39,300 nt of DNA from Streptosporangiales bacterium. Its GTDB lineage: Bacteria; Actinomycetota; Actinomycetes; Streptosporangiales; WHST01. Below are positions 1-39,300 of this stretch, in pieces. Both the position numbers and the translations under genes were made by a program. The first letter of the stretch is position 1; each line of letters begins with the position of its first letter. Under the pieces are notes generated by a model that was not told the origin of the DNA, searched no databases, and worked only from the letters and a program-made list of their open reading frames with translations. The DNA is taken from assembly GCA_009379955.1 (NCBI GenBank), contig WHST01000057.1, positions 1-39,300 of the forward strand. The letters are read 5' to 3'.

Positions 1-177
1 CTCGGCGAGTGACTCTCGCGCGAGGTGGAAAGCGCCCTGGATGGTGGTGGTGCCCGTCTTGTGCGGACCGATGTGCAGCAGTCGCACACCTTCGTCCAAC
101 GTCAGGTCCTGCACGACTCTCAGGGGCTCCTCTCCGTGCAATGCCCGATCGTAACGCCCTATCACGGCTGCGGGCAT
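1..177 (-). CDS. Sulfotransferase family protein, N-terminal part (runs off the left edge)
   Basis: The minus strand reads an open frame of 59 codons that leaves the window at base 1. It contains the segment LLHIGPHKTGTTTIQ at about residues 33-47, which matches the 5'-phosphosulfate-binding loop (PHKTGTT/S) of PAPS-dependent sulfotransferases. These enzymes move a sulfuryl group from PAPS to a hydroxyl or amine of a carbohydrate or small molecule. The start is uncertain: ATG at 177 is used here, but an in-frame ATG at 225 and a still longer open frame also exist, and none has a convincing ribosome binding site. The gene is divergent from tlpA1, and the dyad at 280-296 lies between them. Only the N-terminus is visible, so substrate and length cannot be judged. 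Confidence 0.7.
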   Translation of the reverse strand, partial: MPAAVIGRYDRALHGEEPLRVVQDLTLDEGVRLLHIGPHKTGTTTIQGAFHLARESLAE

Positions 178-279
178 TGACCTGTGGCGATTCGTGCGAC
201 CGAGACCTCCCTCATCCTTCAGCATCCAGTGCTCGTCGGTTGTCCGTCGGCAGTGCACTCGAAGACATGCACGCGATGC

Positions 280-296
280 AACTATAGTCCTTAGTA
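280..296. promoter_or_regulatory. BlaI-type dyad (AACTA-N7-TAGTA) between the sulfotransferase gene and tlpA1
   Basis: AACTA and TAGTA are separated by 7 bases and followed by T, so the right arm also reads TAGTAT, a good actinobacterial -10 for tlpA1. The centre holds the palindrome ACTATAGT, giving TATAGT on both strands, so it could serve both divergent genes. It belongs to the motif family repeated across the window. Confidence 0.6.
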
Positions 297-367
297 TCTC
301 GTCTCTCGGGGTTGCCCTACCGACGCGTGGAGGTGCTGTGCGTGGTCTTCGACAGGAGGTGGGTTCG

Positions 368-1021
368 GTGACCCCGCCTCGTCTCTCCCGGCGGCGGTTG
401 GCCATGGTCGCCGTCGCGTTGCTGGCGGTGTCTGCGCTCGGCGTGGCCTGGCGTGCCGAGGGAGGCAGGACCGAGGCTCCACCCGTGGAAGTGGCTGGGT
501 CGCCTCCCGGTGCCACGTTCGCGACGGGGATGACGCGGATTCCGGTGGCGGATCGAGTTCCTGCGCCGGCAGTCAGCGGCATGACCCTGGACGGCGAGCG
601 GCTGGCATTGAGCGATCTGCGGCGACACGTGGTCGTGGTGAACGTGTGGGGCTCATGGTGCGTCCCGTGCCAGGAGGAGGCGCCGGCGCTGGCGCGAGTC
701 GCCCGCGACACCCATGACTCCGGTGTGCGCTTCGTCGGTATCGACACGCGAGACACCCGTGCCGCGGCGCGTTCCTTCGTCCGTACCTTCGTCATCCCGT
801 ACCCGAGCCTGACCGACCCGCAGGGCAAGATCCACCTTGCCTTCAGAGGCACCATTCCGGTCAGCGCCGTGCCCAGCACCGTGGTGATCGACCCGGACGG
901 TCGGATCGCTGGTCGTGTGGTCGGGCAGGTCACCTACGAGCAGCTCAGCGGGCTGCTCGACGAGATCGTCGCAGAGCGGCGTCCCCTACCGGCCACGGTG
1001 GACAGGCAGGGGCCCGAATGA
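368..1021 (+). CDS. TlpA/ResA-type membrane-anchored thioredoxin-like protein, copy 1
   Basis: This is an extracytoplasmic thiol-disulfide reductase of the TlpA/ResA/CcsX type, expected to keep the haem-binding cysteines of apocytochrome c (or another exported protein) reduced. The N-terminus is basic and followed by one hydrophobic segment (about residues 10-28) that acts as signal or anchor. The active site is W97-C98-V-P-C101 and the cis-proline region reads AVPSTVVID. The GTG start at 368 follows AGGAGGTG at a good distance and makes the protein 218 codons, exactly the length of paralogue tlpA2, whose N-terminus aligns from the same residue. The gene overlaps ccdA1 by 4 bases (ATGA), so the two are translationally coupled. 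CcdA would pass electrons from cytosolic thioredoxin to this domain. Confidence 0.9.
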
Positions 1022-1833
1022 TGTCGGGCATCGCTCCCGGCGAACTGGTCGCCTTCGGGCCGTTGCTCCTCGCCATCCCCGTTGCCGTAGCGGCGGGTGT
1101 GGTGTCGTTCCTCAGCCCGTGCTGCCTGCCACTGGTACCGGGTTATCTCGCCTACGTCACCGGAAGCGCCGGCGCGGAGGCACACCACGACGGGCATGCG
1201 TCGTCCCGACAGTCGGGCTCGGAGCCAAGTCGTACGAGCACCATGCGACCCGGGCGGACGGTGATCGGTACCGCGTTGTTCGTGCTCGGCTTCGCCGCCG
1301 TCTTCACCAGCTATGGCGTCGCGTTCGGCGCGATCGGTACCGTTCTGCTCGCGCATCAGACCGCCGTTTACCGCGTGCTCGGCGTCCTCACCATCGCTCT
1401 GGGCCTCATGTTCGCCGGAGCCCTTGGTTGGCTACCGTTCGCTGTACGGACGATTCAGCTCGGCTATCGGCCCCGACTGGGGCTCCTGGGTGCTCCCATG
1501 CTCGGCGTGCTGTTCGGCGTGGGCTGGACACCCTGCATAGGACCGACACTTGCCGCTGTCCTGGCGCTATCCACCAGTACCGGCGGTGCCGGACGCGGCG
1601 CCGCCCTCTCCTTCGCGTACAGTCTGGGGCTCGGCATACCCTTCCTTCTCACCGCGTTCGGCGTGAACCGCGCCTTCGGTGTGTTCGCGATCGCGCGGCG
1701 TCACGCGCGCGCCGTCATGCGAATCGGTGGGCTGCTCCTCGTCGCGGTCGGACTTCTAGAGGTCTCCGGAGTATGGACATTGCTCATCGCCGGAATGCAA
1801 CCGTGGCTCGCCAGCTGGCAACCGCCGCTGTGA
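1018..1833 (+). CDS. ccdA: Cytochrome c biogenesis protein CcdA, copy 1
   Basis: CcdA is a polytopic membrane protein of the DsbD beta-domain family that carries reducing equivalents across the membrane to thioredoxin-like partners. The first membrane helix carries [14 protein letters not shown] (Cys35-Cys36), and the matching half carries [14 protein letters not shown] (Cys173); Cys35 or 36 with Cys173 is the expected redox pair. About six hydrophobic segments are visible. A hydrophilic loop (about residues 52-80) between helices 1 and 2 is the most divergent part compared with copy 2. The length is 271 residues, the same as ccdA2, and long stretches are identical. The start overlaps tlpA1. 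Its 3' end is abutted by the truncated ccsB of the opposite strand, so this side of the locus has been rearranged. Confidence 0.93.
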
Positions 1834-2526
1834 CCACCTGCCCGGCCGAGTAGGCGGTAGGTCGAGAAACGCCACGGCGAGGAGCCGGCAAGCCAGCTCG
1901 TCGAGCACGTCCGGTCGGGGCAGATGATGGACGAGACCCGATCCCGCCAGGTCGCGGTCGGCGAACCACCGCGCATAGATCTCCGCGAACGCACCATACG
2001 CGGAGGTGACCACTCCGACCGAGAACAGCACGGCCGACACTACGGTTGCGGCAACGTGCACCGCCGTCCAGTACGACCCGGGCAGCATCGAGGTCGGCAT
2101 GTCGAGGTTCTGGTGGATGAGCGCTCCGTTCACGCCTGAGCCGAGGACGACAAGTGCCAGCGCACAGAGGACAGGCGGGCGTGTGGCGTTCTTGACCAAC
2201 ACGGCGAGCACGATCGTCACCGCGAATAGCAGGCTGGTCGAGGTGAGCTCGTACCCGCCGGCCCACGGCCAGCGTCCGACGGCAAGTCCGCGAGTCAGGA
2301 GCTCGGCGACATGCATCAGCCAGGTGGTGACGACGATGAGGACGGCGGTGCGGCCGAACAGCAGAACGTGCTCGGGTTCCAGGTCCACCGCCGGCGTCCC
2401 GGCCCTCATTGTCATCCTGGCGGCCAGCACGGTTACCGCAAGTGCCAGCAGAGCAATCGAATACGCCACAAGGGCGGCGTCCATGAACAGGTAGGAGTAG
2501 CTCCCAAAGGTTCCTGGGCCCATCAC
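1756..2526 (-). pseudogene. Truncated ccsB (System II cytochrome c synthase subunit), lacks the C-terminal WWD domain
   Basis: Residues 1 to about 220 match the N-terminal part of CcsB (CcsA/ResC family), the haem-handling partner of ResB. They align throughout with the second copy at 27527-28521, including the shared WPW segment and the PDVLDELACRLLAVAF block. Homology stops at base 1867. What should follow is the helix with the tryptophan-rich haem signature (WGxYWGWDPKE in the other copy), its histidine ligands and the last helices. Instead the frame runs on through unrelated sequence and over the 3' end of ccdA1 to a chance stop at 1756. Without the WWD domain it cannot work as a haem-ligation subunit. 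The gene sits 46 bases downstream of the M56 peptidase gene on the same strand. A deletion or recombination event joined it to ccdA1. Confidence 0.82.
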
Positions 2527-2572
2527 TGGTCGCTCCGTCTCGTCTTTCGAGACCCTGGTGAGGCTGTTGCCG

Positions 2573-3574
2573 TCAGATCGGCGTGGCAGACGACGTGAGG
2601 TCCGACGGTGTCGCAGTACCGTCCTGCACGGTGATCGGGCAGTGGTTCGTCTGGGTCACGGCGACCGCCGGCGCAGCGGACACGAGAACGGGAATCGCGA
2701 GGATCGCAGCGGCTGCAAGGATCCTCGCCAGTCGCTGGGTCCTGGTCAACGGCAGCTCAGACCGGAGCAGTCGGCGCACCCGATGAGCCGTGGACGAGCC
2801 TCCCGCACCTAACGCTCCCGCCGGCGCCGGGGTCGCGGCGACGGTCAGCAGCGCGTCGGCGACCGCGAGGCGGGAACACGACCGAGTAGCCGTATCGTCG
2901 GCGAGCAGCTCGACCAGCCGGTCCACCTCGCGTCGGGCGGCGGTGAACGCCGCGACGAACGGAAACGCCCGTTCAGTCGCTGCCGCCGCCCCGGTGACGA
3001 TGTGGTGGTGGCCGCGCAGGTGGGCGCGCTCGTGCGCCAGCACCGCCACGATCTCGTCATCGGCAAGTGCGCGGAGTGCGGCACTGGTGAGCACCACGTG
3101 CTTGCGACGGCCTGGCAGGCAGTAGGCGGCCGGGACGTCGTGTTCGACGATGACCGCACCCAGGCGGGGATCGTGGCGACCTACCATGGCCAGCATCCCC
3201 CTGTGCCGGTGCCGGCGCAGGGCGGCCCGCGCGATTCCCGCCACGGCGCAGCACGCTACGCGCATGACCACGGCCGCGGCGAGTGTGGCGCCGGCGATGC
3301 CGACCGCGGCGCCGCCTGGAGTGGCGTACTGCGCGCGCAGTGCCATCGCGCAGGAGCGCAACAGCTCGGCCAGGTCGCCGCTGACCTGCCCGATCGGCAC
3401 AGCCAGGCTGAGTCCGCCGAGTACGACGGATCCCAGTATCGACGCGATCAGCGCGAACCATGCGAGGATGGCGAGCCGCGGCGCTCGGTCGACCCAGTGC
3501 GCTCGCCGCAATACGCTCACACCCACGGTGCCCAGCAGGATGGCGTAGCCGAGGAGGACGAGCGCGACTCTCAT
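2573..3574 (-). CDS. M56-family (BlaR1-like) membrane metallopeptidase, copy 1
   Basis: This resembles the membrane zinc-peptidase half of BlaR1/MecR1, which relieves repression by cleaving its BlaI-type repressor. Several N-terminal membrane segments precede a cytoplasmic zinc site, HERAH at residues 181-185, with a likely third ligand Glu222 in VELLADD. A final hydrophobic segment (about 285-305) follows. There is no penicillin-binding sensor domain, so the signal must be sensed by the membrane part or the short exported tail. That tail contains His311-Cys312-Pro-Ile, at exactly the same position as in copy 2. The start overlaps the stop of blaI copy 1 by 4 bases, so they are coupled. Protein length is 333 residues. 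Protease function is family knowledge; the signal is unknown. Confidence 0.85.
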   Translation of the reverse strand: MRVALVLLGYAILLGTVGVSVLRRAHWVDRAPRLAILAWFALIASILGSVVLGGLSLAVPIGQVSGDLAELLRSCAMALRAQYATPGGAAVGIAGATLAAAVVMRVACCAVAGIARAALRRHRHRGMLAMVGRHDPRLGAVIVEHDVPAAYCLPGRRKHVVLTSAALRALADDEIVAVLAHERAHLRGHHHIVTGAAAATERAFPFVAAFTAARREVDRLVELLADDTATRSCSRLAVADALLTVAATPAPAGALGAGGSSTAHRVRRLLRSELPLTRTQRLARILAAAAILAIPVLVSAAPAVAVTQTNHCPITVQDGTATPSDLTSSATPI

Positions 3575-3942
3575 CGACCGCGCTTCTTTCTGCCGGCAGA
3601 CCGCAGCGCACGCCGCAGGTCGTCCAACTCGCCGGAGTCGAGGCCTTCGGTGAATCGCATGAGGGTTGCGACCCGGTCGTCACCTTCGGCCAGCGCCTCG
3701 TCCATCAGCCCCGCGGCATACTCGGCACGGGTCGCGGTCGGCCAGTACCGGAAGGCACGACCGTCCTTCTCCCGCTGCAGCCAACCCTTGCGATAGAGGA
3801 TCTCCGTCACCGTCAGGACCGTGGTGTAGGCGAGGGGTCGTTCCGGCTGGAGCTGTTCCAGGACCTCGCGTACGCGCAGCGGCTGGTCAGCGGACCAGAT
3901 CCGGTCCATGATCGCCGCCTCCAGGTCACCGAACGACCGCAA
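3571..3942 (-). CDS. BlaI/MecI/CopY-family transcriptional repressor, copy 1
   Basis: This is a winged-helix repressor of the penicillinase-repressor family, about 123 residues. The N-terminal DNA-binding domain (FGDLEAAIMDRIW, then PLAYTTVLTVTEILYRKGWL as recognition helix and wing) is followed by a C-terminal dimerisation segment. I chose a TTG start at 3942 because GGAGGG lies 5 bases upstream and the product then begins RSFGDLEAAIM, matching copy 2 (RAFGELEAAVM); an upstream ATG at 3993 adds 17 residues without a ribosome site. The gene lies downstream of methyltransferase 1 on the same strand and is coupled to the M56 peptidase gene, the classic repressor/anti-repressor pairing. It probably binds the TACTA-N7-TAGTA dyads of this window, though that is inference. 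Confidence 0.88.
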   Translation of the reverse strand: MRSFGDLEAAIMDRIWSADQPLRVREVLEQLQPERPLAYTTVLTVTEILYRKGWLQREKDGRAFRYWPTATRAEYAAGLMDEALAEGDDRVATLMRFTEGLDSGELDDLRRALRSAGRKKRGR

Positions 3943-4005
3943 TGCGCCCTCCAGATCCACGACGTCGACGCCTGACACGTGTAGGCGCGACACCGATCAC
4001 GGTGC

Positions 4006-4022
4006 TGCTAAGACGCATCGTA
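4006..4022. promoter_or_regulatory. Weak dyad upstream of blaI copy 1
   Basis: On the plus strand TGCTA and TCGTA are separated by 7 bases, one mismatch per arm from the TACTA-N7-TAGTA motif. It lies 64 bases upstream of the blaI1 start and could be an autoregulatory operator. It is the poorest member of the set and may be chance. Confidence 0.3.
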
Positions 4023-4077
4023 GACGACTGGCCGCCGACCGCGGACCAAAGGTCGACGTCGGGCACAGCGACGGTCC

Positions 4078-4788
4078 TCAACCGCCACGCGTCTGGGGGA
4101 CCATGCCCCACACGACACCTGCCTCGTTGACGACGCGGGCATGATCGACGCCGACGAACCCTGCATGAGTGAGCGCTTCTCGCCAGAACTGGGGCGACGC
4201 CGGTCGCTCCTCACCCACCTGCAGACCGTACTTGGTCAGGGCCTTGACGATGCGCCAGATACCACCCGGACCTTTGGCCACGAGCCGCTTCGCCTTCGAG
4301 GTCAGGATCCCGCGATTCTCCGCCGACAGGTTGCGACCTATCATCAGGTCGGCGATGACGATACGCCCGCCCGGACGCAGCCACCCGCGAGCCCGTCCGA
4401 CGAGAATCCGCTTCTCGTGATGCGGCAAGTGGTGCAGCGTGTAGTTGGAGACGATCAGATCGACGCTGGCCTCGGGGAGCTCGATGGACATGAGGTCGCC
4501 GGCCATCGAATCGACGTTGCCCAGGCCGTGCACACCGGCCAGCCTGTCGAGCTCCGCGATCATCCTGCTCGAGATGTCGACGGCGAAGACGCTGGCTGCC
4601 ATCCGAGCGAGCGGGAGGGTCAGGAACCCCGTCCCCGCACCCAGGTCGACACAAGCGTCGGTCGGCCTCGGCTGCGCACGCGAGATCAGCTCCTCGCGGA
4701 CGCCTTCGAAGGCGTCCGACGTCGTGACGTTGTCGTGCCACGTGTCGACCCGCTTGTCCCACGTTCGCTCCAGCCCTCGCGACACCAT
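4078..4788 (-). CDS. Class I SAM-dependent methyltransferase, copy 1
   Basis: A soluble methyltransferase of about 236 residues with the Rossmann-fold SAM site: motif I is VDLGAGTGFLTLPLA, followed by an acidic residue after the next strand (FAVDISSRM) and the motif IV region VDLIVSNYTLHHLPH. This resembles UbiE/Methyltransf_11-type small-molecule methyltransferases; the substrate cannot be told. The start at 4788 (ATG) has GGAAGG 5 bases upstream; longer in-frame starts would run through the dyads at 4815-4858, so they are unlikely. It heads the minus-strand set methyltransferase-blaI-M56-ccsB' and is divergent from the sialidase-like gene. A second methyltransferase follows the other blaI-M56 pair at 21203, so this association occurs twice. 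Confidence 0.82.
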   Translation of the reverse strand: MVSRGLERTWDKRVDTWHDNVTTSDAFEGVREELISRAQPRPTDACVDLGAGTGFLTLPLARMAASVFAVDISSRMIAELDRLAGVHGLGNVDSMAGDLMSIELPEASVDLIVSNYTLHHLPHHEKRILVGRARGWLRPGGRIVIADLMIGRNLSAENRGILTSKAKRLVAKGPGGIWRIVKALTKYGLQVGEERPASPQFWREALTHAGFVGVDHARVVNEAGVVWGMVPQTRGG

Positions 4789-4814
4789 TCGCTCCTTCCG
4801 AGCTCTACTCCATC

Positions 4815-4831
4815 TACTATCGTCCATAGGA
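4815..4831. promoter_or_regulatory. BlaI-type dyad (TACTA-N7-TAGGA) upstream of methyltransferase 1
   Basis: TACTA and TAGGA, 7 bases apart, lie 27-43 bases before the methyltransferase start; the arms extend to CTACTAT/ATAGGAG with one mismatch. On the minus strand the arm reads ATAGTAG, which may overlap the -10 of the methyltransferase promoter. A second dyad lies 27 bp away, centre to centre. Confidence 0.6.
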
Positions 4832-4841
4832 GACACCAGGG

Positions 4842-4862
4842 TACTACGTTGTTTAGTAGAGT
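4842..4862 (+). promoter_or_regulatory. BlaI-type dyad (TACTA-N7-TAGTA) overlapping a likely leaderless -10 of the sialidase-like gene
   Basis: A perfect TACTA-N7-TAGTA spans 4842-4858. The hexamer TAGAGT at 4857-4862 overlaps the right arm and is followed by 6 bases and then the GTG start at 4869. That spacing is typical of leaderless actinobacterial promoters, and there is no ribosome site. A repressor bound here would cover the -10 element. Confidence 0.65.
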
Positions 4863-4868
4863 CGCCAC

Positions 4869-6338
4869 GTGAGCGCCGCAAGAGTGCGAACGTGGATCAT
4901 CCGCGGCCTGGCCGCCGGACTTCTGGGCTCGGCGACCTTGGGCGTCGACCCGCCCGGCGAGGCGATGGCCGAGGCGCGGACCGCGGAGGCTTCGGCGGTC
5001 AAGGTGCTGTCCGTTCCCGCTGGGCGGATTGCCGAGCCCGTGGTGGCCGTCGACTCGCGAGACTCCAACCACATCGCCGTCGCGGCAGATCCCTACCTGA
5101 ACCCCACCCGGATCCAGGTGAGCACGAGCCGCGACGGTGGGAGAACCTGGTCTCGACGCGTCGACCTCGTTCCGCCGGGCTACCGGCGCAGTTACGATCC
5201 GAAGCTGGCGTTCACCCCGGACGGCGACCTGCTCGTCTCTGGCGGCGCCGCTAAGGGCACGAGACCGTACTGTCTACCGGGATCCGCGGTGTTCCTGGCT
5301 CGCCTCGACGACGGCAGGCCGAGGTACGACATCGTCGCCAAGGCCGGCACCAACACATTCCTCGACCGTCCGTCACTGCTGTACGACGCGCCGACCCGGT
5401 CCACGATCGTCAGCTGGACACGTGCGACCGGGCCGCAAGTGTGGTGCCAGGCGGTTGCGGAGCACGCCACCACCCGTCTCGCCTGGAAGCGCGGCGACGG
5501 CGCCTTCCAGACACGAAGACTCGCCACACCTGCGCCCGCCGTCTACGGATCCCTCCTCACGTCGGCAGGTCCGGGTCGAGTGGCCGTGGCCGTCGGTGGC
5601 TGGTATCCGTCGGGAAAGCAGCGGGTAGGTGTCACTCTCGTCGACCTGTCGTCCGGCGAGGTGCAGGATTCGCAGACGCTACGGGCCGCGACGAGACCGC
5701 CGCTGACGCTGACCGAGCCGTCCCCGTTGAACCTGGCCGAACCATCGATCGCGTTCCGTGAAGGGTCAGGGTTCGCGCTGGCCTGGACGGAGAAGGCGAA
5801 GGGGCCAATCCGGGTCCGCATCGCCGCCTCTGTCGACGGTTCGGGGTGGGAGACCAGCAGTGGTCCGTCGGGACAGGGTGTACCGATGGTTCCGACTCTT
5901 GCCTACGCGCCGGACGGCACACTGCTCCTCCTCGAGGCCCGCGTCTCCGCCGGGAAGCTGCGCTACACGCTGTGGGAGCGGGCCGATGACGAGTGGGAGC
6001 GTGTGCGGGATCTCGGCCAGACGGCCGCCGGCAGGTACGTCGAGATCGGCGAGTTGCTCGGCCTCGCGACCAGCGGCTCCAGCGTCGTCACGGCGATACC
6101 GCTGGGTGGCTCGAAACGCTCGTGGTTATCCGTTCGCGTACACCGGTGGACCGTTCCGCCACCGGCGTCGCCGTCGTCCCGGTCGGTGCGTCCTACGACG
6201 GTGACGAGCAAGCCACCCTCCGCAGGGGGACCACGGGAGCTGCTGCCGTCGGCTCTCGGGGTCGCGCTGGCCGTACCGATGGTGGTCGGCGCTGTCGTGT
6301 TCGGTGCCGTGCGCAGGCGCCGCCGCAGATCTCGGTGA
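4869..6338 (+). CDS. Exported, C-terminally membrane-anchored sialidase/BNR-like beta-propeller protein
   Basis: A 489-residue protein with an N-terminal signal segment (about 10-35), a large extracytoplasmic domain, a Ser/Pro/Thr-rich linker (about 430-455) and one C-terminal membrane helix followed by an Arg-rich cytoplasmic tail. An Asp-box motif, TSRDGGRTWS at residues 86-95, and several blade-like repeats (DPKLAFTPDGDLLVSGG, PSLLYDAPTRSTIVSW, EPSIAFREGSGFALAWTE, PTLAYAPDGTLLLLEA) point to the sialidase/exo-alpha fold. I do not see the full arginine triad of true sialidases, so glycosidase activity is not claimed; a binding role at the cell surface is equally possible. The GTG start at 4869 is supported by the leaderless promoter spacing. 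The flanking dyads suggest BlaI-type control. Confidence 0.7.
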   Translation: MSAARVRTWIIRGLAAGLLGSATLGVDPPGEAMAEARTAEASAVKVLSVPAGRIAEPVVAVDSRDSNHIAVAADPYLNPTRIQVSTSRDGGRTWSRRVDLVPPGYRRSYDPKLAFTPDGDLLVSGGAAKGTRPYCLPGSAVFLARLDDGRPRYDIVAKAGTNTFLDRPSLLYDAPTRSTIVSWTRATGPQVWCQAVAEHATTRLAWKRGDGAFQTRRLATPAPAVYGSLLTSAGPGRVAVAVGGWYPSGKQRVGVTLVDLSSGEVQDSQTLRAATRPPLTLTEPSPLNLAEPSIAFREGSGFALAWTEKAKGPIRVRIAASVDGSGWETSSGPSGQGVPMVPTLAYAPDGTLLLLEARVSAGKLRYTLWERADDEWERVRDLGQTAAGRYVEIGELLGLATSGSSVVTAIPLGGSKRSWLSVRVHRWTVPPPASPSSRSVRPTTVTSKPPSAGGPRELLPSALGVALAVPMVVGAVVFGAVRRRRRRSR

Positions 6339-6381
6339 CGACCGCGCTCCTGGGCACCGGCGCGAGCCTTGTAAGGTCTTC

Positions 6382-6398
6382 TCCTATCTGCCTTAGGA
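6382..6398 (+). promoter_or_regulatory. BlaI-like dyad variant (TCCTA-N7-TAGGA) upstream of the VanW gene
   Basis: CTCCTA and TAGGAG form a perfect 6-base inverted repeat with the same 7-base spacing between TCCTA and TAGGA as the other dyads. It is centred about 37 bases before the VanW start. Each arm differs from TACTA/TAGTA at one base, symmetrically, so it may be a weaker or variant operator. Confidence 0.5.
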
Positions 6399-6426
6399 GC
6401 CAAGGCCCTGATAGGAGAACACCTCG

Positions 6427-8193
6427 ATGGGGGAAGCGCCGTCGTGGCGAAGCCGGGGCGCGCGTATCCTGCGCCAACCGATCCTTCTGGCGAAAGAGAC
6501 CATTCGACGAGCGCGAACCGTGCGGCGGTGGCGTGCCCGGACGTGGGTGGTGGCCGGCCTGGGCGTCCTCGTCGTCGCCTGGCTCGGTGCGGGGCTGACG
6601 GTGCGTGCGGCGTATGTGGGGAAGATCCTCCCAGGCGTCACCGTGGCGGGCGTCGACGTGGGTGGACTGGCGCCGGCCGAAGCGCGCTCCCGGGTGTCGG
6701 CCGATGTGAAGCCCGTCGAGGCGGTGCGGGTGACCGCTGCGGGACGGCAGTTCAGCATCGACGGCCACGACGTCCGCTACCGAGTCGACTCGGCCGCGAC
6801 CGCCACCCGGGCGGCAGCGGCCGGCCGCGGCGGAGCCGTGTCCTGGTTGTGGTCCGGTGTCAGCTCGCTGTGGACCACTCGGACGGTTGACCCGGTGGGG
6901 AGTGTCGACCGTGACCGGCTGACCGCGGCCGTCAGGTCCATCGCGAAGCGCGTCGACCGACAGGCGTTCTACGGGGACATGACGATCGAGGTCGATCCAG
7001 TCCGTGTGCGCACCGTGCCACCACGTTCGGGTCGTGAGGTCGATCGACGCGCCGCCGCGGCCGCCGTACTGAACGGGTTCGGTCAGCGTGACCCAGGCGT
7101 CGTCCGGTTGCCGGTCCGCACGTGGACGGTGTCGAAGACACAGGTCGAGCAGGTCGCGTCCCAGGCGCGGTCGTACCTTTCCAATCCACTACGACTCGGC
7201 GAGGACGGCACCTCGGTCGCGCTCACGGCGCGCCAGATCGCACCCGTCCTTGGTGTGGAGCCGACGAAGAACCGGCGCGACGTACGGCTTGGCGTCGATG
7301 ACAAGATGCTGGGCCGACTGGTCGACACCCTGGCCGACGACGTCGGTACGAAACCGCAGAACGCACGCATCATCGCACCGGCCCGCCCGGTGGTCATCGA
7401 CGACAAGGGGCAGATGAGCTGGCAGTCCCGGCCGGTCGACGTACGGGTCGAGCCGAGCCGGCCGGGAAGGATTATCGATAAGCCGGCAGTGGCCAAGGCG
7501 ATCGCCCGAGCGGTACGTGCCCGCCGCCACGACGCCGACCTCCGGATGAAGTCCGCGACGCCGGACGTGACCACTGAGGCGGCTCGTAGGGTCGACTCCC
7601 TGATCGGCACGTTCACCACACAGTTCGTGTGCTGCGAACCTCGGGTGACCAACATCCGGCTGATCGCCGAGGCCGCGGACGGCACCGTGGTCATGCCGGG
7701 TGAACGGTTCTCCCTCAACCGCATCAGCGGACCCCGAACCCGCGCCAAGGGATACGTACCCGCCCCGTTCATCAACGAGGGCAAGCTCGAGCCCAGCGTC
7801 GGCGGCGGGGTGTCGCAGTTCTCGACGACGATCTACAACGCCGCCTACTTCGCCGGCCTGCATCTCGACTACCACAAGCCGCACAGCTTCTACATCAGCA
7901 GATATCCACCGGGTCGCGAGGCCACCCTGAACTACCCGACCATCGACCTGACGTGGACGAACGACACCAAGGCGCCCGTGCTCATCCGCGCGACGACGAC
8001 GCGCACGTCGGTCACCGTGACCCTGTACGGCGACAACGGCGGGCGGAAGGTCAAGGCGGACACCGGATCACGTCGGCCCGTGGCAGGTGGTGACTTCCAG
8101 ATGTCCGTGACCCGCGTGATCAGGTATCCGGACGGCCGCGTCGAGCGGGAGCCGTACACCACCCGGTACAGCAAACCGCCCGCAGGCGAATGA
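6427..8193 (+). CDS. VanW family protein with putative peptidoglycan-binding domain
   Basis: A 588-residue membrane-anchored protein. A basic cytoplasmic N-terminus is followed by a membrane helix at about 38-58 and then ILPGVTVAGVDVGGLAPAEA, the usual opening of the putative peptidoglycan-binding (PG_binding_4) domain found before VanW. The C-terminal third is the VanW domain, recognised by the run TNIRLIAEAADGTVVMPGE with FSLN, then EGKLEPSVGGGVSQFSTTIYNAAYFAG and the HSFYISRYPPGREATL block. VanW proteins are linked to glycopeptide-resistance loci and the cell envelope, but their reaction is unknown. The ATG at 6427 has GGAG nine bases upstream. It lies 88 bases after the sialidase-like gene, with its own dyad, so it probably has its own promoter and shares regulation with its neighbours. 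Confidence 0.88.
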   Translation: MGEAPSWRSRGARILRQPILLAKETIRRARTVRRWRARTWVVAGLGVLVVAWLGAGLTVRAAYVGKILPGVTVAGVDVGGLAPAEARSRVSADVKPVEAVRVTAAGRQFSIDGHDVRYRVDSAATATRAAAAGRGGAVSWLWSGVSSLWTTRTVDPVGSVDRDRLTAAVRSIAKRVDRQAFYGDMTIEVDPVRVRTVPPRSGREVDRRAAAAAVLNGFGQRDPGVVRLPVRTWTVSKTQVEQVASQARSYLSNPLRLGEDGTSVALTARQIAPVLGVEPTKNRRDVRLGVDDKMLGRLVDTLADDVGTKPQNARIIAPARPVVIDDKGQMSWQSRPVDVRVEPSRPGRIIDKPAVAKAIARAVRARRHDADLRMKSATPDVTTEAARRVDSLIGTFTTQFVCCEPRVTNIRLIAEAADGTVVMPGERFSLNRISGPRTRAKGYVPAPFINEGKLEPSVGGGVSQFSTTIYNAAYFAGLHLDYHKPHSFYISRYPPGREATLNYPTIDLTWTNDTKAPVLIRATTTRTSVTVTLYGDNGGRKVKADTGSRRPVAGGDFQMSVTRVIRYPDGRVEREPYTTRYSKPPAGE

Positions 8194-8255
8194 GGGCGCG
8201 ACATGGATCCCGTACCGGGCTGCCCCTGGTGAAGCGGGTTCCGGCTGAGGCGACC

Positions 8256-8858
8256 TCACCGCGAGTCGGCGTCGGGGCGTAACGCGGCCAGAGTGACGGT
8301 GACGAGCCGGCGGACCGCGGCCTTGGACGGCAGGTCACTGGCTGCACTGAGGGCGTGCAGGCAGTAGCCGGCGAGCTCGTCAGGTGAGACATCACCGCGG
8401 AGGTCACCGGTCGCCGCGACCTCGATCAGCAGCTCCCGGAACATGTCGCGGACCTGCTGCTGCGGTCGGGCTAGGTGCTCGTCCCGATGCAGGAGCGCCA
8501 CGAGTTCGGTGCTGTGGGGCTCGTGTCGATGGCGTTGTACTCGCCGTTGGTTGATGACGGCGTAGGCCTCCAGCACCGCTGCGAGTCGCTCGCCTGCGTT
8601 GCCAGCCTGGTCCCGGACTGCGGCGAGAGTCTCGAGGTGACCGGCGATCTGACGTTGGTGCCAGGCGAGCAAGATCGCCTCGAGGTCAGGGAAGTACTTG
8701 TACAACGTCGCCCGTCCGATGCCTGTCTGCCCGGCGATCTGCGACATCGTCACCGAGAGGAGGCCGCGGTCGGCCACCAGGGTCGCCGTGGCGTCCAGGA
8801 TCGCTTCGTGCACCTCGCGGCGGTGCGCCTCGATCGTCTCGTTCCACAACTTCGGCAC
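8256..8858 (-). CDS. TetR/AcrR-family transcriptional regulator
   Basis: A 200-residue one-component regulator. The N-terminal helix-turn-helix lies in ILDATATLVADRGLLSVTMSQIAGQTGIGRATLYKYFPDLEAILLAWHQRQI (residues about 20-72), a textbook TetR signature. The C-terminal ligand domain has the usual all-helical make-up with no recognisable ligand specificity. The GTG at 8858 (VPKLWNETIEAHRR) is preferred over longer starts, because TATACT stands exactly 6 bases before it, a leaderless promoter arrangement. It is divergent from the small-membrane-protein operon at 8975-9741, and is probably its regulator. It converges with the VanW gene. The copper-related neighbours make a metal-stress role plausible but unproven. 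Confidence 0.88.
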   Translation of the reverse strand: MPKLWNETIEAHRREVHEAILDATATLVADRGLLSVTMSQIAGQTGIGRATLYKYFPDLEAILLAWHQRQIAGHLETLAAVRDQAGNAGERLAAVLEAYAVINQRRVQRHRHEPHSTELVALLHRDEHLARPQQQVRDMFRELLIEVAATGDLRGDVSPDELAGYCLHALSAASDLPSKAAVRRLVTVTLAALRPDADSR

Positions 8859-8870
8859 GACCGCAGTATA
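8859..8870 (-). promoter_or_regulatory. Leaderless -10 element of the tetR gene
   Basis: On the minus strand TATACT (8870-8865) is followed by 6 bases and then the GTG start at 8858. No ribosome site is present. The same TATACT-N6-start layout occurs at the DUF6153 gene ending at 11815. Confidence 0.6.
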
Positions 8871-8898
8871 CGCAACGACGATGCAGCGACACTCAGGA

Positions 8899-8926
8899 TT
8901 GACATGGACACTCTGTCTCGTAAACT
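8899..8926 (+). promoter_or_regulatory. Consensus sigma-A promoter for the 8975-9741 operon, with likely TetR operator
   Basis: TTGACA (8899-8904), a 16-base spacer and TAAACT (8921-8926) form an unusually good housekeeping promoter for this DNA. An imperfect inverted repeat of the TGACA/TGTCT type spans the -35 and spacer. It is a good candidate for the operator of the divergent TetR regulator, which would block RNA polymerase there. Confidence 0.6.
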
Positions 8927-8974
8927 GCCACCACGGAGATCGGACAACCTTCACCACGCGTCGGAAGGGCACAC

Positions 8975-9211
8975 ATGACAGACCCGTCCCCCTCCCCCGA
9001 CTCGAACCTCGACACCGACGGAGGGCCAGACCGCCAGTCGAGTACGGGTACACCACGCTGGGTGAAGGTGTTCGGGATCATCACCCTCGTCGTGGGCCTA
9101 CTGCTCGCCGTCCTCATGCTCACCGGCCTCGGTGGTGCGCACGGCCCTGGTCGCCATGGGGGCGAGCCAGCACCCTCCAGCGGCACGGAACACGGCGCGC
9201 AGCAGCAATGA
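8975..9211 (+). CDS. Small single-pass membrane protein of the copper-type locus, copy 1
   Basis: A 78-residue protein with a hydrophilic, Pro/Ser/Asp-rich cytoplasmic N-terminus, one membrane helix (about 29-52, PRWVKVFGIITLVVGLLLAVLML) and a Gly/His-rich tail (GGAHGPGRHGGE, GTEHGAQQQ) probably outside the cell. I do not recognise a named family. The helix-tail portion (RWVKV ... GGAH) recurs at the C-terminus of the membrane protein encoded at 12503-13477. The start has GGAAGGG upstream and a consensus promoter. It overlaps the next gene by 4 bases. The His-rich tail and multicopper oxidase nearby suggest a metal link, which is inference. Confidence 0.72.
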   Translation: MTDPSPSPDSNLDTDGGPDRQSSTGTPRWVKVFGIITLVVGLLLAVLMLTGLGGAHGPGRHGGEPAPSSGTEHGAQQQ

Positions 9212-9741
9212 CCATGCCGCCCCGACTCCGCAGGTTCGTCCTCACCGCGCATGTCGCCTCGTCGGTCGGATGGCTCGGCGCGGTCGTGGTGTTCCTGGCT
9301 CTCGCCGTCGTCGGCTTGACAAGCCCGGACGGCCAGACAGTGCGCGGCGCGTACCTCGTGATGGAGCCGGCCGCGTGGTTCGTTCTCGTCCCGCTTGCGC
9401 TCGGGTCGCTACTCACCGGGACCGTCCAGTCCCTGGGCACCACGTGGGGCCTGTTCCGGCACTACTGGGTCCTGTTCAAACTCCTGATAAACGTGGTTGC
9501 CACCATCTACCTGCTGATCTACACCCAGACCTTTGCTTCGATGGCACGCGTGGCGGCAGATCCCAGTGCCGATCTCGGCGTGGTACGGAACGCGTCCCCA
9601 GGCCTCCACGCCTCGCTCGCCCTATTGCTGCTGCTCGTGGCCATGGTGTTGGCGGTGTACAAGCCGCGGGGCATGACTCGATACGGCCAGCGCAAGCAGC
9701 GACGTAAGCAGCACCAGCGGCGTCCAGCACCCGTGCCGTAG
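9208..9741 (+). CDS. DUF2269-like four-helix integral membrane protein, copy 1
   Basis: A 177-residue membrane protein with four hydrophobic segments and a basic C-terminal tail (RYGQRKQRRKQHQRR). It shares a conserved core with the protein at 12503-13477: RLRRFVLTAHVASSVGWLG, then VMEPAAWFVLVPLALGSLLTG, WGLFRHYWVLFKL and KPRGMTRYGQRK. Histidines in helix 1 (TAHV) and in FRHYW are conserved in both, as in CopD/DUF2269-type proteins that may handle haem or copper; the function is not established. The ATG at 9208 overlaps the preceding stop, and a second ATG at 9214 is possible. The stop codon lies in the loop of a strong bidirectional hairpin. Confidence 0.75.
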   Translation: MTMPPRLRRFVLTAHVASSVGWLGAVVVFLALAVVGLTSPDGQTVRGAYLVMEPAAWFVLVPLALGSLLTGTVQSLGTTWGLFRHYWVLFKLLINVVATIYLLIYTQTFASMARVAADPSADLGVVRNASPGLHASLALLLLLVAMVLAVYKPRGMTRYGQRKQRRKQHQRRPAPVP

Positions 9742-9761
9742 GCAGCGACCGGCACGGGTGC
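9727..9761. terminator. Bidirectional hairpin terminator (12-bp perfect stem)
   Basis: GCACCCGTGCCG (9727-9738) and CGGCACGGGTGC (9750-9761) form a perfect 12-bp stem with an 11-base loop that contains the stop codon of the upstream gene. It lies between convergent genes, so it can stop transcription from both sides. There is no T-run, as is common in actinomycetes. Confidence 0.75.
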
Positions 9762-9786
9762 TCGAGTCGAGATCCGCGAACGTCCC

Positions 9787-11274
9787 TCAATCGCGATAAC
9801 CGAGGGCGGTCATCATTCCCGCCTCGCCGTGATAGACGTTGTGGCAGTGCGTCAGCCATTGTCCGGGGTTGTCGGCGTCGAAGTCGCACGTAATCGTCTG
9901 CTTGGGGAGCACGATCGCGGTGTCCTTGCGCGGGCCGTCGTCGCCGATCTGGAACGTGTGCCCGTGGATGTGCATCGGGTGCCACATCGTCGTGCTGTTG
10001 CGGAAGGTCACGCGTACCCGTTGACCCTCGCGGATGGGCAGCGATCTCTTCGGATCGTACCGGCGCCCGTTGATGGCCCAGTCATAATCCATCATCCCGC
10101 CGGTGAGCTCCAGGTCGTGGTTGATGTCAGGCGCCTTGGCCCTCAGTCGGACGTCGTCGGCCGCCCGGAGCGCCGCGTAGCGAAGGACCTTCCCGTCCAG
10201 TTCACGGGGACGTTCGGAAACCGGTGGGACCTCACCCGAGCCGGTGCGAACCAGAGCACGCGCCGTCGCCTTCTTGCCCTCGGCGAGGGCGGTGAGCGGA
10301 AACACGCCGTCACCGAGCCTGACCACGACGTCGTACCGCTCACCCATGCCGACCAACAGCGCATCGGTCTCCACCGGCACGAGGGGGAACCCATCGGCAT
10401 GTGTGACCCGCATCATGTGCCCACCGAGTGCGACCCGGAACGCCGTGTCGCTTCCGGCGTTGATGAACCGGATACGCACCCGCTGTCGGGGCTTGGCGCG
10501 AAGGGTTCGCGGAGCCGCGGCCACTCGCCCGTTGACCAGGAAATATAGGTACCTCACGTCACCGGCGTCACCGCCGAGCAGCTCGCTGGTGGCTCCCATG
10601 AGCATCGGTCCGTCCATGTCCTCGCCACCGTGATCCATGCCTCCCATCCCGTTGCGTACTGTCTCGAACACCTGGTCAGGTGTGTACCCGGTACCGTCGA
10701 TCCAGTCGTCGAGGACAACCGTCCACTCCGCGTCGTAGGCTCCAGGCTCGTCGGGAGCCTCGACGATGAGCGGCGCGTAGAGCCCACGGTCGAGCTGCAC
10801 GCCGCTGTGCGGATGGAACCAGTACGTGCCGGCATCGGCCGCCACGAAACGGTAGGCGAAGGTCGCACCCTTCGCGACCGCCGCCTGCGTGACGTCAGGC
10901 ACGCCGTCCATGTCGTTGCGCAACGCCACCCCGTGCCAGTGGATCGTCGTCTTCGCTGGAAGCCTGTTGACGAGCGCAGCCTCCACGACGTCCCCTCGGC
11001 GGACGCGGATCTCGCTACCCGGTAACACGCCGTCGTAGGTCCAGGTCTGGACTGTCGGGCCACCGAGGTCGACAGTCTCAACGACGGCCCGCAGTGTGTA
11101 CTTGCGGATTCGGCCGGTCGTGCGTCGCGCGGCCTCTACGGCTCTTACCCGATTGTCCGTCGGAGTGATCAGCCGCGGGCTGGCCGTGTCGTTCGAGCCG
11201 CAGGCCGCCAGGACGGAGAGTGTCGGTACGGCAAGTCCGGCGCGGAGCAGGCCACGGCGGTCGATGGTGGACAT
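9787..11274 (-). CDS. Multicopper oxidase (CueO/SufI-type), Tat-exported lipoprotein
   Basis: A 495-residue periplasmic-side copper oxidase. The N-terminus has a twin-arginine signal (DRRGLLRAG, residues 5-13) that ends in a lipobox, LAAC at 22-25, so it should be folded before export and then lipid-anchored. The copper ligands are all present: HWHG at 112-115, HPH at 154-156, HPMHIHGH near 435-442, and the type 1 site HCHNVYHGEAGM at 476-487. A Met/His-rich loop (residues 210-227, GMGGMDHGGEDMDG) resembles the cuprous-ion docking segments of CueO. It probably oxidises Cu(I) to less toxic Cu(II). The start at 11274 has GGAGA nearby and the correct signal peptide; longer starts are spurious. 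It is downstream of the DUF6153 gene on the same strand. Confidence 0.92.
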   Translation of the reverse strand: MSTIDRRGLLRAGLAVPTLSVLAACGSNDTASPRLITPTDNRVRAVEAARRTTGRIRKYTLRAVVETVDLGGPTVQTWTYDGVLPGSEIRVRRGDVVEAALVNRLPAKTTIHWHGVALRNDMDGVPDVTQAAVAKGATFAYRFVAADAGTYWFHPHSGVQLDRGLYAPLIVEAPDEPGAYDAEWTVVLDDWIDGTGYTPDQVFETVRNGMGGMDHGGEDMDGPMLMGATSELLGGDAGDVRYLYFLVNGRVAAAPRTLRAKPRQRVRIRFINAGSDTAFRVALGGHMMRVTHADGFPLVPVETDALLVGMGERYDVVVRLGDGVFPLTALAEGKKATARALVRTGSGEVPPVSERPRELDGKVLRYAALRAADDVRLRAKAPDINHDLELTGGMMDYDWAINGRRYDPKRSLPIREGQRVRVTFRNSTTMWHPMHIHGHTFQIGDDGPRKDTAIVLPKQTITCDFDADNPGQWLTHCHNVYHGEAGMMTALGYRD

Positions 11275-11386
11275 GAATGGTCTCCTCGTGCATACAGGAC
11301 GTCCCGTCGCGCACAGCACGCGACATGGCGGATAGGGGGCAGCGCGGCATGCCACAACCCGTGGGTTGGCGCCTCCGCGCGACCCT

Positions 11387-11815
11387 CTACGTCCGCAGCA
11401 CGCAGAGTTGATGTAACGACAGTGACCGGGGCGACGACAGGCCGGCCACACGGATGTCGACTCGAACACTCAGGTGGCCCGTGGTTCGGGTGGTTCGCAG
11501 CGGTGAACCGCGCCGCACGCCGAGTAACAACGCGCCGAGAAGGATCGCGAGGCACGCCGGCATCAGGTCGATGTCACCGGGACTGCGGGAACTGCTGAGC
11601 CGCGACTCGTAACCGCCCGGCGAGACGGTAGGCGCCATGTGATGTACCGAACCGGACGCGCTGCTGCTCGCCGCCATCCCCGGCATCCCGAGGTGGCGGT
11701 CGCCCGGACCACCGAGCGCATGCATGGCCAGGAACCCGGCCAGCACGATGACGAGCAGAATCCAGCGCGGCACGGCCGCCGACCCACCCGTCGCCCCACC
11801 GTGCCACAGCCGCAT
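11387..11815 (-). CDS. DUF6153 family membrane protein, copy 1
   Basis: A 142-residue protein. The N-terminal segment WILLVIVLAGFLAMHALG is typical of DUF6153, followed by a Met/His/Ser-rich extracytoplasmic stretch, a second hydrophobic segment (LMPACLAILLGALLLGV) and a C-terminus with the LSLHQLCVLRT ending that corresponds to the SLSELxVLRI tail of the family. The role of DUF6153 is unknown, but members often accompany DUF305 and copper genes in actinomycetes. The ATG at 11815 is preceded by TATACT at a 6-base distance, so translation is probably leaderless. It is 112 bases upstream of the multicopper oxidase gene on the same strand and may be co-transcribed. The CsoR-like operator lies about 55 bases upstream. 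Confidence 0.78.
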   Translation of the reverse strand: MRLWHGGATGGSAAVPRWILLVIVLAGFLAMHALGGPGDRHLGMPGMAASSSASGSVHHMAPTVSPGGYESRLSSSRSPGDIDLMPACLAILLGALLLGVRRGSPLRTTRTTGHLSVRVDIRVAGLSSPRSLSLHQLCVLRT

Positions 11816-11827
11816 GCGGCCAGTATA
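11816..11827 (-). promoter_or_regulatory. Leaderless -10 element of the DUF6153-multicopper oxidase unit
   Basis: TATACT on the minus strand (11827-11822) is separated by 6 bases from the ATG at 11815, and no ribosome site is present. It matches the tetR promoter in both hexamer and spacing. Confidence 0.6.
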
Positions 11828-11868
11828 GAGATGGCAGGCTGCTTCTCGATATGAACGATGACCGTCGC

Positions 11869-11885
11869 ATACCCTAGTGGGGTAT
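11869..11885. promoter_or_regulatory. CsoR-type copper operator between DUF6153 and glutaredoxin-like genes
   Basis: ATACCC-TAGT-GGGGTAT is a G-tract/C-tract dyad of the kind bound by CsoR copper-sensing repressors in actinomycetes. It sits between two divergent genes, 54 bases from one start and 25 from the other. One C is missing from the left arm compared with the site at 13782. Confidence 0.62.
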
Positions 11886-11909
11886 ACGAGTCTTGGCGAC
11901 GGGAGTGAG

Positions 11910-12200
11910 ATGGCCACCAACCACCAGACCGACGGCGGCATCGTGGTGTACGGAACGGGTTGGTGCCCCGACGTTGCCGCCATTCGGTCGGCACTGGAGC
12001 GGGCCGGAGTCGCCTACACGTACTACGACATCGACACCGACAAGAAGGCGCAGAAGGTGGTGCGCCGCACGCAACGAGGCGGCAGAACGGTTCCGATGGT
12101 GACGACTCCCGCAGGTGCCGTGATGATCGAACCTACCCCGGCCGAGGTGCTCGCCACCGTCGAGTCCGCAGACCGCACCACGTCGCAGGAAGCTCATTGA
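11910..12200 (+). CDS. Glutaredoxin-like (monothiol CPDV) small redox protein
   Basis: A 96-residue cytoplasmic protein with a thioredoxin fold of the glutaredoxin class: VVYGTGWCPDVAAIRSALERAGVAYTYYDIDTD, then the cis-proline GGRTVPMV and a C-terminal helix. The active site has a single cysteine (Cys-Pro-Asp-Val), whereas dithiol glutaredoxins and NrdH have CxxC. Such proteins reduce mixed disulfides with low-molecular thiols (mycothiol in actinomycetes) or are mycoredoxin-like; only one Cys argues for the monothiol mode. The ATG at 11910 follows GGGAGTGA. The CsoR-like dyad 25 bases upstream suggests copper induction. Confidence 0.78.
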   Translation: MATNHQTDGGIVVYGTGWCPDVAAIRSALERAGVAYTYYDIDTDKKAQKVVRRTQRGGRTVPMVTTPAGAVMIEPTPAEVLATVESADRTTSQEAH

Positions 12201-12226
12201 CGGCGGGCGACGTTGTCTGCCCGACC

Positions 12227-12657
12227 ACGGGCAAGACCTGGGTAAGGCGCCACGGGAGACTCGCAGCTCGTACGGTCAATGAGTACCGACCCCAGGAACG
12301 ATCGGGCCATGAACGAGGGACGTCGGGGAGCAGGTCCGTCTCAACCCGACGCACCTGCCCATCCACACCCGACCGGACGGACGCCGCACCGCGCGGCGCG
12401 CTGATCCGCCGGTCGCTGTTCCTGCACACCGTCATCTCGGTATTGCTCGGCAGCGAGCTGGCGGACCGAGAGCCCTGCGCTGGACCAGGCGATCACCGCG
12501 ACCTACCACCGCGTCGGGATCACCGCGGACCCGTAGACCTGGACCGGCCAGGGCCCGCTGCTGGCCGATCTCGCCGAGGTGCTCGCGAGCATTGACGATG
12601 CGGCCGCGGTCGAGCTGGCCGCTCGGCTCCATGCCGATGTGGTACGCGCGTTTTCCG
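12227..12657 (+). pseudogene. Remnant of a VirB4/TraC-type conjugation ATPase gene
   Basis: Three pieces in different frames can be read in order on the plus strand: VRLNPTHLPIHTRPDGRRTA (about 12333-12392), ALIRRSLFLHTVISVLLGSEL (about 12398-12460) and ALDQAITATYHRVGITADP, an in-frame TAG at 12535, then GPLLADLAEVLASIDD up to AFSG near 12657. These match the middle of the VirB4-like ATPases of actinobacterial conjugative elements, as I remember their conserved text. Two frameshifts and a stop make it non-functional. It lies over the 3' end of the opposite-strand membrane protein gene, so the remnant marks an old integrative element border. The stretch 12201-12330 shows nothing further that I can identify with confidence. 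Confidence 0.7.
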
Positions 12658-13477
12658 GCCTGGCGGTCTGCTGCTGCTCCTGGTTCTCACGTGGGGTGCT
12701 GCCATCCGGGTCGTGGGCCCCGCCTCCAGGACCGGCGAGGAAAGTGATCATGGCGGCCGCAAACGCGACGACGCCGCCGATGAAGGCAGACACCTTCACC
12801 CACCGTCGCTTGTGTCGGCCGCGATCGAACCCCGCGCCGCTGTCGTCGCCGGTCTCACGGTTGAGGGGACCGTCTGAGCCACCTGTGCGGTCAGGCGTGC
12901 TCGCCGAGGTGCTCATCGCCGTGGCGGCCGTCGTCAGATCTGCGCGCCGGCCCTGCTGCTTACGGCGGTGCTCGCGTTGTTTGCGTTGCCCGTACGGGGT
13001 CAGGGCGCGTGGCTTGCCCACGGCCAGCACTGTGGCCAGCAGCAACCCGGTCAGGGCGAGCAGAGCGTGGTCCCTGGGTGTGCCTGCCAGCGCGCGGAGC
13101 TGGTCTGCGGACGATGTCGGGTCTGCCGCTACTCCTGCCGCAGGGCCGAGTGTTCCCGTCATGAACGCCAGTAAGACGATGGTGGACACGGTGGCGATCA
13201 CGAGTTTGAACAAGACCCAGTAGTGTCGGAGCAGGCCCCACACGGTGCCCGATGCCATGACAATCCCGGTCAGCAGCGAGGCGAAGGCAAACGGGACGAG
13301 GACGTACCAGCCGGTCGGCTCCATCACGAGCAGGGCGCCCCGCACGGTCTGAGGATCCTGGCTGGTCAACGCGACGATGGCGATTCCAACGAAGGCGACG
13401 ACGACGCCGAGCCAGCCGACGGAGGACACGACATGGGCGGTGAGCACGAACTTTCGTAGGCGGGTCGGCAGGACCAT
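12503..13477 (-). CDS. DUF2269-like membrane protein fused to a small-TM domain, copy 2, with run-on 3' end
   Basis: Residues 1-155 match the copy at 9208-9741 (RLRKFVLTAHVVSSVGWLG, WGLLRHYWVLFKL, KPRALTPYGQRK). After a hydrophilic linker comes a fifth helix with RRWVKVSAFIGGVVAFAAAM and GGGAHDPDG, which matches the separate small protein at 8975-9211. So the two polypeptides of copy 1, encoded small-then-large, are here one fusion in the order large-then-small. From about base 12657 the frame runs antisense through the VirB4 remnant, adding about 50 residues of unrelated sequence (rich in Ser/Ala) before a stop at 12503, so the native end was probably lost. The start at 13477 shares one base with the upstream stop. 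Confidence 0.75.
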   Translation of the reverse strand: MVLPTRLRKFVLTAHVVSSVGWLGVVVAFVGIAIVALTSQDPQTVRGALLVMEPTGWYVLVPFAFASLLTGIVMASGTVWGLLRHYWVLFKLVIATVSTIVLLAFMTGTLGPAAGVAADPTSSADQLRALAGTPRDHALLALTGLLLATVLAVGKPRALTPYGQRKQREHRRKQQGRRADLTTAATAMSTSASTPDRTGGSDGPLNRETGDDSGAGFDRGRHKRRWVKVSAFIGGVVAFAAAMITFLAGPGGGAHDPDGSTPRENQEQQQTARPENARTTSAWSRAASSTAAASSMLASTSARSASSGPWPVQVYGSAVIPTRW

Positions 13478-13668
13478 CAGTGATCCATCCCACCCATGCC
13501 ACCCACGACGAGGGGGATGACGAACATGCTGAGGAGCATCGCCAGGGACGCGCCACAGACGACGATCCCCACCACCCACACCCATATCGGTGTCCGGGCG
13601 GTCGACACGCGGTCCGGCCTCACGCGGGCGTCGTCGGCGGAGTCGGAGTAGCGGGTCAGGTCAGCCAT
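13477..13668 (-). CDS. Small single-pass membrane protein upstream of the DUF2269-like copy 2
   Basis: A 63-residue protein with a charged N-terminus, one membrane helix (TPIWVWVVGIVVCGASLAMLLSMFV) and a short Met/Gly tail ending GGMGGMDH. The Met- and His-containing tail is like copper-handling tails, which is only suggestive. The ATG at 13668 follows AGGAG with a 6-base gap. The stop shares one base with the start of the next gene (TGATG), so they are co-translated. No family name recognised. Confidence 0.68.
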   Translation of the reverse strand: MADLTRYSDSADDARVRPDRVSTARTPIWVWVVGIVVCGASLAMLLSMFVIPLVVGGMGGMDH

Positions 13669-13781
13669 CTGTGTCTCCTGACGTTGCACGTGGTTGTCGA
13701 AGCCCTCTTGTGGACACAACGGGAACAATGATCGCCTGGCAGCGGGGTCTCAGTAGTCACGCGGGCACGGTATTTGCGGCG

Positions 13782-13797
13782 TACCCCTGACGGGGTA
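13782..13797. promoter_or_regulatory. CsoR-type copper operator (TACCCC-N4-GGGGTA)
   Basis: A perfect 6-4-6 dyad, TACCCCTGACGGGGTA, the classic actinobacterial CsoR operator form. It lies between the small membrane protein gene (start 13668, minus) and the histidine kinase gene (start 13855, plus), so it could control either or both. Confidence 0.7.
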
Positions 13798-13800
13798 GGC

Positions 13801-13821
13801 GAATGCCCCCGTGGGGCGTTC
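13801..13821. promoter_or_regulatory. Second GC-rich dyad next to the CsoR-type site
   Basis: GAATGCCCC and GGGGCGTTC are inverted around CGT with one mismatch. It begins four bases after the CsoR-like site and 34-54 bases before the histidine kinase start, over the likely -35 region. It may be a separate regulator's site or a half-degenerate copper operator. Confidence 0.4.
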
Positions 13822-13842
13822 TGGTCCGCTTTGCTCGGCGCA

Positions 13843-13857
13843 TACGCTGATGGCGTG
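13843..13857 (+). promoter_or_regulatory. Leaderless -10 and GTG start of the histidine kinase gene
   Basis: TACGCT (13843-13848) is followed by 6 bases and GTG at 13855, with no ribosome site. This spacing repeats that of the tetR, DUF6153, arsR and sialidase-like genes and decides the kinase start. Confidence 0.55.
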
Positions 13858-15090
13858 AGTGGCGAGAGCCGTGTGAGGCGGTGGAAGCGGACCGCGCGAT
13901 CCCATCCGTTCGCCGCGGACGTGGTCGTCGCGGTCATGCTGTGCGGTGCCGCCCTGATCGACAACGCCGCGAACACATGGCACGACGGTTCGACGGTGAG
14001 CGGCCCCGCGACCCTCGTGACCGTAGCTGCTGCCTACGGCGCGATGCTCTGCCGGCGCCGCTGGCCGGTTGCGGGGGCGGCGGTCACCGTCGTAGCCGCC
14101 GCGGTCTACATGGTGCTGAGCAGCCTCGACTGGTGGATCGCGCCTGCGCCGATGATCGCCCTCTACCACCTGGCCGTCACCCGCGACGACCGACGCGGGC
14201 TGCTCGTCGCCGGCGGCCTGACGGCGTTGGTGCTGGTAGCCGCCCCCACCGTGGTCACCTTCGCCTCGTGGTGGGATGCGTCGGGGTCGCACGGCCCGCA
14301 CGCCGCAGTGGCCGCGGCGTGCGGCCTGGCGCTCGCCGCCGGTGACGCTGCGCGCAGCCGACGCGACTACTTGGCCGAGGTCGAGGAGCGGGCCCACCGG
14401 GCCGAGCGCAGCCGCGAGGAGGAGGCTAGGCGTCGGGTGACGGAGGAGCGCCTGCGCATCGCACGTGACCTACACGACAGCATGGGGCATCACCTCGCGG
14501 TCATCAATGCGCAGGCGGGTATGGCCGTGCACGTGTTCCACGAACAGCCGGCCACCGGGCTCCAGGCGCTCGGTCACATCAGGCAGGCGAGCCGGGCCGC
14601 GCTGGACGACCTGCGGGACACCGTCGGGCTGCTGCGCCAGCCGGGTGAGCCCGCCGCTCCCACCGAGCCGACCGTGGGGATCTGTGGCGTCAGCGACCTC
14701 GTCTCCAAGTTCCGCGGATCGGGGATGCGAGTCGAGCACGAGGTCTATGGCCGCGTCCGCCCGCTTCCACCGGCCGCCGACCTGACCGCCTACCGCGTGG
14801 TCCAGGAGTCTCTCACCAACGTCCAGAAACACGCCGAGGGCGCGGCCGTGCGGGTCCAGCTCAGCTTCGGCCCTGAGGCTCTCCACGTCGTGGTGGAGGA
14901 CAAGGGTAATGGCCGACCACCGCCCGCTACCGAGGTCACCTCGCCGCCCGCTCTGAACGGCGCAGGGCACGGCATCGTAGGGATGCGGGAGCGTGTCTCA
15001 GCCGTCGGCGGCAGCCTCGAAGCCGGGTCGCGGCCGGGCGGAGGTTTCCAGGTCAGCGCGGTGCTTCCGATGGCGAGCGGTCAGCCATGA
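13855..15090 (+). CDS. NarL/DesK-type sensor histidine kinase
   Basis: A 411-residue membrane kinase. The N-terminal half has four to five membrane helices (about 20-165) with short loops and no separate sensor domain. A coiled coil (about 170-200) leads into the HisKA_3 dimerisation box ERLRIARDLHDSMGHHLAVI with phospho-acceptor His207. The C-terminal ATPase domain has an N-box YRVVQESLTNVQKHA and a G-box GHGIVGMRERVSAVGG. It pairs with the response regulator that follows, overlapping by 4 bases. The signal is unknown; the CsoR-type dyad 58 bases upstream and the DUF6153/DUF305 neighbours suggest that the pair belongs to the copper section, but it may respond to envelope stress instead. Confidence 0.9.
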   Translation: MSGESRVRRWKRTARSHPFAADVVVAVMLCGAALIDNAANTWHDGSTVSGPATLVTVAAAYGAMLCRRRWPVAGAAVTVVAAAVYMVLSSLDWWIAPAPMIALYHLAVTRDDRRGLLVAGGLTALVLVAAPTVVTFASWWDASGSHGPHAAVAAACGLALAAGDAARSRRDYLAEVEERAHRAERSREEEARRRVTEERLRIARDLHDSMGHHLAVINAQAGMAVHVFHEQPATGLQALGHIRQASRAALDDLRDTVGLLRQPGEPAAPTEPTVGICGVSDLVSKFRGSGMRVEHEVYGRVRPLPPAADLTAYRVVQESLTNVQKHAEGAAVRVQLSFGPEALHVVVEDKGNGRPPPATEVTSPPALNGAGHGIVGMRERVSAVGGSLEAGSRPGGGFQVSAVLPMASGQP

Positions 15091-15779
15091 CGGTCCGCGT
15101 CCTGCTCGCCGACGACCAGGCACTGCTGCGCGTGGCGTTCAAGGTCATCATCGACTCGGCACCGGACCTGGAGGTAGTCGGCGAGGCGTCCACCGGCCGG
15201 GAAGCGGTCGAGCTGGCCAGGCAGACTCGTGCCGACGTGGTGCTCATGGACGTACGCATGCCCGACATGGACGGCCTGACCGCCACCCGGCTGATAACTG
15301 CGGACGAGGACCTGGCCGGCGTCCGCGTGCTCATCATCACCACTTTCGACTTCGACGAGTACGTGTTCCAAGCCGTGCGGGCGGGGGCCAGCGGCTTCCT
15401 CGGTAAGGGCGTCGAGCCCGGCGAGCTGATCGAGGCCATCCGCGTCGTGGACCGTGGCGACGCCTTGCTCTCGCCATCCGCGACCAGGGCCATGATCGCC
15501 CGGTTCCTCGACCAGCCCGACTGCGGCAGCCGGTCGACTCCTGATCGGCTCACGGAGCTCACCGGCCGGGAGCGTGAGGTTCTGACGCTTGTCGGGGCCG
15601 GAATGTCTAACGACGAGATCGCCCAGCATCTGGTCGTCAGCGCGCACACGGCCAAAACGCACGTCAAGCGGGCGATGTTCAAGCTCGGTGCCCACGACCG
15701 GGCGCAGCTTGTCGTGATCGCCTACGAGACCGGCCTGGTACGGCCTGGTATCGAGTCATCAGGCAGCGAGAGAGCGTGA
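15087..15779 (+). CDS. NarL/FixJ-family response regulator
   Basis: A 230-residue two-domain regulator. The receiver domain carries the acidic pair D9-D10, the phospho-acceptor Asp55 in VVLMDVRMPDMDG, the switch Thr in VLIITTFD and the conserved Lys in GFLGKG. The C-terminal LuxR-type helix-turn-helix reads LTGREREVLTLVGAGMSNDEIAQHLVVSAHTAKTHV. It is translationally coupled to the histidine kinase. Targets cannot be told; the DUF6153-DUF305 pair directly downstream is a reasonable guess because it is in the same direction and 168 bases away. Confidence 0.92.
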   Translation: MTVRVLLADDQALLRVAFKVIIDSAPDLEVVGEASTGREAVELARQTRADVVLMDVRMPDMDGLTATRLITADEDLAGVRVLIITTFDFDEYVFQAVRAGASGFLGKGVEPGELIEAIRVVDRGDALLSPSATRAMIARFLDQPDCGSRSTPDRLTELTGREREVLTLVGAGMSNDEIAQHLVVSAHTAKTHVKRAMFKLGAHDRAQLVVIAYETGLVRPGIESSGSERA

Positions 15780-15947
15780 CGTCAGCGGCGAGGCTTCACA
15801 ACGCCTGTATACGGCACGGCGGCCGGGCTCTCCGAAGCCGGACTCGACCGCTGACCGGCCTGATACTCGCGTCATCCCAGGTGGTATGTCCTACAGCCAG
15901 CACGATGATCCTGCACCGCCACAGAACCGAGAGAGCGACGCCGTAGC

Positions 15948-16358
15948 ATGGCCACCGTGACAAGGCAGCTGGTTCCGGCGACTGCGTCCCACGGGACTCG
16001 GTCGAAGGTGCCGCTGCTCGTGCTGACGGTGATTGCCGGGCTGGTGGCCATGCATGGCCTCGGGCTGGGGGCGGCGACACGCAGCGCAGCCGGAATGGCA
16101 GGTCCCGAACGCACGGCCTCGATGCACTCAGCCATGACGGCCAAGGGGTGCGGGCCGGTCGACCACGGCGGGCATTCGTCGCACGCCGATGCAACGTGCA
16201 AGGCCAATGGCATCAGCAGCGGTCCGACGCTGCCGGCCGTCCTGTCCGCTTGGACCTCCTCGGCTATGCATACGGCGGTCCCGCGGCAGATACCGTCCAC
16301 GGCGACACGCGTCCGCGACCCGCCGTCGCTGAGCGAGCTCCAGGTCCTGGTGATCTAG
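15948..16358 (+). CDS. DUF6153 family membrane protein, copy 2
   Basis: A 136-residue protein with the DUF6153 N-terminal helix (VPLLVLTVIAGLVAMHGLGLG), a Met/His/Cys-containing extracytoplasmic portion (MHSAMTAKGCGP, DHGGHSSHADATCK) and the family's C-terminal SLSELQVLVI. The cluster of His and Met and two cysteines could bind copper. An alternative start is GTG at 15957, because TAGCAT stands 7 bases before it, which fits leaderless expression; the ATG at 15948 has no ribosome site. It is followed by the DUF305 lipoprotein gene, a pairing often seen in actinomycetes. Copy 1 lies at 11387-11815. Confidence 0.78.
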   Translation: MATVTRQLVPATASHGTRSKVPLLVLTVIAGLVAMHGLGLGAATRSAAGMAGPERTASMHSAMTAKGCGPVDHGGHSSHADATCKANGISSGPTLPAVLSAWTSSAMHTAVPRQIPSTATRVRDPPSLSELQVLVI

Positions 16359-16449
16359 GAACCATCTGGCGTGGCCTGACCTCTGAGGTCGGTCGCCATG
16401 CAGAGCATGCCGTCCACAGGTTCCTTCATCGTGCAGGAGTTGCATCACC

Positions 16450-17079
16450 ATGACCACGTACCACGTGTCCACCCGCAAGAGCATCGCCATAGCGGCCACC
16501 GCTGCCGCCCTGATCGTGCTGGCCGCATGCGGCGGCAACGACGGCACCGCCGAGCCAGGCGGCCACAGCGGAATGACCGGAACGACATCGTCCACGTCAG
16601 ACTCGGCTGGCGCACGCAACGATGCGGACGTGCAGTTCGCCCAGCAGATGATTCCGCACCACCGTCAGGCGGTCCAGATGGCCGACCTCGCCGAAACGAG
16701 GGCGTCGTCGGCAGAGGTGAAGTCACTCGCCGCGACGATCAAGAAAGCGCAAGGACCCGAGATCAAGACGATGTCCGGATGGCTGAAGACGTGGGGCGAG
16801 CCGGTGCCCCAGGAGAGCGAAGGCATGGACCACTCGGGCGACGACATGTCCGGGATGATGACCGACGAGGACATGAGGGAGCTGGAGCAGGCGTCCGGCA
16901 AGGCGTTCGACACCGCGTTCCTGCAAATGATGATCAAGCACCACAAGGGCGCGGTGTCCATGGCCAAGACCGAGAAGTCGGACGGCTCCTACCAACCGGC
17001 CAAGGACATGGCCGACGACATCATCGCCTCACAGACCGCCGAGATCACAGAGATGAACAAGATACTCCGCAAGCAGTAA
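16450..17079 (+). CDS. DUF305 family lipoprotein
   Basis: A 209-residue exported lipoprotein with a signal peptide ending in LAAC (Cys27), then a Gly/Ser/Thr linker and a ferritin-like DUF305 domain. The two hallmark repeats are present: QFAQQMIPHHRQAVQMADLA (His70-His71) and LQMMIKHHKGAVSMA near residues 156-170. Between them is a Met/His/Asp-rich insert (GMDHSGDDMSGMM). DUF305 proteins (CopM-like) are reported to bind copper outside the cytoplasm, so this probably buffers copper ions at the cell surface. The ATG at 16450 is 91 bases after the DUF6153 stop. A strong hairpin follows the gene. Confidence 0.9.
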   Translation: MTTYHVSTRKSIAIAATAAALIVLAACGGNDGTAEPGGHSGMTGTTSSTSDSAGARNDADVQFAQQMIPHHRQAVQMADLAETRASSAEVKSLAATIKKAQGPEIKTMSGWLKTWGEPVPQESEGMDHSGDDMSGMMTDEDMRELEQASGKAFDTAFLQMMIKHHKGAVSMAKTEKSDGSYQPAKDMADDIIASQTAEITEMNKILRKQ

Positions 17080-17102
17080 CCCGACCCACCTCGACACGAG
17101 GC

Positions 17103-17134
17103 GTGCGGGTCATCGGGCGTCCGATGACCCGCAC
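17103..17134 (+). terminator. Hairpin terminator after the DUF305 gene (14-bp perfect stem)
   Basis: GTGCGGGTCATCGG and CCGATGACCCGCAC pair perfectly around a GCGT loop, 24 bases after the DUF305 stop. There is no T-run, in keeping with GC-rich actinobacterial terminators. Confidence 0.8.
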
Positions 17135-17189
17135 GGTCGGGTCTCGGGGCGCCTTCTGAACCTACGTACCGGCGCGGAAGGTACACCTC

Positions 17190-17792
17190 ATGGCGGTGGT
17201 CTCGCTCGTCCTGTACGTCTGCTTCATCCTCACCATCGACGTCCTGAGGCCCTGGCTCCAGCGGCGGCGCACCGGTGACTCCGGCATTCGAATTCGGGTC
17301 AGGCCGGTCGGCTCCGTCCAGTGGTGGGCGAGCCTCACGATGACGGCGGGTGGCCTTCTCTGCGTTGCCTCGTCGGTGGCGGAGATCGTCGGCCTGCCGC
17401 CGTTGTCCGTGCTCGACCACCTGCCCCTGCGGTTCCTCGGCGTGGCCGTCGCCGCCGTCGGTACCGCCGTGGTACTCGGCTGCCAACTGGCCATCGGTGA
17501 CTCCTGGCGGATCGGCGTCGACGAAACCGAGCGCACCACGCTTGTCACGACCGGCCCGTTCCGCGTGGTCCGCAATCCGATCTTCGCTGCCGCGCTCGTC
17601 ACGATCGGCGGGCTCACCCTCACGGTGCCCAACGCGATCGCGATCGTGGGTCTCGTCCACCTCGTCGTCGGTGTCGAGCTCCAGGTGCGCCGGGTCGAGG
17701 AACCGCATCTGCGCCACCTGCACGGTCGGGCATACGACGAATACGCCGCCACCGTCGGTCGTTTCGTCCCCGGCCTGGGACGGACACGTTGA
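17190..17792 (+). CDS. Isoprenylcysteine carboxyl methyltransferase (ICMT/PEMT)-family membrane protein
   Basis: A 200-residue polytopic membrane protein with four to five hydrophobic segments. The C-terminal half has the family signatures TTGPFRVVRNPIFAA and EEPHLRHLHGRAYDEYAATVGRFVPGLG, where SAM-binding residues lie in ICMT and phospholipid methyltransferase relatives. Bacterial members methylate unknown small or lipid substrates. The ATG at 17190 follows GGAAGG. It lies between the DUF305 terminator and a bidirectional terminator, so it is a monocistronic unit. Confidence 0.83.
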   Translation: MAVVSLVLYVCFILTIDVLRPWLQRRRTGDSGIRIRVRPVGSVQWWASLTMTAGGLLCVASSVAEIVGLPPLSVLDHLPLRFLGVAVAAVGTAVVLGCQLAIGDSWRIGVDETERTTLVTTGPFRVVRNPIFAAALVTIGGLTLTVPNAIAIVGLVHLVVGVELQVRRVEEPHLRHLHGRAYDEYAATVGRFVPGLGRTR

Positions 17793-17819
17793 CTGCGAGT
17801 ACGGTGCGCCCGCAGTCAA
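17789..17819. terminator. Bidirectional hairpin terminator overlapping two stop codons
   Basis: TTGACTGCG (17789-17797) and CGCAGTCAA (17811-17819) form a perfect 9-bp stem with a 13-base loop between convergent genes. The stem contains both stop codons. Confidence 0.75.
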
Positions 17820-18088
17820 CTACGCCGATCGAGCCAACCGAACCACCACATGCTCGAGGCAGCGACGGCAATTCCCACGATCAGGTACCCGGGGTTGTGC
17901 CCACCCGGGAGCCAGTTGAGGTCGCTGAACTCGATGATGATGTTGACGAGCACGATCGCGAGGCCCGCGGACAGCACGACCGCACCGGCCAGGCGATGCC
18001 ATGGTGGCCTGTAACGAAGCTGCGGTTTGCGCCGCGGCGGCGTGTACACGCGTTGGACCTTGTCCCGCTTCCTCGACACCGGCGACAT
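17816..18088 (-). CDS. Small two-helix membrane protein of unknown function
   Basis: A 90-residue protein with a very basic N-terminus (SRKRDKVQRVYTPPRRKPQ) and two membrane helices (about 33-50 and 66-83) separated by a short loop, NWLPGGHNPGY. I considered the cell-division protein CrgA because of size and topology, but the CrgA C-terminal sequence is not visible, so no name is given. The start has GGAGAG upstream. It is divergent from blaI copy 2, and the best dyad of the window (CTACTAT-N5-ATAGTAG) lies 15 bases upstream of the ATG, so it is probably under BlaI control. Confidence 0.65.
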   Translation of the reverse strand: MSPVSRKRDKVQRVYTPPRRKPQLRYRPPWHRLAGAVVLSAGLAIVLVNIIIEFSDLNWLPGGHNPGYLIVGIAVAASSMWWFGWLDRRS

Positions 18089-18104
18089 CGGCTACTCTCC
18101 AATC

Positions 18105-18121
18105 TACTATGATTGATAGTA
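18105..18121. promoter_or_regulatory. BlaI-type dyad (TACTA-N7-TAGTA), perfect copy
   Basis: CTACTAT and ATAGTAG are perfect inverted arms around GATTG. It is the most symmetrical copy in the window and stands between the small membrane protein and blaI copy 2. Such a site next to a repressor gene is the usual layout for autoregulation. Confidence 0.7.
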
Positions 18122-18224
18122 GCTCAGGCCTTGGCGTTCACCTGCCAGCGCGAAGCACTCACCGAACGCGTCTGTCTGACGGGCAGAGCAACGTCATGTC
18201 GTGTCGCCGCGAAAGAGGTGCCGC

Positions 18225-18241
18225 TACTATGCGGCCTAGAG
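18225..18241 (+). promoter_or_regulatory. Possible second BlaI dyad and -10 before blaI copy 2
   Basis: TACTA and TAGAG are 7 bases apart, two mismatches in the right arm, 13 bases before the ATG at 18254. TACTAT (18225-18230) also fits a -10 hexamer. This site would overlap the transcription start and serve autorepression. Confidence 0.4.
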
Positions 18242-18253
18242 CGAGGAGGCGTC

Positions 18254-18628
18254 ATGGCTATGCGGGCCTTCGGTGAGCTGGAGGCTGCGGTGATGAACCA
18301 GTTGTGGTCCTTCGGGCGCCCCGTGCCCGTACGCGAGGTCCTGGAGGCACTTCGTGTGGATCGCGACCTCGCCTACACCACGGTGTTGACCGTGATGGAC
18401 AAGCTGTACAAGAAGGGCTGGTTGCGACGCGAACCTTCCGGCCGAGCACACGTCTACGAGCCCGTCGCATCCCGCGACGCGTACACGGCAAGGCTCATGC
18501 GCAGCGCCCTCTCCACCAGTCCGAACCATGCGGCGGCGTTCGTGCATTTCCTGTCCGAGCTGACACCCGAGGAGTCCGAGGCGCTCCGGGACGCGCTTCG
18601 GATCGTCCCGCCGGAGCACCGACCATGA
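18254..18628 (+). CDS. BlaI/MecI/CopY-family transcriptional repressor, copy 2
   Basis: A 124-residue winged-helix repressor. MRAFGELEAAVMNQLW begins helix 1, RDLAYTTVLTVMDKLYKKGWLRRE forms the recognition helix and wing, and the C-terminal part forms the dimer. It is clearly paralogous to copy 1, with the same AYTTVLTV core. The ATG at 18254 follows GAGGAGG at 4 bases. It overlaps the M56 peptidase gene by 4 bases, and the lnt-like gene follows, so blaI-M56-lnt may be one operon. Upstream dyads suggest autoregulation. Confidence 0.9.
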   Translation: MAMRAFGELEAAVMNQLWSFGRPVPVREVLEALRVDRDLAYTTVLTVMDKLYKKGWLRREPSGRAHVYEPVASRDAYTARLMRSALSTSPNHAAAFVHFLSELTPEESEALRDALRIVPPEHRP

Positions 18629-19575
18629 CCATCTCGACGGTCCTCTTGGGCTACGCCACCGTCCTTGCGGTGGCGGGCCCTCGAGTTCTGACCGGATCGG
18701 GCTGGGTCGATCGTGCCCCCAACCTCGCCATCGCGCTGTGGCAGGCGATCACGGCGTCCGTATTGGCGGCCGCCGTGCTGGCGGCGCTGTCCCTTGCGGT
18801 ACCGGCAGTCGGTGCCGGAGCGAGCGTGGCCAGCCTGATCGACGCCTGTCTCGTGGCGTTACGGGGCCACTACTCCGACGTGGGTCAGCCGGTCGTCGCG
18901 GTGAGCGCGTTCATCGCCGCGCTTGCGTTGTGCGCATGGACGGTGGGCCATCTCGTTCACGGATTCGTCGGCGCGCTTCGTGAAAGGCGTCTCCACGTCG
19001 ACATGCTGGCACCGATCGCTCAGCACGATCCCTCTCTTGGTGCCCTTGTCGTCGAGCACGACCGCCCCCTCGCCTACTGCATGCCGGGTCGAGTCCATCG
19101 CATCGTCGTGACGAGCGCGGTCATCGAGAGGCTCGACTCCGAGCAGCTTGCCGCCGTGCTGGCGCACGAACGCGCGCACCTCTCCTGCCGTCACCATCTT
19201 GCCGTCACCGCGGCGGACGCACTCGCCCGCGCCTTCCCCTTCGTCCCGCTCTTTCGCGCGGCTGCCGGTGAGGTCGCTCATTGCGTCGAGCTCGCCGCCG
19301 ACGACGTCGCCGCCACACGGCACGACCGTCAGGTCATCGCCGCCGCCGTGCTGTCCATCGCGGGCGAGCCTGTTCCCGGCGGTGCGCTCGGAGCGGCGGG
19401 ACGGAGAATCGCTCGACGAGTGCTCCGGATGATCGCCCAACACCAGCCCCTCGGTCGCATCGCGCGTACGGCCACTGCCACCGTCATCGTCGGCCTGCTG
19501 GCGTTTCCCGGATTCGTCGCGGCCCACCCGGCTATCGCGGCGGCGTTGGATCGCCATTGTCCGATACCTTTCTGA
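18625..19575 (+). CDS. M56-family (BlaR1-like) membrane metallopeptidase, copy 2
   Basis: A 316-residue homologue of the protein at 2573-3574, with aligned HERAH at 181-185 and the later acidic segment VELAADD. Four or so membrane helices surround the cytoplasmic zinc domain; the last one is followed by only a short exported tail ending RHCPIPF. The His311-Cys312-Pro-Ile there is conserved in sequence and position with copy 1. No penicillin-binding domain is attached. It is expected to inactivate the coupled BlaI repressor by proteolysis when activated. The nature of the signal is unknown; an exported His/Cys pair next to thiol-redox genes suggests redox or metal sensing. Confidence 0.86.
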   Translation: MTISTVLLGYATVLAVAGPRVLTGSGWVDRAPNLAIALWQAITASVLAAAVLAALSLAVPAVGAGASVASLIDACLVALRGHYSDVGQPVVAVSAFIAALALCAWTVGHLVHGFVGALRERRLHVDMLAPIAQHDPSLGALVVEHDRPLAYCMPGRVHRIVVTSAVIERLDSEQLAAVLAHERAHLSCRHHLAVTAADALARAFPFVPLFRAAAGEVAHCVELAADDVAATRHDRQVIAAAVLSIAGEPVPGGALGAAGRRIARRVLRMIAQHQPLGRIARTATATVIVGLLAFPGFVAAHPAIAAALDRHCPIPF

Positions 19576-19595
19576 GCCGCTGCCAGGACGAACGG

Positions 19596-21107
19596 ATGTC
19601 CAGCGAGCCCAGGCGACCTGGCGAGTTACGCCCACCGATCCGCATCGCGCTGGCGGCAACCGCGGGGGCGCTGACGCTCCTCACCATGCCGCCACGGGGG
19701 CTCTGGCTGTTCCTCCCCGCGGGCATTGCGCTGCTCACGCTCGCCGTGCACGGTGCGAGCTGGCGCGCTCGACTTCTCGTGGGCGCAACAGCGGGAGCGA
19801 CGTTCTTCGGACCGGGACTGTTCTGGCTCACCTCGTTCAATGCGATCGGCTACGTCGCCGTGGTGGCCGTCGAGGCCGGCCTCTTCGCAGGCGCCATGAT
19901 CCTCGTGCCGGGGCGCCACCGAGGTTGGTGGACCGTGCCGGCCGCTCTCGTCCTGCTCGAGACCGTACGCGCCCGGTTCCCGTTCGGCGGGCTCCCCCTT
20001 CCAGGCCTCGCCCTGGGACAGGTCGACGGACCCTTCGCCGCCGCCGCGGGGCTCGGCGGTTCTCTGCTCGTCGCGGCGTTACCAGCCGTAGCGGGTACGG
20101 CCTTGGTGGCGCCGATTCTGGCGCGACGTCGAGCATTGGCAGTCGCGACCGCGGTGCTCACGGCCTCACTCCCGTTGGGAGCGGGCGCGATGCTGCCGAC
20201 CCGGCAGACGGGGTCGCTCGATGTCGCCGTCGTGCAGGGTGGCGGCCCACGGGGCATCCCCGCGATTCGCAGCGACCCGAGCCAGGTCACGGAGCGACAC
20301 TTCGCAGCGAGCAATCAGATAACGAATACACCCGATCTGGTGCTGTGGCCGGAGAGCGCCGTCTACGTCGAGCAGCCCGTCGCCCGATCGCCGCAGGGAG
20401 CAAGGTTGTCGGCGCTTGCTCGACGACTGGACACCACCCTGGTCGCCGGGGTGATCGAGGACGACGGAGATCGCTTCCGCAACGCCGCGGTCGGATGGGA
20501 CCCGGACGGAGCGCTGCGCGGCCGGTACGAGAAGGTGCACCGGGTGCCGTTCGGCGAGTACATTCCGTTGCGAGGCCTGTTCGAGCTCCTGTCGGACGAC
20601 ACCGCGTTCGTCCCGCGCGATGCGGTCCCTGGACGTGGCCCAGGGATGCTCGAGACAGACGCCGGACCACTCGGTGTAGTGATCTCCTACGAGGTCTTCT
20701 TCTCCGACCGCGCCCGTGCAGCTGCCAACGCCGGGGGGCGTGTGCTGCTCGTGCCGACGAACGCGGCCTCGTACACCACCGACGAGGTTCCCTCGATGGA
20801 GGTGGCCGCGGCCAGACTGAGGGCCCGCGAACTCAATCAGGCCGTCCTCCAGGCGGCACCCACCGGATACTCGGCGGTGATCCTTCCCGACGGGCGCGTC
20901 ATCGAGCAGAGCGGCCTCGAGCGGCGGGCCGTACTCAGCGCGCGAGTCCCGCTACAGGAGCAACGCACCCCCTACACGCGGACCGGCGACTGGCCCGTCG
21001 TGACCCTGGCCGTCGTAGCACTGCTCCTGGGTGCGCTCACGGGGCGTCACTCCACGTCATCGAACGATCCGTCGCGTCGTCGCGTGGCCTTCCGGCAGCG
21101 CGCCTGA
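19596..21107 (+). CDS. lnt: Apolipoprotein N-acyltransferase homologue with Ser at the nucleophile position
   Basis: A 503-residue membrane enzyme of the Lnt family. About six N-terminal membrane helices (residues 15-195) and one C-terminal helix (about 468-485) bracket a nitrilase-like domain. Catalytic Glu253 is in LVLWPESAVYVE and Lys313 in YEKVHRVPFGEYIP. The position of the catalytic Cys reads VVISYEVFF, so Ser364 replaces it. I recall ISYEVFF/ISWEVFF variants in other actinobacterial homologues, so this may be a subfamily feature and not decay. The normal role is N-acylation of the lipoprotein cysteine; several lipoproteins are encoded nearby (multicopper oxidase, DUF305, tlpA3). It begins 20 bases after the M56 peptidase gene, so it may be in that operon. 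Confidence 0.85.
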   Translation: MSSEPRRPGELRPPIRIALAATAGALTLLTMPPRGLWLFLPAGIALLTLAVHGASWRARLLVGATAGATFFGPGLFWLTSFNAIGYVAVVAVEAGLFAGAMILVPGRHRGWWTVPAALVLLETVRARFPFGGLPLPGLALGQVDGPFAAAAGLGGSLLVAALPAVAGTALVAPILARRRALAVATAVLTASLPLGAGAMLPTRQTGSLDVAVVQGGGPRGIPAIRSDPSQVTERHFAASNQITNTPDLVLWPESAVYVEQPVARSPQGARLSALARRLDTTLVAGVIEDDGDRFRNAAVGWDPDGALRGRYEKVHRVPFGEYIPLRGLFELLSDDTAFVPRDAVPGRGPGMLETDAGPLGVVISYEVFFSDRARAAANAGGRVLLVPTNAASYTTDEVPSMEVAAARLRARELNQAVLQAAPTGYSAVILPDGRVIEQSGLERRAVLSARVPLQEQRTPYTRTGDWPVVTLAVVALLLGALTGRHSTSSNDPSRRRVAFRQRA

Positions 21108-21123
21108 CCAGCTCACTCGTTAC

Positions 21124-21155
21124 AACTATGGTAAATAGTAGTAAGTATCGTAGTA
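21124..21155 (+). promoter_or_regulatory. Two overlapping BlaI-type dyads upstream of methyltransferase 2
   Basis: AACTA-N7-TAGTA (21124-21140) and TAGTA-N7-TAGTA (21139-21155) overlap by two bases. The second has one mismatch in its left arm. They lie 48-79 bases before the methyltransferase start, and TAGTA-type -10 hexamers fall within the arms. Confidence 0.6.
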
Positions 21156-21202
21156 GGTGGGCGACGAGGTGGTGCCGACCGGCAACCCCGTGGAGGGCGG
21201 TA

Positions 21203-22066
21203 ATGCCACGATCTGGATCGAGACGACCAGCAGAGCGTCTCGGATATCCGACACGCGACGCCATCGTCGGTGCACAGTACGACAGCGTGGACGCAGCGAC
21301 CGGCTACGCCACGTCGCATGAGGGTTGGGGTCCACCGGCACGGTACTTCCACTCCCGCCTTCACGTCGTGGACGAGGCCCTGCGGCAGTCTCCCGGTGGG
21401 GACCTTCTCGACATCGGCTGCGGTCCCGGCATCCTGCTACGTCATCTCCTCGACACACGCGCCGGCGACTTCCGTCTCACCGGAGGTGACCGGTCACGCA
21501 CCATGGTGAAGGTAGCCGGAGAGAGGGTCGCCGATGAGACCGACGCCCGGGTGACGGAGGCGCGCATCGAGAGCATGCCCCTTCCGGACGCGAGCTTCGA
21601 CGTCGCCATTGCCATGGGTGTGCTGGAGTACTCCGATGTCCCGCGCGGGCTGAGTGAGACGGCCCGCGTCGTCAGGCCTGGCGGTCTCGTTCTGGTGACG
21701 ATGCTCAACCCGCGCAGTCCCTACCGTCTCTTCGAGTGGATCGTCTACTGGCCGGCACTCCGCCTGCTCGGTCGCGTCGAGCGCCTGCTCCGAGTCGCGC
21801 CGGAGCGGCGACATGGTGCCCGGGTCTCCGGCATCCGTGCGATCCCGGCGGCAAGGCTCTGTCGCAAGATGCGCGACGTTGGGCTGGTGCCGCACGACGT
21901 GGTCTACTACGACCTCACGCCACTCGTGCCGCCGCTCGACAGGATCGCGCGACGGTGGGCGCGGCGCTGGCGCGCACACCCGGAGACGACAGTGAGCCGT
22001 GGCCGTCGGCGCTGGATGGGTACGGCATATCTCGTTGCGGCTCGCCGTATACAGCGACGGACATGA
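21203..22066 (+). CDS. Class I SAM-dependent methyltransferase, copy 2
   Basis: A 287-residue soluble methyltransferase. SAM motif I is LLDIGCGPGILLRHLL (about residues 70-85), followed by LTGGDRSRTMV, motif IV VAIAMGVLEYSD and the post-motif RVVRPGGLVLVTML. The C-terminal third is basic and may bind a membrane or nucleic-acid substrate; the substrate is unknown. The ATG at 21203 has GGAGGG 5 bases upstream; frames reading further upstream overlap the lnt gene and are spurious. It follows the blaI2-M56-lnt group and has its own dyads, parallel to methyltransferase 1 next to the other blaI-M56 pair. The two share the fold but not close sequence. Confidence 0.83.
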   Translation: MPRSGSRRPAERLGYPTRDAIVGAQYDSVDAATGYATSHEGWGPPARYFHSRLHVVDEALRQSPGGDLLDIGCGPGILLRHLLDTRAGDFRLTGGDRSRTMVKVAGERVADETDARVTEARIESMPLPDASFDVAIAMGVLEYSDVPRGLSETARVVRPGGLVLVTMLNPRSPYRLFEWIVYWPALRLLGRVERLLRVAPERRHGARVSGIRAIPAARLCRKMRDVGLVPHDVVYYDLTPLVPPLDRIARRWARRWRAHPETTVSRGRRRWMGTAYLVAARRIQRRT

Positions 22067-22167
22067 GACACGGGTCTACGTGCTCCTCACAGCGACTTGT
22101 TGTGCTGTCGGGTCTGAGATCGTCCTAACCTGGTGAGAACCTCGGACCGGAGGAGAGGACCTGCCGA

Positions 22168-22629
22168 ATGAGCGCCGATACGGGCGAATCGTCCCCACCA
22201 CGCCCACCAGTGCCCGTCAGGGTGGCGTGGGAGTCGATCGACCGGCACCGTGGCCTGACGCTCCTCGCCATCGGCGGACTGGTGGTCGGCGGCCTGATGG
22301 CGGTACTCGGACTTCCACCGATCGACATGCACGGCCCACTCCACCGCTGGTTCGGGATCATGGATCCGCTCTGTGGCGGCACACGCGGCGTGAGCTACGC
22401 GATTCGAGGCGATTGGCGACTCGCTTGGGCGTACAACCCGGCAAGCATCCCCCTCGTGGTCGGAGCAGTCGTTCTCGTGGTTCGCCGGCTCGTCGGCATG
22501 GTGAGCGGTCGCTGGCTCAACGTATGGTTCCTGCTGCCTCGGCGGGTGGCGATCCCGTTGTTCGGCGTGCTTCTCGTCGCGCTGGAGATCAACCAGCAGC
22601 TCCACGCACCCCTGCTGATGGGCCCATGA
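22168..22629 (+). CDS. DUF2752 family membrane protein
   Basis: A 153-residue protein with three to four membrane helices and the DUF2752 hallmarks PLCGGTRGVSYAIRGDWRLAWAYNPAS. The function is unknown. The ATG at 22168 has a purine-rich stretch (GGAGGAGAGGA) about 12 bases upstream. It lies 101 bases after methyltransferase 2 on the same strand; no dyad is seen before it. Confidence 0.82.
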   Translation: MSADTGESSPPRPPVPVRVAWESIDRHRGLTLLAIGGLVVGGLMAVLGLPPIDMHGPLHRWFGIMDPLCGGTRGVSYAIRGDWRLAWAYNPASIPLVVGAVVLVVRRLVGMVSGRWLNVWFLLPRRVAIPLFGVLLVALEINQQLHAPLLMGP

Positions 22630-22699
22630 GCGAGCCCTCGAGCCAGGCCCACGGTATGCTCTCCCAAGCACCTTAGTTGTCACACCGTACCGAAGGGTG

Positions 22700-23383
22700 A
22701 TGGTGAGCGCGACCGACACGAGGCGAGTCGAGAGACATTCCGCGGGCACTCGTAGGCGGGTGCACCGCGAGCGGCGCGCGACTCTCCTGATCTGCGCGGC
22801 GACGACGCTCGTCCTGGCGTGCGTCGTGACGGTCTTCCTTTGGGGCAGGGCCCGGGTATCGGACGACGGTTCGGTCCTGCCGGATCCGATGTCCAGTGTC
22901 GGCACTGGAAGCCCTCCATGGCCGGTACCGGTCGATCCGGTGTCCGGTGCAGGAGCGGCCGGGCTGACGACGTCGCGGACCGAGGGCACCGGCAGTCACC
23001 TCCACGCACACCTCGCCGTCATCGTCGACGGTGAAGCCGTGACGGTACCGGCCGGCATCGGTGTCGACAGGTCACGAGGCGCGTTTGCCGAGCTACACAC
23101 CCACGACGACAGCGGGCTGCTGCACCTCCAGTCGTCGACCCAGAACAAGCGCTACATACTGGCGCAACTCTTTCGAGTCTGGCAGGTCCGCCTGGACGAG
23201 ACCGGCGTTGGAGGTCTCGACGACGAGAACGGCAAGATCCTGCGCGCATACGTCGACGGCAGGGAAGTCGTGGGCAATCCGGCCGGGATCGAGCTCATGC
23301 CTCGCCAGCAGATCGCTCTGGTGTACGGACCTGCCGACGTCACCGTCAGGCCACCCATGTACACCTTCGCGCCAGGCGACTGA
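22700..23383 (+). CDS. Single-pass membrane protein with His-rich extracytoplasmic domain, unknown family
   Basis: A 227-residue protein: basic N-terminus, one membrane helix (about 29-49), a Pro/Gly linker, and an exported domain from about residue 90. The domain holds GSHLHAHLAVIVDGEAVTVPAGIGVD, then AELHTHDDSGLLHLQSS, then FRVWQVRLDETGVG and QQIALVYGP. The closely spaced histidines (HLHAHL and HTHD) look like a metal site, but I do not know a named function for this family. The start may be GTG at 22697, ATG at 22700 or GTG at 22703, all after GAAGGG. It converges on ccdA2, and metal- or redox-related neighbours fit a role in the envelope. Confidence 0.68.
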   Translation: MVSATDTRRVERHSAGTRRRVHRERRATLLICAATTLVLACVVTVFLWGRARVSDDGSVLPDPMSSVGTGSPPWPVPVDPVSGAGAAGLTTSRTEGTGSHLHAHLAVIVDGEAVTVPAGIGVDRSRGAFAELHTHDDSGLLHLQSSTQNKRYILAQLFRVWQVRLDETGVGGLDDENGKILRAYVDGREVVGNPAGIELMPRQQIALVYGPADVTVRPPMYTFAPGD

Positions 23384-23397
23384 GCGACGCTCCGTGT

Positions 23398-23422
23398 CCG
23401 CACCGATCCTCCGGCCGTGCGG
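23398..23422. terminator. Possible weak terminator between convergent genes
   Basis: CCGCAC and GTGCGG are inverted with a 13-base loop, 15 bases after the stop at 23383. The rest of 23384-23502 shows nothing else. Confidence 0.3.
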
Positions 23423-23502
23423 GTCCATGCCCTGAGTCCCACTCGAACGGCAGCTCGCCTCGGGTACTTGACGCGTGCGCCGAGCCGAGGAGGTCCAGGA
23501 GC

Positions 23503-24318
23503 TCACAGAGGCGGTTGCCAACCGGCGAGCCATGGTTGCATCCGGGCGATGAGGCCCGCCCACACCCCGGTGACCTGGAGGATTCCGACCGCGACGAGGA
23601 GCAGCCCGCCGGTGCGCATGACGGCCCGAGCGTGGCGGCGTGCGATCGTGAAGACGCCGAACGCACGGTTCACGCCGAGCGCGGCGAGCAGAAACGGGAT
23701 GCCGAGGCCGAGGCTGTAGGCGAAGGACAGTGCGGCGCCACGACCGGCACCGCCGGTGCTGGTCGACAGTGCCAGGACCGCCGCAAGCGTCGGTCCGATG
23801 CACGGCGTCCAGCCCACGCCGAACAGGACCCCCAACAGGGGAGCACCCGCGACGCCCAGTCGAGCCCGGTAGCCGAGCTGGATCGTCCGCCCAGCGAATG
23901 GGAGCCCACGCAAGGCCCCGGCGAACATGAGGCCCATGGCGATGGTGAGGACGCCGAGAACGCGGTAGACGGCGGTCTGGTGCGCGAGCAGCACGGTACC
24001 GATCGCGCCGAACGCAGCGCCGTAGCTGGTGAAGACGGCGGCGAAGCCGAGCACGAACAACGCGGTACCGATCACCGTACGACCGGGGCGGAGCGTACAG
24101 GCGCGAGTGGCCGTGGAGGTCGGTCGCCGCGGCGATTCCTGTCCATCATAGTGCGCCTCCGCGCCCGCGCTTCCGGTGACGTAGGCGAGGTAACCCGGTA
24201 CCAGCGGCAGGCAGCACGGACTGAGGAACGACACCACACCCGCCGCCACGGCAACGGGGATGGCGAGCAGCAACGGCCCGAAGACGACCAGGTCACCGGG
24301 ACCACCGGCCATCGTCAT
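23503..24318 (-). CDS. ccdA: Cytochrome c biogenesis protein CcdA, copy 2
   Basis: The protein is 271 residues, the same length as ccdA1, and nearly identical over the membrane helices, including [14 protein letters not shown] and [14 protein letters not shown]. By eye the 5' part of the gene is about 95% identical in DNA and the middle about 85%, mostly at third codon positions; the hydrophilic loop between helices 1 and 2 differs most. It transfers electrons from cytosolic thioredoxin to extracytoplasmic TlpA-type partners. The start overlaps tlpA2 by 4 bases, as in copy 1. The pair is on the opposite strand to the first pair, 22 kb away. Confidence 0.93.
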
Positions 24319-24968
24319 CCGGGTCTGCTCGCTTCCGAGGTGGCCGGACGAGCGCGGTGTTCGGCGACGACGTCGTCGACCAGTCCACGGAGCTGCCCGT
24401 AGGTGACCCGTCCGATCACCCGGGCGGCGATCCGGCCGTCCCGGTCGACCACGACGGTGCTGGGCACGGCACTGGCCGGGACGATGCCCTCGAAGGCAAG
24501 GTGGATCTTGCCCTGCGGATCACTCAGGCTCGGGTACGGGATGCCGAACTCGCGGTCGAACTCCCGCGCCGCGACCAGGCTGTCCCGGGTGTCGATGCCG
24601 ACGAACCGCACGCCGGCGCGGCGCGTCTCCCGCGCCACCCGAGCCAGGTCCGGCGCCTCCTCCTGACACGGGAGACACCACGAGCCCCACACGTTCACCA
24701 CGACCACGTGACCGCGTAGATCGGTCATGCTCAGCCGACCACCGTCGAGCGTGGCGCCGGTCACCGCCGGCACGGGCGGCCGACGCCCCGTCGAGAACCG
24801 CGTCTCACCGGTCACGACAGGGTTCTCGGAGGACCGTCGGGCCACCCGCTCGCCCGGCTCACCGGACCAAGTCGATCCCCTGACCCACGTCGCACCTGCC
24901 GCACCGACCGCCAGGACTGCCACGACGACCAGCACGAGCCGCCATCGGGCCACTCTGGGCACGGTCAT
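24315..24968 (-). CDS. TlpA/ResA-type membrane-anchored thioredoxin-like protein, copy 2
   Basis: A 217-residue protein with an N-terminal anchor (about 10-28) and a thioredoxin fold. The motif W97-C98-L-P-C101 is at the same position as in copy 1, and the AVPSTVVVD cis-Pro region, GIDTRD and [15 protein letters not shown] are conserved with it. It is expected to reduce apocytochrome c or another exported substrate and to be recharged by CcdA2. The start is fixed by equal length with copy 1. The dyad at 25047-25063 lies 79 bases upstream. It is divergent from tlpA3-resB-ccsB2. Confidence 0.9.
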
Positions 24969-25046
24969 CGGACCGGCCAGCTGTCATGCCGCGAACAGAG
25001 CACGATGCCTCCACGCATGCGAGCTGACCGACCAACAGGATCCAAA

Positions 25047-25063
25047 TACTAAGTATTGTAGTT
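25047..25063 (-). promoter_or_regulatory. BlaI-type dyad (TACTA-N7-TAGTT) upstream of tlpA2-ccdA2
   Basis: TACTA and TAGTT are 7 bases apart. The distance to the tlpA2 start (79 bases) is like that of the dyad before tlpA1 (72 bases), so the promoter architecture was duplicated or kept with the genes. Confidence 0.6.
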
Positions 25064-25216
25064 GTTGCCTCCGACGTCTCGGCAGACCCCTTCATCGATC
25101 CGCACGAGGCGTGGTCTGGATCGCCATCGGATCGCACCCCGGCATGCGCTCTGGCAGTACGCGCCGCTTCGAAAGGCCCGATAGGGGCGCCCTCGTGGGT
25201 ACATCGCCCGCCCATC

Positions 25217-25234
25217 AACTACATTGCTTAGTAT
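25217..25234 (+). promoter_or_regulatory. BlaI-type dyad (AACTA-N7-TAGTA) upstream of tlpA3-resB-ccsB2
   Basis: AACTA and TAGTA are 7 bases apart, and TAGTAT (25229-25234) is a good -10 hexamer, exactly as before tlpA1. The tlpA3 start is 53 bases downstream. Confidence 0.62.
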
Positions 25235-25286
25235 CGACTGTGTTCGCGGGGAGCTCTCGAGGGATGATGCTGACGAATGTTCGCCC

Positions 25287-25865
25287 ATGGCCCGTAGGGC
25301 GCGGCTCGCGCTCGCCGGCGTGGCCTGTGGCGTACTGATCGCAGCGGCAGGTTGCGGAGGCGCGGGCGGGGCGAGCACGTCGGACAATCAGCGGTACATA
25401 GCAGGGTCCGGCCAGGTGGATGTCGTCTCGCCAGAGAAGCGTTCGCCGGCGCCGATCCTCGTCGGTAAGACGTTGGAGGGCGCGCAGTTGAGTACGGCGT
25501 CGTACCGCGGCAAGGTCGTCGTTCTGAACTGGTGGGCGTCGTGGTGCCCGCCGTGCCGGGCGGAGGCACCGGCGCTGCGGGCCGTCTACGCGAAGACGAA
25601 AGCCGATGGCGTGCGGTTCGTCGGCGTCAACTTCAAGGACAACCGCACCAACGCCGTCCTCTTCGAGCGCGAGTTCGACGTCACCTACCCGAGCATCTAC
25701 GACCAGCCTGGCGAGACCGCGCTCGCCTTTCGCGGCCAGCTGCCACCGGCCGCCGTGCCCAGCACGATCGTGATCGACCGGAACGGACGAGTGGCTGCAC
25801 GGATCATCGGCCAGACGAACTACACCGGCCTGCTCGACGTGGTGCGGCAGGTCGCCGATGAGTGA
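25287..25865 (+). CDS. TlpA/ResA-type thioredoxin lipoprotein, copy 3 (CcsX role)
   Basis: A 192-residue lipoprotein with a signal peptide ending AAAGC (Cys23) and a thioredoxin domain with the active site W86-C87-P-P-C90, GVNFKD and AVPSTIVIDRNGR. This copy heads the System II cytochrome c maturation operon, so it is the likely CcsX/ResA that reduces the CxxCH cysteines before haem attachment. It lacks an adjacent ccdA, so ccdA2 across the divergent promoter, or ccdA1 or ccdA3, probably supplies electrons. The stop overlaps resB by 8 bases. The ATG at 25287 has no strong ribosome site. Confidence 0.9.
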   Translation: MARRARLALAGVACGVLIAAAGCGGAGGASTSDNQRYIAGSGQVDVVSPEKRSPAPILVGKTLEGAQLSTASYRGKVVVLNWWASWCPPCRAEAPALRAVYAKTKADGVRFVGVNFKDNRTNAVLFEREFDVTYPSIYDQPGETALAFRGQLPPAAVPSTIVIDRNGRVAARIIGQTNYTGLLDVVRQVADE

Positions 25866-27522
25866 ACGACCCTCCGAAAGCGGTCAGGCGACGACGGCCT
25901 CCCCCGACCCGGTGATCGAATATGAGTCCGACCTGGGGACGACACCGGTGGAGCCGACACCGCTGAGGCCCCGCGGCGGCGGTCTGACCGGTACGGTGCG
26001 TTGGGGGTGGCGGCAGCTCACCTCGATGCGTACCGCCCTCGTCTTGCTGTTCCTGCTCGCCTTGGCGGCGATCCCCGGGTCGCTGGTCCCTCAACGCACG
26101 GTGAACCCGGGACGGGTCGCGCAGTACTTCGTCGACAACCCGGACCTCGCTCCGTTCCTGGACACGTTGTCCGCGTTCGACGTGTTCGGCTCGCCGTGGT
26201 TCGCGGCGATCTACCTGCTGCTGTTCCTCTCGCTGGTCGGGTGCATCGTGCCCCGTACCCGCGCACACCTCAGGCAGATGCGGGCACGGCCGCCAGCGCC
26301 GCCGCGTCACTTCGACCGGCTGCCGCACACCAGGTGTATCGAGGTCGAGGCGACGACGCCTGGCGAGGCGGTGGAGGCGGCGCGGGCGCTGCTGCGGGCG
26401 CGGCGATTCCGGGTCGACGTCTTCGCGGGTGACCAACCCGCGGTCGCTGCGGAGAGGGGGTACCTGCGTGAGACGGGCAACCTGCTGTTCCACCTCGCAC
26501 TACTGGTGTTGCTGCTCGCCGTCGCGGTCGGATCACTGTTCGGCTATCGCGGCAACGTTCTCGTCACCGAGGGCGATGGGTTCGCCAACGCGGTCATCGC
26601 GTACGACTCCATACAGAAGGGCAGACTCTTCCAGGACACCCGGATGGCGCCGTTCACCGTGACACTCGACGAGTTCCGCGCGTCGTACGTGGCAACCGGC
26701 GAGGGCCGCGGCACCCCGGAACGGTTCGACGCGTATGTCAGATATCGGGAGCGGCCGGATGCGCCTACCAGGCGGTACGACCTGCGGGTCAACGCGCCAC
26801 TCGCCATGGACGGCACCAGCGTCTACCTGCTCGGCCACGGCTACTCTCCAGAGTTCACCGTCCGCGACGGCAAGGGCAACGTCGTCTATACCGGTGCTGC
26901 ACCGTTCGTCCCGCAGGAGACCCAGACGTTCGTGTCCAAGGGCGTGGTCAAGGCGGTCTCGGCCGAACCTCAGATGGGCTTCGAGATGTTCTTCCTGCCG
27001 ACGTTCAAGGTGACCAAGCGCGGGCCGACGTCCGCGTTCCCGGCGCCCCTCGACCCCGTCGTGCTGATGGTCGCATACGAGGGCGACCTCGGTGTCGACG
27101 ACGGCACGGCGCAGTCGGTGTTCACGCTCGACACCACCAAGATGACGCAGGTGCGGCTGCCGCAGCAGAGTCAGCTGATGCGGCCCGGGCAGACCGCCGA
27201 ACTGCCCGGTGAGCGCGGCAGCGTGGAGTTCACTGGCCTGAAGGAGTACGCGACCCTCCAGGTCAACCGCGACCCGGGCAAGGGCCCCGCACTGGCCAGC
27301 ACGGCGGTCGCGATCGGTGCGCTCCTGCTGTCACTGTTCATCCGGCGCCGCAGGGTATGGGTACGGGCCAGCACGGGTGCGACCGGACACGTTGTCGTGG
27401 AGTTCGGTGGGTTGCATCGCAGCGAGGGCGACCGTGCGTTCACCACCGAGTTCACGAACCTCGTCGAGGCGATGCGCACGAGGCTGTCCGCATCGCGCGG
27501 AGCCACAGAAGGGAAGCAGTGA
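25858..27522 (+). CDS. resB: Cytochrome c biogenesis protein ResB (Ccs1)
   Basis: A 554-residue membrane protein with the ResB layout. A hydrophilic N-terminus precedes membrane helices at about 57-75 (TALVLLFLLALAAIPGSLVPQ), 115-135 (PWFAAIYLLLFLSLVGCIVPRT) and 205-225 (LLFHLALLVLLLAVAVGSLFGY), followed by a large extracytoplasmic domain and a final helix at about 480-495. Its sequence SLVPQRTVNP and GCIVPRTRAH are typical of ResB. With CcsB it forms the haem exporter and cytochrome c synthase of System II. It overlaps tlpA3 by 8 bases and is followed by ccsB2 after 4 bases, so this is one operon under the dyad at 25217. Confidence 0.93.
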   Translation: MSERPSESGQATTASPDPVIEYESDLGTTPVEPTPLRPRGGGLTGTVRWGWRQLTSMRTALVLLFLLALAAIPGSLVPQRTVNPGRVAQYFVDNPDLAPFLDTLSAFDVFGSPWFAAIYLLLFLSLVGCIVPRTRAHLRQMRARPPAPPRHFDRLPHTRCIEVEATTPGEAVEAARALLRARRFRVDVFAGDQPAVAAERGYLRETGNLLFHLALLVLLLAVAVGSLFGYRGNVLVTEGDGFANAVIAYDSIQKGRLFQDTRMAPFTVTLDEFRASYVATGEGRGTPERFDAYVRYRERPDAPTRRYDLRVNAPLAMDGTSVYLLGHGYSPEFTVRDGKGNVVYTGAAPFVPQETQTFVSKGVVKAVSAEPQMGFEMFFLPTFKVTKRGPTSAFPAPLDPVVLMVAYEGDLGVDDGTAQSVFTLDTTKMTQVRLPQQSQLMRPGQTAELPGERGSVEFTGLKEYATLQVNRDPGKGPALASTAVAIGALLLSLFIRRRRVWVRASTGATGHVVVEFGGLHRSEGDRAFTTEFTNLVEAMRTRLSASRGATEGKQ

Positions 27523-27526
27523 CCAC

Positions 27527-28521
27527 ATGACCTCGGACACCTACGCCGGCTACTCCCACTTCCTGATGGACGCCACGATCGTCTGCTACTCGATCGCGAT
27601 GCTGGCGTACGTGATGGAGATGCTGACCGCCAGGGTTGCGTCATCGGTGAGCCGCTCGGCGAAGACGCCGGCACTCGTCGGCGCGGCGAGCTCGCCCGCT
27701 CCAGCCGAGGCCCCCAGCAGTACAGCGGACGAAGGCGATCCGGCCGCCGAGGGTCCCGGTGTGAGCGCACTGCTCTTCGGTCGTGCGGCAGTCGTGTCAC
27801 CGTCGTTGGCTGGCTGTTGCACCTCGCCCAGATCGTGACCCGTGGCATGGCCACCGACCGGTGGCCGTGGGGCAACATGTACGAGTTCACCTCGGCGATC
27901 TGCTTCATGGCGGTGACGGTGTTCCTCGGCCTCCTGATCCGTCACCAGGTGCGGTTCCTCGGCCTCTACGTGCTCGCGGTCGTGGAGCTCGGTCTCGGTG
28001 TCGCCGGAGTCCTGCTGTACACGTCCGCGGGTCCGCTCGTGCCCGCGCTGGACTCGTACTGGATCGCGATCCACGTGACCGCCGCCATCGTGGCCGTCGG
28101 CCTGTTCGCAGTCGGCGCGGTGCTCTCGGCGCTCTATCTGTTCGCCGAGCGGTACCAGCGGAGGCTCGCCGCGGGCGCGCCCACAGGATCGGCCGGTCTG
28201 CTGCACCTGATCCCGGCCGGCGATGTGCTCGACTCGCTCGCCTACCGGGTGATCGCGGTCGCGTTCCCGATCTGGACCTTCGCGGTCGTCGCCGGCGCGA
28301 TCTGGGCGGAGGCGGCATGGGGACGATACTGGGGGTGGGACCCGAAGGAGACCTGGTCGTTCATCGTCTGGGTCTGCTACGCCGCCTACCTGCATGCCCG
28401 TGTCACCGCCGGATGGCGTGGGCGCAGAGCCGCGATCATCGCCCTGGCCGGGCTCACCGCGATCCTCGTCAACTTCTTCGTCGTCAACATCTGGATCGTC
28501 GGCCTGCACTCCTACGCGTGA
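27527..28521 (+). pseudogene. ccsB: ccsB copy 2 with a one-base frameshift (full length otherwise)
   Basis: CcsB (CcsA/ResC family) carries haem to the outside and, with ResB, ligates it to apocytochrome c. The ATG at 27527 opens SHFLMDATIVCYSIAMLAY in one frame to GRAAV near 27793. The family then expects VVTVVGWLLHLAQ, but the sequence continues as RVTVVGWLLHLAQIVTRGMATDRWPW in another frame, so one base seems missing between about 27792 and 27803. The rest is intact and includes WGRYWGWDPKETW, the haem-binding WWD signature, and ends at 28521. It may be a real lesion, programmed or an assembly error. The other ccsB copy in the window is truncated before this domain. Confidence 0.82.
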
Positions 28522-28602
28522 AGCGACGACTCGGGGAGGTGGAACGCGTCCGCTCCGGCGGCGACGGATCCGACCTGCAGGATGCCGAGCGGTCAGGTCC
28601 GG

Positions 28603-28632
28603 TAGCATCGATATATGAACAGACCTTCAGAT
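28603..28632 (+). promoter_or_regulatory. Leaderless promoter and SmtB/ArsR-type operator at the arsR start
   Basis: TAGCAT (28603-28608) stands 6 bases before the ATG at 28615. From the start codon on, ATGAACAG-ACC-TTCAGAT (28615-28632) is the imperfect inverted repeat of the SmtB/ZiaR operator class, nearly the same as the cyanobacterial smt site as I remember it. The repressor would sit over the transcription start and the first codons. Confidence 0.6.
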
Positions 28633-29022
28633 GAACGGGTCAGTGCGGTCGATACGTGTGCCGTGCGGGTCGTCGACGCCGAACAGGTGGCGGCCGTGTC
28701 TGCCCGGATGCCGGCCGACGGCGACGTGGCCGACACGGCGGACGTGTTCGGTCTGCTCGCCGATCCGGGTCGTCTCCGGCTGCTCGTCGCGCTCCTCGAC
28801 GGGGAGCTGTGCGTGTGCGACCTGGCCGCGGTGACCGGTTTGAGCGAGTCGTCGGTGTCGCATGCGCTGCGGCTGCTGAGAGCGCATCGAGTGGTGTCGG
28901 TGCGGCGCTCCGGTCGGATGGCGTACTACCGGTTGGACGACGCGCACGTGCGGATGCTGCTCGACCTGGCGATGGCGCACACCGAGCACACCGACGCGGT
29001 CCACCCGGAACGGGACAGCTGA
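28615..29022 (+). CDS. ArsR/SmtB-family metal-sensing repressor (Zn/Cd type)
   Basis: A 135-residue winged-helix repressor. ELCVCDLAAVTGLSESSVSHALRLLR forms the recognition region. Two sets of metal ligands can be seen. The C-terminal helix has Asp109, His111, His122 and His125, the exact spacing of the alpha-5 Zn/Co site of CzrA and SmtB. The N-terminal Cys15 and Cys66/Cys68 in ELCVCDL resemble the alpha-3N site of CadC. So it may have both types, sensing Zn(II), Cd(II) or Co(II). It abuts the CDF exporter gene (ATG directly after the stop), which it probably represses. The start is fixed by the leaderless promoter. It is 93 bases after ccsB2. Confidence 0.9.
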   Translation: MNRPSDERVSAVDTCAVRVVDAEQVAAVSARMPADGDVADTADVFGLLADPGRLRLLVALLDGELCVCDLAAVTGLSESSVSHALRLLRAHRVVSVRRSGRMAYYRLDDAHVRMLLDLAMAHTEHTDAVHPERDS

Positions 29023-29937
29023 ATGGGCCACGGACACGACCACGGCGCCTCGGCGACCGGTCACGCGGGCGGGCGGCACCGGTGGCGGCTCGCCGCCGCG
29101 TTCGCACTCATCGCCTCGTTCTTCGTCGTCGAGCTGGTCTACGGGCTGCTGTCAGGATCGCTGGCGCTGCTCTCCGACGCCGGCCACATAGCCGCCGACG
29201 TGGTCACCCTCGCCGCGGCGCTGGTGGCGACCCGGATCGCCACCCGGCGCGACAGCACCGGCCGACGCACCTACGGCTCGTACCGGGCCGAGATCTTCGC
29301 CTCGCTGCTCGCCGTGCTCGTCATGGTCGGCGTCGCGGTGTACATCGTCATCGAGGCGTTACGCCGCATCGGGGGCGACGCCGAGGTCGCCTTCGGACCC
29401 ATGCTCGTCGTCGGATCCATCGGTCTGGTCGTCAACGTCGCCGCCTTGCTGCTCCTGCGTTCCGGCGCCAGCGAGAGCCTCAACGTCAAGGGCGCCTACC
29501 TCGAGGTGGTCGCCGATACGGCCGGGTCGGTCGGTGTCATCGTCGCCGGCGTGCTGGTCTCGCTCACCGGTCAACCGGTGTGGGACACCCTGGTCGCGCT
29601 CGCGATCGGCGTGTTCGTGGTCGTCCGCGCCGTCATGCTGGGACGCCAGGTGTTCGCGGTGCTCGGCCAACACGCGCCAGAAGGGATGGACGTCGACGGC
29701 GTGGCCAGTGATCTGGCTGACGTGACGGGTGTGCAGGACGTCCACGACCTGCACCTGTGGACGTTGACGTCCGGCATGAATGTCGCGACCGCCCACCTGG
29801 TCGCCGACGACCGGGCGAACACGCACGCCGTCCTCGACCAGGCCCGCCAGGTGCTGCGAGAACGCCACGGCGTCGCACACGCCACACTGCAGGTCGAGCC
29901 ACTCGACCACACCGGCTGCGACGAGCTCAACTGGTGA
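29023..29937 (+). CDS. Cation diffusion facilitator (CDF) metal exporter, copy 1
   Basis: A 304-residue proton/metal antiporter. The N-terminus has MGHGHDHG and further His. Six membrane helices follow, with the transport site in helix 2 SDAGHIAADV (H55, D59). In helix 5 the usual HxxxD is ExxxD: GAYLEVVADTAGS (E161, D165), and helix 2 has Asp52 in front. The cytoplasmic C-terminal domain has HDLHLWTLTSGMNVATAHL, the ferredoxin-like CDF fold. Zn(II) or Cd(II) export is likely, given the upstream sensor. The gene overlaps ctaG by 4 bases. Confidence 0.9.
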   Translation: MGHGHDHGASATGHAGGRHRWRLAAAFALIASFFVVELVYGLLSGSLALLSDAGHIAADVVTLAAALVATRIATRRDSTGRRTYGSYRAEIFASLLAVLVMVGVAVYIVIEALRRIGGDAEVAFGPMLVVGSIGLVVNVAALLLLRSGASESLNVKGAYLEVVADTAGSVGVIVAGVLVSLTGQPVWDTLVALAIGVFVVVRAVMLGRQVFAVLGQHAPEGMDVDGVASDLADVTGVQDVHDLHLWTLTSGMNVATAHLVADDRANTHAVLDQARQVLRERHGVAHATLQVEPLDHTGCDELNW

Positions 29938-31088
29938 CTCCACCGGGACTCGTGCTCGCGCACGGCGGCGACCAGCCGTTGCCGCCGCTGACGATCGACA
30001 TGGTGTTCACCAGCTGGGCGGCCGAGCCCGTCGTGCTCATCGCCCTGGTCGTCGCGGCGCTTCTGTACGGGTGGGGCGTGTACCGCCTCCACCGACGCGG
30101 CGTGACCTGGAGCCGGTGGCGCAGCCTGTTCTGGCTCGCCGGCCTCACCGTGATCTTCACGGCGACGTCGAGCAGCGTCGGCGTCTATGACACGACGCTG
30201 TTCAGCGTGCACACGGTCCAGCACATGATGTTGCAGATGTTCGCGCCCGTCCCGCTGGCGCTCGCGGCGCCGGTCACGCTGGCGCTGCGGGCTCTGCCCA
30301 CCGGAGGCCGGAAAGCCCTGGTCACGGTGCTGCACTCGCGCGTGGCCCGCGTGGTCACGCACCCGCTCGTCGCGTTCGCGCTGTTCGTGACCGCGACGTT
30401 CGGGCTCTACTACACACCTCTGTACGAGGCGACCCTGCGGTACGAGTGGCTGCACAACCTCAACCACGTGCACTTCATCGTGTTGGGCTGCCTGCTGTAC
30501 TTCACCCTGCTGGGCCTGGACCCCCTGCCCAACCCGCTGCCGTTCATCCACCGGTTCCTGCTGATCATCTTCGCCGGCGTGTCCCACGTCGTGCTCGGCA
30601 TCCCGATCATGATGGGAGGACAGGTCTTCGCCGAGGACTTCTACCGCGACCTCGGACGCACCTGGGGACCCACCCTGATCGCCGACCAACAGACCGGCGG
30701 CGCGATCCTGTGGGCCCTCGGCGACGTCACCGTCATGCTCTTCCTCCTTGGCTTCCTCGCCCAGTGGGTCCGCTCCGACGTCCGCGACGCTCGCCGCATC
30801 GACCGCCACCTCGACCGCACCTACGGCGACGCCGAAACCCTCCCACCCTGGTGGCAGCATACTGACGCCGGCCGACAGGCGGAGGGCGTGGGTTCTCAGG
30901 ACCGGGACCCTTGCCGGGCCTCACCCCCCTGGACCACGCTGACCAGACCGTCCGTGCATGATGCGCCCGACGACGGAGAACGACGCGGAGCCACCTTCCA
31001 GAGCACTCGTCGGTGGGCGCCGAGGTATCCGATCCCGCACCGTCACCATCGCACGGACAACAGGCGCAAGGTAGAAGTAATGGGTTAG
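29934..31088 (+). CDS. ctaG: CtaG-type cytochrome c oxidase assembly membrane protein with unusual C-terminal tail
   Basis: The N-terminal 300 residues form a caa3-type CtaG domain of about seven membrane helices. Conserved features are TSWAAEPVVL, FSVHTVQHMMLQMFAPVPLALAAP, YEWLHNLNHVHFIVLGCLLYF and PADQQTGG-like ADQQTGGAILWALGDV. These His-rich segments are thought to pass copper to the oxidase Cu(B) site. The GTG at 29934 overlaps the CDF stop by 4 bases. After LPPWWQ (about residue 307) a further 80 residues, rich in Arg, Pro and His, match nothing I know; the frame may have run on past its native stop. The final stop codon lies inside a strong hairpin, which suggests that this end is real or at least that transcription ends there. 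Confidence 0.85.
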   Translation: MTPPGLVLAHGGDQPLPPLTIDMVFTSWAAEPVVLIALVVAALLYGWGVYRLHRRGVTWSRWRSLFWLAGLTVIFTATSSSVGVYDTTLFSVHTVQHMMLQMFAPVPLALAAPVTLALRALPTGGRKALVTVLHSRVARVVTHPLVAFALFVTATFGLYYTPLYEATLRYEWLHNLNHVHFIVLGCLLYFTLLGLDPLPNPLPFIHRFLLIIFAGVSHVVLGIPIMMGGQVFAEDFYRDLGRTWGPTLIADQQTGGAILWALGDVTVMLFLLGFLAQWVRSDVRDARRIDRHLDRTYGDAETLPPWWQHTDAGRQAEGVGSQDRDPCRASPPWTTLTRPSVHDAPDDGERRGATFQSTRRWAPRYPIPHRHHRTDNRRKVEVMG

Positions 31089-31111
31089 CGCGAAGGGTTC
31101 GCATTAACCCA
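31081..31111 (+). terminator. Hairpin terminator overlapping the ctaG stop
   Basis: TGGGTTA and TAACCCA (7 bp) enclose a 2-base internal mismatch, then GCGAA/TTCGC (5 bp) and a GGG loop. The stop codon TAG (31086-31088) is inside the 5' arm. Confidence 0.65.
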
Positions 31112-31196
31112 CAGACAGGCATTGAATTGTCAGCCAACCCCACTCGCTCGAGGAACGCGAGCCACATGCGAACGCTTCCCATCTCTACACATCCCT

Positions 31197-31244
31197 TGCA
31201 CTCACCAAATCCGGCCGGAGACCATCTGGTGAGCAAGCAGTGCA
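31197..31244 (+). promoter_or_regulatory. Leader hairpin before the second CDF exporter
   Basis: CTCACCA (31201-31207) and TGGTGAG (31227-31233) form a 7-bp stem around a loop with the palindrome CCGGCCGG. TGCA further pairs with TGCA after a 7-base bulge. It is 22 bases before the likely start. I do not recognise a known riboswitch; it may be an operator or a structured leader. The rest of 31112-31265 shows nothing. Confidence 0.35.
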
Positions 31245-31265
31245 CCGATGGAGGGGCTGGCCCGA

Positions 31266-32447
31266 ATGAGCGCAGAACGCGAATACTCCGACGAGCAATC
31301 CTCGGGAGAATTCAGCGCGAGTACGGGCCATACGCACGTCCACGCGACCGAACCGCATCGGGCCCGTAATGCGCAGGTAGATCCCGGATCACACGCCGGC
31401 CACGGCCATGACCACGGCGATGTCCATGGGCACGGACATGGTCACGGCCACGAGCACGGCCATGAACACCGAACCGGGTTCGTAGGCGCCTTGGTCTCGG
31501 TCTTTCGTCCGCACAGTCACGACGCGGCGGACTCGATCGATGGTGCCCTGGTCGCCAGCAGGGCCGGTATCAGAGCGGTCAAGATCTCCCTGGTAGGTCT
31601 CGGCATCACGGCCGGACTGCAACTGGTCGTGGTCGCGATCACCGGCTCGATCGCGTTACTCGCCGACACGATCCACAACTTCTCCGACGCGCTGACGGCC
31701 GTACCGCTGTGGTTGGCGTTCTCCCTCGGCATGCGGCCGGTCACGCGGAAGTTCACCCACGGGTACCATCGGGCCGAGGACCTCGCGGGGCTGTTCATCG
31801 TGTTGATGATCGCGCTGTCGGCTGTCGTCGCGGGTTACCAGGCGATCGATCGGTTGATCAACCCACGAGCGATCGAATATGTCGGGCTCGTGGCGTTGGC
31901 CGGGGTCATCGGGTTCATCGGCAACGAGGCCGTTGCCATCTATCGCATCCGGGTGGGTCGACAGATCGGCTCGGCTGCACTGGTCGCGGACGGCTACCAC
32001 GCTCGCACGGACGGGCTCACGTCGCTCGCGGTGCTGATCGGCGCGGGCGGCGTGGCGCTCGGATTCCCGCTCGCCGACCCGATCATCGGCCTCGTCATCT
32101 CCGCCGCCATCCTCGTCGTCCTCAAGCAGGCGGCCGGCTCCGTGTTCCGGCGGGCGATGGACGGGATCGAGCCGGAGATCGTCGACGACCTGGAGTCCGC
32201 CGCGCTCGCGACCGACGGCGTGCTGTCCGTCGAGCGGTGTCGTGCCCGCTGGATCGGGCACGGACTCGCGGCCGAGATGAGCCTCTCGGTGAACGGCGCG
32301 CTCCACGTCGGCGATGCCGACCACATCGTGCATGACGTGGAGCACCGCCTCCGTGCGCGGGTTCCGAAGCTTCGCACGGTCACGATCTCCGTCACGGCAG
32401 CCGGGAGCCAACAGGACCAGGTCATGGCAGAGCCAAGGGCCGACTGA
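31266..32447 (+). CDS. Cation diffusion facilitator (CDF) metal exporter with His-rich N-terminus, copy 2
   Basis: A 393-residue antiporter. The N-terminal 75 residues carry a long His/Gly run (HAGHGHDHGDVHGHGHGHGH) likely to bind metal on the cytoplasmic side. Six membrane helices follow; the metal site has HNFSD in helix 2 (LLADTIHNFSDALTAVP) and HARTD in helix 5 (ADGYHARTDGLTSLAV), the canonical HxxxD pairs, unlike copy 1. The C-terminal domain is short. Zn(II), Co(II) or Fe(II) export is possible. The ATG at 31266 has GGAGGGG nine bases upstream; an earlier in-frame ATG at 31248 has none. It is separated from ctaG by a terminator and a leader hairpin, so it has its own unit. The SBP gene follows after 14 bases. 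Confidence 0.9.
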   Translation: MSAEREYSDEQSSGEFSASTGHTHVHATEPHRARNAQVDPGSHAGHGHDHGDVHGHGHGHGHEHGHEHRTGFVGALVSVFRPHSHDAADSIDGALVASRAGIRAVKISLVGLGITAGLQLVVVAITGSIALLADTIHNFSDALTAVPLWLAFSLGMRPVTRKFTHGYHRAEDLAGLFIVLMIALSAVVAGYQAIDRLINPRAIEYVGLVALAGVIGFIGNEAVAIYRIRVGRQIGSAALVADGYHARTDGLTSLAVLIGAGGVALGFPLADPIIGLVISAAILVVLKQAAGSVFRRAMDGIEPEIVDDLESAALATDGVLSVERCRARWIGHGLAAEMSLSVNGALHVGDADHIVHDVEHRLRARVPKLRTVTISVTAAGSQQDQVMAEPRAD

Positions 32448-32461
32448 AGGTAGGGATCAGG

Positions 32462-34153
32462 ATGCACCTCCGCACGTTGTCCACATGGACCGCCGCTGTC
32501 GTGGCGGGCACCTTACTTGCGGGATGTACCGGGACCGGCGGAGACAGCGGCGACGACGAGTTCGACGGCCTGCGTCCGGTCGCGCAGGATGTGTCCGGGC
32601 GCACCCGGGTACCTGCCATCCGGCTCCTGACCAAGACCGCCGCCGAGGACCCACGGCGCTACGAACAAACCCGACTCATCGCAGAGCGCTGGAAGACGGC
32701 CGGCATTCCCGCGCAGCTCACCCCCGTGCGCGGGACCGAACTCACCCGTAGGGCCTTCACCAGCAAGGACTTCGACGCGTTCGTGGTGACGTACGACCCG
32801 ACGCCCGAGCGCCTCGACCCGGACGACTTCCTCCGCAGGTTCACGACAGCCAACGCGACCGAGGCAGGCTCCAACAACTCCGGCTTCGCGAACGCGAGCT
32901 ACGACAAATACTACGCGGCACAGCGATCCGCGACGACCGAGAAGGAGCGGCGCACAGCGGTCTTCGCGGCGCAGAAGCTGCTGTACGAGCAGCAGCCCGC
33001 CCGACCGTTCGCCCACCTGGCCATCGCCGGAGCCTACCGGTCGGACCGTTGGGCGAACATCGAGAAGGCGGCAGGCAATCCGGTGTTCAACATCTGGAAC
33101 TCGATCGGTGCCAAGCCCACGACCGGTCGGAGGAATCTGGTCGTCGGGACGATCGCGGAGCCGCCGACGCTGAACCCGGTGGCGCTGGACACCACCGAGG
33201 CGCTGCTGCCGCTGTCGCACGTCTACGACAGCCTGGTCCGCATCGGACCGGACGGCAACCTCCGGAACTGGGCTGCCGACGACATCACGGAGAACGGCGA
33301 GACGGTGACAGCCAGGCTCCGTCCTGGCATGCGGTTCAGTGACGGGTCTCCCGTCACTGCGGCCGATGTGGCCTTCACCATCGACTACCTCGTGGAGGAG
33401 AAGTCACCACTGTTCGGCCCGAAACTCGAGGAGGTCGAGTCGGTGAAGACCTCCGGACGAACGATCACCATCACGCTGAAGGCACCCTCCGCGGCGTTCG
33501 TCTCGACTGTCCTGTCGCAGATGCCGATCCTGCCCAAACATGTCTGGAGGAAGGTCCAGGATCCGACGACCTACGCGAACGCCTCACCGGTAGGTTCTGG
33601 CCCGTTCTCCTTCGCCAGCAGGAACCTCGGCTCGGAGCTTCGCTTCACCGCGAACCGTTCGCACTTCTTCGCGCCGCGGATCGACGGCCTGACCATGGCA
33701 GTGCTGGGCAGCTTCGACGCCGAAGTCGGCGCACTGGGGCGCGGCGACATCGACATGATCGGCGACCAGCAGAGCGTGGCCCAACTGAAGACGATCCAGA
33801 ACAAGCCCGACATCGCGATCGTGAAGACCGACAGCTTCGGCTGGAGCGGGGTGCACTACAACATGCGGGGCGCACCGTTCGACGACCTCCACTTCCGCCG
33901 CGCGCTGTCCTACCTCGTCCCCGTCCAGGACATCATCGACATCGCGCTCGACGGGCAGGGCCGTCCGGCGGGTTCGGTCATCGCGCCGTCGCTGAGGGAG
34001 TGGTACGACCCGTCGCTCGAGCCATACCCGTACGACCCCCAGGCGGCCATGAAGGAGCTGCGGAAGGCCGGCTACGCCTTCGACGAAGACGGTGTCCTCT
34101 ACTACCCGGCCAAGGACGCCGATCGGCGCGTCAGGCAGAGTCCGAGTCCCTGA
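32462..34153 (+). CDS. ABC transporter substrate-binding lipoprotein (SBP_bac_5), circularly permuted
   Basis: A 563-residue lipoprotein with lipobox LAGC (Cys22). The usual start of a peptide/nickel-type binding protein, NLVVGTIAEPPTLNPVALD, is only reached at about residue 225, and the protein then follows the normal order (FSDGSPVTAADVAFTIDYL, PVGSGPFSFAS, FDDLHFRRALSYLVPVQDI) and stops after YDPQAAMKELRKAGYAFDEDGVLYYP. The segment that should follow, the rest of lobe II, is at the N-terminus instead: RRYEQTRLIAERWKTAGI (about 65-82), FDAFVVTYDPTPERLDPDDF, NASYDKYYAAQRSATTEKERR and the closing FAHLAIAGAYRSDRW. So the chain is circularly permuted but complete. The ligand is probably a peptide or a metal chelate. 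It is the first gene of an ABC operon. Confidence 0.85.
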   Translation: MHLRTLSTWTAAVVAGTLLAGCTGTGGDSGDDEFDGLRPVAQDVSGRTRVPAIRLLTKTAAEDPRRYEQTRLIAERWKTAGIPAQLTPVRGTELTRRAFTSKDFDAFVVTYDPTPERLDPDDFLRRFTTANATEAGSNNSGFANASYDKYYAAQRSATTEKERRTAVFAAQKLLYEQQPARPFAHLAIAGAYRSDRWANIEKAAGNPVFNIWNSIGAKPTTGRRNLVVGTIAEPPTLNPVALDTTEALLPLSHVYDSLVRIGPDGNLRNWAADDITENGETVTARLRPGMRFSDGSPVTAADVAFTIDYLVEEKSPLFGPKLEEVESVKTSGRTITITLKAPSAAFVSTVLSQMPILPKHVWRKVQDPTTYANASPVGSGPFSFASRNLGSELRFTANRSHFFAPRIDGLTMAVLGSFDAEVGALGRGDIDMIGDQQSVAQLKTIQNKPDIAIVKTDSFGWSGVHYNMRGAPFDDLHFRRALSYLVPVQDIIDIALDGQGRPAGSVIAPSLREWYDPSLEPYPYDPQAAMKELRKAGYAFDEDGVLYYPAKDADRRVRQSPSP

Positions 34154-34195
34154 GGGCACACCCCCCGGACACGCCGAACTCCGAGGAGGCGAGAC

Positions 34196-35176
34196 GTGGC
34201 ACTGCTGAGATACGCGCTCGGCCGTGGCGTCCAGATGCTCGTGACGTTGGCCGTGGTGGTGCCGCTCACCTTCGCGCTGTTCCGCGCCGTTCCCGGTGAC
34301 CCCAGCGCCGCGGTGGTGGGACCGAACCTCGACCCGAGCGTCGCCGCCGAGCTGCGCCGTCGGTACGGCGTGGACGAGCCGCTGGCCGTGCAGTTCCTCA
34401 AGTTCGCCGGCCGCCTGCTCCAGGGCGACCTCGGGATGTCGTTCCAGTACAAGCAACCCGTCGGCGAGATCCTTGCCGACAGGCTCGTCAACACTGTGCT
34501 GCTCGTGGTGCCCGCGATCGTCCTGGCGCTTGTCATCGGTACCGCGCTCGGGGTCCTCGCCGGTACGTCCCGGCATCCGTTGCTGGTGGGGGTGGTGCGC
34601 AACGCGGCGTTCGTGGCGAAGGCATCCCCGATCTTCTGGGTGGCGACACTCGCGTTGCTGCTCTTCAGCTACCGGCTGAACCTGGTGCCGGCCATCGGGA
34701 TGCGAACACCCGGCCTGGCGGGTGACGCCGAAGGGCTGGCCGCGGTGTTCTCGACCGACTTCCTGCATCACCTCGCGCTGCCGCTCGTGGTGATGACCGT
34801 GTACTTCATCCCGGAACCGCTGTTGACGATGCGCACGGCGATGCGTGAGGTGCTGCACGAGGATTTCATCGAGCTGGGCCGCGCCACCGGTCTCTCCCGG
34901 CTACGGATCGTGTACCGGCACGCGGCGCGCAACGCGTTGCTCCCCGTCGTGACGCTCATGCCGGCACTCACCGGCGTGATCATCGGCGGCCAGGTGATCG
35001 TCGAGACGGTCTTCTCCTGGCCCGGGATGGGTCGCGCGATCGTCGAGGCCGTGAACAACTTCGACTACCCGATGATGCAGGGAGTCTTCCTGATGACCGC
35101 TGTACTGGCGATCGTGGTCAACACGGTCATCGACATCGCGTACGCCTATCTGGACCCCCGGGTGAGGCTCGCATGA
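34196..35176 (+). CDS. DppB/OppB-type ABC transporter permease
   Basis: A 326-residue permease with six membrane helices. MLVTLAVVVPLTFALFRAVPGDP is the family's N-terminus, and LRRRYGVDEPLAVQFLKFAGRLLQGDLGMS follows. The EAA loop that contacts the ATPase reads DFIELGRATGLSRLRIVYRHAARNALLP. It ends with SWPGMGRAIVEAV and a final helix. The GTG at 34196 has GAGGAGG upstream. It lies 42 bases after the SBP gene and overlaps the next permease by 4 bases, so this is a peptide/nickel-type importer operon. Confidence 0.92.
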   Translation: MALLRYALGRGVQMLVTLAVVVPLTFALFRAVPGDPSAAVVGPNLDPSVAAELRRRYGVDEPLAVQFLKFAGRLLQGDLGMSFQYKQPVGEILADRLVNTVLLVVPAIVLALVIGTALGVLAGTSRHPLLVGVVRNAAFVAKASPIFWVATLALLLFSYRLNLVPAIGMRTPGLAGDAEGLAAVFSTDFLHHLALPLVVMTVYFIPEPLLTMRTAMREVLHEDFIELGRATGLSRLRIVYRHAARNALLPVVTLMPALTGVIIGGQVIVETVFSWPGMGRAIVEAVNNFDYPMMQGVFLMTAVLAIVVNTVIDIAYAYLDPRVRLA

Positions 35177-35871
35177 ACACGACCGTCGGACAGATCCCAG
35201 CCGGGGGCTTGCGACCACGCATCACGCCAGTCCTCCGCGGATGCGCGGCAGTGCTGCGGGGACTCTGGTCGACGCGCGCCGGACGCGTCGCCGTCGTCAT
35301 CGTCGGCCTGTTCGTTCTCGTCGCCCTGCTCGCACCCTGGATCGCGCCGTACGGCGCCCTCGAACGCACCCGTGGAGCTGACGGTCAGCTCAGCCGGCTG
35401 CTCGCGCCGAGCCTGGCGCATCCGTTCGGCACCACGAACTTCGGCCGCGACATCTTCAGCCAGGTCATCTGGGGTACCCAGCGAACCATCTCCATCGGCG
35501 GGATAGCCGCGTTGGCCTCGGTGTTCATCGGCGTCAACGTGGGCCTGATCGCGGGTTACACCGGCGGCCGGGTGGACGCGGTCCTCATGCGCCTGGCGGA
35601 CACCGCATACGCGATTCCGTTCCTCCCGCTCGCCATCGTCATGATCGCCATTCTCGGACGTTCGGATGTCGTGCTGGTCCTGGCGATCGCGCTGCTCTTC
35701 TGGCGAACGACCGCGCGGGTCATCCGGTCCCAGATCCTTACGCTCAAGGAACGCGCCTTCGTGAAGGCCGCGATCGTCGGCGGTGCCACGCGGCGCCGCG
35801 TCCTGTACACGCACCTGGCACCCAACATCATCTCGCTCGCGCGACATGCTGGAGGTCGGCGGCCAGGGTGA
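35173..35871 (+). pseudogene. DppC/OppC-type ABC permease, truncated at the 3' end
   Basis: The N-terminal 220 residues are a normal DppC-type permease: helix 1 (RVAVVIVGLFVLVALLAPWIAPYG), HPFGTTNFGRDIFSQVIWGTQRTISIGG, and several helices up to the EAA loop ERAFVKAAIVGGATRRRVLYTHLAPNII. At about base 35842 homology stops; the last dozen codons read into the opposite-strand ccdA3 gene and end at 35871. The two final helices and the LSFLGFG-type segment are missing, as are any ATPase genes after it. So the importer here cannot be complete. The junction is a recombination seam. Confidence 0.82.
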
Positions 35872-36580
35872 CCCGCCACCCCGAGTTCGGCATCGACGGA
35901 CCGGTGAACGCAAGCACCACCGTCAGTGCGCCCATCGCGACCAGCACGCCGCCGGCCAGCGCGTGGCCGAGTGACATGTCGCGGCGCAGCGGTCCCAGCC
36001 GCACCGTGATCTGCCGGCCGTGCAACCACCGGCTCGACGACCAGTCGCGGCGGTCCCACACCAGCGCCAGCGTCGCCAACGGCGCCACCATGCCCGCCAC
36101 GAAGGTGAGGCTCACCGCCAGCGCCGCGGCGAACGAGGCGGTAGCCCCGGACAACACCGCCACCCCGGCCAGCACCGGCGCACAGCACGCACTCGCGGCG
36201 CCGGAGAACACGCCCAGCACGTACGCCGACCCGAGGCCCCGGCCCGCGGGACGGGCGCTCGACATCGGCAGTCGCGGCCGCCACCCCGCCAGCATCGCGA
36301 CGCCACCCGCCGCCATCGCGACACCCCCGACGGCGAACAGCACCAGGTGATACCCGGAGAGCGCCGCGCTGATCGCGCTCGCACCCAACCCGATCGGGAC
36401 GATCAACGTCGCCACGCCTCCGGCGAACACCAATGTCGCGGCCACCACCCCCCGACGCCGCCGGAAGCCGGCCGCGAGATACGCGGACACCATCACCGAC
36501 ACACAACACGGGGCGAGCAACGCGACCACACCCCCGGCGAAGGATGCCAGCAGCGTCGTACCGAACACCACCTCGTGCAT
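35828..36580 (-). CDS. CcdA/DsbD-type membrane electron-transfer protein, copy 3
   Basis: A 250-residue protein with six membrane helices in two repeats. The first carries LLAPCCVSVMVSAYLAA (Cys25-Cys26), the second SGAASACCAPVLAGVAVL (a second Cys pair at about 119-120). The double CC in both repeats differs from copies 1 and 2. It belongs to the thiol-disulfide interchange membrane proteins that feed exported reductases; the particular partner is unknown. The ATG at 36580 is preferred; the dyad AACTA-N7-TAGTT lies 58-74 bases upstream. It is transcribed toward the broken ABC permease, and its last codons overlap that frame. Confidence 0.83.
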   Translation of the reverse strand: MHEVVFGTTLLASFAGGVVALLAPCCVSVMVSAYLAAGFRRRRGVVAATLVFAGGVATLIVPIGLGASAISAALSGYHLVLFAVGGVAMAAGGVAMLAGWRPRLPMSSARPAGRGLGSAYVLGVFSGAASACCAPVLAGVAVLSGATASFAAALAVSLTFVAGMVAPLATLALVWDRRDWSSSRWLHGRQITVRLGPLRRDMSLGHALAGGVLVAMGALTVVLAFTGPSMPNSGWRVTLAADLQHVARAR

Positions 36581-36637
36581 GCAGGCGACTCCTCGACCAC
36601 GTTCGGCTTCGGTCAGCTCAGCGAGCGATACAAAAAG

Positions 36638-36654
36638 AACTAAACTTCTTAGTT
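36638..36654 (-). promoter_or_regulatory. BlaI-type dyad (AACTA-N7-TAGTT) upstream of ccdA3
   Basis: AACTAA and TTAGTT form a perfect 6-base inverted repeat around ACTTC. The surrounding bases are the most AT-rich in this part. The remainder of 36581-36869 has no gene I can support. Confidence 0.6.
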
Positions 36655-36869
36655 GTAAGGTAGCGCATGCACTGTCCACCGCCGCCTAGCGGCAGCTCGT
36701 CCGCGAAGGACCCACCGAGCGTTCTGGGCGAGATGCTCGGCGTCTCGCCCAGCCACAGCCATACGTCACGCGAAGATGGCCGGTGCCGATCTCCTCCGCT
36801 ACGGGCATCCAGCAGGGAGGAGGTTGACGGAGAGTAAGGTGAGGCATCGGCTCGGGAGGGGACCTGGCC

Positions 36870-37445
36870 ATGATGCCCCGCTTCGCCATGACGTCGGCAC
36901 AGGCGGCGGCCTCGATACTGTCTGTGATGGCCCTGGTGGCCTGTAGCAGCCCGGGGGATACGGCCGGCGGGAGAATGGAATATCGATCCGCCACGCCTAC
37001 CTTCGACAGGTCGGTCGGCGAGACAAGCACTCCACCCAACGGGGTTCAGACCAAGGCATTTCGCGGTGTTCCAGGGTCGGCGTCCCCTGATTGTGTGGAG
37101 GTCGGTGACCGCAAGGATGTCCGGTCTGGGGGGATTGTCGCTGGGAACTTCGCCGTCGCGAAGGATCTCTTCGCCAACCCCGGCCACGACGTCGACAGGT
37201 ATGGCTTGAAGGTCTATTGGGTGCCGCTCCACGCCAAGAAGATGCCTGGCCTCACCGTCCGGCTCACCCGGCTGACCGGCAAGAAGATCACCCGCACCAT
37301 GCGGCAGAACGAGCCCGCATCCTCGGGTAACGCCTGGTTCTACCCATCAGGAGTCCCTATCCGCGAAGCAGGCACCTGGCAGCTTGAGGCCGCCGGCGGC
37401 CCGGATCGAGGCTGCTTCATTGCAACGTTCCGGCGAGCCGGTTGA
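36870..37445 (+). CDS. Putative lipoprotein of unknown function
   Basis: A 191-residue exported protein. The signal peptide (residues 5-25) ends in LVAC with a lipobox cysteine at 25, followed by a Ser/Thr/Pro-rich linker. The remainder includes SPDCVEVGDRKDV and a final GGPDRGCFIATFRRAG, giving two further cysteines that could form a disulfide bridge. The middle (GLKVYWVPLHAKKMPGLTVRLTRL, AWFYPSGVPIREAGTWQLEA) looks like a beta-sandwich. I do not recognise a family. The ATG at 36870 is preceded by GGGAGGGG at 8 bases. Confidence 0.65.
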   Translation: MMPRFAMTSAQAAASILSVMALVACSSPGDTAGGRMEYRSATPTFDRSVGETSTPPNGVQTKAFRGVPGSASPDCVEVGDRKDVRSGGIVAGNFAVAKDLFANPGHDVDRYGLKVYWVPLHAKKMPGLTVRLTRLTGKKITRTMRQNEPASSGNAWFYPSGVPIREAGTWQLEAAGGPDRGCFIATFRRAG

Positions 37446-37827
37446 TCGGGCAACCGCCATCAACCGCACCGCAGACCAAGAGCGCGAGGAATGGAACATG
37501 GCAAGGGGAAAGGACCAAGACGTCGCAGTTGACGCGCCCGCCAGGCCACGGCTTAGCAGAGGGGGCTGGGCTTTGGCGCGGCTGTGCGTGGCCCGGGTCC
37601 CGGTGCCGGGACACGCACCCTGAGGTGACACACATCGCGCGTATCCCGGCACCGGACCAAGAGGCCCCGCCCGGGCAAAGGGGCCTCAGAAACACCGGCC
37701 CGCGCCAGCCCGGCGCGGAGGATAGCCACTGTAGCCGCGGGCCGACCCGGTGACAGCTGGGAGGTCTCGCATACTGGCTGCTCACGACCCTCGGCCCATC
37801 CAACGGTAAGGGGAGGAAACGCAAGCG
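37446..37827. other. Intergenic stretch with hairpins and no supported gene
   Basis: A 382-base gap. A short frame starting at ATG 37498 encodes about 41 residues without recognised features, and I do not call it a gene. A palindrome GTCCCGG-TG-CCGGGAC lies at 37597-37612, and an 8-bp hairpin lies at 37661-37687. Confidence 0.5.
37661..37687. terminator. Hairpin terminator (8-bp perfect stem)
   Basis: GAGGCCCC and GGGGCCTC pair perfectly around an 11-base loop. It may end transcription from the lipoprotein gene at 36870-37445. Confidence 0.55.
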
Positions 37828-38235
37828 GTGACATGGCCAGTGATGGTCTGCGACGCGGGCGAGCGGCGAGAGGTACACACGCTATTGGAGCTGGAGGCAT
37901 TGCTGGCCGCGATCGCCACGGTCGGCGCGCCCCGCTGGGTGGAGATCACCGACAGCGCCGGCACCCACGTGCTCGGTGTCGCACTCGGCCATGGCGACGT
38001 CAGCGCCCTGACATTCTTCGACCGCGCCGCCGCCACCATGCTCGCGAGCACCGCCACATTACCGACGCAGGGCGGCTACGACTTCGACAGCGCCGGAACA
38101 CCCCGACCGGTACACCACGACGACGCGGTCTCGGTACAGACGGCCCACTGGGCCATCGCCGAGTTCGTCCAGACCGGGCAACGGCCCCGCTGTGTGGACT
38201 GGCACCCGACCTCGAACTCAGCCTGGCCGAGCTAG
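37828..38235 (+). CDS. Imm1-like immunity protein (orphan)
   Basis: A 135-residue soluble protein. The C-terminal part, HHDDAVSVQTAHWAIAEFVQTGQRPRCVDWHP, resembles the ending of Imm1-family immunity proteins as I remember it (a helix followed by RPTCVEW), and the N-terminal helix LLELEALLAAIATVGAPRWVEIT also fits. Imm1 proteins neutralise cognate nuclease or deaminase toxins in polymorphic toxin systems. No toxin gene is next to it: upstream is a 382-base gap and downstream the ribD remains. The GTG at 37828 has GGGGAGGA about ten bases upstream. It may be an orphan left by a rearrangement. Confidence 0.5.
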   Translation: MTWPVMVCDAGERREVHTLLELEALLAAIATVGAPRWVEITDSAGTHVLGVALGHGDVSALTFFDRAAATMLASTATLPTQGGYDFDSAGTPRPVHHDDAVSVQTAHWAIAEFVQTGQRPRCVDWHPTSNSAWPS

Positions 38236-38324
38236 TCGGCATGTAGGTGCACCACCGGACGTCCCGGTATCGCGAATCGGGGCGTCCGCAGTCCTCGATG
38301 AGATCGCGGATGAGCTCCTGCTGC

Positions 38325-39158
38325 TCACCGGAGGGTTGCGTGTACGACGGCCTCGCTGCCACGCTTCTCGATCTTGTGAACGCGGAATCCCGGTCGCAGG
38401 AACGCTTCGGTACCAACGATGGGTTCGGCCGAGCGCAGGCCTGGTGTGAGCCACAGTTGCGCCTCGTCGATCGCGCCGGCAGACAGGTACTGGTCTGCCA
38501 GTGCGGGCGGACCGTTGAGGAGGACGGTCCGGATGCCGCCGGCGTAGAGCCCGGCGAGGGTGAGCGTGGGCGGGTCCAGCGGGGCCGACGCCGATGGAAG
38601 AGCGAACGCGTCCGGTCCGTGGGCGTCCGGTCGGCCCTCCTCGAGCACGGGACGGTCGTCGAGAACGACGTCGTAGCCGACGCGGAGGTCGTCGAGGGCA
38701 TCGCCGGTGAGGCGGCCTGACCCGCCGGGTCCAACGGAGCAGACCCACGTACGTAGGGCCGTTGGGTGGAGAGCACGGCGAGCCATGGGCGGAGGACGAG
38801 ACGGGCCTCGTCGGCGAGCACACCGACCTCGACGTCGACGCGGGCGTCGCTGAGCCGTCTCGCTCCCCCTTCGGCGCGTGAGGGGGGTCGAGGAGCGCGA
38901 TCAGTACGCGGGTGATGCCGGCGTCGAGGAGCGCCTGGTGACATGGCGGGGTGCGGCCGTACTGGTTGCACGGCTCGAGTGTGACGAGCGCCGTTGCGCC
39001 GGCGGCCTGGTGGGCGGCGGCGGTGAGTGCGTTGACCTCGGCGTGCGGCTCTCCCTTGCGCGCGTGGTAGCCCTCGCCGACGATGACGCCGTCGGCGTCG
39101 AGGATGACGCAGCCGACCGGCGGGTTCGGGCTGGTCGCGCCGAGACCGTGCGCGGACA
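38325..39158 (-). pseudogene. ribD-like gene (deaminase/reductase) broken by two frameshifts and 5' loss
   Basis: The minus strand encodes pieces of the bifunctional riboflavin enzyme RibD in three frames. First comes TSPNPPVGCVILDADG with EPHAEVNAL and EPCNQYGRTPPCHQALLDAGI (zinc-site HAE and PCxxxGRTPPC of the deaminase domain). Then, after a shift near 38870, GGARRLSDARVDVEVGVL with WLAVLSTQRPYV. Then, after a shift near 38755, TWVCSVGPGGSGRLTGDALDDLRVGYDVVLDD with AGGIRTVLLNGPPALADQ, the reductase part, to a stop at 38325. The N-terminal codons are lost in the join to a Tn3-type transposase fragment. It is not functional as read, unless the sequence has errors. The minus-strand stretch from 38324 to 38236 is open but unrecognised. 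Confidence 0.78.
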
Positions 39159-39290
39159 GCGCCGCTGCGCGACCAGCGCCAAGTCCGCGTCGTCCAGGAA
39201 ACAGAACTGTTCCAGCTCCGCCTGGCTCGGCACGCCGGTGAACCGGCCGTACGCCGCAGCCTGCTCATCACTCAGAAAGTCCACCGGCAT
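39159..39290 (-). mobile_element. 5' fragment of a Tn3-family transposase gene
   Basis: From the ATG at 39290 the minus strand reads 44 residues beginning MPVDFLSDEQAAAYGRF and including SQAELEQFCFLDDADLALV, which is the N-terminal DUF4158 region of Tn3-family transposases. The frame then changes to ribD-derived sequence after QRR at about 39159. Only about 4% of a normal transposase (about 1000 residues) is left. No terminal inverted repeat can be identified in the 10 bases to the window edge. Confidence 0.72.
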
Positions 39291-39300
39291 AAACCGACAA

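Follow-up and report, generated by a model that had tools for sequence, protein, structure and literature searches.

A substrate-binding protein of the DppA/OppA type in permuted order, and its apparently old and widespread family

Results

The gene at 32462-34153 encodes a binding protein in permuted order

In the window analysed here (a stretch of 39,300 nucleotides from a Streptosporangiales bacterium), the open reading frame at positions 32462-34153 of the + strand encodes a lipoprotein of 563 residues. This protein is a family-5 (cluster C, DppA/OppA-type) substrate-binding protein (SBP) whose parts stand in permuted order, and chance was excluded as an explanation. Together with its family, it very probably represents a natural circular permutant of a cluster C SBP. 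Besides the reading frame and the profile matches described below, the gene was supported by the conservation of its codon positions. Relative to the two closest orthologues, the third positions were the least conserved (0.57/0.54, against 0.73/0.72 for the first and 0.79/0.76 for the second), which indicated that the protein is under selection.

When the whole protein was scanned with Pfam, SBP_bac_5 (PF00496) was the single family detected, with 198.6 bits for a cut-off of 32.4, and the structure matches listed were all cluster C chains. Profile positions 6-284 were aligned with residues 271-544, and positions 287-364 with residues 50-131 (E 0.003 when this part was scanned alone). Since the second piece of the profile precedes the first in the protein, the latter was classed as a permuted variant and not as an ordinary SBP_bac_5 member; the native protein is not collinear with the domain, whereas a copy rewired in silico is. 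A comparable pattern was obtained by phmmer against the chain of 8efz, where residues 221-550 corresponded to positions 9-334 and residues 103-184 to positions 382-459. A home-made profile of length 544, built from nine ordinary SBPs, namely DppA and OppA of E. coli and seven proteins of the source genome, matched the native protein with positions 400-522 at residues 66-195 (9e-14), followed by positions 61-386 at residues 220-545 (1.9e-64). With the rewired protein, a single match covering 64-522 of the 544 positions was observed, scoring 247.6 bits, against 206.2 bits for the best native piece. Each of the two parts occurs once in the window protein: residues about 50-195 correspond solely to the C-terminal third of ordinary SBPs, and residues about 220-545 to their N-terminal two-thirds.

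Profiles of the family led to the same result. In the family profile A3, whose members all matched PF00496 (42/42), positions 198-528 were aligned with residues 23-349 of AppA (1xoc) and positions 38-164 with residues 375-496, the second piece reaching 8.7e-12 by itself. When a profile built from the N-terminal segment of the family only (A4) was searched against the PDB, 38 distinct sequences were recovered, all of them family-5-type binding proteins matched in their C-terminal parts only, the best at 9e-14.

Anatomy of the permuted protein

All features of the gene are on the + strand. The protein begins with a lipoprotein signal peptide with the lipobox LAGC (Cys22) at 32462-32527, recognised in the sequence, and a tether at 32528-32608 (residues 23-49), most of which was modelled with low confidence (pLDDT below 50 at residues 1-35). 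The permuted segment follows at 32609-33106 (residues 50-215) and, according to the profiles, the alignment and the model, corresponds to about residues 345-504 of mature DppA, which comprise the latter half of lobe II together with the C-terminal stretch leading back to lobe I. A joint at 33107-33133 (residues 216-224) leads from the ordinary C-terminus to the ordinary N-terminus, as judged from the DppA alignment. The ordinary N-terminal two-thirds lie at 33134-34096 (residues 225-545, about 2-341 of mature DppA by profiles, model and alignment), and the gene is closed by a new C-terminal tail (residues 546-563) and the stop codon at 34097-34153, delimited from the sequence and the DppA alignment. 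Within this order, AAEDPRRYEQTRLIAERW starts at residue 60, FAHLAIAGAYRSDRW ends at about 197 and NLVVGTIAEPPTLNP starts at 225.

The last residue of mature DppA (507) was aligned with residue 221 of the window protein and its first residue with 224, which means that the old ends are linked by a few residues. The tail stops at the expected start of the lobe II segment, and the new chain ends correspond to about DppA 341-346 (mature numbering), a loop which we take to lie within lobe II (domain II, about 261-472). The ordinary DppA N-terminus sits in lobe I. In consequence, lobe II rather than lobe I would carry the signal peptide and, in members that have one, the lipid anchor.

The earlier note on this DNA, made from the sequence, had placed the segment that closes lobe II at residues about 55-215, ahead of the canonical N-terminal start at about residue 225. 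The profile matches (Pfam, PDB, home-made) and the rewiring test, coordinates included, all agreed with this, and the DppA alignment and the sequence bore out its second point, that the C-terminus ends where this segment should begin. Neither an unrelated domain in the N-terminal segment nor a second copy of the lobe II segment at the C-terminus appeared; a search with the N-terminal segment alone, one of the checks proposed there, had retrieved only C-terminal parts of family-5-type binders from the PDB.

Predicted structure of the two parts

The structure prediction proposed in the same note was carried out with AlphaFold2, and the models of the whole protein and of the segment matched family-5 structures part by part. 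The two parts were matched separately, since aligners that work sequentially are unable to superpose the permuted chain in full. In the full-length model (pLDDT 83.2, pTM 0.78), residues 218-549 were superposed on the first two-thirds of AppA, NikZ and OppA; against AppA 1xoc, Z was 25.5 with an rmsd of 4.5 over 320 aligned residues. The model of residues 40-222 alone was of moderate quality (pLDDT 74.1, pTM 0.60). The 50 matches listed for it were all family-5-type binders, matched at about residues 340-540 of the chain with Z values of 8.2-9.1; for DppA 1dpp (336-480), Z was 8.5 with an rmsd of 4.0 over 141 aligned residues. Although moderate in Z, the matches listed formed a homogeneous set consistent with the sequence result. 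No meaningful match was obtained when viral structures were searched for the fold. The models thus predict the two-lobed cluster C fold, each part matching cluster C structures in the expected region, and the chain would most likely fold into the usual Venus flytrap.

Distribution and origin of the permuted family

Permuted members are known from Alphaproteobacteria, haloarchaea and Actinomycetota, and further phyla were reached through metagenome bins. In a tblastn search of plasmids, 50 records matched at least 80% of the query at a single place; the matches listed, 20 in number, came from haloarchaea and Alphaproteobacteria and were 27-33% identical. A scan of genome contigs with the window protein as sole query gave no match, and a scan of one genome per species guided by a profile gave 170 relatives. 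The best 80 of these 170, which were kept, belonged mainly to Alphaproteobacteria and included metagenome bins, whose names can be wrong, assigned to Trueperaceae, Armatimonadetes, Anaerolineae, Caldilineae, Thermomicrobiaceae and Bacillota. Closer to the window, 3 of 345 genomes of its own order were positive, namely its own and two with proteins at 62-65% identity, as were 3 of 396 genomes in a sample of its phylum, its own included. The earlier note had pointed to a similar order in haloarchaeal proteins, which the plasmid search, among others, brought to light, and had supposed a small family. The latter view was not upheld, in light of the 170 relatives found in one scan and the members in several phyla.

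All 95 members examined were permuted, and each contained the segment a single time, at about 20% of the protein length, in agreement with the proposal that all parts are present once and that the order reflects a permutation and not a truncation or a duplication. By comparison, the 35 ordinary SBPs were all collinear, and the segment profile recognised 21 of them, near 85% of their length. Because the order is the same in all 95 members, it is not an accident of the source genome. Misassembly, truncation and duplication were ruled out as its cause by the relatives and by the single copy of the segment. A local artefact, in which an assembly error or the fused fragments of two adjacent SBP genes would have produced the order, could be suspected from the draft state of the genome and from the operon's 3' end, broken at about 35840. 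However, intact orthologues, 62-65% identical and in the same order, were found in two other genera, some 90 further relatives share this order, and the window gene displays codon-position conservation, which makes such an artefact so improbable as to be negligible.

In a tree of rewired sequences (92 permuted, 29 ordinary), the permuted proteins formed one clade with an SH-like support of 0.958, and in a tree of the core without the moved segment (81 permuted, 35 ordinary) one clade with 0.946; ordinary SBPs were absent from the permuted clade in both. Both trees are approximate (FastTree) and contain few haloarchaeal members. Within these limits of method and sampling, the single clade in both trees makes a single old permutation event likely, and the permuted subfamily is apparently old, widespread and monophyletic. 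An alignment of the family (A1) was too diverse for patterns to be derived. The permuted order probably arose once, and could have done so through fusion or tandem duplication of SBP genes, after which the outer parts were lost; a few residues would then connect the ordinary N- and C-termini, with new ends opened in the loop in the middle of lobe II.

Alternatively, the protein could be a chimera that lost its own C-terminal third, acquired the corresponding part of another SBP gene by fusion at its front, and then spread; the end product would have the same fold, yet be a hybrid instead of a true permutation. Over the 35 ordinary SBPs, the scores of core and segment were uncorrelated (rho 0.08), so that the moved segment might derive from another SBP gene, and the same doubt has been discussed for MglB-2 of Treponema (PMC4990184). 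Against this, the core and segment profiles overlap in their nearest PDB relatives (AppA 1xoc, CcNikZ-II 8efz and DppA), and the correlation test is weak since the segment is short and diverged. A hybrid origin was considered unlikely, and a circular permutation is the reading retained below.

Comparison with known binding proteins

After rewiring, homology to cluster C (family 5) SBPs (PF00496: DppA, OppA, AppA, NikA, NikZ) extends over approximately the whole chain. The predicted fold of both parts, the type of operon and the position of the acid for the ligand amine are alike; the differences are that the two parts are swapped here and that the chain termini fall midway through lobe II. Owing to the permuted order, standard profiles describe these proteins just in part, and among the members scanned with NCBIfam no model attained its cut-off.

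Natural circular permutation has already been described from cluster B. There, Tp0684 (MglB-2) of Treponema pallidum, for which the term 'Type Ic / Cluster Bc' was proposed, is likewise a permuted binding protein of an ABC transporter in which the fold is kept and many members are tethered; it differs in being a sugar-binding cluster B protein whose permuted part is a piece of the N lobe at the C-terminus, and its homologues occur mostly in treponemes and Gram-positive bacteria (PMC4990184). In the open literature, with subscription papers mostly outside the coverage, no earlier description of a permuted cluster C (peptide-, DppA- or family-5-type) binder was found.

The many relatives of this natural permutant show that lobe II of cluster C binders can accommodate new chain ends and that the permuted form has been maintained by evolution at large scale. 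A simple pattern, which overlooks some cases, detected a lipobox-like motif in 7 of the 95 members, so that lipid anchoring cannot explain the permutation in general. It is conceivable, though in our opinion improbable, that one ancient permutation founded a large cluster C subfamily common to archaea and several bacterial phyla, and was retained because the anchor or ends on lobe II alter docking on, or release from, a co-evolved importer. With this family it can be asked whether importer docking depends on the chain ends and the membrane anchor, and the permuted SBP points to a cut site, already tried by nature, for the design of biosensors.

Putative ligand

In the relatives, the gene lies in SBP-permease-permease-ATPase operons of the Dpp/Opp type or close variants. 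Among 60 loci of at least 14 kb, an M28 peptidase gene was near 46, a hydantoinase B/oxoprolinase gene near 39 and an IclR regulator gene near 35, these being raw counts from loci many of which are close relatives of each other. Genes for D-aminoacylase, dipeptide epimerase, creatininase, M81 peptidase or gamma-glutamylcyclotransferase were found nearby in haloarchaeal and other members.

In the alignment, Glu116 (32807-32809, + strand), within a PER.DPD motif, occupies the position of DppA Asp408 and OppA Asp419, presumably the acid that anchors the ligand amine. This position is Glu in 42/42 sequences of A3 and Glu or Asp in 88/92 of a larger set. The permuted family thus has Glu where DppA has Asp, and it lacks DppA Arg355 (carboxylate binding), the aligned position being mostly Ala or Gly. 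The conserved acid and the neighbouring genes make import of peptides or related amides the best guess; that the ligands are amino-group-bearing peptides or related amides we hold to be evenly poised. The cleft would capture such a ligand with Glu116 in the role of DppA Asp408, and would pass it on to an importer of the DppBC/DppDF type whose genes lie in that operon as well. As the neighbours of the window gene differ, this guess is weaker for the window's own copy.

Uptake of metal chelates of the nickel or opine type, instead of peptides or amino-acid derivatives, was also weighed. The best NCBIfam profile of the window protein was NikA (TIGR02294), and a CDF efflux gene lies beside the window SBP and near the SBP of genome G184. 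Nevertheless, every NCBIfam cut-off was missed by far, that of TIGR02294 included (99.4 bits for 393), no CDF gene turned up in the region surrounding the permuted SBP of genome G225, and the neighbours of other members are peptidase, oxoprolinase, D-aminoacylase and creatininase genes. Metal-chelate uptake appears quite unlikely, and peptides or related amides remain the preferred class.

The operon of the window and its surroundings

Downstream of the SBP gene, a complete DppB/OppB-type permease gene was found at 34196-35176 (+ strand; Pfam BPD_transp_1, 4.3e-38, and BPD_transp_1_N), its product being about 70% identical to the orthologues of genomes G184 and G225. It is followed at 35173-35871 (+ strand) by a truncated DppC/OppC-type permease gene, in which homology stops at residue 223 (about 35840), the G184 orthologue having 304 residues. 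Starting exactly at this point, the stretch 35840-36602 is 83% similar to a cytochrome-biogenesis-like locus of the sister species G001, and the truncated gene adjoins a cytochrome-biogenesis-like gene on the opposite strand (35828-36679). For the fused ATPase encoded 3' of OppC in G184, no close match was seen in the source assembly (best 43%). The relatives thus have an operon of two permeases and one or more ATPases, and in the window just one permease is intact, the other being truncated. The operon either lost its 3' end when the segment came to its present place or is cut by a misjoin of the contig. Because of this truncation, the SBP copy of the window may have been deprived of its own importer.

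Upstream, CDF metal-efflux genes are located at 29023-29937 and 31248-32447. A counterpart of the second, 59% identical, lies close to the permuted SBP of G184; none was seen in the stretch around that of G225. At the G184 locus (L018), positions 12696-12848 of the - strand, upstream of the permuted SBP, resemble SBP residues 318-368 in broken frames and are probably the remains of a decayed second SBP gene. Elsewhere in the window, positions 565-1840 and 23496-24771 form an inverted pair, 81% identical, which bears two similar CcdA-like genes (1018-1833, + strand; 23503-24318, - strand), and both copies resemble one and the same stretch of the sister species.
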